DNA of 34,615 bases from the NCBI GenBank assembly GCA_018268395.1, contig JAFDWQ010000014.1, positions 1 through 34,615 of the forward strand, in the 5' to 3' direction. This document shows, piece after piece, positions 1-34,615 of the stretch (position 1 is the stretch's first letter; the number at the start of each line of letters is the position of its first letter). A model generated the notes under the pieces. That model did no database searches, was not told where the DNA came from, and saw only the letters and a list, made by a program, of their open reading frames with translations. This DNA comes from Armatimonadota bacterium (lineage in GTDB: Bacteria; Armatimonadota; Fimbriimonadia; Fimbriimonadales; Fimbriimonadaceae). The position numbers and the translations under genes were made by a program.

Positions 1-44
1 TCATGCCGCTTCCGTTTCACGGACGTTCATGATGCGGCGTCCTT

Positions 45-118
45 GCCCCGGTCTGCAACGGTCTATTGTCCGGCGGGATGAAGCGTGGACACCGTTGCCA
101 GACCGGGCCACCCGTCCG
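45..118 (-). repeat. GGGTGG-headed hairpin repeat, copy 1
   Basis: Read on the minus strand this is GGGTGG followed by an arm CCCGGTCTGGCAACGG, a loop of about 31 nt and the return arm CCGTTGCAGACCGGG. The two arms pair perfectly except for one unpaired base. The same element recurs at 10631-10698, 12757-12824, 12848-12916, 13036-13103 and 14579-14646, in both orientations. It resembles REP-type single-strand-folding repeats (5' tetranucleotide-like head plus bulged hairpin), but no RAYT transposase is visible in the window. It lies directly upstream of the LDDF gene at 164. Confidence 0.8.
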
Positions 119-129
119 ATTGACAAGCC

Positions 130-163
130 TTGAAAGCTGGCAAGACGTCATATACTGCTCGGT
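130..163 (+). promoter_or_regulatory. Promoter of LDDF copy A, probably leaderless
   Basis: TTGAAA (130-135) and TATACT (151-156) are separated by 15 nt, and the ATG follows the -10 box after only 7 nt, so transcription would begin at or next to the start codon. The same sequence, with a few changes, precedes LDDF copy B at 14357-14390 on the minus strand. Conservation of both boxes supports the call. Confidence 0.6.
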
Positions 164-913
164 ATGTATTGCTTTTCGAGAGGAACCGTTTCGGCGGTGG
201 CGCTGCTGGCACTGGCGGCCCCGTCGCACGCCTACGTCCTGATCGACGACTTCACTCAGGGAACCTTCGATAAGACCTACTTGGACGACTTCACGAACGA
301 CTTCCACGAGAGGCTCGGTCTGGATCAGGACCATGTTGCTTTCGGAGAGAGGCAAGTGCGTTTCGAAATCGGCGGGAACCTGGACCACCACCCGGTGAGA
401 CTGAAGATCGGTGACGGCGCGGCGAAGGTGACGACCGACACCCACGGCGTCTCGACCAGGTGGGACATGGTCTGGGGGAACAGCGATCTCGTCACGATCG
501 ACTTCTCCCACGAGAAGGAGTTTTGGATCGACCTCTACACGAAAGACCCCCCGAACAGGCTCGCCGACATCTGGAGCCTCTACGTCCGGGACAGCCACGG
601 CGTCGCCGGCAACAATCCGGGCTGGCTCTTCAGGCAGGGAGGGATCAGGTTCAGGAAGCAGGACTTCAACCCCCTGATCGACTGGTCGAGCATCGAGTAC
701 TTCGACTTTGATCAAACGTATAGCACCGACGTCGGTCCACATCCGCTGGAATACAGCGTCACGAAAATCTACGCAGTCCCTGAACCGGGTGGCTTCATTT
801 GGTTTCTTGCGGCGGGCATGTGCGCCCGCCGCAAGAAACACGTTCAACAGGCCAGCCAGCGCCCGTTCGACCCCTCCCTTGTAGAACACGACGGGTGGCC
901 TGACCAAGGGTGA
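164..913 (+). CDS. Exported PEP-CTERM-like protein, LDDF family copy A
   Basis: The 249-residue product starts with a signal peptide (hydrophobic core about residues 8-20, probable cleavage after SHA at 23) followed by LIDDFTQG. A C-terminal PEP-CTERM-like anchor is visible: VPEP at 205-208, a short hydrophobic stretch, then ARRKK. Such tails act as sorting and anchoring signals cleaved by exosortase-type enzymes in other bacteria. The body is nearly identical to copy B (13673-14356) and clearly related to four shorter copies at 14886, 28022, 29728 and 31471. Unlike copy B, it continues about 22 residues past the basic cluster into repeat-like sequence, as if its original stop was lost. It is also the only copy not facing a tailspike tip fragment. 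Start chosen because ATG, -10 spacing and signal peptide agree. Molecular function unknown. Confidence 0.85.
   Translation: MYCFSRGTVSAVALLALAAPSHAYVLIDDFTQGTFDKTYLDDFTNDFHERLGLDQDHVAFGERQVRFEIGGNLDHHPVRLKIGDGAAKVTTDTHGVSTRWDMVWGNSDLVTIDFSHEKEFWIDLYTKDPPNRLADIWSLYVRDSHGVAGNNPGWLFRQGGIRFRKQDFNPLIDWSSIEYFDFDQTYSTDVGPHPLEYSVTKIYAVPEPGGFIWFLAAGMCARRKKHVQQASQRPFDPSLVEHDGWPDQG
803..838. terminator. Perfect hairpin inside the LDDF copy A anchor region
   Basis: A 15-bp perfect stem (803-817 with 824-838, arm TTTCTTGCGGCGGGC) with a 6-nt loop lies within the coding sequence for the C-terminal anchor. Hairpins at the equivalent place occur in the other LDDF genes. Here the reading frame runs about 75 bp past it. 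Confidence 0.6.
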
Positions 914-976
914 CCTCCTCCCGGGTGGCATGGGTGAAACGGGATGTCCGTGCCCGTTTGCACCCATGTCCGTGAC
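899..976 (+). repeat. GGGTGG-headed hairpin repeat, second subfamily, copy 1
   Basis: CCCGGGTGG is followed by the arms CATGGGTGAAACGGG and CCCGTTTGCACCCATG with a 9-nt loop and one unpaired base. The upstream stretch AGGGTGACCTCCTCCCGGG and the loop match the element at 15689-15746 (opposite strand). The head and the bulged-hairpin design are shared with the first subfamily although the arms differ. Confidence 0.7.
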
Positions 977-1347
977 ACGGACCTTCAAAGCTGGGGAAAG
1001 TCAACTTTGAAAGCGCAGTCCTCGCCCCGGTACGCCGCCGCGCGCGAAAACTCCCAGTCGTATGGGTGAGAGCGAGGCACCAGGGCGAAGGATAGCCCTT
1101 CGGTCACCGATGCCGTTTTCTTTAGATTTTCGTGCAGGTACCGGATTTTTGAACCTACGGCGCTCCTCAGGTGCTGCACGCTTGCTACGCGCTTGCTGCA
1201 CGCTTGCTGCACGCATCATCCAAAAGTCCCGTTTGTAGGGGTCTTGCCTGGCTGAAGCCAGGGCTCCTGCGGACTGAAGTCCGCGCTCCGTCCGGACCCC
1301 TGGACCGACCCGGACCAACCCGAACTACCGAACGTGCCGAACCCCCC
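977..1347. other. Non-coding stretch with short repeats
   Basis: No convincing gene. It holds three to four direct copies of an 11-bp unit (GCTTGCTGCAC-like, about 1172-1214) and two 16-bp palindromes, CCTGGCTGAAGCCAGG (1247-1262) and GCGGACTGAAGTCCGC (1269-1284). The second belongs to a dispersed family also seen at 10351, 10398 and 12294. Either palindrome could end transcription of the minus-strand reductase gene, but no T-tract is present. Confidence 0.55.
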
Positions 1348-2352
1348 TCACACGTTCGGACGGGCGTTCGGACCGAAGTCGGCGTTGTAGTACCGGATCT
1401 CCACGTTGCCGGGGGCGACGACCTTGTCGATCTGCGCGAGGGTCTTTGCCGAGAGTTCCGTCTGGCACGCCCCCACGCTTTCTTCAAGCTGCACAGGAGA
1501 TTTGGCGCCGATGATCGGCACGGTCACTCCCGGCTGTCCTGCCACCCAGGCGAGGCTCATCTGGGTCAGCGTCAGACCCGCCCGGTCGGCGATCGTCTTC
1601 AGGCGCTGGACGACCTTGGTCGTCTGTGCGGTGATCCGGCCCATCGGGTCGCTCTTGGCGTAGCGACCGTCCTTCGGCTTCTGACCGAGGTACTTGCCGC
1701 TGAGCTGCCCGCCTGCGAGCGGCGACCAGGGGATGCACCCGTAGTCGTAGGTGCGGAGGAACGGCATAAGCTCGCGCTCGATGCTCCGGTCGAGAAGGTT
1801 GTAGGGCGGCTGCTCGCAGACGAAGGCGTTCGAACCGAGGGCCTTGGCGACGTAGTGGGCCTCGGCGAGCTGCCATGCGGCGTACGTGCTCGCCCCGACG
1901 TAGCGGACCTTTCCGCTCCGCACAAGGTCGTCGAGCGCGCGCAAGGTCTCGTCGATCGGCACTTTGGGTTCAGGGCGGTGGATCTGATAGAGGTCGATCC
2001 AATCTGTGCCGAGACGCTTGAGCGAGGCTTCACAGGCCTGGATAATGTTGCGCCTGGAATTGCCGCGCGCGTTGGGGTCGGTGTCGCTCATCCGGCCGTG
2101 GCACTTGGTCGCGATGACGAGTCCGTCGCGCTTGCCCTTGATCGCCTTGCCGAGGATCGTCTCGCTCGTGCCGCGGGCGTAGACGTCGGCGGTGTCGAAG
2201 AAGTTAATCCCGAGGTCGTACGCCTTGGCCATGACCTTCATCGCCTCGGGTTCGTGGCTGCCCCAGTCGTCCGGCTCCCAACCGAAGGTCATCGTGCCGA
2301 GGCAGGGGTTGCTGACCATGAGGCCCGTCCGTCCGAGGGGTCTGTACTGCAC
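1348..2352 (-). CDS. Aldo/keto reductase
   Basis: A 334-residue cytosolic NAD(P)H-dependent oxidoreductase of the aldo/keto reductase superfamily, TIM-barrel type; length is normal. The catalytic tetrad is in place: Asp53 and Tyr58 (in FFDTADVYARG), Lys83 (IATKCHG) and His125 (LYQIHRPEP). The N-terminus MQYRPLGRTGLMVSNPCLGTM is typical of the YajO/Tas/'general stress protein 69' branch, and the GAKSPVQLEESV motif near the C-terminus fits the cofactor-binding region. Start is GTG with GAGG three bases upstream. The substrate cannot be read from the sequence. It is transcribed in the same direction as the unknown gene at 2381, 28 bp away, so the two may form one unit. Confidence 0.93.
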   Translation of the reverse strand: MQYRPLGRTGLMVSNPCLGTMTFGWEPDDWGSHEPEAMKVMAKAYDLGINFFDTADVYARGTSETILGKAIKGKRDGLVIATKCHGRMSDTDPNARGNSRRNIIQACEASLKRLGTDWIDLYQIHRPEPKVPIDETLRALDDLVRSGKVRYVGASTYAAWQLAEAHYVAKALGSNAFVCEQPPYNLLDRSIERELMPFLRTYDYGCIPWSPLAGGQLSGKYLGQKPKDGRYAKSDPMGRITAQTTKVVQRLKTIADRAGLTLTQMSLAWVAGQPGVTVPIIGAKSPVQLEESVGACQTELSAKTLAQIDKVVAPGNVEIRYYNADFGPNARPNV

Positions 2353-2380
2353 GCCTCAGTTTGGCCGGACCAGAAGGGGC

Positions 2381-2884
2381 CTAGCGCACGCGGGTGAAGC
2401 GGTATTCGTTCCGGAACTCGGTCTTGCCGATCGTCGGCCCGGTCGTGCGCGTCATGCGCAAGGTGTCCTTGCCGATGTCCAGGGTGTACCGGACGACTAC
2501 GGGCTTATCGTTCTCCTGTGCCTCACCCTTGAGGACGAGCCGGCCGGTGCCGTCTGCCTGGACGCGACTGGCGGCATCGATCGTGTACGAGCGTGCGCTT
2601 TCTCCTTCCGGAGTCACCGTGTACGTCTTCGCAGCAAAGTCCACGGCCACGGTTTGCTTCGACTGCTCGATCTTCTCCGGCCCGTCGTCGTAGACGAACC
2701 GCATCGTGACGCCGGAGCCGTCCTTCGCGACGCTGACCCTCAACATCGTGGCGATGCGGTAGCGTTTGTTGTCGGAGTAGTCGCGGTATTCGAGCGTGCC
2801 GACCCAGGAGCCGCGAAGCGCGGCATAGACGTCCGTCGGTCGGACGGCGTTCTGGGTCGTCCAGTGGGTGACGGCGGGCAGCAC
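2381..2884 (-). CDS. Hypothetical protein, beta-rich
   Basis: A 167-residue product with alternating polar/hydrophobic strands (GSWVGTLEYRDY, YRIATMLRVSV, ARSYTIDAASRV, RLVLKGEAQEN, RFTRVR at the end) suggesting a small beta-barrel or lipocalin-like sheet. No signal peptide is visible. A TAA stop lies three codons before the GTG start at 2884, so the protein cannot extend upstream in frame. No good ribosome-binding site precedes it, so the 5' end is uncertain and an N-terminal truncation is possible. It lies 28 bp upstream of the aldo/keto reductase on the same strand. I do not recognise the family. Confidence 0.6.
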   Translation of the reverse strand: MLPAVTHWTTQNAVRPTDVYAALRGSWVGTLEYRDYSDNKRYRIATMLRVSVAKDGSGVTMRFVYDDGPEKIEQSKQTVAVDFAAKTYTVTPEGESARSYTIDAASRVQADGTGRLVLKGEAQENDKPVVVRYTLDIGKDTLRMTRTTGPTIGKTEFRNEYRFTRVR

Positions 2885-2979
2885 CGCCGGCTTTTACCCT
2901 TTGACCGGACGGACCGTTCGAGACGGGACCTCGCTTGATGTGAAGAAACCGATCGGGCCCTTGGACCGTTAGTAGCGTC

Positions 2980-3426
2980 ATGCGCCTCGCCGCCGTCCTC
3001 GTGTCGTCCTTCGTCTTGGTCTTGTCGGCCTTCGCCGCCGACGCGACGGGGTCCTGGAGCGGGAAGATCCAGATGGACGTGTCCAAGTTGCCCGCCGAAG
3101 CCAAGGCCCAAGCGACGAAGGCCCTCGCCAAAGTCAAAGTGACGATGGTGTTCAAGAAGGACAAGACGTTCACCTCGAAAGTGACGGGCAGCCCCGACGG
3201 CGTCGACCACGCGACCTCCGGGACATGGAGCCAGTCGGGCGACAAGGTCGTGCTGAAGGCGAAGACCCGCGACGGCAAGTCGGCGCCGACGAGCCAGGCC
3301 CAGACGTTCACGATCTCGGCCGACGGCAAGAAGATGTCTTCGACGACCCGCGCCTCCAACAAGCCAGGAGGCAAACCTCAGGCGAACGCCCCCTCCGTGA
3401 CGATCGTGCTCGTCCGACAGAAGTAG
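2980..3426 (+). CDS. Small secreted protein of unknown function
   Basis: A 148-residue protein with a clear signal peptide (MRLAAVLVSSFVLVLSAFA, cleavage near AFA-AD, residues 18-21). The mature part starts with ATGSWSGKIQMDVSKL and contains TFTSKVTGSPDGVDHATSGTW, SGDKVVLKAKTRDGK and QTFTISADGKKM. This pattern of short strands is common in small lipocalin-like or META-like periplasmic proteins that report on 'threshold of a compound in a matrix', but no family can be named. It is lysine-rich, hence basic. It converges with the DinB-fold gene, stops three bases apart. Confident as a gene, not as to function. Confidence 0.75.
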   Translation: MRLAAVLVSSFVLVLSAFAADATGSWSGKIQMDVSKLPAEAKAQATKALAKVKVTMVFKKDKTFTSKVTGSPDGVDHATSGTWSQSGDKVVLKAKTRDGKSAPTSQAQTFTISADGKKMSSTTRASNKPGGKPQANAPSVTIVLVRQK

Positions 3427-3429
3427 GCG

Positions 3430-3969
3430 CTACCAGGACGGCAGCTCGGCGCAATACTTGCGGACGTCCTCGGCCACGCTCGGCGGGGGAGAGTCCGAGC
3501 GGTGCCCGGCAAACCGGAGTACGGCGATCTGCCCTGCATGGTAGGCGTCGTGGTGGGACAGCGTGTGCAGGACTTTCCAGGCGGGCCAATGGTCGCCTTG
3601 GGGTCGCAAGACGTCTTGGTACAGGTCGTCGTCGGTGAGATGGGCCCAAGCCTCGGTCCAGTACTGGTGCGACGCTTTGAGATATTCCTGGGCCGCGTCC
3701 CAGTCCGGTTCGAACGACTCCAACTCCTCGGCCAAGTCCCGCCAGCGGATCTCCAGGTTCTTGAACGCGGCGCTCGCGTACATGACCTTGCCCGTGGCCA
3801 CGTGGAGCACGAGGCTATGGATGGAGCCGTCCGTATGGAGGTATTCCTCGGTCGTCTGCGGGAGCACGCCCCATGCCTGGGCACGGTCGACCCCCTCGAA
3901 GGAGGCGACGAACTCTCGGAACGACGCCTCCGACTGAAGTCTGAGAAGTCCGACGGCGGTGTTCGACAT
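3430..3969 (-). CDS. DinB-fold protein (first of two in the window)
   Basis: A 179-residue four-helix-bundle protein of the DinB/YfiT-like metal-binding superfamily. The histidines expected to bind the metal are visible in SIHSLVLHVATGKV and in LSHHDAYHAGQIAVL. Members are often annotated as damage-inducible or as putative thiol-dependent transferases; the actual reaction here is unknown. The reading frame is open upstream to 4083, but the ATG at 3969 (MSNTAVGLLRLQSEASFREF) is the natural start because the upstream extension is not helix-like and has low-complexity composition. It diverges from kimA with 147 bp between. A second DinB-fold gene lies at 19956. Confidence 0.88.
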   Translation of the reverse strand: MSNTAVGLLRLQSEASFREFVASFEGVDRAQAWGVLPQTTEEYLHTDGSIHSLVLHVATGKVMYASAAFKNLEIRWRDLAEELESFEPDWDAAQEYLKASHQYWTEAWAHLTDDDLYQDVLRPQGDHWPAWKVLHTLSHHDAYHAGQIAVLRFAGHRSDSPPPSVAEDVRKYCAELPSW

Positions 3970-4116
3970 GGCCGCTCTTACCTTGGCACAAACCTCGAAG
4001 GCCGATCTCGGGTAGAAACCCGGCGTAAACCTGTACCAGGACGCGGTACCTTGACCCGGCCCCCACTGTCGGCCCGGTCGCAAGGGCGACGTCCGGGCAC
4101 GTTCGACGATTCAGCT

Positions 4117-5991
4117 ATGAAGGGCGATATCGGTTCCCGTCCGTTCCGGAGGCTTCGGCACGTCCTCTTCGGCTCGCCGATCCATGCGAAGAAAGCCCAT
4201 CACGAGCGCATGGGGATCGTCACGGGCCTGCCCGTCTTCGCCTCGGACGCTCTGTCGTCGAGCGCCTACGCCACGGAGGCGATCCTGGGAGTCCTGATCC
4301 TGGCAGGCACCCAGTTCGTCGGGCTCCAGATCTGGTTCGGACTCGCCATCGCGCTTTTGATCGCGATCGTCTCGTGGTCGTACTGGCAGACGATCCACGC
4401 CTATCCCGGCGGCGGCGGCAGCTACATCGTCGCGAGCGAGAACTTGGGTGAAAAGCCGGGACTGGTCGCAGGCGCGGCCCTGATGATCGATTACGTCCTC
4501 ACCGTGGCGGTCTCCGTCGCGGCAGGCGTCGTCGCACTGGTCTCCGCGTTCCCGGCCCTCCACGAGTACTTGATCGTCATCAGTTGGATCTGCATCGGGC
4601 TCATTTCGTACGCGAACTTGCGCGGGATGCGAGAGTCCGGCGCCGTCTTCGCGTTCCCGACCTACGGCTTCCTCGTTTCGGTCTTCGTCATGCTCGGTTT
4701 CGCCGCTTGGCGGGCGGCGACCACGACACCGGTCGCGCAGGTCGTCCATGGCGAACCGGGCGCCGTCGGCCGAGACGCCAACGTGTTGTTCCTTTTCGTC
4801 GTCTTCCGCGCGTTCGCCGCCGGATGCACGGCCCTGACGGGCATCGAAGCCGTTTCGGACGGCGTCCCTGCCTTCCGTCCGCCCGAATCCCGCAACGCGT
4901 CCCGTACGTTGCTGATCATGGCGGTGCTGTTGACGGCCCTCTTCCTCGGGATCGGCTTCGCCGTGCAGAGGGTCCCTGTCCTCGAGCTCTTCGCCACGAA
5001 GAACCCGGAGTACACGACGGTCCTGTCCCAGATCGCGTCGTGGGCGTTCGGCCCGGAAATGAAGTGGGCGTTCTACATCGTTCAGTTCATGACCGCCGCG
5101 ATCCTCATCTTAGCGGCGAACACGGCGTTCGCGGACTTCCCGCGCCTGGCCAGCTTTTTGGCCCGGGACGGCTATCTTCCGCGCCCGTTGGCCCGCCAAG
5201 GCGACCGCCTCGTGTTCCAGAACGGCATCATCCTTTTGGCCCTGGCCTCCGCGATCCTGATCTGGGTGTACCACGGCGAACTCGACCACCTGCTGCCGCT
5301 CTATGCGGTCGGAGTCTTCTTGGCGTTCACGCTTTCACAGTCGGGCATGGTGATGCACTGGAAGAAACTGGGTGAGCGCGGGCACGGATTGAGCATGAGC
5401 GTCAACATGCTCGGCGCGGTGCTGACCGGCGCCGTGACCCTCGTGTTGCTTTTCACGAAGTTCCGGGAAGGTGCCTGGCTCATCTTCGTCCTCACCGTGT
5501 TCTTCTATGCGGTGTTCCGAGCCATCAAGAACCGCTACGCCTCGATCAACGTCCAGCTCGAACGGGGCATGGTGCCGGTCAAGCCTCTGGCGGCGAAGAC
5601 CGTGTTGCTCTTGATCCCACGGGTCCATCGGGGCGTCTTGAGCGCGGTCGAGTACGCCCTGGCGCTGAACGCTGAATGCCGGGCCCTCCATGTGACGCTC
5701 AACTCGAAAACCGTCCCTGAACTCAAAGAGCAGTGGGACAAGTACGTCCCCGACGTCCCCTTGATCGTCGTGGACTCACCTTACCGGTCCCTGATCGACC
5801 CGGTCCTGGAGTACGTCGACATGATGCAGGCCGAACGGCCGAACCTCAACGTCACGGTCATCGTGCCCGAGGCGGTGCCGACCAAGTGGCACCACCGTTT
5901 CCTGCAGGAGAACCTGGCGTTCCGGCTCAAGTTCGCTCTCGGCAACCGTCGCAACGTGGTCGTCACGAACGTCCGGTACTTCCTGGACTAG
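4117..5991 (+). CDS. kimA: KimA/YdaO-type potassium transporter (APC superfamily)
   Basis: A 624-residue integral membrane protein. Residues 1-470 hold about 12 membrane segments. The motifs SDALSSSAYATE, YPGGGGSYIVASENLGEKPG, IDYVLTVAVSVAAG, SAFPALHEY, GCTALTGIEAVS, AANTAFADFPRLASFLARD and LPLYAVGVFLAFTLSQSGM match, nearly word for word, what I recall of Bacillus subtilis KimA, a proton-coupled K+ importer of about 607 residues. The C-terminal 150 residues form the soluble domain, ending in NVVVTNVRYFLD. In Firmicutes KimA is controlled by c-di-AMP. I see no ydaO-type riboswitch in the 147-bp upstream gap. Start is the ATG at 4117; the longer open frame to 3502 overlaps the DinB-fold gene and is not credible. 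Confidence 0.9.
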   Translation: MKGDIGSRPFRRLRHVLFGSPIHAKKAHHERMGIVTGLPVFASDALSSSAYATEAILGVLILAGTQFVGLQIWFGLAIALLIAIVSWSYWQTIHAYPGGGGSYIVASENLGEKPGLVAGAALMIDYVLTVAVSVAAGVVALVSAFPALHEYLIVISWICIGLISYANLRGMRESGAVFAFPTYGFLVSVFVMLGFAAWRAATTTPVAQVVHGEPGAVGRDANVLFLFVVFRAFAAGCTALTGIEAVSDGVPAFRPPESRNASRTLLIMAVLLTALFLGIGFAVQRVPVLELFATKNPEYTTVLSQIASWAFGPEMKWAFYIVQFMTAAILILAANTAFADFPRLASFLARDGYLPRPLARQGDRLVFQNGIILLALASAILIWVYHGELDHLLPLYAVGVFLAFTLSQSGMVMHWKKLGERGHGLSMSVNMLGAVLTGAVTLVLLFTKFREGAWLIFVLTVFFYAVFRAIKNRYASINVQLERGMVPVKPLAAKTVLLLIPRVHRGVLSAVEYALALNAECRALHVTLNSKTVPELKEQWDKYVPDVPLIVVDSPYRSLIDPVLEYVDMMQAERPNLNVTVIVPEAVPTKWHHRFLQENLAFRLKFALGNRRNVVVTNVRYFLD

Positions 5992-6037
5992 CCGCGAGGC
6001 ATCCTAGGCCGGACGGAAATCGCCCCGCGCCTGGTGG

Positions 6038-6048
6038 CATACTTCCGT
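6038..6048 (+). promoter_or_regulatory. -10 box five bases before guaB
   Basis: CATACT (6038-6043) is followed by TCCGT and the ATG, consistent with a leaderless or nearly leaderless guaB transcript. No Shine-Dalgarno sequence is present. Confidence 0.45.
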
Positions 6049-7527
6049 ATGGCTTCATTCAAGGAAGGACTGAGCTTCGACGACGTCCTACTGGTCCCTC
6101 GACGCAGCGAAGTGAGGCCCGACGAAGTCGACACGTCCTCCCGGTTCCTTCCCGGCATCTCCCTTCGGACCCCCATCGTGTCCGCGCCGATGGACACCGT
6201 CACCGAAGCCCGTCTCGCGATCGCGATCGCCCGCGAAGGCGGCGTCGGCGTCATCCATCGCAACATGACGATCGACGAGCAGGCCGACCAGGTCGACCGT
6301 GTCAAGCGTTCCGAGCACGGCGTCATCACCGACCCGTTCAAACTCGGCCCTGACGACACGATCCAGGACGCGGTCGCGCTGATGGCCCGTTTCCGGATCA
6401 GCGGCGTCCCCATCACCGACACCGAAGGGAAGCTGGTCGGCATCCTCACGAACCGCGACATCCGGTTCGTCAACGACTACACCGTCCTCATACGGGACCG
6501 GATGACGAGCCGTAACCTCGTCACGGCCAAGCCGGGCACGAACCTTGACGAAGCCCAAGCCCTCCTCGCAGAACACCGGATCGAAAAGCTGCCGATCGTC
6601 GACGAAAGCGGCTTCCTGCGCGGCCTCATCACGATCAAGGACATCGAGAAGGTCAAGCGCCACCCGTATGCGACCAAAGACTCGAAAGGACGGCTCGTGG
6701 TCGGCGCCGCGATCGGCCCGCTGAGAGATCCTTACGAACGAGCAAAGGCCCTGGCAGACGCCGGGGTCGATTTCATTGTCATCGACGCCGCCCACGGTCA
6801 GAGCCAGGGCGTGATCGAGTGTACGAAGATGCTTAAGGACAAACTGCCCGACCTGAAAGTGGTCAGCGGCAACGTCGCGACGAAGGAAGGCGTCCGCGAC
6901 TTGCAGTCCGTCGGCGCAGACGCCTTGCGGCTCGGCATCGGCGCGGGCTCGATCTGTACGACGCGCGTCGTCAGCGGCGTCGGCGTCCCTCAGTTCACGG
7001 CCATCCTCGACTGCTGCGAAGAAGCGGCCAAACACGGCCTGCCGTGCATCGCCGACGGCGGCATCCGGACGAGCGGCGATGTCGTGAAGTGCCTCGCCGC
7101 CGGAGCCCAGACCGTCATGATGGGCAACATGTTCGCCGGTTGCGAGGAGTCGCCGGGCGACATCGAGATCTACCGGAACAGAGCGTACAAGGTCTACAGA
7201 GGCATGGGCTCGATCGGAGCCATGAGGCAAGGGTCGTCCGACCGCTACTTCGCGATCAAGGAGACGGCCGCGGTCATGGTGCCGGAGGGCGTCGAGGGCC
7301 GCGTCCCCTATAAGGGCACGTTGACGGACACCATCGCCCAGATCATGGGCGGCCTCAAGTCAGGGATGGGCTATCTGGGGGCCAAGTCCGTCGCCGACCT
7401 TCAAGAGCGGGCCGAGTTCCTCCGGATCACGAACGCCGGCCTGCGGGAGTCGCACCCGCACGACGTCTGGATCACGAAGGAACCGCCGAACTATTCGTCC
7501 CCGTTCGTCAGCGGCGAAGGGGAGTAA
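6049..7527 (+). CDS. guaB: Inosine-5'-monophosphate dehydrogenase
   Basis: A 492-residue enzyme that oxidises IMP to XMP with NAD+, the committed step of GTP synthesis. The N-terminal barrel starts with [14 protein letters not shown]. Two CBS domains occupy about residues 90-205 ([10 protein letters not shown] to [11 protein letters not shown]). Catalytic Cys303 sits in [16 protein letters not shown], followed by [21 protein letters not shown], the YRGMGS flap motif and YKGTL. The usual GIGPGS before the cysteine reads GIGAGS here. Length is standard. The ATG at 6049 is preferred over the GTG five codons upstream because it fits the family N-terminus and lies just after a -10 box. Downstream gene at 7574 is on the same strand, 46 bp away. 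Confidence 0.97.
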
Positions 7528-7573
7528 CCCGGATCGGGCCGGACCGTCAGGTACTTATCCGACGGGACGCCCC

Positions 7574-8623
7574 ATGATCTCTGCTCTTAAGTTCCTCCCT
7601 GCGCTCCTCTCGCTGAGCTGTACGACAGGACCAGACCGTCGTGACGCCACGCTTCAGGACGAACAGACTGCCGGTTCGAAAGGACTGCCGGTTTCGGCCC
7701 ACGTCCCCTCGTTTCAGCCCGTCCACGTGACAGGGCCGCATGCGGGTCGGAACGCTTGCCCGCTCTGCGTCTACGGACTCGTCCCCCAACTGCAGGTCTG
7801 GGTCCAAGAAGATAGCTTGGAGAAGGGGATCGAGTTGGCGCAGCGCGCCGAAACGCTCGCCGCCGAAGGGAAGGTCCAGGGCTTCGTCGCCTATGGAGTC
7901 ATCGTTCCGTCCCATGGCAGGGAACTTTCGGACCGGACCAAGGCCACCCTCCTCCGTTCGACTTTGAAAGCGTTTTTCTGGACGACCGTGCCGTCCTGGT
8001 CGGATTCGGGGACATCTGGACTCTATGGGCACTCCGACCAAGACAAGCCGTCGGTGCGCGTCTACTCCGTCGTCAACAGGCGGTTGTTCCGGCGGTGGGA
8101 CGATCCCGGTGTCAACAGGTGGCCCGAGGTCCAGGAGGCTGTCCGCCGATCGGCCGGGTATGTGTCCACGTACGAACTGACCGACGCTCAAATCGCACCT
8201 CTATGGGAACGCGGCGACCGAATGGAAGTACGGTTCCGCGTCGCCGACGCCCAAGGTCGTCCGCTGGAGAAGATCAAGGTCACGGCGATGCAGACGGACG
8301 CAAGCGGGCGTTACAACCCGGAAGGCTGGAACAGGCGCGAACCGAGCCTCAAGGCCACGGCTTGGACGGACAAAGACGGCCTGGTGACGTTCCAGACCAT
8401 CGTCCCAGGCCCCTACCCGACCCGAAGAGAGCCTTCGCACATCCACTTCAGTGCCGGCGTCGACGGAAGGGCGTGCTTCAGGACGCTTTGGTTCGAAGGC
8501 GACCCGCTGATTTCAAAGGAGCGGCGAGAGTGGGCCGAGCGTGACGAAGAGACGATGATCGTCCCGGTGTCTCGCGCCGAGGGCCGGAGACTCGTCGAGC
8601 ACACGTTCGTCGTGAGACGGTGA
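7574..8623 (+). CDS. Exported intradiol-dioxygenase-like protein with N-terminal CPLC domain
   Basis: A 349-residue protein with a hydrophobic N-terminus ending in a cysteine (SLSC, residues 13-16), probably a signal peptide and possibly a lipoprotein. Residues about 50-150 (GRNACPLCVYGLVPQLQVWV) look thioredoxin-like with a CPLC pair. Residues about 215-345 match the intradiol ring-cleavage dioxygenase fold. All four classical Fe(III) ligands have counterparts: Tyr247 (GRYNPEGW), Tyr281 (PGPYPT), His289 and His291 (SHIHFSAG). The arginine usually in RPxHIH is replaced by Glu (EPSHIH), so substrate or activity may differ from protocatechuate or catechol dioxygenases. Converges with the YHS lipoprotein gene, 24 bp between stops. 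Function beyond the folds is unproven. Confidence 0.75.
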   Translation: MISALKFLPALLSLSCTTGPDRRDATLQDEQTAGSKGLPVSAHVPSFQPVHVTGPHAGRNACPLCVYGLVPQLQVWVQEDSLEKGIELAQRAETLAAEGKVQGFVAYGVIVPSHGRELSDRTKATLLRSTLKAFFWTTVPSWSDSGTSGLYGHSDQDKPSVRVYSVVNRRLFRRWDDPGVNRWPEVQEAVRRSAGYVSTYELTDAQIAPLWERGDRMEVRFRVADAQGRPLEKIKVTAMQTDASGRYNPEGWNRREPSLKATAWTDKDGLVTFQTIVPGPYPTRREPSHIHFSAGVDGRACFRTLWFEGDPLISKERREWAERDEETMIVPVSRAEGRRLVEHTFVVRR

Positions 8624-8647
8624 CCGTGTGCCGTGGGCGGACCGGAG

Positions 8648-9007
8648 TCAACCGTCGGTCGGCTTGACCTTCTCGTCGTTCTTTTCGGCGTACTTGTCGG
8701 GCTCCTTGGCGAAGCTCTCCGGGCATCCGTCGCAGCAGAAGTAGTAGCGCTTTCCGTGATAGTCCTGGAACTTCTTCCCGTCCGGACTCTTCACCGCGTC
8801 CTTCATGACCGGGCACTCGACTTCACCGGCGGCGTTGCGGTGGATCGCGACCGTCGTGGGCCAGTCCGCAGACTTCGTGTCCGCCGCCGAGGCGGACTTG
8901 GGGGACGGTTCGGTCACGTCCGCGCTCGTGACTTTGTCGCTATCGCCGCCTGTGCCGCACCCCGCGAGGAGGACGGCCAGACCGAGGAGCCATGCGTTTC
9001 GGGACAT
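8648..9007 (-). CDS. YHS-domain lipoprotein
   Basis: A 119-residue protein. The N-terminus MSRNAWLLGLAVLLAGC has a lipobox with Cys17 as the lipidated residue. A Ser/Asp/Lys-rich linker (about 20-55) leads to a YHS domain: VECPVMKDAV, then YHGKRYYFCCDGCPESFAKEPDKYA. YHS domains are short metal-associated modules found with copper and other heavy-metal proteins; cysteines in CPVM and CCDGC are candidate ligands. The open frame extends 15 codons further upstream, but the ATG at 9007 gives the proper signal sequence. It diverges from the aminotransferase gene with 50 bp between. Confidence 0.88.
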   Translation of the reverse strand: MSRNAWLLGLAVLLAGCGTGGDSDKVTSADVTEPSPKSASAADTKSADWPTTVAIHRNAAGEVECPVMKDAVKSPDGKKFQDYHGKRYYFCCDGCPESFAKEPDKYAEKNDEKVKPTDG

Positions 9008-9057
9008 CGTTCTCCATTTTGCCCCAGGCCAGGGCCGTTCCGGGAGATACAAGTAAG

Positions 9058-10281
9058 ATGGACCCGATGCCAGCGATCTCCCGACGCGCCAAGGCCATGC
9101 CCGCCTCCCCGATCCGGAGGTTGGTCCCCTACGCCGAAAAGGCGTTGGCTTCCGGCAAGAAGATCTACCATTTGAACATCGGGCAGCCGGACGTCGAGAG
9201 CCCGGTCGAGTTCTGGAACGCCGTGACCCGTTCGGGGCTCAAGGTGCTCGAATACAGCCACTCTGCGGGCATCGCGTCCTTAAGGCAAAAGGCGGCCGAG
9301 AGCTACCGGGCGATGGGCATCGACGTGGCCACCGAGCACGTCACGGTCTGCACGGCGGGCTCCGAAGCCTTGCTCTTCGCGATGCTCGCGACGATGGACA
9401 TCGGCGACGAGGTCATCGTCCCCGAACCGTTCTACGCCAATTACCTCGGGTTCGCGGGCGTGGCCGACGTCAACCTCGTGACGGTGCCGACGTCGATCCA
9501 CGACGGTTTCCGGCTCCCGCCCGTCGAGGAGTTCCGCAAACGTGTCACGTCCCGGACGAAAGCCGTCCTCGTCAACAATCCGGGCAACCCGACGGGGACG
9601 GTCTACACCGACGACCAGTTGGAAGGCCTCCGGGCGATGGCGCTCGAAAACGACCTGTACGTGATCGCCGACGAGGTCTACCGTGAATTCAACTACACGG
9701 GCCGCCCGATCAAGTCCGTCCTCCAACTCGAGGGCATCGACGACCGCGCGATCATGGTCGATTCGGTCTCCAAACGCTTTTCCTTGTGCGGGGCGCGGAT
9801 CGGCTTTTTGGTCTGCCGGAACGCGGACGTCAACGCCGGTGTCTTGAAATACGCTCAGGCCCGGTTGTCACCGCCGACGCTTGAATCCTACGGGGTCCTC
9901 GGCGCCCTCGATGCACCGCAGAGCTACTTCGACGGCGTCCGGTCCGAATTCGTCAAGAGGCGCGACCTGCTCGTGTCCCGGCTCCGAGCGATCCCCGGGG
10001 TCGTCTGCCCGGACATCGACGGTGCGTTCTACGCGATGGTCGAACTGCCCGTGGACGACGCCGACGAGTTCTGCAAATGGCTTCTCGAAAGCTTCGACCT
10101 GAACGGCGAGACGGTCATGTTCGCACCGGGTTCCGGGTTCTACGAAGACGCTTCGCTCGGCAAGCGCCAGGTCCGTATCGCGTACGTTCTGGAGTGCGCG
10201 AAGCTCGACCGGGCGATGGACTGCCTCGAAGCGGCGCTGGCGGCCTATCCGGGGCGGCTCCAACCGGCCCCGCTCGGTTAG
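9058..10281 (+). CDS. Pyridoxal-phosphate aminotransferase, class I
   Basis: A 407-residue fold-type I PLP enzyme of the aspartate/aromatic aminotransferase group. Seen: HLNIGQPDVESP near the N-terminus, the cofactor-contact motifs NNPGNPTGTVY and IADEVYREF, and the Schiff-base Lys239 in VDSVSKRFSLCGARIGFL. A C-terminal arginine in RQVRIAY would bind the substrate carboxylate. Length is normal. Start at 9058 chosen because GGGAG lies 11 bases upstream; ATG at 9067 is the alternative. The amino donor and keto-acid acceptor cannot be told from sequence. It ends inside a terminator hairpin. Confidence 0.92.
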   Translation: MDPMPAISRRAKAMPASPIRRLVPYAEKALASGKKIYHLNIGQPDVESPVEFWNAVTRSGLKVLEYSHSAGIASLRQKAAESYRAMGIDVATEHVTVCTAGSEALLFAMLATMDIGDEVIVPEPFYANYLGFAGVADVNLVTVPTSIHDGFRLPPVEEFRKRVTSRTKAVLVNNPGNPTGTVYTDDQLEGLRAMALENDLYVIADEVYREFNYTGRPIKSVLQLEGIDDRAIMVDSVSKRFSLCGARIGFLVCRNADVNAGVLKYAQARLSPPTLESYGVLGALDAPQSYFDGVRSEFVKRRDLLVSRLRAIPGVVCPDIDGAFYAMVELPVDDADEFCKWLLESFDLNGETVMFAPGSGFYEDASLGKRQVRIAYVLECAKLDRAMDCLEAALAAYPGRLQPAPLG

Positions 10282-10290
10282 CGGGCCTTT
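10266..10290 (+). terminator. Terminator overlapping the aminotransferase stop codon
   Basis: GGCCCCGCT (10266-10274) pairs with AGCGGGCC (10280-10287) around a 5-nt loop that contains part of the TAG stop; one base is bulged. It is followed by TTT. Confidence 0.6.
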
Positions 10291-10471
10291 GGAACGGACT
10301 TCGGTCCGCATCCGGTGCTCGACGCGCGACTTCAGAGCAAAGCGTGCCTTGCGGACTTGAGTCCGCACCTTGCGGAGACTGAAGCCCCCGGCCCCATGCG
10401 GGCTGAAGCCCGCGCTCCGCTGTTGGACCCTGGGGACGCGTCGTTCGAAAAGGAGGGCCCCCTTTTCAGCG
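10282..10471. repeat. Cluster of short GCGG..CTnnAG..CCGC palindromes
   Basis: Three related palindromes: CGGACTTCGGTCCG (10295-10308), GCGGACTTGAGTCCGC (10351-10366) and GCGGGCTGAAGCCCGC (10398-10413). Related copies occur at 1247, 1269 and 12294. No gene is supported here. Confidence 0.65.
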
Positions 10472-10556
10472 GATCGTCCGCCGATGTCGGGGAACGGTCC
10501 GCCGACGTCAGGGAACGATCCGGAAAGACCCCTCAAAACGCGTTTTGAACCTGAAA
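10472..10556 (+). repeat. Short 21-bp-periodic array ending in the GTTTTGAACCTGAAA tail
   Basis: Two full 21-bp units (10472-10492 and 10493-10513, core CGTCCGCCGATGTCGG and GGTCCGCCGACGTCAG) and a partial third lead into CCGGAAAGACCCCTC, the 14-bp palindrome CAAAACGCGTTTTG (10534-10547) and GAACCTGAAA. The same tail ends the long array at 12489-12736; a related one ends the array at 23341-23540. Confidence 0.75.
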
Positions 10557-10630
10557 AGGGCCGGAGCGGACCGGAAACGGCTTCTGCCCGGGGCAAGGAG
10601 CAGTTTGGACGGGACCCTGTCTGGTCGTCG

Positions 10631-10698
10631 ACCCGGTCTGCAACGGGACAGGCATGGGTGGGCAGCTTGTGATGGCGCGTTGCCAGACCGGGCCACCC
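10631..10698 (-). repeat. GGGTGG-headed hairpin repeat, copy 2
   Basis: Arms CCCGGTCTGCAACGG (10632-10646) and CGTTGCCAGACCGGG (10678-10692) flank a loop of about 31 nt; CCACCC follows at 10695. It lies about 80 bp upstream of the carboxypeptidase gene. Confidence 0.8.
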
Positions 10699-10781
10699 AG
10701 CCTTAGCGAAACCTAAGCGCCCTAGACCGCAAAGGTCCGAGCCTCCAGGGCCAACGCGCGGGCCGTCGTCGGTAACATCCC

Positions 10782-12278
10782 ATGATGCCCCTGTACGTCC
10801 TCTCCTGTCTCTGCGCGCTCGCCCTCGGCGCACAAGACGCCGACGCCTCCAAGACTCAAGAGAAGGCGAAGACCACTCCCGTCATCGAGATCGCGAAGAC
10901 GGAGACGAAGCACCATGCCGACCTGCCGACCGGACGCATGGACTACACCGCCACCGCGTCGCAGATCCCCTTGCGGAACGACGACGGCGAGACCGAGTGC
11001 CGTATGTTCTACGTCGCCTACACAAAGGACGGGGCCGACCCGCGGAAACGGCCGGTCACGTTCGCCTTCAACGGCGGTCCGGGGAGCGCCACGATCTGGC
11101 TGCACATGGGCGCGCTCGGCCCGAAGCGGGCACCGATGCCGGACGACGGCAGCCTGCCCGCCCCTCCCTATGAAGCCGTCGACAACGCCGACACCTGGCT
11201 GGACTTCACGGACGTCGTCGTGGTCGATGCGCCCGCGACCGGGTTCAGCCGGGTGGCGAAGCCCGAATGGAACAAGAACTACTTCGGGGTGCGCCAGGAC
11301 ATCCGCGCTTTTACGAACTTCGTCAAGGGCTGGTTGACCGAGCACAAGCGCTGGAAGTCGCCGCTCTTCATCGCCGGCGAAAGCTACGGCGGCATCCGCG
11401 GATCGGGGCTCTGCAACAGCCTGTTCGGCGAAGGGATCGCGGTGAGCGGTTTCGTCAGCGTTTCGGGGACGAACAACTTCATGACCTTGGACGGCATGCG
11501 CGGCAACGACCTGACGTACATGGGCTTCCTGCCCTCGATGGCGGCCTGCGCCTGGTACCACCACAAGGCCGCGCCCCGGTTCAAGAGCGTCGAGGCGATC
11601 GTGGCGGAGTCGCGGAAGTGGGTGGACGAAGTCTACGGTCCGGCGTTGCTCCGTGGCGACGCCCTCGGCGAGGACGAAAAGGACAAGATCGCGGCTCGGA
11701 TGTCCGAATACCTGGGCGTCTCGAAAAAGTACTGCCTCGGGTCGAACCTGCGCGTCCCGGAGTTCGCGTTCTTCAAGGAGCTCTTGCGCGACGACGGGCT
11801 GTCGATCGGCCGCTATGACGGACGATTGACCGTGAAGGAAGAGCTGAAGGTCGGCGGCCAGGACGCCAACGACCCCAGCGATGACGCCGTGAACGCACCC
11901 TTCACGAGCGTGCTCAACGATTACTTCCAATCCGAATTGGGGATCAAGACGACGATGGAATACCGGACGGGCGGCAACGTCTATCCGTGGCAGGAACGCG
12001 AAGGCGGGTACTCGGAGACGGCCTCGGACCTTCGTCGCGTCCTCGCCGCCAACCCCCACCTGCGCGTGCTCTATTGCTGCGGCTACTACGACTTGGCGTG
12101 CCCGCTCAATGCGACGGTCTATACGGTCGACCACATGGGGCTCGACGCCGAGACCCGCAAGCACCTTTCGTTCGAGTTCTATCCGGCGGGGCACATGATG
12201 TACATCGAGAAGTCCTCCCGCAAGAAGTTCCACGACGACGTGAAGCGGTTCGAGGAGGCGTGCCTGGCAGGGAAGTGA
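10782..12278 (+). CDS. Exported serine carboxypeptidase, peptidase family S10
   Basis: A 498-residue protein with a signal peptide (MMPLYVLSCLCALALGAQDA). It belongs to the alpha/beta-hydrolase serine carboxypeptidases. The oxyanion-region motif FNGGPGSATIW is present, the nucleophile is Ser201 in GESYGG, the catalytic Asp is Asp437 (CGYYDLACP) and the His is His471 (YPAGHMMY). It should remove C-terminal residues from peptides outside the cytoplasm, favoured at acidic pH as in other S10 enzymes. Length and motif order are standard. Start: ATG at 10782 (a second ATG follows directly); TAACAT three bases upstream may be a -10 box. It is isolated, with repeat-rich DNA on both sides. Confidence 0.93.
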   Translation: MMPLYVLSCLCALALGAQDADASKTQEKAKTTPVIEIAKTETKHHADLPTGRMDYTATASQIPLRNDDGETECRMFYVAYTKDGADPRKRPVTFAFNGGPGSATIWLHMGALGPKRAPMPDDGSLPAPPYEAVDNADTWLDFTDVVVVDAPATGFSRVAKPEWNKNYFGVRQDIRAFTNFVKGWLTEHKRWKSPLFIAGESYGGIRGSGLCNSLFGEGIAVSGFVSVSGTNNFMTLDGMRGNDLTYMGFLPSMAACAWYHHKAAPRFKSVEAIVAESRKWVDEVYGPALLRGDALGEDEKDKIAARMSEYLGVSKKYCLGSNLRVPEFAFFKELLRDDGLSIGRYDGRLTVKEELKVGGQDANDPSDDAVNAPFTSVLNDYFQSELGIKTTMEYRTGGNVYPWQEREGGYSETASDLRRVLAANPHLRVLYCCGYYDLACPLNATVYTVDHMGLDAETRKHLSFEFYPAGHMMYIEKSSRKKFHDDVKRFEEACLAGK

Positions 12279-12293
12279 GCGGACGTTTGGAGC

Positions 12294-12309
12294 GCGGACT
12301 TCAGTCCGC
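12294..12309. repeat. 16-bp palindrome GCGGACTTCAGTCCGC
   Basis: Another member of the dispersed short palindrome family (see 1269, 10351, 10398), 15 bp after the carboxypeptidase stop codon. It may serve as its terminator, although no T-tract follows. Confidence 0.55.
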
Positions 12310-12488
12310 TTCCGGATCAGTGGGCTTGGGAGCGAGGGGCCACGGGCGGCCTGAACGCCCTCAGGGCGCAGAGTCCTGGCGCTGCCCGGTGCCGCCAGCT
12401 TGAGCCCGCATGTCGGTCCGCACCGGACGCCTTCCGATTTGGGGCGCGAAAGAGGCTCTCCGGACGATTTGCAGCCTTATGGGAAGAC

Positions 12489-12736
12489 TTTCCTGTCGTC
12501 GGCGGACTTTCCGCTGTCGACAGGGAACTTTCCGCCGTTGACAAGAATGTTTCCGCTGTCGTCGGGGAGCTCTTCGCCGTTGACAAGAATGTTTCCGCCG
12601 TCGTCGGGGAACTCTTCGCCGTTGACAAGAATGTTTCCGCTGTCGACAGGAATGTTTCCGCTGACGTCAGGGAACTCCTCGCCATTGACAGGAAATTTTC
12701 CGGAAAGACCCCTCAAAACGCGTTTTGAACCTGAAA
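12489..12736 (+). repeat. Long 21-bp-periodic array with conserved tail
   Basis: From 12508 nine consecutive 21-bp units can be laid out (TTTCCGCTGTCGACAGGGAAC and variants), with a partial unit before and after. Two variants partly alternate, one ending GACAAGAATG and one ending TCGGGGAAC, giving 42-bp similarity too. The array ends in TTTTCCGGAAAGACCCCTC, the palindrome CAAAACGCGTTTTG (12714-12727) and GAACCTGAAAC. Both strands are open over parts of the array because 21 is a multiple of three; I do not regard those frames as genes. Confidence 0.8.
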
Positions 12737-12756
12737 CGGGCCGGAGCGGGCCGACG

Positions 12757-12824
12757 GGTGGCCCGGTCTGGCAACGGTGTCCACGCTTCATCCCGCCGGA
12801 CACGAGACCGTTGCAGACCGGGGC
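12757..12824 (+). repeat. GGGTGG-headed hairpin repeat, copy 3
   Basis: GGGTGG, arm CCCGGTCTGGCAACGG (12762-12777), a loop containing CATCCCGCCGGACA, then arm CCGTTGCAGACCGGGG (12808-12823). The loop is almost the same as in copies 1 and 4. Confidence 0.85.
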
Positions 12825-12847
12825 AAGGGCGCTGCATCAGACCGGAC

Positions 12848-12916
12848 GGGTGGCCCGGTCTGGCAACGGTGTCCACGCATCATCCCGCCGGACAGGAGAC
12901 GGTTGCAGACCGGGGC
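12848..12916 (+). repeat. GGGTGG-headed hairpin repeat, copy 4
   Basis: Direct neighbour of copy 3 in the same orientation, about 91 bp from repeat to repeat. The loop is nearly identical, so this is a tandem pair. Confidence 0.85.
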
Positions 12917-12989
12917 TTCGAAGACGGACCAACAAGGCCGGACGACCGGGAGGGGCCCGACACGAAGGGCGAGGCGGGCTTTTTGATCC

Positions 12990-13103
12990 ATACTGGGCTG
13001 GACGTTCTCGGACAAGAACCGTGGTGACGTCCTTGACCCGGTCTGCAACGGGACAGTCGCGCTCGGAAGGCTCGCCACGGCGCGCTGCCAGACCGGGCCA
13101 CCC
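12990..13103 (-). repeat. Extended GGGTGG hairpin repeat, copy 5, abutting a tip fragment
   Basis: The hairpin (arms 13037-13051 and 13084-13097) has an extra upstream part, GGACGTTCT..GTGGTGACGTCCTTGA, shared with copy 6 at 14536-14647. The element ends CCACCCGTC, and the homology of the following coding sequence to the tailspike tip starts at that point (13104). Confidence 0.8.
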
Positions 13104-13139
13104 GTCAACGCCGGCTTCGTCAGAACGGAGGGCAACACG

Positions 13140-13676
13140 GTGCAGCAGAAGACGTACCCGTGGGCGGTCAACGCGCTTTCGGTCAAGGCGGCGGGTCGGT
13201 TCCAGTTGCCGTTGTTGGACACTCTCCCCACGGCGGGGATGACTCCTGGCGGCGACGCGGAAGGGATGGGCTGGAAGAGCGCCGTATCGGCCGGCGACTA
13301 CGACCTACAGGACGGGGAGCTCTACTTCGACTCCTGGCAAAAGGCGGTCCTGGCGTACGACTCCGACGCCGGTTGGACAGCTGTCTGGCAGCCAGAACGC
13401 ACGAAGCTGATCTCGTCGAACATAACTTGGAACACGGGTGACGAGAAGAACCTTGTCTACGGAGGGTCCACGAGCATTACGGTCACGCTGGACACGACTC
13501 TCGCAGACATCGCAGTAGGGACGACCGTCCGGATCGCGTATCACGTATCCGGTACGCCGCTGGCGGCGATCTCCGTCAGTTGCGGCCAGCCTGCGAACGT
13601 CGTCGTGGGCCCGAACACCGGCCGTACCTTCGTGTTCTATAAGGACGGATCGAACGGTCGCTGGCTCGCCTCTTAA
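13140..13676 (+). CDS. Orphan tailspike tip (C-terminal fragment), cluster 1 copy 1
   Basis: The 178-residue reading frame corresponds to residues about 905-1087 of the full-length protein at 24755. It keeps YPWAVNALSVKAAGRFQLP, then GMGW, DLQDGELYFDSWQKAVLA and WQPE, but has no N-terminal beta-helix and no signal peptide. Homology actually begins at 13104, directly after a hairpin repeat. GTG at 13140 has GGAGGG seven bases upstream, so translation is possible; it may equally be a silent remnant. Its TAA overlaps the stop of the convergent LDDF gene within one TTAA (13673-13676). The GELYFD..W.. pattern is common in receptor-binding ends of phage tail fibres, which is a resemblance only. Confidence 0.7.
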   Translation: MQQKTYPWAVNALSVKAAGRFQLPLLDTLPTAGMTPGGDAEGMGWKSAVSAGDYDLQDGELYFDSWQKAVLAYDSDAGWTAVWQPERTKLISSNITWNTGDEKNLVYGGSTSITVTLDTTLADIAVGTTVRIAYHVSGTPLAAISVSCGQPANVVVGPNTGRTFVFYKDGSNGRWLAS

Positions 13677-14356
13677 CGCTTACTGCGGCGGCAGGCGATC
13701 CAGCCTACCGCCGCCAATATGGCTAAACCGCACGGCTCGGGGACGGCATAAATCCTGGTGACTCCGTATTCAAACGGGTGGGGGCCAATGTTAGTTGTGT
13801 ACCGTTGCTCGAAGTCGAAGTACTCGATACTCGACCAGTCGATGAGGGGGTTGAAGTCCTGCTTCCTGAACCTGATCCCTCCCTGCCTGAAGAGCCAGCC
13901 CGGATTGTTGCCGGCGACGCCGTGGCTGTCCCGGACGTAGAGGCTCCAGATGTCGGCGAACCTTTCCGGGGGGTCTTTCGTATAGAGGTCTATCCAGAAC
14001 TCTTTCTCGCGGGAGAAGTCGATCGTTATTCGATCGCTGTTCCCCCAGACCATGTCCCACCTGGTGGAGACGTCGTGGGTGTCGGTCGACACTTTGGCCG
14101 CGCCGTCTCCGATCTTCAGTCTCACCGGGTGGTGGTCCAGATTCCCACCGATCGAGAAGGTCGTGAGCCTCTCTCCAAACGCAATATGGTCGTTGTCGAG
14201 GTTCAAGCGCTCGTGTGTCTCGTTCGTGAAGTCGTCAAAGTAGGTCTTGTCGAAGGTTCCCTGAGTGAAGTCATCGATCAAAACGTAGGCGTGCGACGGG
14301 GCCGCCAGCGCCAGTAGCGCCAATGCCGCCACGATTCCTCTCGAAAAGCAAAGCAC
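13673..14356 (-). CDS. Exported PEP-CTERM-like protein, LDDF family copy B
   Basis: A 227-residue protein, GTG start, signal peptide ending PSHA at about residue 23, then YVLIDDFTQGTFDKTYFDDF. The C-terminus is a complete PEP-CTERM-like tripartite tail: VPEP at 205-208, a hydrophobic segment and CRRSKR at the very end, where it stops as expected. It is very similar to copy A along the whole length, including the promoter, so the two are recent duplicates. Internal conserved blocks are FGERL, LKIGDGAAKV, LYVRDSHGVAGNNPGWLFRQGGIRF and DWSSIEYFDF. It faces the tip fragment at 13140. Likely surface-exposed or secreted; role unknown. Confidence 0.85.
   Translation of the reverse strand: MLCFSRGIVAALALLALAAPSHAYVLIDDFTQGTFDKTYFDDFTNETHERLNLDNDHIAFGERLTTFSIGGNLDHHPVRLKIGDGAAKVSTDTHDVSTRWDMVWGNSDRITIDFSREKEFWIDLYTKDPPERFADIWSLYVRDSHGVAGNNPGWLFRQGGIRFRKQDFNPLIDWSSIEYFDFEQRYTTNIGPHPFEYGVTRIYAVPEPCGLAILAAVGWIACRRSKR
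13685..13714. terminator. Hairpin at the 3' end of LDDF copy B
   Basis: GCGGCGG pairs with CCGCCGC, continued by GGC with GCC, around a small loop. It lies within the last codons of copy B and just beyond the stop of the facing tip fragment, so it could end transcription from both directions. Confidence 0.55.
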
Positions 14357-14390
14357 ACGGAGCAGTATACGACGCCCGACCGGCTTTCAA
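14357..14390 (-). promoter_or_regulatory. Promoter of LDDF copy B
   Basis: TTGAAA and TATACT with 15 nt between them, TATACT ending about 9 bases before the GTG, as in copy A. Both boxes are unchanged while flanking bases differ. Confidence 0.55.
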
Positions 14391-14453
14391 GGCTCAAGGA
14401 CGCCGCGTCAGACCGGCCCGTGAAGCCGCGCGTTGTGAGCCGGTGCGGACGAA

Positions 14454-14510
14454 GCCTCCAGACTAGGTTCGGCGCCGCGCGGTGTGACGTGTTGTCCGGA
14501 GTCTGGAGGC
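14454..14510. repeat. 11-bp perfect inverted repeat
   Basis: GCCTCCAGACT (14454-14464) and AGTCTGGAGGC (14500-14510) enclose 35 bp. No gene lies here and the rest of 14391-14535 shows nothing recognisable. Confidence 0.5.
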
Positions 14511-14535
14511 AGCCAAGACTATCGCTGGTCTTCAG

Positions 14536-14647
14536 CGGGCTCGGACGTTCTGGGACGCGACTCTTGGTGACGTCCTTGACCCGGTCTGCAACGGGTCGGT
14601 CGCGCTCGAGATTCCGCCATGGCGCGTTGCCAGACCGGGCCACCCGT
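14536..14647 (-). repeat. Extended GGGTGG hairpin repeat, copy 6, abutting a tip fragment
   Basis: Arms 14580-14594 and 14625-14639 plus the upstream GGACGTTCT..GGTGACGTCCTTGA segment make this the closest relative of copy 5. It again ends CCACCCGTC and the tip homology begins immediately after. Confidence 0.8.
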
Positions 14648-14881
14648 CAGACCCTCAACCTGGACACCGATGTGACCCAGGTGCCCCCCGGAACGATCGT
14701 CCGGGTCTTCAACCTGACCAGTTCAGGGGCCGGTGCGGTGGTCACGGTCAAGGTCGGGGGTAGCAACCTGTCGCTCGTGAGCGTGCTGCACATGTCGGAG
14801 TTCGTCTTCTACGTGGACGGCGGTGGTACGGGACACTGGCTGGTCGTTCAAGGCAACGTGACGAGCGCACAACTGCCCTAG
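14648..14881 (+). pseudogene. Orphan tailspike tip remnant, cluster 1 copy 2
   Basis: Only the last 77 residues of the tip remain (QTLNLDTDVTQVPPG, TIVRVFNL, VTVKVGGSNLSLVSV, MSEFVFYVDGG, WLVVQGNVTSAQLP), matching residues about 1010-1087 of the protein at 24755 and even more closely the end of the fragment at 29500-29727. No start codon or ribosome-binding site belongs to it; the frame is open upstream only through the repeat. It ends four bases before the stop of the facing LDDF gene. Confidence 0.75.
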
Positions 14882-14885
14882 CCCT

Positions 14886-15512
14886 CTACTGAAGCAACGA
14901 TGAAGCCGGCGGGACGGCCGCCGGCTTCATCGTCACGTAGAACCGGGTGACACAATAGGTCGTAGGGTTCGGGAAGACGATGAAGTCCTGCCGGAAGTCC
15001 AGATACTCGATGCGCGACCAGTCTACACCGCCGCTGAACTCCGACCGCTTGAAAAAGATGCCCTTCGGCTGCCCTTGCCAATAGTCGTTCCCCCCAGTCT
15101 TCCCGTTCCGGTCGCGGATACTTAGGCCGAACACGTCCGCAGTGCGGCCAGGCGAAATCGTGTAAAAGTCCACGTAGATCCTGTCGACCTTCGACAGGTC
15201 AAGGCCCGGCCCCTCGGCCATGTAATAGCTGGTCTTTAAGGTGTACGCCACTTCGAGCGGACTCGTGACCTTCTGCCCCTCCGGCCCGAGCGAAAAGGTG
15301 AGCACCGTGTCGTGGGGGTTGGATCCGATGTCGATGTTCGTGCTGCGCTGCGAGAACAGACAGTGCGGCCACTTGAGCCCGTACCAGGTGTGCAGGTCTT
15401 CCCACTCCTTCGTTATCTGGACGGTGTACGGCGTATCGAAGCGGTCGATGTCGATCGCCTTGTAGTGCTGAACTTGAGGTGCCAGGAGTGCGGCGGCGAG
15501 GACGGCGGACAT
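14886..15512 (-). CDS. Exported LDDF-family protein, copy C
   Basis: A 208-residue protein with a short hydrophobic start (MSAVLAAALLAPQ) that probably serves for export, though it lacks a basic n-region. It shares with the family the blocks TVQITKEW, FSQRSTNIDIGSNPHDTVLTFSLG, DLSKVDRIYVDFYTI, IRDRNGKTGGNDYWQ, GGVDWSRIEYLDF and PNPTTYCVTRFYVT. The usual DDF motif is IDRF here. The end is KPAAVPPASSLLQ instead of a PEP-CTERM tail, so it would be released or held by other means. Start ATG at 15512 follows TAGACT by nine bases with GAAGG between. Paired convergently with the tip remnant at 14648. Confidence 0.8.
   Translation of the reverse strand: MSAVLAAALLAPQVQHYKAIDIDRFDTPYTVQITKEWEDLHTWYGLKWPHCLFSQRSTNIDIGSNPHDTVLTFSLGPEGQKVTSPLEVAYTLKTSYYMAEGPGLDLSKVDRIYVDFYTISPGRTADVFGLSIRDRNGKTGGNDYWQGQPKGIFFKRSEFSGGVDWSRIEYLDFRQDFIVFPNPTTYCVTRFYVTMKPAAVPPASSLLQ
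14899..14931. terminator. Bidirectional terminator inside LDDF copy C
   Basis: A 14-bp perfect stem (14899-14912, GATGAAGCCGGCGG, with 14918-14931) and a 5-nt loop encode part of the KPAAVPPAS end of copy C. It lies 18 bp beyond the stop of the facing tip remnant. Confidence 0.7.
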
Positions 15513-15688
15513 CGTGCCTTCAGTCTATCGCAGCTTTTCCAGAATCGCGGACGCTTGCGTCCGTCGGCGTCAGGGCAGGTGGCAAGGACAAAACGCTCCA
15601 TTCTGCCCCAGGCATGGCCCGTGGACCGAGCGAACGTTTCTGTCCTTGTCCGCAGGACCTCGCCAGTAGACGTTCCTTCGGAACCGGG
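15513..15688. other. Non-coding stretch upstream of LDDF copy C
   Basis: 15523-15562 is conserved with the region upstream of the LDDF gene at 31471 (32097-32141 there), including CAGCTTTTCCAGAATC and a CGGACGCTTGCGTCCG hairpin. An imperfect inverted repeat spans about 15580-15655. No gene is supported. Confidence 0.5.
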
Positions 15689-15746
15689 GTGCAACGGGCA
15701 CGGTCCATCCCGTTCACCCCGGCCACCCGGGAGGCGGTCACCCTAT
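15689..15746 (-). repeat. GGGTGG-headed hairpin repeat, second subfamily, copy 2
   Basis: On the minus strand it reads AGGGTGACCGCCTCCCGGG, TGG, then arms CCGGGGTGAACGGG and CCCGTTGCACCCCGG with a loop ATGGACCGTG. It aligns with 899-976 throughout, with the same unpaired base. Confidence 0.7.
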
Positions 15747-15877
15747 GTACTCGCACTCGCCGACGGCGTGCGGAGAGAAGCGGTGGGCGCAGTCGGGCGG
15801 TAGCCCAAGTGAGCCCCCTCCCCCGCTCGAGGCTGCTGGCGAACGTTCACCAAGAAACCTCTTCTGCCGCATGTTGT

Positions 15878-15976
15878 GAACCTGAAACGACAAAAATGCG
15901 GGCCAAAGGCTAAAGATTGGTCGCCTTTATCCGACGATCTCCAGTAAGCCGGGCGGAGGCGCCCGCAAGGAAAGAG
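15878..15976 (+). promoter_or_regulatory. Leader of fibronectin-III gene 1, possibly structured
   Basis: It starts with GAACCTGAAAC (15878-15888). Downstream, GCGGGC and GCCCGC can close a long stem whose 3' side touches the ribosome-binding site, and inside it AAAGGC pairs with GCCTTT. It resembles an RNA regulatory leader but matches no riboswitch consensus I know. Confidence 0.35.
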
Positions 15977-15981
15977 AAGAC

Positions 15982-16620
15982 ATGAGCTACTACAACATCA
16001 AGGCGTCCGCTTTGCCGACATGGTACGGAAATTTCGTGACCACCGCGCTGGCCAATTCGGCCCTTTTGAACCTGACTCCGCCTCAAATCGCGGCTCTTCA
16101 GGCGCAGCTCACCGCGCTCAACACCGCGTTCGCCGCGCAGCAGACCGCGCACGACGCTTCCAAGTCCGCGACGCTCGCCAAAGACCTGAAGGTCGCGGAG
16201 ACCATCAACGTCGTCCGTGGCTACGCGAACCAGTGGCAGGCGATGCCGACCGTGCCGGACACGCTGATCGCTTCCCTTGGACTGATCGTACGCGACACCC
16301 AGCCCAGCCCGCGCCCGGTCTTCGTTCCGACCGAACTCGTGGTCGTCCCGAACACCACGGGCACGAACGAACTTCGCTGGAAGCGGAACGGCAACAAGAA
16401 CGGCATCAAGTTCGACATCGAAGTCAGCTACGAGAATCCGGGCGCTTGGACGGCGGTCACGTCCGTCACCGCCGCGAAGTTCAAGCACATGGGCCAGACG
16501 CCGGGGCAGACCGCCTATTACCGAGTCCGTGCCCGGAACGGCTCGAACGTCTCCGACTGGTCGGTCTCGGCGTCGACCTTCGCGAACGACGGCGACGGCG
16601 CGCTCCAGCTCGCGGCCTGA
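15982..16620 (+). CDS. Fibronectin type III-domain protein 1
   Basis: A 212-residue protein without signal peptide. Residues about 10-80 are alanine-rich helix with heptad-like spacing (TPPQIAALQAQLTALNTAFAA, AKDLKVAETINVVRGYANQW). Residues about 105-205 form a fibronectin type III domain: TGTNELRWKRNGN, KFDIEVSYENPGAWTAV, GQTPGQTAYYRVRARNGS, NVSDWSVSASTFA. The paralogue at 23641 has the same length and about three quarters of residues in common by eye. Start ATG with AAGGAAAG upstream. GAACCTGAAA lies 104 bp before the start, and GAACCT lies 107 bp before the paralogue. Possible structural or binding protein; function unknown. It follows cassette cluster 1. Confidence 0.82.
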   Translation: MSYYNIKASALPTWYGNFVTTALANSALLNLTPPQIAALQAQLTALNTAFAAQQTAHDASKSATLAKDLKVAETINVVRGYANQWQAMPTVPDTLIASLGLIVRDTQPSPRPVFVPTELVVVPNTTGTNELRWKRNGNKNGIKFDIEVSYENPGAWTAVTSVTAAKFKHMGQTPGQTAYYRVRARNGSNVSDWSVSASTFANDGDGALQLAA

Positions 16621-16649
16621 GCGTCCCGACACCCCCGATCAGCAAAGAC

Positions 16650-16681
16650 AAGGCCCCTCCGGATCGTCCGGAAGGGCCTTT
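16650..16681. terminator. Bidirectional terminator between fibronectin-III gene 1 and subtilisin gene
   Basis: AAGGCCC, one mismatch, TCCGGA (16650-16663), loop TCG, then TCCGGA, mismatch, GGGCCTT (16667-16680). It stands between two convergent genes. Confidence 0.75.
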
Positions 16682-16703
16682 AGTTCTGCCGAAGCAGCGG
16701 ACT

Positions 16704-18290
16704 TTACTGGCGCGTGACGGCGACCTGCATCCAGTCGTTCTTGAGTTGGAAGCTCGAAGAGGCCTGGTAGCTGACCCGCATGTCCATCTCGCCGAACGGG
16801 TCGCGGAAGCGGTGCGGGTTCGTCGAGATCGGGAACGTCCAGGTCTGGTCGCTGGTCGTCAGGTTGATGTTGCCGAGGGTCTCCCAACCGCCCGCCAGGT
16901 AGTTGTAAGCCTGGACGGTCGCGGTGCCGGCGACGGTCGCGCTGCCTTCGAAGGTGAAGGTGACGTTGGTGATCGTTCCGGATCCGCTGGCGGGGTACAT
17001 CGGGCCGAACCAGTCGACCTTGTTGTTCTGGCTCGCGAGGACGAGGTAGGAGTTGTCGCTCGACTTCAGGTTGGTGTAGTTGCCTGAGACCTGCGAGCCG
17101 CTGTACATGACATAGCCTTGCGGGTTGGCGTAGACGGTGTTGCCGCCGCCCGCCGCGAGGAGCGACTTGTAGGCGTTGATCCTACCGAACGCCACGAACG
17201 TACCGACGCTGTCGCAGTTCTGTTCGATCAAGCTGCGGACGGTCGAGTTGGGAGTGGCCTTGCCTTTCGCCGAGAAGAGAAGTCCGGCGAGGCCGCTGAC
17301 GTGCGGGCAGGCCATCGACGTCCCGTCAAGGGTCGCATATTGCGATCCCATGTACGTGCTGTAGATGTTGACGCCCGGGGCGGCCACGTCGACCCAGTTC
17401 GAGCCGTAGTTGCTGAAGCTGGCGCGGGTGTCGCTGGTGGTCGTCGCGGCGACGGCGATGCAGTTCGTGTACGCCGCAGGATAGAACATCGAGGTCGAGC
17501 CGTTGTTACCGGCTGCGGCGACCACGACACAGTTCTTGCTCCATGCATAGTCGACCGCTTGCTGCATCGACGTCGCACCCGATCCGCCGAGGCTCAACGA
17601 AAGGACGTTGGCGCCGTTATCGGCCGCCCAGTTGATGCCGTTCGCGACGTTCTGGAGCGTGCCGGATCCGCCGCTGTTCAAGACCTTGACGGGCATCAGC
17701 GAGCAGTTGAAGCCGACGCCTGCGACGCCGGTCGCGTTGTTCGTGATGGCGGCGGCGATGCCGGCGCAGTGCGAACCGTGACCGTTGTCGTCGTTCGGGT
17801 TGTTGTTGTTCGAGACGAAGTTCCACCCGGCGACGCGCTTGCTGGCGAGATCAGGGTGCGTACTGCTGATCCCCGTGTCGATGATCGCGATGACGACCGT
17901 CGGGTCGCCCTTGTTGATGTCCCAGGCCTGCTCGCTCTGGATCTTCTTGGGGCCCCACTGCGAGCCGAAACTGGTGTCGTTCGGCGTGAAGGTCGCGTGA
18001 TAGATGTAGTTCGGTTCGACGAACTCGACCCACGGAAGCGTCCGCAGTTCCTTCATCGCGAGTTCGACGCTCATGCCTTTCGGAAGGCGAAGCTTGTCGA
18101 TGCCGAGCACGGGCACGCCGCTCTCGACCTTGTAGCCGTCGCTGACTGCGACTTTCTTGCCGGCGTCGCGGGCGACGGGTTTGAACTTGACGAGGACTTC
18201 TCCGGAAACGTAGTCCTTGGGGGCGGCGAGCGCGAAGGCTGCAGAAGCGGCCATCCCTGCTGCGAGGCTGATTTTCAATAGAGGTCTCAT
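16704..18290 (-). CDS. Secreted subtilisin-like serine protease, peptidase family S8
   Basis: A 528-residue pre-pro-protease. Signal peptide 1-23 (MRPLLKISLAAGMAASAAFALAA), propeptide about 25-100 (GEVLVKFKP.. WVEFVEPNYIYHA), catalytic domain about 105-395 and a C-terminal beta-rich domain of about 130 residues ending WMQVAVTRQ. The triad is Asp138 (IAIIDTGISSTHPD), His171 (DDNGHGSHCAGIAAA) and Ser325 (DGTSMACPHVSGLAG); the oxyanion Asn is in AAAGNNGS. The propeptide and the GPKKIQSEQAWDI motif place it near thermitase/fervidolysin. ATG at 18290 chosen because GGAG lies six bases upstream; in-frame starts at 18302 and 18353 are less likely. The C-terminal domain may bind substrate or the cell envelope. 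Confidence 0.95.
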   Translation of the reverse strand: MRPLLKISLAAGMAASAAFALAAPKDYVSGEVLVKFKPVARDAGKKVAVSDGYKVESGVPVLGIDKLRLPKGMSVELAMKELRTLPWVEFVEPNYIYHATFTPNDTSFGSQWGPKKIQSEQAWDINKGDPTVVIAIIDTGISSTHPDLASKRVAGWNFVSNNNNPNDDNGHGSHCAGIAAAITNNATGVAGVGFNCSLMPVKVLNSGGSGTLQNVANGINWAADNGANVLSLSLGGSGATSMQQAVDYAWSKNCVVVAAAGNNGSTSMFYPAAYTNCIAVAATTTSDTRASFSNYGSNWVDVAAPGVNIYSTYMGSQYATLDGTSMACPHVSGLAGLLFSAKGKATPNSTVRSLIEQNCDSVGTFVAFGRINAYKSLLAAGGGNTVYANPQGYVMYSGSQVSGNYTNLKSSDNSYLVLASQNNKVDWFGPMYPASGSGTITNVTFTFEGSATVAGTATVQAYNYLAGGWETLGNINLTTSDQTWTFPISTNPHRFRDPFGEMDMRVSYQASSSFQLKNDWMQVAVTRQ

Positions 18291-18383
18291 TTCAGGCTCC
18301 ATTGCCTTGGGCCGGTGGGACCAAGACAAGGCGGGCGTAGTGGCCCGGCTCAAAAATCATAGCAGACGTTTTGTACGATCGGG

Positions 18384-19208
18384 TCAAGATTTTTCGTGTG
18401 CGACCGCCAAGGAACGGACCTCGGCCGGACTGAAACCGGACTCGCGGAGACTCTCGACCGTCGCTGACCGGTCGCGCTTGGCCAGCCGTCGGCCGTCCGG
18501 ACCGGTGACCAGCCGATGGTGGAAGTACTGCGGCTCTGGAAGCCCGAGAACGGCCTGGAGCAGTCGTTGAGACGGCGTCGCCGGGACGAGATCGAGGCCA
18601 CGCGTGACGAGCGTCACCGCTTGCGCGGCATCGTCGACGACGACGCAGAGCGCGTAGCTCACGGGGGCGTCCTTCCGGGCGACAACGATGTCCGGCACGC
18701 TATCGGGAACGACGTCGGAACGGCCGAGCCCGCGGTCGGACCAACTCAACGGCCCGACGCTTGCGAAGGCGGCGGCACTGTCGATCCGCAAGGCGAACGG
18801 CATCCCTTGCTCAAGCTTCTGCTCCCGGTCCGTACGCGAGAGACGGCGGCACGTTCCGGGATAGGCGGGCCCGTCCGGGCCGTGGGGCGCGGTCGTAGCG
18901 TCGGCGATGTCTTTGCGGGTGCAGAAACAGGGATAGAGCAAGCCGGCCTGGTCGAGGCGGTCGAGGGCGCTCCGGTAGGCGTCTGTCCGTTGGGACTGGA
19001 ACCAGACGTCGCTGTCCCAGTCAATGCCGAGCCATTCCAGGTCTTCGAAGATCCCGTCTGCGGCCTCGTCCCTCACGCGCCCCGCATCGATGTCCTCGAT
19101 CCGGAGGCGCATCGTCTCTCCGTGCTCGCGCGCGAAGAGGGCGGCGAACACGTGACCCAGGTGCAAACGGCCTGTAGGGCTGGGAGCGAACCGGGTGACG
19201 TCTCCGAT
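18384..19208 (-). CDS. gluQ: Glutamyl-Q tRNA(Asp) synthetase, apparent ATC start
   Basis: A truncated class I glutamyl-tRNA-synthetase-like enzyme that attaches glutamate to queuosine at position 34 of tRNA(Asp). Seen: ATP-binding TRFAPSPTGRLHLGH, RIEDIDAGR, four zinc-site residues of the pattern C-x-C...Y-x3-C (Cys94, Cys96, Tyr116, Cys120), and RLAKRDRS in the place of KMSKS. It lacks the anticodon-binding domain, as normal for GluQRS. The indispensable TRFAPSPTG motif lies upstream of the first usable TTG (19166), and an in-frame TAG precedes it by six codons before the motif. No ATG, GTG or TTG lies between. ATC at 19206-19208, six bases after TAGAAT, is the best candidate start. Confidence 0.88.
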   Translation of the reverse strand: MGDVTRFAPSPTGRLHLGHVFAALFAREHGETMRLRIEDIDAGRVRDEAADGIFEDLEWLGIDWDSDVWFQSQRTDAYRSALDRLDQAGLLYPCFCTRKDIADATTAPHGPDGPAYPGTCRRLSRTDREQKLEQGMPFALRIDSAAAFASVGPLSWSDRGLGRSDVVPDSVPDIVVARKDAPVSYALCVVVDDAAQAVTLVTRGLDLVPATPSQRLLQAVLGLPEPQYFHHRLVTGPDGRRLAKRDRSATVESLRESGFSPAEVRSLAVAHEKS

Positions 19209-19268
19209 GTCCGGATTCTATCCAGAACCGGGCGTTAGAGAGCGGTCTGGCCGGTAGTATCTCGGGAC
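19209..19268. promoter_or_regulatory. Divergent promoters for gluQ and the aquaporin gene
   Basis: On the minus strand TAGAAT (19215-19220) lies six bases before the proposed ATC start of gluQ. On the plus strand TAGTAT (19255-19260) lies eight bases before the ATG of the aquaporin gene. Neither gene has room for a Shine-Dalgarno sequence after its -10 box, so both transcripts would be leaderless or nearly so. Confidence 0.55.
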
Positions 19269-19922
19269 ATGGCCAAGCTTGCGACCGAGTTCGTCGGCAC
19301 GTTCTTCTTGATCTTCACGATCATGCTCGTCATCGCGTCGGGAAGCCCTTCGGCAGTCATAGCCATTGGCATCGTTCTGATGGTGATGGTCTACATGGGC
19401 GGGCACGTGTCGGGCGGGCACTATAACCCGGCCGTCACGACCGCCGTGGCGTTGGCGGGGAAGATGCCTGTCCGGGACGTCATCGGCTACATCGTCGCCC
19501 AACTGGCGGGCGGCATCGTGGCGAGCTTGGCGGCCTACGCGTGCGTCGGTAAGACGGCAGGGGTCGAACCGAACCCGGCCTCCAGTACGGCCGCGGCCTT
19601 GATCGTCGAGTTCCTTTTCACGTTCGCCTTGGCCCTCGTCGTGCTGAACGTCGCCTGTTCTGCCAAGACGGTCGGACGCGGCTTTTACGGGCTTGCGATC
19701 GGTGGCACGGTCATCGCGGCGGCCTATGCGGGCGGCGGAATTTCCGGTGGCGCGTTCAACCCGGCCGTGGGATTGGCGCCGAACCTGGTCCATGCGATGC
19801 TCGGCGGCGGCAAACTTGGCCACGTCTGGATCTATGTCTTGGGCCCGGTCCTCGGCGCGTTCGGGGCCGCGTTCTTCTTCAAGTTCCAAGAGCAGGCGAC
19901 GAACGCCGAGAACGACGATTAG
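19269..19922 (+). CDS. Aquaporin/MIP-family channel
   Basis: A 217-residue membrane channel with six hydrophobic segments and two half-helices. The first NPA motif is at 53-55 (GGHYNPAVTTA) and the second at 164-166 (GGAFNPAVGLAP). The early ATEFVGTFFLIF motif is typical. The arginine that normally follows the second NPA and narrows the selectivity filter (NPAR) is Val167 here, so solute selectivity probably differs from water-specific aquaporins. The C-terminus ends in a short acidic tail. The ATG directly follows a -10 box. The DinB-fold gene downstream is 33 bp away on the same strand and has its own -10-like TAGGAT. Confidence 0.9.
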   Translation: MAKLATEFVGTFFLIFTIMLVIASGSPSAVIAIGIVLMVMVYMGGHVSGGHYNPAVTTAVALAGKMPVRDVIGYIVAQLAGGIVASLAAYACVGKTAGVEPNPASSTAAALIVEFLFTFALALVVLNVACSAKTVGRGFYGLAIGGTVIAAAYAGGGISGGAFNPAVGLAPNLVHAMLGGGKLGHVWIYVLGPVLGAFGAAFFFKFQEQATNAENDD

Positions 19923-19955
19923 GGCCCGTACCGAAGATGCGCTAGGATACACCTC

Positions 19956-20426
19956 ATGTCCCTCGACCTCAAAGCGCACATGTCGCAGAGCCTGGAGCGC
20001 GTCCTTCGCCTCTACGTCCAAGACTTAGAAGCCTTGGACGACGTCCGTCTCGGGCAGTCCCTTGGCGGCACGGCCCGCAAGCCGATCGATTTCACGTACG
20101 AGGTCGCGTTCGTCAACAGGCGCATCGCAAAGCGGCTGCGAGGCGAGGATCCCGGCCCGTTCGACGCCGACGGCTGGATCACGGCCCCGGACGGGTTCAC
20201 GGGCAAAGCGGAAGCGATCGCAGAACTTTCCGCCTCGGTGCAAGAGGTCTTGGACGCGTGGGACCGGGTCGACGAGGCCGACTTAGGACGTGAGATCGAG
20301 ACGCCGGGCGGCCCGACCAACGCCTTCAAGGTGATGATGATGGCCGTCACTCACACCAACTATCACGACGCTCAGCTCAATTACGTCCAGTCGTTGCTCG
20401 GCGACGACGAGATGCATTGGGACTGA
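19956..20426 (+). CDS. DinB-fold protein (second in the window)
   Basis: A 156-residue helical protein of the DinB/YfiT-like superfamily (SQSLERVLRLYVQDLEAL, TYEVAFVNRRIAKRL, MMAVTHTNYHDAQLNYVQSLLG). His residues in VTHTNYHDAQ correspond to the C-terminal metal-binding pair; the N-terminal histidine of many members is not obvious (TYEVAFVN), so metal binding may be incomplete. TAGGAT (19943-19948) lies seven bases before the ATG. Only distantly similar to the DinB-fold protein at 3430. Reaction unknown. Confidence 0.8.
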   Translation: MSLDLKAHMSQSLERVLRLYVQDLEALDDVRLGQSLGGTARKPIDFTYEVAFVNRRIAKRLRGEDPGPFDADGWITAPDGFTGKAEAIAELSASVQEVLDAWDRVDEADLGREIETPGGPTNAFKVMMMAVTHTNYHDAQLNYVQSLLGDDEMHWD

Positions 20427-20526
20427 AGCCGTTCATCTGTCGTTCAGAATCCGGTCAAGGGACGGTCATTCCGAAAGGGCACGATGAAGCCTCTTGTTGG
20501 CTACAGATCTGACCGTGAACCAGGAC

Positions 20527-22608
20527 ATGGAACCGAAAGGCCAGGCGTATAGGATCGCCGTCCGGCCCTTTGCCGGAGACGACCAGACGGCGGTGCTGGC
20601 CGCGATCTTGAGCGCGACTGACTCCGGAGTCATGCTCACCGACCTCGACCACACGACGATCGCCTGCAACCGGCGCTTCGGCGAAATCTTCGACGTGGAC
20701 ATCGAGCAAGTCGTCCACTCCGACTCGCGCGAAGTCCGCCGGATGGTCCAGCGCTTGATCCCGGACATGGGCGAGTGGGAGCGCAACCTCGAGCAGGTCT
20801 ACGTGGACCCCATGCGGACGCAGGAAGACGAGATCGTCCTCAACCATGCGCGGCCCATGGCGGTCCGGCGTTACACGGGTCCGGTCTTGGACAAAGCCGG
20901 GAACGTGATCGGGCGTCTGTGGACGTTTTTGGACGTCAGCCAAGAGAGCAGGCGGCGGAAGATCGGCGCCGAACTCTATGACGTGAGCACGCTCCACGAC
21001 GACGATCCAAGCCGTGTCTACAGCGCCATCGTCGAACGCGTCTCGAAGTACTACGGGACGAACGCCTTCCTCTCGATCTTGAAGGAGGACTATCTGGAGT
21101 TCCGGGCGGTGTCGTCGCCTCTGCCGCAGGTCGAACAGGTCCCCGGCAACTTCATGAAGGACTCGTACTGCCAGTTCGCGGTCCTAAGCAAGCGGCCGGT
21201 CGTCATCCAGGACGCGCGAGAGCGGCCAGAGTACTCCGGCCTGCTCCCCTGTACGGTGGGCTTCACACGCTATCTCGGCGTCCCGCTCAGTTCTCCGGAC
21301 GGCGCCCTCATCGGAACGCTGTGCCTCTTGGACGGCCAATCGGAGGTCGAGCTCGACGACCAGGACGTGCACTTCATGACGCTGCTCGCGATGCGCGTTA
21401 ACGCCGAACTGGCCCGCGAACACTCGATGAAGGAGAGGATCGCGGAGAAGCAACGGGTCGTCGAGGCGCAGGAGAACGACCTTGCGGTCACCCGGGCCGT
21501 GCTTTCGACGATCAACCGCGGGTTCGGGCTGCTGGGCAGGGAGCTCGACCAAGACGCCCTTCTGTCGGAACAGGCGGCGTTGCTGCGCGGGATCTTGGGC
21601 TACAAGGAAGCAGGCCTCTTGATCGGGGTCCATGGGAGCGAGGCGATCGAAGGCTACGCGGCGCGTTCTGGGAAGAAACGGCCGGAGCGCGTCCGGCTTC
21701 AGGGTCGCATCGATCTGAGGAGCGTGCTGACCGACGCCTCCTGTCACGTGATCCCGTTACGGAACGTTCCCGGGCACGACGTGTTCCTCCTTTTGGGCAG
21801 CCCGAAAGTCGCACTGCAGCGCACGGCGTTCCATGAAGCGCATTTGGAGGCGCTAGCGGAGCAAGTGTCCCTCGTCCTCGCTTCGCACGTGCTTCAAGGC
21901 GAATTGGGCAAGACGTACCAAGAGCTGCGCGACACGCACGAGCGGCTGGTGCAAAGCGAAAAGCTGAGCGTCGTCGGCACGCTGGCGGCCAGCACCGCCC
22001 ACGACATCAAGAACATCCTGTCGTCCATCACCTTGGAGCTCGGGTTCGGGGTCGACGATCCGGCAAGGGCCCTGACGTCCGTCAAGGGCCACCTCGACCG
22101 TTTTTCGGTGCTGGCCCACCGTTTGTTGTCCTATGCCAAACCCCGGCTGGTCGCCATGCGGCCGGTGGACGTCGACGACGTGCTGCAGCGCGTGCTGGTG
22201 CTCACAGCGACGTTCACACGGATCTCGGACGTGACCGTCGTCTGGTCCAAGGACGACGCGTTGCCGACGGTGCAGGGCGATCCGAACCAACTGGAACACC
22301 TTTTCGTGAACCTCGTCATGAACGCGGTCCAAGCGATGCAAGAAGCCGGCGGGACGCTGACGGTCACGACCGAAGCGAAGGACGGGAGCGTGGTGATCGA
22401 AGTCAAGGACTCCGGGAAGGGCATGCCGACCGAAGTCATGGACCACCTGTTCGAACCGTTCACCTCGACCCGGACCGAAGGATTCGGTCTCGGCCTGTTC
22501 AGTTGCCGCCGGATCGTCGAAGGCCACGGCGGCGACATCGCGGTACGATCCGTGCCGGGCCAAGAGACCGTCTTTACCGTCACCCTCAAAGCGAGCCGTG
22601 CATCATGA
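20527..22608 (+). CDS. Sensor histidine kinase with PAS and GAF domains
   Basis: About 693 residues, no membrane segment, hence a cytosolic sensor. Order: PAS-like (about 20-140, SATDSGVMLTDLDHTTIACN), GAF (about 150-295, with YLGVPLSSPDGALIGTLCLLD), a second GAF-like region (about 310-455), a linker helix, then the transmitter. Phospho-accepting His492 is in ASTAHDIKNILSSI, as in NtrB-type kinases. The ATPase part has the N box (EHLFVNLVMNAVQAM), G1 (DSGKGMP), F (LFEPFTST) and G2 (GFGLGLFSCRR) boxes. Start is uncertain: ATG 20527, GTG 20515 (seven bases after a TACAGA box) or TTG 20494. It overlaps the response-regulator gene by four bases (ATGA), so the two are translationally coupled. Confidence 0.9.
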   Translation: MEPKGQAYRIAVRPFAGDDQTAVLAAILSATDSGVMLTDLDHTTIACNRRFGEIFDVDIEQVVHSDSREVRRMVQRLIPDMGEWERNLEQVYVDPMRTQEDEIVLNHARPMAVRRYTGPVLDKAGNVIGRLWTFLDVSQESRRRKIGAELYDVSTLHDDDPSRVYSAIVERVSKYYGTNAFLSILKEDYLEFRAVSSPLPQVEQVPGNFMKDSYCQFAVLSKRPVVIQDARERPEYSGLLPCTVGFTRYLGVPLSSPDGALIGTLCLLDGQSEVELDDQDVHFMTLLAMRVNAELAREHSMKERIAEKQRVVEAQENDLAVTRAVLSTINRGFGLLGRELDQDALLSEQAALLRGILGYKEAGLLIGVHGSEAIEGYAARSGKKRPERVRLQGRIDLRSVLTDASCHVIPLRNVPGHDVFLLLGSPKVALQRTAFHEAHLEALAEQVSLVLASHVLQGELGKTYQELRDTHERLVQSEKLSVVGTLAASTAHDIKNILSSITLELGFGVDDPARALTSVKGHLDRFSVLAHRLLSYAKPRLVAMRPVDVDDVLQRVLVLTATFTRISDVTVVWSKDDALPTVQGDPNQLEHLFVNLVMNAVQAMQEAGGTLTVTTEAKDGSVVIEVKDSGKGMPTEVMDHLFEPFTSTRTEGFGLGLFSCRRIVEGHGGDIAVRSVPGQETVFTVTLKASRAS

Positions 22609-23291
22609 GTCCCCACATCCTCGTCGTCGACGACGACCGCTTCCTGGCCGAAAACGTCCATCGGCTTTTGACGCAGCAGGGCTACGACGTCGGCATGGCC
22701 AAGAGCGGGGAAGAGGCGCTCCAATCGATCGTCTCCCGCCAGCCGGACCTGCTCGTCCTCGACCTCGGTCTGCCCGGCGTCGACGGCATCAGCCTGTGCC
22801 GGCGCATCCGGTCGAAGTGGCGCTTTCCGGTGCTGATGTTGACGGCGCGCACCGACGCGATGGACAAGGTGATCGGGCTCGAGGTCGGTGCGGACGACTA
22901 TCTCACTAAGCCGTTCGAGCCGAGCGAGCTCGTGGCCCGGGTCAGGGCGCATTTGCGCAGGTCGACGGAGTACCAGGGCGAGCCCGTGGCGGACACGAAG
23001 GTCGTGGTCGGGAGGCTCGTCATCGATTCCGATTCGCGCGACGCCTTCGTCGACGGTTCGCCCGCGAGCCTGACGACGAAGGAGTTCGACCTCCTTCTGT
23101 ACCTGGGTCAGAACGCCGGCCGGGCCTTGAGCCGGGAAGTCTTGTTCGAACAGGTCTGGGGCTACGACATTGCGTTCAGCACGAACTCGCTCGACGTGTT
23201 CGTCTACCGCCTGCGGCAAAAGCTCCCCGGCGGTGCGGGCGACTATCTTCAGACCGTCCGTGGCTTCGGTTACAAGCTCCAGTCGTTCTAG
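22605..23291 (+). CDS. OmpR/PhoB-type response regulator
   Basis: A 228-residue two-domain regulator. Receiver domain 1-120: acidic pocket DDD at 9-11, phosphorylated Asp53 (LLVLDLGLPGVDG), Thr in MLTART and Lys in YLTKPFEPSEL. Winged-helix DNA-binding domain about 130-226: SLTTKEFDLLLYLGQNAGRALSREVLFEQVWGYD and VFVYRLRQKLPGG..YLQTVRGFGYKL. It would act with the kinase just upstream; targets are unknown. An NtrB-like kinase paired with an OmpR-type rather than an NtrC-type regulator is a mixed but not unprecedented combination. Confidence 0.95.
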   Translation: MSPHILVVDDDRFLAENVHRLLTQQGYDVGMAKSGEEALQSIVSRQPDLLVLDLGLPGVDGISLCRRIRSKWRFPVLMLTARTDAMDKVIGLEVGADDYLTKPFEPSELVARVRAHLRRSTEYQGEPVADTKVVVGRLVIDSDSRDAFVDGSPASLTTKEFDLLLYLGQNAGRALSREVLFEQVWGYDIAFSTNSLDVFVYRLRQKLPGGAGDYLQTVRGFGYKLQSF

Positions 23292-23310
23292 GCCCGGAAG
23301 GGCCTAATTT
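23289..23310 (+). terminator. Terminator at the response-regulator stop codon
   Basis: TAGGCCC (23289-23295, containing the TAG stop) pairs with GGGCCTA (23300-23306) around GGAA, followed by ATTT. Confidence 0.75.
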
Positions 23311-23340
23311 CCGCGAGGAACTTTGTCAGACAAGGACCGC

Positions 23341-23545
23341 GCCGACATCGGCGGACGATCCGCCTTGAAAAGTCTGCTCTTCGCCGACATCGGCGGACGG
23401 TCCACATCGAAAAGTTTGTCTTCCGCCGACATCGGCGGAGGATCCGCCTTGCAAAGCGGACGCTTCGCCGACATCGGCGGACGGTCCGCTTTGAAAAGGA
23501 AACTCTCCGGCAAAGCTGGCAAAGGAACGTTTTGAACCTAAGAGT
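23341..23545 (+). repeat. 21-bp-periodic array upstream of fibronectin-III gene 2
   Basis: Eight 21-bp units (23341-23508) alternate between type A (GCCGACATCGGCGGACGATCC) split as GCCGACATCGGC plus GGACGATCC, and type B (GCCTTGAAAAG plus TCTGCTCTTC). Thus a 42-bp period is clear: type A recurs at 23341, 23383, 23425 and 23467. It ends CTCTCCGGCAAAG..GGAACGTTTTGAACCT, the same kind of tail as the arrays at 10472 and 12489. Type A units are quasi-palindromic. Confidence 0.82.
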
Positions 23546-23640
23546 ACAGAAAGTGGCACAAGGGCCTAAAGGAAAACGAGAGAGGTGCCGAAGATCATGC
23601 ACAAGGTACCGGCAATCTGGAAGCCTGAGGAAAGTAAGAC
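23546..23640 (+). promoter_or_regulatory. Leader of fibronectin-III gene 2
   Basis: GGCAC and GTGCC can close a stem around an A/G-rich loop (about 23554-23592), and GAGGAAAG just before the ATG is the ribosome-binding site. GAACCT at 23534 stands at nearly the same distance from the start as in the paralogue. No known riboswitch consensus recognised. Confidence 0.35.
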
Positions 23641-24279
23641 ATGTCCTACTACGACATCCCAACATCGGCGTTACCGGCTTGGACCACGAACTTCGTGAGC
23701 ACGGCCGCCCTGAACAGCGTGACCTTAGGTCTGTCCGCGCCCCAAGTCGCGGCCCTACAATCTCAGCTCGCCGCGCTCAACAGCGCTTTCGCCGCCCGCG
23801 AGACCGCTCTTGAAGCCGCGAAGTCCGCCACGGTCGCAAAGGACCAGAAGGTGGCGGAAGTGATCGGCGTGATCCGGGGCTATGCCAATACCTGGCAGGC
23901 CAGCGCGACCGTGCCCGACACGCTGATCGCCGCACTCGGTCTGAACGTCCGCGACACCACCCACACCACCCGCCCGGTCTTCGTGCCGCTCGCCCTGGTC
24001 GTCCTCCCGAACGTGACGGGCACGAACGAACTGCGATGGAAGCGGAACGGCAACCTCCAGGGCGTCAAGTTCGACATCGAGGTCAGCTATGAGGCTCCGG
24101 GCGCCTGGGCGGCCGTCACGACCGTGACCTCGGCCAAGTTCAAGCACACGGGCCAGACCCCGGGACAGACGGCGTACTACCGCGTCCGTGCCCGCAACGG
24201 CGCGAACGTATCGGACTGGTCGGTCTCGGCGTCGACTTTCGCCAACGACGGCGGCGGAACGCTCACGCTCGCAGCTTAA
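23641..24279 (+). CDS. Fibronectin type III-domain protein 2
   Basis: A 212-residue paralogue of the protein at 15982, same order: helical N-terminal part (APQVAALQSQLAALNSAFAA, AKDQKVAEVIGVIRGYANTW), the link VPDTLIAALGLNVRDT, then a fibronectin type III domain (TGTNELRWKRNGNLQGVKFDIEV, GQTPGQTAYYRVRARNGANVSDWSVSASTFA). The C-terminal third is almost identical to copy 1; the helical part has changed more. No signal peptide, so it is cytosolic or leaves by a non-Sec route. It stands upstream of the tailspike-like gene on the same strand, separated by a terminator and a 420-bp leader. Confidence 0.82.
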   Translation: MSYYDIPTSALPAWTTNFVSTAALNSVTLGLSAPQVAALQSQLAALNSAFAARETALEAAKSATVAKDQKVAEVIGVIRGYANTWQASATVPDTLIAALGLNVRDTTHTTRPVFVPLALVVLPNVTGTNELRWKRNGNLQGVKFDIEVSYEAPGAWAAVTTVTSAKFKHTGQTPGQTAYYRVRARNGANVSDWSVSASTFANDGGGTLTLAA

Positions 24280-24303
24280 GGTCATTCATGTCGCAGGCGG
24301 AAA

Positions 24304-24331
24304 GCGCACCGGAATCTTGGTTCCGGTGCGC
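24304..24331 (+). terminator. Terminator of fibronectin-III gene 2
   Basis: GCGCACCGGAA (24304-24314) and TTCCGGTGCGC (24321-24331) form a perfect 11-bp stem with loop TCTTGG. The T-tract is weak. Confidence 0.75.
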
Positions 24332-24754
24332 ACTTGCTTGCCGTTCGTGACCCAGCAATGACGCCCGTCCGATTGCAGACTCGTTCCACTTAGGACCTAT
24401 TGCCCTACGGAGTTAAGTGATTTCTGAAGGTGTGCGGTCGGTTTGGTCGGGACGACACGAACTTTCGGGAGGGTCGTACCCGTATGACCATCACGAGGTG
24501 GCACAGGACAAGGAAGCACAGCAAGTTCAGGTATCCAGGTTCGAAGGTCTGTAAGCTCCTACAGGCCATAGGACAGTCTGCGGTCAGGTTGCGTCTTGAA
24601 GCGCAGCCAGAAGGAAGGCCGTAGAGCGGCCCATGTACTATGCCGGAGGAAAGTGAAGGCGGGCTGGGCGAAGCCCGGCTAAATGGTTTCTATTAGGGGT
24701 CGATCGGGTTGAAAACCCTGCGAACTGTGGAGGCGGGGAGAACGTTCCACAGGC
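24332..24754 (+). promoter_or_regulatory. Long leader of the tailspike-like gene
   Basis: A 420-bp stretch of lower GC than its surroundings without a convincing gene. Towards the 3' end there are three hairpins: GCGGGCT with AGCCCGGC (about 24659-24682), GGGTT with AACCC (24707-24719) and CTGTGGA with TTCCACAG (about 24725-24752). The last encloses the ribosome-binding sequence GAGGCGGGGA in its loop and ends two bases before the ATG. A possible 18-codon frame (24640-24696, MPEESEGGLGEARLNGFY) with its own stop lies before it. The block GAGGAAAGT also occurs before fibronectin-III gene 2. A translation-controlling leader is likely but unproven. Confidence 0.4.
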
Positions 24755-27700
24755 ATGGCAAACGTCATCAATCTCGGATCCGTCGTCGAGATGGCAAACC
24801 AAGCCCTCCCATCAGACGGCGACATGTTTCAGTGCGCGGGATACTACGAACCAGGGGATGGAGGCGGCGGCCTCTACCGGTTCGACGACGAGGACGAATC
24901 GCAACCGAACTATGGGAGCGTCGTCGGAAAATTCATTCCAGCGTCACCATCAGGCGGCGCGTTCGCTACAGGCCGCTACCTGCTCGTCCACGAAGGCTTC
25001 GTCAACGTGCGTCAGTTCGGGGCCCTTGGAGGGGAGGACGACATGACCCTCCAGGCGCAAAGCACTCCTCGGTGGGAGAACGACGATCACATCCTGCAGA
25101 CCTACGGAGACCAGAGTTCGGGCGACGTCGCGCCAGGCACTCCGTTCAACGGATTGATCGTCGACGCCGACACCGTGGATTGGGCGGCGCTCCAGATCGC
25201 TGAAATCTGGTGCGCCGAGAATGGTGTGCGCCTCGAGGTTCCGTCAGGTGTTTACATGCTACGACGGCCCCTTTGGTTGGGCGACGATTCCACTGTCGCC
25301 GTCGATGAGAACGAGAAGGACAACCGGCAGCTCGGGTTCACGATGCTTGGCCAGACCTCCGTGTCGCGCATCGAGTCGGACTCTTGGCCCTCGACCGAGA
25401 ACGTCGGCGGCAATGCGAACTTCCGGCTTTTCAACGACTGCAATAACCGATATTGCCTGTCGATGAACACGGAACCTGCGGCCATGTCCGAATTCCGGCT
25501 CGTGTTCAAGTTTGCTACAGGCGATGTCACCGTCAGCGGACTGTCCGTGACCGACCTTGCAGGTGCAATTTCAAGCGCGATCGAAGCGGCCATGCCGATC
25601 GACTGGACCGTATCGCCCGACGTCCCCGATACTTCCGCGCCGCTGTCGGAGCAGAACCTGTACTTCCAGATTAACCCGGACCTCACCTCGGACGACCCGA
25701 ATCCCTTCCTCGGAGAAGTGGAAGTCCGCGATGAAGCCGGTGAGCACCCGCTCGTCCACTACGTGCGCTGCCTGCCGGATTGCGCCGTCGTGAGCTTCAG
25801 GAGGAGCGCCGGCGGCAGGATGAGGATAGGGAACCTGACGCTGAGAGGCAACGACGACGACTCGGACCGGAACGCGTGCTTCGGCATGCTGTTCACGACC
25901 AGCCAGTTCGTCGGGCACCAGGTCGAGCGGGTCATGGTCAACTATGTCGACACTGCCCTCGGACTGCTCCAAGGAACGGGCGCGAACGGAGAGCAGACAA
26001 GGGTCTCGCGCTTCTTCGGCAACCAGGTCAGGCGGGCCTACTATTCCAACGCGCCACAGGCCTTCGAGCAGGAGTTCGACGGCTGGAACATGGCGATCGC
26101 CGACCGCGACCCCGATGCGGACCCGCTTCCCGACCAGATCTTCGCGGAGTTCGCCCAAATGCCGGCGCCGGGCGTCGGCGTCAACTTCATCAATGCGCAC
26201 TGCACCTTTGGAGGCGGGGAGAACCTTGAGGGCAGGGGCATCCTCGTCAAGATCCGCCGTGGAACGGGCATCTTGCAGTTCAACGGTGGACGGATGGAAC
26301 ACCTTGGCAGGCTCTTCGATTACGACGCGATCGACGGCCAAGGCTCGCGCGACGACCTCGATTGCTTCATCCGAGGCATGGAGTTCGACGGTGTCCGCGG
26401 GGGGGCCGACAGGGCGTTTGTTTTCGGCGACGACGCCGGCGGCACGCCGGGGACGAACTACGGCCTGTTCGTGACGGACTGCACGTTCCGCGGAAAGTCC
26501 GGGGCCGAGCCAGAAGACACGGACCTTCGGTTCGAGACGAAGCAAAAGGACAATGTCCGCTGCATCTTCGAGCGTTGCCGCTTCATCGGCCTCCGTTCGT
26601 TCCAGATGACGAACTTCCGGGCCGACTTTTCGCGCTGCTATCGGAACGACTATTCGGTACCCGGAGGGACGGAGGCCTTCGGCCCGGCCAGGCAGTTCAA
26701 CCAGACGAGCGGCGCGCCGCAAGACCGGACCCAGTCCATGCGGACGGGATGGCAGGACACGCCCTGGGTGCAGACCGGGCCACGGACGAACATCATGGGG
26801 TTTTCGGACTTCGCGGGTCAAGCAAAGTCCTCTGGCCCAGACAGCGGGGTCGCGTTCAATTCAGGAGGCGCTTGGGAAATCGTCGGCGACACGGACTTGG
26901 CGGGGTTCGGCAAGTGGGGCGCGTTCTCGGGGTCCGATGATGCGAACATCAGCCCGAGCCCCGAAGCCTTCTACATCAGCCTGCTGCCAGGCACCCGGGT
27001 TCAGAACGTCATCGACGCGATCGACCTTTCTCTACCGAAAGTCGTGGGCTTGGACGAGGAGCCTGCTTCCAAGGTCGTGACGTTCCAGTGCCTCTGCCAG
27101 GTAAGGGGCAAGGCAAGGTTCGTCCTCGTGCGGAAACTGGACTCCTTCGTGGACACGGGCCAGGTCTTCGACGAACTGACCGTGGAGTCGCCGGACCCCG
27201 CGGTCTTCACCGAGCCCATGCTCGTGACGCTCCGGGCGCAGGTCTACCAGTTCATCGACCTGCACTTCACTTACGCGGTCGTCTGCATCGAGAACCCTGA
27301 ACCGGTCACCGGGGAGTGCAGCCTGCGCGTCCTGTGGCAGCAGGTCTGGGGCGGCACGGAAGCGACGGACGAGGCCGGGGAATACCCGCTGGCCGCCGGG
27401 CTCGCCAACGCGGGCCAGGCACGGGTGACGACGACCGAGCCCGTGAAGAACACCTACAACTGGGCGGTCAACGCGCTGGGGATCAAGGCCGCGAGCAAGT
27501 TCCAGCTGCCCAACCTCGACACCATTGAAGGCGGGGACGCGGCAGGAATGGGGTGGCTTAGTCCTAGCGACCTCGACGTAGCGCAAGACCTGGAGGACGG
27601 CGCGATGTACCACGATCAGTCTCAGTTCGCAGTGCTCGGACGATGCGACGAGCTATGGTACACGTTCGTGCAGCCCGAGCGTTTCCACTATCACCCAGGC

Positions 27701-28018
27701 GACGTAACATGGGTCGGAGGCACGGCGAAGAACTTGGTCTACGATGAGGCCGCAAGCCATGAGGTCACCTTATCGACCAATCTTGCCCTCGTGCCACGGG
27801 GCAGCATGGTGCGCGTGTTCAACTTCCGGACGAGCGTCGGAACGCTGTACCCTATCACGGTGAAGGTCGGAAGCTCGACTCTGGCGTCCGTCTCGAACTC
27901 GCTGATGGCGGAGTTCCTCTTCTGGGTGGACGACACAGACCCCGATCCTGAGAACTGGGTCGGCCGGTGGGTGGTGGTACAGAAAAGCCTGGCGACAGGA
28001 TACCTGCCGACGATCTGA
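24755..28018 (+). CDS. Tailspike-like beta-helix protein, full length
   Basis: A 1087-residue protein with no signal peptide (MANVINLGSVVEMANQ). Residues about 1-80 form an N-terminal head. At about 82 a pectate-lyase-3-type beta-helix entry motif starts (VNVRQFGALGGEDD .. WAALQIAEIWCAENGVRLEVPSGVYMLRRPL), and strand repeats run to about 660 (NLTLRGNDDDSDRNACFGM, TDCTFRGKSG, FERCRFIGLRS). From about 664 (GWQDTPWVQTGPR) to 935 lies a segment found almost unchanged in the downstream cassettes. Residues 936-1087 are the variable tip (GMGW, DLEDGAMYHDQSQFAVLG, WYTFVQPE, MAEFLFWVDD). This order fits phage-type tailspikes or other receptor-binding or glycan-degrading spikes; the sequence shows no catalytic residues I can assign. 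Its stop lies three bases from that of the convergent LDDF gene. Confidence 0.8.
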   Translation: MANVINLGSVVEMANQALPSDGDMFQCAGYYEPGDGGGGLYRFDDEDESQPNYGSVVGKFIPASPSGGAFATGRYLLVHEGFVNVRQFGALGGEDDMTLQAQSTPRWENDDHILQTYGDQSSGDVAPGTPFNGLIVDADTVDWAALQIAEIWCAENGVRLEVPSGVYMLRRPLWLGDDSTVAVDENEKDNRQLGFTMLGQTSVSRIESDSWPSTENVGGNANFRLFNDCNNRYCLSMNTEPAAMSEFRLVFKFATGDVTVSGLSVTDLAGAISSAIEAAMPIDWTVSPDVPDTSAPLSEQNLYFQINPDLTSDDPNPFLGEVEVRDEAGEHPLVHYVRCLPDCAVVSFRRSAGGRMRIGNLTLRGNDDDSDRNACFGMLFTTSQFVGHQVERVMVNYVDTALGLLQGTGANGEQTRVSRFFGNQVRRAYYSNAPQAFEQEFDGWNMAIADRDPDADPLPDQIFAEFAQMPAPGVGVNFINAHCTFGGGENLEGRGILVKIRRGTGILQFNGGRMEHLGRLFDYDAIDGQGSRDDLDCFIRGMEFDGVRGGADRAFVFGDDAGGTPGTNYGLFVTDCTFRGKSGAEPEDTDLRFETKQKDNVRCIFERCRFIGLRSFQMTNFRADFSRCYRNDYSVPGGTEAFGPARQFNQTSGAPQDRTQSMRTGWQDTPWVQTGPRTNIMGFSDFAGQAKSSGPDSGVAFNSGGAWEIVGDTDLAGFGKWGAFSGSDDANISPSPEAFYISLLPGTRVQNVIDAIDLSLPKVVGLDEEPASKVVTFQCLCQVRGKARFVLVRKLDSFVDTGQVFDELTVESPDPAVFTEPMLVTLRAQVYQFIDLHFTYAVVCIENPEPVTGECSLRVLWQQVWGGTEATDEAGEYPLAAGLANAGQARVTTTEPVKNTYNWAVNALGIKAASKFQLPNLDTIEGGDAAGMGWLSPSDLDVAQDLEDGAMYHDQSQFAVLGRCDELWYTFVQPERFHYHPGDVTWVGGTAKNLVYDEAASHEVTLSTNLALVPRGSMVRVFNFRTSVGTLYPITVKVGSSTLASVSNSLMAEFLFWVDDTDPDPENWVGRWVVVQKSLATGYLPTI

Positions 28019-28021
28019 GCC

Positions 28022-28630
28022 TCAGCCGATGCGCGACGCCGGGGGGGACACCCCCGGCGTCACCGTCGCGTAGAAGCGAGTTACCGTGTAGAAGAGGGGG
28101 TTGGGGAAGCTAGAAAAGGACTGCTGGTACTGTAGGAACACGATATGCTTCCAGTCCACACTACCCGCGAAAGCTGACCGGTTGAAGTAGACACCGTGGG
28201 GTTGTAGTAGCCAGCCGCCGTTCCCCGCGTCCTTCCCCGATTTGTCCCTGACGTACATCTCCGTGATGTCCGGGTATTTCTCGCAATCGAAGTAGAACCG
28301 CTGGATGTTGGAGAGGTCGATGTCCATCGACTCCACGTCTCCATACCTTAGCCAATAGTGCCAAGCCACTTGCTTGTCGCTATCGAACCTCTGCTCGTGG
28401 TTCCCGACCGCAAAGACCAGGGTCGCATGGTTCGGGTTGCTGCTGATGTCCAGAAAAGTGCGCCTCTGCCCGAAGGCGCAGTGCGCCCTGTCCAGTCCGG
28501 CGAACTCGCGGTCGTCCTGCTGGCCCCCGACAAGCGTAACCGAGAATTCTCCGGTCGTAAAGTCGTCAAGATTCACGTACTTCACGGTCTGCGGCGCGAA
28601 GGCAATTGCAGCGGCGAGGACGGCGGTCAT
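28022..28630 (-). CDS. Exported LDDF-family protein, copy D (partner of the full-length tailspike)
   Basis: A 202-residue protein with a short hydrophobic N-terminus (MTAVLAAAIAFAPQ) and the family blocks LDDFTTGEFSVTL, LDRAHCAFGQRRTFLDISSNPNHATLVFAVG, HEQRFDSDKQVAWHY, MDIDLSNIQRFYFDCEKYPD, YVRDKSGKDAGNGGWLLQPHGVYF, GSVDWKHIVFLQYQQSF and NPLFYTVTRFYAT. The end is TPGVSPPASRIG with no PEP-CTERM tail. TATACT lies six bases upstream of the ATG, so the message is probably leaderless, and the -35 region would fall within the next cassette's coding sequence. Function unknown; the fixed position opposite a tailspike tip suggests a linked role or linked inheritance. Confidence 0.83.
   Translation of the reverse strand: MTAVLAAAIAFAPQTVKYVNLDDFTTGEFSVTLVGGQQDDREFAGLDRAHCAFGQRRTFLDISSNPNHATLVFAVGNHEQRFDSDKQVAWHYWLRYGDVESMDIDLSNIQRFYFDCEKYPDITEMYVRDKSGKDAGNGGWLLQPHGVYFNRSAFAGSVDWKHIVFLQYQQSFSSFPNPLFYTVTRFYATVTPGVSPPASRIG
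28035..28061. terminator. Bidirectional terminator inside LDDF copy D
   Basis: GACGCCGGGGG (28035-28045) pairs perfectly with CCCCCGGCGTC (28051-28061), loop GGACA. It lies 17 bp beyond the tailspike stop codon and within the last codons of the LDDF gene. Confidence 0.75.
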
Positions 28631-28649
28631 GGCTTCAGTATATCGTCGC

Positions 28650-29727
28650 TTTCGGCAAGTGGGGAGCCTTTGACCAGGCGAACATCAGTCCAAGTCCCGA
28701 AGCGTTTTACGTCGGCCTGCCGGAAGGATCGCGGCTGGAGAACGAGCTGAGCGAGATCGACCTCAACCTTCCGATCCCGATGACCACCGACCCCGCGACG
28801 AAGGTGGTCACGTACCAGTGCCTGTGCAAGGTCAAGGGCAAGGTGAGGTTCGCGCTCGTGAACTCGGACGACACCGGCACCTTGGACGAGATCGTCGTGG
28901 AGTCGGCCGTGGTCGACGGCGGCTACGCCTACACGGACGCGACCCTCGTCACGCTGAGGGCCCAGGTCTACGACGGCGGCCCGGCCTCGGTTCGCTATGC
29001 GGTCGTCGTCATCGAGAACGTCTCGCACTCTGACATCGACGACGACCTGAGCGCCTTGCAGGTCTACTGGCAGCAGGCCTGGGGCGGGAGCGAGGCGCAG
29101 CCCGACGACTACCCGCTCTCCGCCGGGCTCGCCAACGCGGGCCAGGCGCGGGTGACGACGACCGAGCCCGTGAAGAACACGTACAATTGGGCGGTCAACG
29201 CGCTTGGGATCAAGGCGGCCAGCAAGTTCCAATTGCCTCTCTTGGACACTTCGAGCGGAGGCGATGCGACGGGCATGGGCTGGAAAATGTCGACGGAGTC
29301 CGCCGCTTTAGCCGATCTACAGGACGGAGAACTGTACTACGACGCCTTCCAGCGCTCGATCCTCGGGCGCGCGGACGGTGCCTGGTGCCACCTCGCGCAA
29401 CCTGACACAGTTAACCTTGCTCCCATGTCTCCCTGGACGGGAGGTGACGCAAAGAACCAAATCTTCACCGACTCGACGAGCCAGGATTACACCTTGAGCA
29501 CGACGCTGTCAGACGTCCCAATCGGTTCCGTCGTGCGCGTCTTCAATCTCGGGACAAGCGGCGGCACCCCTCCGACCGTCACCGTAAAGGTCGGAGGCAG
29601 CGCCTTGTCCGCTGTAAGTTCTCTGCATATGTCGGAGTTCTTGTTTTATGTTGAAGACGTTATGGGCACGCCGACTGGGAAATGGCTCGTCGTTCAAGGG
29701 AACGTGACGACTAAGAGGCTCCCTTGA
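28650..29727 (+). pseudogene. Orphan tailspike tip cassette, cluster 2 copy 1
   Basis: About 358 codons matching the full-length protein from residue 718 (FGKWGAF, NISPSPEAFY) to the end. The region GLANAGQARVTTTEPVKNTYNWAVNALGIKAASKFQLP is shared, part of it with few nucleotide changes, whereas the tip (GMGWKMSTESAALADLQDGELYYDAFQRSILG .. WLVVQGNVTTKRLP) differs. Homology begins 20 bp from the start of the previous LDDF gene. There is no beta-helix and no proper start codon: the upstream in-frame ATG at 28606 lies inside the LDDF gene, and an internal ATG near 28780 lacks a ribosome-binding site. The frame is intact throughout, which argues for recent exchange or selection rather than old decay. 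The stop abuts the next LDDF stop with no base between. Confidence 0.75.
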
Positions 29728-30360
29728 TCAATGCCTGATTGCCTCTTTTGGAAGCGCCAGTGAAGCAGGGGGCACCGCCCCCGGCTTCATCGTCGCGTAA
29801 AATAGCGTGGAGGTAAAGTCGAGCGGGTTAGGCAGTTGGTTGAACCATTGCCGGAAACGGAGGTACGAGATGTGCTTCCAGTCGATACCGGTCGGAAAGT
29901 CCTGTTTGCGGAAGTAGATTCCCTTTGGATGAAGCAACCATCCGGCGCTTCCGCCGTGGAATGACTTGTCTTCGACGTAGATGTTCGACTGGTCAGGGAT
30001 CACGTAGCACTCAAAGTAGAAACGATCGACCAGTGAGAAGTCCATGTCCAAAGTGCCGGAGGCGCCATAGTCAACAGCATGGAGGTAGGTGAGCTGGTCT
30101 CCGGCTATCAGGCTTTTGCGACCTGCGCCAACATCCACGGACAAGGTCGTGTGTTTCGGGTTGCTCGTAATGTCCACTGAAATGCCGCGCTCGCCAAAAG
30201 CGCAGTGAGCCCTGTCCAGGTTGAAGACCTTTGCGTAGATGTCCGAAGTCCCCTGCATGACGGTCGAGTAGGGACCCGCGACGAAATCATCAAGCGTCCA
30301 GTACTTGATTCCTGGTTGGTTCTGCGGGGCCAACACAGCGAGAGCGACCAGCGCGGTCAT
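29728..30360 (-). CDS. Exported LDDF-family protein, copy E
   Basis: A 210-residue protein, hydrophobic start MTALVALAVLAPQ, then YWTLDDFVAGPYSTVM, LDRAHCAFGERGISVDITSNPKHTTLSVDVG, MDFSLVDRFYFECYVIPDQ, YVEDKSFHGGSAGWLLHPKGIYFRKQDF, GIDWKHISYLRFRQWF and NPLDFTSTLFYAT. The C-terminus KPGAVPPASLALPKEAIRH is a little longer than in its relatives. TAGAAT stands six bases before the ATG. It is the most diverged of the three in this cluster and carries RDxxGK as EDKSFH. Paired with the tip cassette at 28650. Confidence 0.82.
   Translation of the reverse strand: MTALVALAVLAPQNQPGIKYWTLDDFVAGPYSTVMQGTSDIYAKVFNLDRAHCAFGERGISVDITSNPKHTTLSVDVGAGRKSLIAGDQLTYLHAVDYGASGTLDMDFSLVDRFYFECYVIPDQSNIYVEDKSFHGGSAGWLLHPKGIYFRKQDFPTGIDWKHISYLRFRQWFNQLPNPLDFTSTLFYATMKPGAVPPASLALPKEAIRH
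29762..29788. terminator. Bidirectional terminator inside LDDF copy E
   Basis: GAAGC, a mismatch, GGGGGC (29762-29773) pairs with GCCCCC, the mismatch and GGCTTC-type end (29777-29788) around ACC. Confidence 0.65.
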
Positions 30361-30406
30361 GCCTTCATTCTACGACAGAAATTGGACCACGCCGGGTGTT
30401 CGGAGA

Positions 30407-31469
30407 GGGTGGCAGGACACGCCCTGGGTGCAGACCGGGCCTAGGACGAACTTCATGGGGTTATCGGACTTCGGGGGTCAAGCAAAGTCTTCTGGCCCAA
30501 GTCGTGGGCATGGACGAGGAGCCTGCTTCGAAGGTCGTGACGTTCCAGTGCCTCTGCCAGGTAAGGGGCAAGGCAAGGTTCGTCCTCGTGCGGAAACTGG
30601 ACTCCTTCGTGGACACGGGCGTGGTCTTCGACGAACTGACCGTGGAGTCGCCGGACCCCACGGTCTTCACCGAGCCCATGCTCGTGACGCTCCGGGCGCA
30701 GGTCTACCAGTTCATCGACCTGCACTTCACTTACGCGGTCGTCTGCATCGAGAACCCTGAGCCGGTCACCGGAGAGTGCAGCCTGCGCGTCCTGTGGCAG
30801 CAGGTCTGGGGCGGCACGGAGGCGACGGACGAGGCCGGGGATTACCCGCTCTCCGCCGGGCTCGCCAACGCGGGCCAGGCCCGCGTGACGACCACCGAGC
30901 CCGTGAAGAACACGTACAACTGGGCGGTCAACGCGCTCGGGATCAAGGCGGCGTCCAAGTTCCAGTTGCCGCTCCTTGACACCATTGAAGGCGGGGACGC
31001 TGAAGGTATGGGTTGGCGGAGTCCCGAAGCTCTTGCAGCGCAGTCGGACCTTCAGGACGGTGACATCTATCAGGACGCAAGCATGGTCGCTACACTTGGT
31101 CGTGCCGCCGGATCATGGACGACTTTCATTCAGCCGGAACGAGTCGCATATCAGCCTGGAGACGTCGACTGGCAGGGAGGTACTGAGAAGAACCTCTTTT
31201 ACAACGACGGGGCCAACCACACGGTCAATCTAATAACCGATCTGGACGTGGTTCCACCCGGCAGCATCGCCCGAGTGTTCAACATGAATCCGTTCGGCGG
31301 GTCGCCCTTCACGGTCTCGGTCCAGGTCGACTCGAGCGCCTTCCTGACGATCGCCAACTCGCAGATGGCCGAGTTCCTGTTCTGGGTGGACGACAATGTC
31401 GATCCGGCAGTCGGCCGTTGGATAGCGGTCCAAAGGAGCGTGTTCTGTTCGTATAAACCGACCATCTGA
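30407..31469 (+). pseudogene. Orphan tailspike tip cassette, cluster 2 copy 2, with internal deletion
   Basis: It matches the full-length protein from residue 664 (GWQDTPWVQTGPR) to the end, but lacks exactly the counterpart of 26840-27039 (200 bp), so the first 30 codons are out of frame with the rest. From about 30500 to 31000 the DNA is about 95% identical by eye to 27040-27540; beyond that the tip diverges (GMGWRSPEALAAQSDLQDGDIYQDASMVATLG .. FCSYKPTI). No start codon with ribosome-binding site precedes the intact part; the in-frame ATG at 30510 (GMDEEPAS) is the first within the homologous region. The stop is one base from the stop of the next LDDF gene. Confidence 0.8.
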
Positions 31470-31470
31470 C

Positions 31471-32088
31471 TTAAGGCACGCGTGCAGCCGGGGGTATTGC
31501 CCCTGGCTGCAACCTGGCATAAAACTTGGTCACGCTGTATGAAAGCGGGTTGGGAAAGCTGGAAAAGTCTTGCTTGTATTGCAGGAACACGATGTGCTTC
31601 CAGTCCACATTCCCGGTAAAGGCTTGCCGGCGGAAGTAGATGCCTCCCGGCATGAGCAGCCAACCGCCGTTGCCCCCACTCTTCCCTTGGGCGTCGCGTA
31701 CGTTGATGATGGGAGTGTCGGGAATCTGGTCGCAGTCGAACAAGAACCTGTCCACGCTAGAAAGGTCGATTGACATTGGACCGTCATAGCCGTACTGTAG
31801 GTCGTAGCCCCACGCCACCTGTCTTGGCGAATCGAACCGTTGCTCGTGGTTCCCGACCGATAGGGTCAGAGTCGTGTGGTTGGGGTTGCTGTTGATGTCG
31901 ACGTACGTCCGGCGCTGTCCGAAGACGCAATGCCTCCTGTCCAGGCCAGAAAAGCCGTGGTTGTCCGTACCTCCGCCTGCCAACGTGATCGTGTACGGTC
32001 CAACAGTGAAATCGTCCAGGGTCCATTCCTTCAGCCCAGGCACGGCCTGTGGCGACAGAACAAGAGCGGCGGCGAGGACGGCGGACAT
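31471..32088 (-). CDS. Exported LDDF-family protein, copy F
   Basis: A 205-residue protein, hydrophobic start MSAVLAAALVLSPQ, then LKEWTLDDFTVGPYTITL, LDRRHCVFGQRRTYVDINSNPNHTTLTLSVG, HEQRFDSPRQVAWGYDLQYG, SIDLSSVDRFLFDCDQIPD, VRDAQGKSGGNGGWLLMPGGIYFRRQAF, GNVDWKHIVFLQYKQDFSSFPNPLSYSVTKFYA. The end is QPGAIPPAARVP. It is closest to copy D. TAGAAT is nine bases before the ATG with GGAGG between them, so here a Shine-Dalgarno sequence may be used. The upstream 45 bp are conserved with copy C. It closes the cassette array. Confidence 0.83.
   Translation of the reverse strand: MSAVLAAALVLSPQAVPGLKEWTLDDFTVGPYTITLAGGGTDNHGFSGLDRRHCVFGQRRTYVDINSNPNHTTLTLSVGNHEQRFDSPRQVAWGYDLQYGYDGPMSIDLSSVDRFLFDCDQIPDTPIINVRDAQGKSGGNGGWLLMPGGIYFRRQAFTGNVDWKHIVFLQYKQDFSSFPNPLSYSVTKFYARLQPGAIPPAARVP
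31484..31510. terminator. Hairpin terminator inside LDDF copy F
   Basis: GCAGCCGGGG pairs with CCCCTGGCTGC (one G-T pair) around a short loop, 15 bp beyond the stop of the tip cassette at 30407. Confidence 0.6.
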
Positions 32089-32143
32089 CGTGCCTCCATT
32101 CTATCGCAGCTTTTCCAGAATCACGGGCGCTTGCGTCCGTGTC

Positions 32144-32189
32144 CGGTCGGCGGGCTTCCCTGACCAAAGTCAGGGAAGCCCGCCGACCG
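32144..32189. repeat. Perfect 21-bp inverted repeat with 4-nt loop
   Basis: 32144-32164 (core GGTCGGCGGGCTTCCCTGAC) and 32169-32189 are perfect complements around CAAA. It lies between the divergent starts of LDDF copy F and the gene at 32210, 9 bp upstream of the latter's -10 box. As a terminator it would be oddly placed between divergent promoters. Confidence 0.85.
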
Positions 32190-32197
32190 TCCGCCCC

Positions 32198-32209
32198 TAG
32201 ACTTCCTTC
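32198..32209 (+). promoter_or_regulatory. -10 box six bases before the secreted-protein gene
   Basis: TAGACT (32198-32203) then TCCTTC and ATG; again no space for a Shine-Dalgarno sequence. Confidence 0.5.
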
Positions 32210-33412
32210 ATGCGTACGCGCGGGCTCCTCGTCGCAGGCGTCGCCGTGATCGGTGTCGCTTCGGTCGTCATGGCACAGGACAGCGGGATTCAGAGCGTCA
32301 TCGGGAACGTCTTCCTCCAGGACGCGACGCCGGGGATCCCGCAAGCGGGGCACGCCACGATCACGGGCACGTTCCGCGCGGGCCAGGTCAACGTCTCGCA
32401 GGCCACCCCGACCACGATCCCGATCATCGGCAACAACACCGCCGACGGCCCGGGGGGCGCGATCGGTGGCTCCTTCAGCAGCGGTCAGCAGACGGGAATC
32501 GCCGTGCGGGGGACGGCGACGTCGACCTCCGGGTTCAACATCGGCGTGCTGGGCGACGCCCGGTCTCCGAACGGGACGGGCGTGACGGGTCGGAGCGCGA
32601 AGGGGATCGGCGTGTTCGGCCTCACGGAAGGGACGGGCGCGGGTCTGTGGGGACGGTCGACCAACAAGGCGGCCCCGGCCCTGCTCTGCGAAGCCGCCAC
32701 GGGCGGTGACGCGGCCCACTTGTACGGCGACCTCAGGTTGAAGAAGGGGACGCAAGTGCTCGGCGAAGCTCCGGACGGGTCGTTGGCGTACCGGCTCGAC
32801 AGCAGCACGACCCAATCCGTGCTTCGGATGGATTCCGGCATCTTCAACGTTCAGGCGCTCATCGACGAGACCTTCGCCTCGATCCGGATGTCGCGGAACG
32901 CCATTGCGGGAGTGAGGCTGTTCGTAGATCCCGACGGAAAGGGGTTTGTCGAGGCCTCGGTGAAGAACTTCGTCCAGCCCGATCCCGACGACGTCCGCAA
33001 AGACATCGTCTACGCGAGCCTGGAGGGGCCCGAGGCGGCGGCCTACGTCCGAGGGACCGCGAAGCTCGTGAACGGCACCGCCCGGATCACGTTGCCGCGG
33101 CACTTCCAGAACGTGGCGACGTTGCCGGGAATGACGGTCCAGTTGACGCCGCTGAGCGCCTCGTCCCGCGGTCTGGCCGTCACTGCGAAATCGCTGACCT
33201 CGATCGAGGTCGGGGAGCTCGGAGGCGGCACGGGTACGTACGAGTTCGACTGGCGCGTCGAGGCCGTCCGACGCGGCTTCACGGACTACAAGGTGAGCCG
33301 CTCTTGGGACGAGCGCCTTGATCCCAGCGCCGACCGGGACGGGGCTCTCGCCGCGAGAAGGCTCCAGGCGAAGCGCGTTTACGGTATCGACTACCCGCCG
33401 CAACGTCCGTGA
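32210..33412 (+). CDS. Secreted protein with glycine-rich repeats and a conserved beta-sandwich C-terminus
   Basis: A 400-residue protein with signal peptide (MRTRGLLVAGVAVIGVASVVMAQ, cleavage about 22). Residues about 30-165 hold loosely repeated G-x-x-G strand motifs (GTFRAGQVNV, GGSFSSGQQTGIAVRGTA, NIGVLGDARSPNGTGVTGRSAKGIGVFG). Residues about 255-375 hold VQPDPDDVRKDIVYASLEGPEAAAYVRGTAKLVNG, RITLPRHFQNVA, MTVQLTPLSASSRGLAV and TYEFDWRVEAVRRGF, a pattern I know from many large bacterial surface proteins of unknown function, where a similar FxxDHP..YL.HxSVE block occurs. Probably extracellular or surface-associated. It stands at the edge of the cassette array but in the opposite orientation to the neighbouring LDDF gene. 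Confidence 0.8.
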   Translation: MRTRGLLVAGVAVIGVASVVMAQDSGIQSVIGNVFLQDATPGIPQAGHATITGTFRAGQVNVSQATPTTIPIIGNNTADGPGGAIGGSFSSGQQTGIAVRGTATSTSGFNIGVLGDARSPNGTGVTGRSAKGIGVFGLTEGTGAGLWGRSTNKAAPALLCEAATGGDAAHLYGDLRLKKGTQVLGEAPDGSLAYRLDSSTTQSVLRMDSGIFNVQALIDETFASIRMSRNAIAGVRLFVDPDGKGFVEASVKNFVQPDPDDVRKDIVYASLEGPEAAAYVRGTAKLVNGTARITLPRHFQNVATLPGMTVQLTPLSASSRGLAVTAKSLTSIEVGELGGGTGTYEFDWRVEAVRRGFTDYKVSRSWDERLDPSADRDGALAARRLQAKRVYGIDYPPQRP

Positions 33413-33492
33413 CCTGCGCCGTTGTCCGTGCGATCTGTCATCCTCCTGTGCCATCGCCATCTCACGCCGGCTCATGGTAGAGGAACCACAAC

Positions 33493-34005
33493 GTGGCCGC
33501 GTCTGACCTTCCTGGCGTCGTGGTCGGCGTCCTTTGGTCCTGCCTCGGGGCCATGGGCGTCGCTGGGGCCCTCGCGGTCGCGCGGCGCGACTCGGCGGCC
33601 CGGAGGGGCAGCGCGGCATCACAGAGCTGGCCGTCGACTTCCGGAACCGTGACGGACGCGCGTCTGGACCGGTCCCACTGGCGCTCGGCGGAGGCGCAGG
33701 TCACTTACGAATACGTGGTCGCCGGAAAGACGTACACCTCTCGGCGTTATGCGTTCATGACGGCCGGCGAGTCGATCGGCAAGCTCTCGAACCTCCGTCT
33801 CGTCGAGTCGTTTCCGCCAGGGACGGTGGTCACGGTCTACTACGACTCGGCCGATCCGTCGCAGGCGACGTTGGTGAGGGGTGGGGCGACGGGCCGCTGG
33901 TCGGTGGCCGTCGCTTATGGGCTGCTCGTCCCTCTGTGCGGTCTGGCGACGCTCTCGGGTCTGGTCGTCTTGATGGAAGCGGTCAGGAAGGTCGCGGGCC
34001 GGTAG
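33493..34005 (+). CDS. DUF3592-like membrane protein
   Basis: A 170-residue protein with one membrane segment at each end (about residues 8-30 and 140-162) and a soluble beta-rich middle: WPSTSGTVTDARL, EAQVTYEYVVAGKTYTSRRYAF, FPPGTVVTVYYDSADPSQATLV. This arrangement, with W..T.G, Y.Y.V.G..Y and F..G..V.V.YD..DP, is that of DUF3592. Function unknown. GTG start at 33493 with AGAGGA about eight bases upstream. Confidence 0.8.
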   Translation: MAASDLPGVVVGVLWSCLGAMGVAGALAVARRDSAARRGSAASQSWPSTSGTVTDARLDRSHWRSAEAQVTYEYVVAGKTYTSRRYAFMTAGESIGKLSNLRLVESFPPGTVVTVYYDSADPSQATLVRGGATGRWSVAVAYGLLVPLCGLATLSGLVVLMEAVRKVAGR

Positions 34006-34127
34006 CGGTTTGCACCGTTGCCGCGTGGCACGGAAGCCGAGTTCTCGATACCGTCCCTTGAACTGCAGCCTCCTCGACCGTGACGTCACAAGGGAAGACG
34101 CCCGTTTGAAGGTACAACCCCGGTTGA

Positions 34128-34615
34128 ATGCAGGTCAAGATCGCCGAATTCGCCCAAGAACTCCATTGCACGCCGGACCAGTTGGTCGGCGTGTTGTCCG
34201 AATTCGGCATCTCGCAGGCCGACGGCACGTTCGAGTCGGAGAAGGACGATCTCGACCTGATCCGCGAGGCCGTCAAGGAGGCCGTCGGTGATCCTGGATC
34301 CGTCAGGCTTTCCCCGTCCAAAACGACGCCTCGGGACATCGCCGCCGCCCTCGGTCAGCCTGACAAAGACGTCCTCAAGACGTTGATGACGAAGGTCAAA
34401 GTCATGGCGACCTTGACCACGACGCTCGCACAGGACGTGGCAGAAAAGCTTGCAGGCGAATTCGGAAAGACCGTCGTCTGGGCGGAACCCTCGACCGCGC
34501 CGAAACCTCAGTTAGGGGGCGCGAAGAAGGGCGGGCCTCAGCCGCACAAGGCCGAAAAACGGCCGCCGGTCGTCACGATTTTGGGCCACGTCGACCACGG
34601 CAAGACCTCGCTGCT
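34128..34615 (+). CDS. infB: Translation initiation factor IF-2, 5' part
   Basis: The first 162 codons, cut by the window end. Residues 1-50 (MQVKIAEFAQELHCTPDQLVGVL) and about 68-118 (TTPRDIAAALGQPDKDVLKTLM) are two IF2-N modules. After a short basic linker (GAKKGGPQPHKAEKRP) the GTPase domain starts with PPVVTILGHVDHGKTSLL, the P-loop (G1) of IF-2, at about 145. The N-terminal extension is far shorter than in Escherichia coli, similar to compact bacterial IF-2s. The ATG at 34128 fits the IF2-N module; TACAAC ends 9 bases upstream. No nusA, rbfA or rimP lies within the 34 kb before it; the preceding gene is DUF3592-like. Confidence 0.95.
   Translation, partial: MQVKIAEFAQELHCTPDQLVGVLSEFGISQADGTFESEKDDLDLIREAVKEAVGDPGSVRLSPSKTTPRDIAAALGQPDKDVLKTLMTKVKVMATLTTTLAQDVAEKLAGEFGKTVVWAEPSTAPKPQLGGAKKGGPQPHKAEKRPPVVTILGHVDHGKTSL

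Follow-up and report, generated by a model that had tools for sequence, protein, structure and literature searches.

A tailspike-like gene and its displaced tip modules, each facing a predicted exported partner gene, in an Armatimonadota bacterium

The closest described systems in which displaced tips keep a partner gene of their own are those of Rhs and CDI. In Salmonella LT2 the main Rhs gene is followed by the orphan Rhs-CT/RhsI module, in which a tip fragment truncated at its 5' end is accompanied by a partner gene of its own; the orphan tip lacks start signals, and main gene and orphan share 95% over 522 bp (PMC3967940). Displaced CdiA-CT/CdiI pairs lie in tandem arrays near transposase genes, co-oriented with the cluster, and the orphan partner has been proposed to be kept for immunity (PMC4927057). 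The immunity gene of colicin M, cmi, usually follows downstream in reversed orientation and encodes a protein that acts in the periplasm; colicin M itself is a bacteriocin with an enzymatic domain, and tandem displaced tips have not been described there (PMC5821083). WceF of Pantoea stewartii is a chromosomally encoded tailspike-like trimer with a Tat signal, an exopolysaccharide (EPS) hydrolase that trims stewartan (PMC7949094), and the PEP-CTERM/exosortase system has been tied to EPS (PMC1569441).

The window analysed here is the whole of contig C14 (34,615 bp, JAFDWQ010000014.1) of an Armatimonadota bacterium of the Fimbriimonadaceae (GCA_018268395.1). Between positions 24755 and 32088 it carries three convergent units, U3, U4 and U5, each consisting of a tip and a facing gene of the LDDF family. 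U3 contains the complete tailspike-like spike gene, an ORF of 1087 aa on the forward strand (24755–28018), opposed on the reverse strand by LDDF3 (28022–28630), whose 202-aa product is predicted to be an exported jelly roll, the fold being modelled on the U5 homologue. In U4 a forward orphan tip (28651–29727), homologous to the spike from the motif FGKWGAF onward, begins about 20 bp from the start of LDDF3 with no evident start codon of its own and meets the reverse-strand LDDF4 (29728–30360, 210 aa); in U5 a forward orphan tip (30407–31469) meets a reverse-strand LDDF gene of 205 aa (31471–32088). The stop codons of the three units are exactly 3, 0 and 1 bp apart, and all ORFs and coordinates that the preliminary description of this DNA had named here proved exact. 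The observed array is larger than was first stated. Two further convergent units are present on the same contig, U1 (13104–14356), where a forward tip remnant (13104–13676), with a hairpin repeat of about 61 bp (module B) at its 5' edge, overlaps its reverse-strand LDDF partner (13673–14356) by 4 bp at the stop codons, and U2 (14663–15512), where the last ~72 codons of a tip (14663–14881, forward) face an LDDF gene of 208 aa (14886–15512, reverse). A forward LDDF copy at 164–913, 83% identical to the U1 LDDF at the nucleotide level, retains about 46 bp of a tip end, and four more tip/LDDF units occur in the source genome beyond this contig. The neighbours of the spike array are housekeeping genes.

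The orphan tips retain the stem and junction of the spike and diverge distally, as had been claimed. U3 and U5 share ~97% nucleotide identity up to position ~27510 and ~50–70% beyond it, where the variable tip domain of U3 (27511–28018, forward) begins. Across U3, U4 and U5 the tract corresponding to the U3 junction core (27397–27457, forward), which encodes the linker that precedes the tip, is 95–97% identical, with flanks at 50–70%. In U5 a stem piece (30407–30499) matches 26746–26839, a 199-bp deletion relative to the spike follows, and 30499–31024 is then 94% identical to 27039–27564 (526 bp) before the tip's own distal sequence starts; the deletion leaves the first piece out of frame with the U5 tip. 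The synonymous divergence (dS) between U3 and U5 was 0.107 for the stem, 1.45 for the tip and 1.58 for the LDDF gene, which indicates that tip and LDDF were exchanged as one block at the conserved linker, and the mosaic boundary coincides with the modelled border between linker and tip of the spike. Only 7 of 18 changes between the U3 and U5 stems were non-synonymous, which neutrality would give with P = 0.001, and a simple branch model made complete neutrality of the U5 branch unlikely (P = 0.0005), suggesting that U5 was in use until recently. In U5, which stands last, the LDDF gene retains the whole of the upstream block that unlinked copies also have. LDDF3 and LDDF4 are truncated just before the −10, which is what insertion of newer modules ahead of U5 would produce. 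Displaced units have thus accumulated downstream of the spike in the pattern of Rhs and CDI orphans: a main gene, 5'-truncated fragments without start codons, each with a partner gene and retained core homology, and a stretch of ~500 bp at ~95% identity ahead of the diverged tip, with some units near transposase genes as in CDI.

The pairing of tips with LDDF genes was not restricted to this contig. All 14 tips whose 3' end lay on a contig, from four genomes of three genera, faced a convergent LDDF gene, with stop codons ranging from a 20-bp overlap to 14 bp apart, so that each tip has its own partner, as the preliminary description had proposed, and the pairing is far beyond chance. Weakly related members of the wider LDDF family have no tip. 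The distances among tips agreed with those among LDDFs (Mantel r = 0.48, p = 1.5e-4, n = 14). Two of the refuting cases named in the preliminary description, LDDFs mostly without tips and unrelated tip and LDDF trees, were thus examined and not borne out. In the source genome alone the correlation was weak (r = 0.21, p = 0.17), to which the shortness of several tips contributes. Tips and LDDFs agreed on three reciprocal nearest-neighbour pairings, U1 with G053b, C12b with G053c, and U3 with U5; the first and last of these pairings were recovered in both the tip and the LDDF trees and C12b with G053c in the LDDF tree only. In two cases pairs therefore match pair for pair across genera, the nearest relatives of U1 and C12b being in another genus, and tips and partners have moved together in the manner claimed, by the logic of Rhs/CDI orphan modules. 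The stem correlated with LDDF distances almost as well as the tip (0.70 versus 0.73), so the correlation alone speaks for linked descent and not for a functional match.

LDDF models as an exported CBM11/CIA30-like jelly roll with putative sugar binding. The model of the U5 homologue (pLDDT 90) had CBM11, CBM86 and CIA30 as its nearest folds; the CBM11/CIA30 matches gave Foldseek E-values of 5e-5 to 8e-4 at ~10% sequence identity and a VIA Z of about 8, a score that may reflect mere common arrangement. The likeness is one of fold, as no Pfam match placed LDDF in the CBM11/CIA30 sequence families and a sequence search of solved structures returned nothing convincing. A signal peptide and a PEP-CTERM-like VPEP...RR tail were recognised by inspection in the LDDFs of U1 (VPEP...RRSKR), 164–913, C12 and other genera; the tail is absent from those of U2–U5, C8 and C1s. 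Exosortase was present in six of six genomes, and LDDF belongs to a wider PEP-CTERM-type family. Cmi is, to our knowledge, not known as a jelly-roll or PEP-CTERM protein. Fourteen of 18 LDDF genes carried a −10-like hexamer 6–9 nt upstream of the start (background 1.4%), a consensus match and not a mapped promoter: TATACT 6 nt before the ATG in U3, TAGAAT in LDDF4; the C15 LDDF adds a fifteenth such element, TATACT, beyond these. Pairwise dN/dS was 0.13–0.49, LDDF genes were intact beside broken or lost tips, and unpaired LDDFs nested inside paired ones. The tips thus decay, whereas the LDDF genes retain their −10-like element and stay under purifying selection. No LDDF was found on plasmids (tblastn) or in viral contigs, and a defence-system library gave no match.

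The spike was modelled, at modest confidence (mean pLDDT 66), as a tailspike-like right-handed beta-helix with C-terminal domains: an N-terminal head, the beta-helix at residues ~340–650, a jelly roll at ~705–868, the conserved linker at 869–948 (pLDDT ~30) and the variable tip at ~950–1080 (pLDDT about 90). Its PDB fold matches, at low global TM-scores, were mainly tailspikes, phage capsule depolymerases being nearest; K2-2 TSP (8iq5), CBA120 TSP4 (5w6h) and LKA1 gp49 (4ru4) share the beta-helix with a C-terminal beta-sandwich, and WceF (6tgf) stood further down the list. A Pfam search of the 1087-aa protein at E ≤ 0.1 gave no match, with no Rhs/YD repeats and no CdiA-type two-partner-secretion or FHA domains, and a sequence search of solved structures returned nothing. 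Across the phylum, only short weak matches were obtained outside six genomes of the family. Unlike phage tailspikes, the spike is encoded outside a phage: viral contigs and phage records contained nothing that matched it, and neither portal nor contractile sheath genes were found in spike-bearing genomes. A prophage tail module was rejected on these grounds. No delivery or export route for the spike emerged, and it has no apparent signal peptide. A sheath gene was seen only in G061, a relative that lacks the spike. The comparison with tail-fibre shufflons had to be abandoned, since the tip repeats are all direct, no tip is inverted and the called neighbours include no invertase or site-specific recombinase.

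The reading that we favour, at a little under even confidence, is that of a host-encoded, tailspike-like, glycan-recognising spike with Rhs/CDI-like exchange of its 3' end, in which LDDF is a co-inherited self-protection partner. Incoming DNA carrying a tip and its convergent LDDF would recombine within the conserved stretch of linker codons that directly precedes the tip. This would give the spike a new tip plus the matching LDDF and push the old stem fragment, tip and LDDF downstream as an orphan. The glycan side of this reading draws on the carbohydrate-module fold of LDDF, the likeness of the spike to capsule depolymerases, the exosortase of all six genomes and the sugar-metabolism neighbours of a tip-less spike in G031. 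From its own putative, near-leaderless promoter LDDF might make the surface or exopolysaccharide of the producer tolerant of its own spike tip, in an immunity-like or masking role. An LDDF that protects the producer from its own tip would be expected both to travel with the tip and to outlive displaced tips. Against protection stands the nature of the tips, which align with one another as homologous variants of one beta-rich domain, look like binding domains and show no evident harm to guard against. The preliminary description had proposed a reservoir of alternative tips; displaced modules are indeed present, but their reuse is unsupported, the orphan tips being start-less, that of U5 frame-broken and those of U1 and U2 short remnants, and the intact LDDFs fit retention for the partner better than for the tip.

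A possible though rather unlikely alternative is that tip and LDDF bind the same type of exopolysaccharide without any immunity and are co-inherited since each has to suit the glycan in present use, the spike trimming or cross-linking EPS as WceF acts on stewartan and LDDF being an EPS-anchored lectin. Carbohydrate-module folds on both the spike and the LDDF side agree with such a pairing, as do the PEP-CTERM tails and exosortase, a system tied to EPS (PMC1569441), the precedent of WceF as a bacterial tailspike-like EPS hydrolase (PMC7949094), and the tip-less spike of G031, which sits between a UDP-glucose dehydrogenase and a GlmS-type enzyme. Alone, however, it explains neither the intact displaced LDDFs after tip loss nor the strict convergent joining, and WceF, unlike the spike, carries a Tat signal and is not described as having a paired, exchangeable tip/partner module. 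We consider it unlikely, if conceivable, that the self-protection reading extends to a polymorphic glycan-based self/non-self system, in which a phage-derived, host-owned spike would have tips matched to exported lectin-like partners that define or protect the producer surface, displaced partners being kept against former or neighbouring tip types.

It is improbable that the array is a mobile 3'-end cassette that regenerates the spike with its own tip, keeping it usable, with LDDF as hitch-hiking cargo only and with hairpin modules A and B and RAYT-type Y1 transposases spreading and breaking the cassettes. Module B occurs in 21 exact copies genome-wide, nine of them no further than about 1 kb from an LDDF gene, two of the four Y1_Tnp genes adjoin LDDF cassettes and truncated tips end at module A/B repeats; yet these hairpins are absent from U3–U5, for which reason they were rejected as cassette ends, terminal repeats shared by every cassette were not observed, and the junction is a coding linker whose 95–97% identity points to homologous recombination. 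Tandem duplication of the spike 3' end plus LDDF followed by decay into frozen relics, with the stem kept alike by gene conversion, is more improbable still: start-less tips, the U5 deletion and frame break and the U1 and U2 remnants are what decay would leave, but a dS of ~1.5 for tip and LDDF against 0.11 for the stem is that of no simple duplicate, the U1 and C12b pairs are nearest to another genus, and the LDDFs are intact under purifying selection. A true polymorphic toxin of the Rhs, CDI or bacteriocin type, its tip an enzyme or toxin neutralised by LDDF, is hardly credible, since despite the orphan-Rhs architecture (95% over 522 bp there, PMC3967940; 94% over 526 bp for U3/U5) and the convergent exported immunity of colicin M (PMC5821083), the tips are alleles related by homology, not a set of unrelated toxin folds, and matched no toxin family in Pfam, NCBIfam or PHROGs.

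The array further differs from Rhs and CDI in that its partner, adjacent as in those systems, is predicted to be exported and is convergent rather than co-oriented in 14 of 14 pairs. It shares with colicin M and Cmi a downstream partner of opposite direction that would act outside the cytoplasm, so that the earlier statement that convergent exported partners were not described was too strong (PMC5821083). The novelty lies in the combination: the polymorphic part is a binding tip instead of a toxin, and its partner is lectin-like. If the self-protection reading is right, module displacement of the Rhs/CDI type extends beyond toxins, and a host-domesticated tailspike uses exchange of tip plus partner for surface recognition. 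The system would allow direct tests of whether an exported lectin-like protein can confer immunity or compatibility, and of the route by which tailspikes become host proteins; we know of no comparable system described so far in Armatimonadota.

Upstream of the spike lies an FN3-type gene of 212 aa (23641–24279, forward) with a paralogue at 15982–16620. Its membership in the tip/LDDF unit is doubtful, and it was rejected as a third member because its 11 copies in the genome are mostly away from tips. Its phage 'minor tail' PHROG matches appear to stem from the FN3 portion.

All open reading frames named in the preliminary description were present at exactly the positions it had assigned. The complete spike gene, U3 (24755-28018), lies 3 bp from its LDDF partner, and the two 5'-truncated tips, U4 (ending at 29727) and U5 (ending at 31469), each face their own LDDF gene with stops 0 and 1 bp apart, respectively. 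DNA self-comparison and searches identified two further units in the window, U1 (tip 13104-13676, LDDF 13673-14356) and U2 (tip 14663-14881, LDDF 14886-15512), and an additional LDDF copy at 164-913 retains ~46 bp of tip. The original observation of convergent tip and LDDF genes is thus confirmed and extended. In U5 a 199-bp deletion fuses a segment matching 26746-26839 to one matching 27039 onward, and the reading frame is broken there. A near-perfect 46-bp inverted repeat (32144-32189) between LDDF5, the U5 partner, and the next gene is possibly a terminator. FN3-type genes of 212 aa (15982-16620 and 23641-24279, 80% identical in nucleotides) adjoin both cassette groups; the family has 11 copies in this genome.

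The convergent pairing recurs beyond the window. Tips are confined to four of the 85 genomes of the family (G000, the genome studied here, G034, G031 and G053), where 14 of 15 tip matches face an LDDF gene with stops from 20 bp overlapping to 14 bp apart; the fifteenth is interrupted by a contig end. G000 holds 13 LDDF loci and 9 tip loci, with further convergent pairs on contigs C12 (two), C8 and C1. One C12 pair has a second spike without ~335 N-terminal residues; a minisatellite-like stretch of RGPEDES repeats (locus L058, about 11795-11951) occupies the place of its N-terminal third, and similar repeats occur in the window at 12495-12702 and 23340-23498. A tip was present at 14 of the 24 LDDF matches below about 1e-15, and among weaker matches only at a decayed pair in G032. 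Each tip therefore has an LDDF, and LDDF is a wider PEP-CTERM-type family. Tandem LDDF pseudogenes occur in G052 (L068, 7890-8519 and 8997-9626), two copies with the same match scores, each with a TAA stop. The gene dnaK is found near the spike loci of both G000 C12 (L058, 159-2057) and G031 C2 (L067, 3058-4959), a position that may be old and common to the two.

Comparison of U3 and U5 revealed a mosaic, with a dS of 0.107 in the stem, 1.45 in the tip and 1.58 in LDDF. At 27397-27457 U3, U4 and U5 are 95-97% identical, with both flanks at 50-70% in U4. This junction maps to a low-confidence linker (869-948) of the spike model, directly ahead of the tip, which is modelled confidently (950-1080, pLDDT about 90). 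Since the U3/U5 stem changes are mostly synonymous (11 versus 7 non-synonymous, P=0.001 under neutrality), U5 probably belonged to a selected spike for the greater part of the period after the split. The block upstream of LDDF5 is complete, as at unlinked copies, and the regions upstream of LDDF3 and LDDF4, the U3 and U4 partners, are cut near their -10. In the simplest history, newer modules of tip plus LDDF would enter at the linker and displace U5 downstream. Module exchange at the spike 3' end is well supported, and we regard it as very probable.

Across the 14 pairs, tip distances correlated with LDDF distances (Mantel r=0.48, p=1.5e-4). Three pairs of units, U1-G053b, C12b-G053c and U3-U5, were reciprocal nearest neighbours in both sets. 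The first two each span two genera, and therefore these tip/LDDF types predate the genera or were transferred between them. The two trees agreed in part: U1+G053b and U3+U5 were grouped in both, whereas C12b+G053c was grouped in the LDDF tree only. The correlation has its limits: pairs of G000 taken alone gave r=0.21 (p=0.17), and the correlation of the stem with LDDF distance (0.70) was nearly equal to that of the tip (0.73). Linked inheritance of tip and LDDF is well supported and highly likely.

The LDDF model is a confident jelly roll (pLDDT 90.4), with best PDB matches to a complex I assembly factor (NDUFAF1/CIA30), CBM11 and CBM86 (E 5e-5 to 8e-4, VIA Z about 8 to 9, identity about 10%). 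Many members carry a signal peptide and a PEP-CTERM-like tail, and an exosortase was found in 6 of 6 genomes tested. Members of the U2-U5 clade begin with a short hydrophobic stretch, lack such a tail and are predicted to be exported. Of 18 LDDFs, 14 carry a -10-like hexamer 6-9 nt ahead of the start, against 1.4% in background (p about 2e-23) and 13% in other genes (p about 7e-10), p-values that are optimistic, as the pattern was drawn up after viewing these upstream regions. One of the remaining four, on C15, has TATACT ahead of its true start. Given this hexamer, each LDDF is probably expressed independently and near-leaderless. LDDF genes are still open (pairwise dN/dS 0.13-0.49) beside truncated or lost tips, and unpaired LDDFs are nested among paired ones. 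An LDDF outliving its tip fits an immunity-like partner; this is suggestive only, because a small gene outlasts decay more readily than a 3-kb gene. For the whole account, including a self-protection role of LDDF, which we infer, we see slightly less than an even chance.

The proposed likeness to orphan Rhs and CDI modules was borne out by the array layout, which matches both (PMC3967940, PMC4927057). Main and orphan Rhs genes are 95% alike over 522 bp, the orphans being without start signals (PMC3967940). Unlike in those systems, the tips here are homologous binding-type variants in which no toxin domain was found, and the partner is convergent and exported. The preliminary description took such a partner to be undescribed for Rhs/CDI modules and tail-fibre shufflons; this feature alone is not new, because colicin M immunity is convergent and periplasmic (PMC5821083). 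The spike model is modest (pLDDT 66), and its best fold matches are phage capsule depolymerase tailspikes, with WceF lower in the list. WceF is a chromosomal tailspike-like EPS hydrolase, so such proteins are already known (PMC7949094). A signal peptide is not apparent in the spike. Searches of the spike-bearing genomes yielded neither a sheath nor a portal gene, and the genes around the spike resemble housekeeping genes. A G031 spike without tip and LDDF is flanked by a UDP-glucose dehydrogenase and a GlmS-type enzyme, hinting at exopolysaccharide.

Small unnamed proteins of a common look (GxxGNVxFxR...VRxRxxPRxPxTPxQ), with no PHROGs match, lie near LDDF loci in three genomes (L070 4365-5030, L062 2426-3133, L068 10499-11197). 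Y1/RAYT-type transposase genes adjoin LDDF cassettes at L058 8063-8596, L062 1385-1945 and L068 9784-10446; two of the four in G000 are so placed, and the G052 case was identified by sequence inspection only. A ~61-bp hairpin repeat, Module B (CCCGGTCTGCAACGG...CGTTGCCAGACCGGG), occurs in the window at 14-118, 12753-12845, 13028-13106 and 14571-14649. It has 21 exact copies genome-wide, 9 of them no more than about 1 kb away from an LDDF gene, and a copy marks the exact start of contigs C1 and C15 (1-61 in each) and stands at base 47 in C14, the contig of the window.
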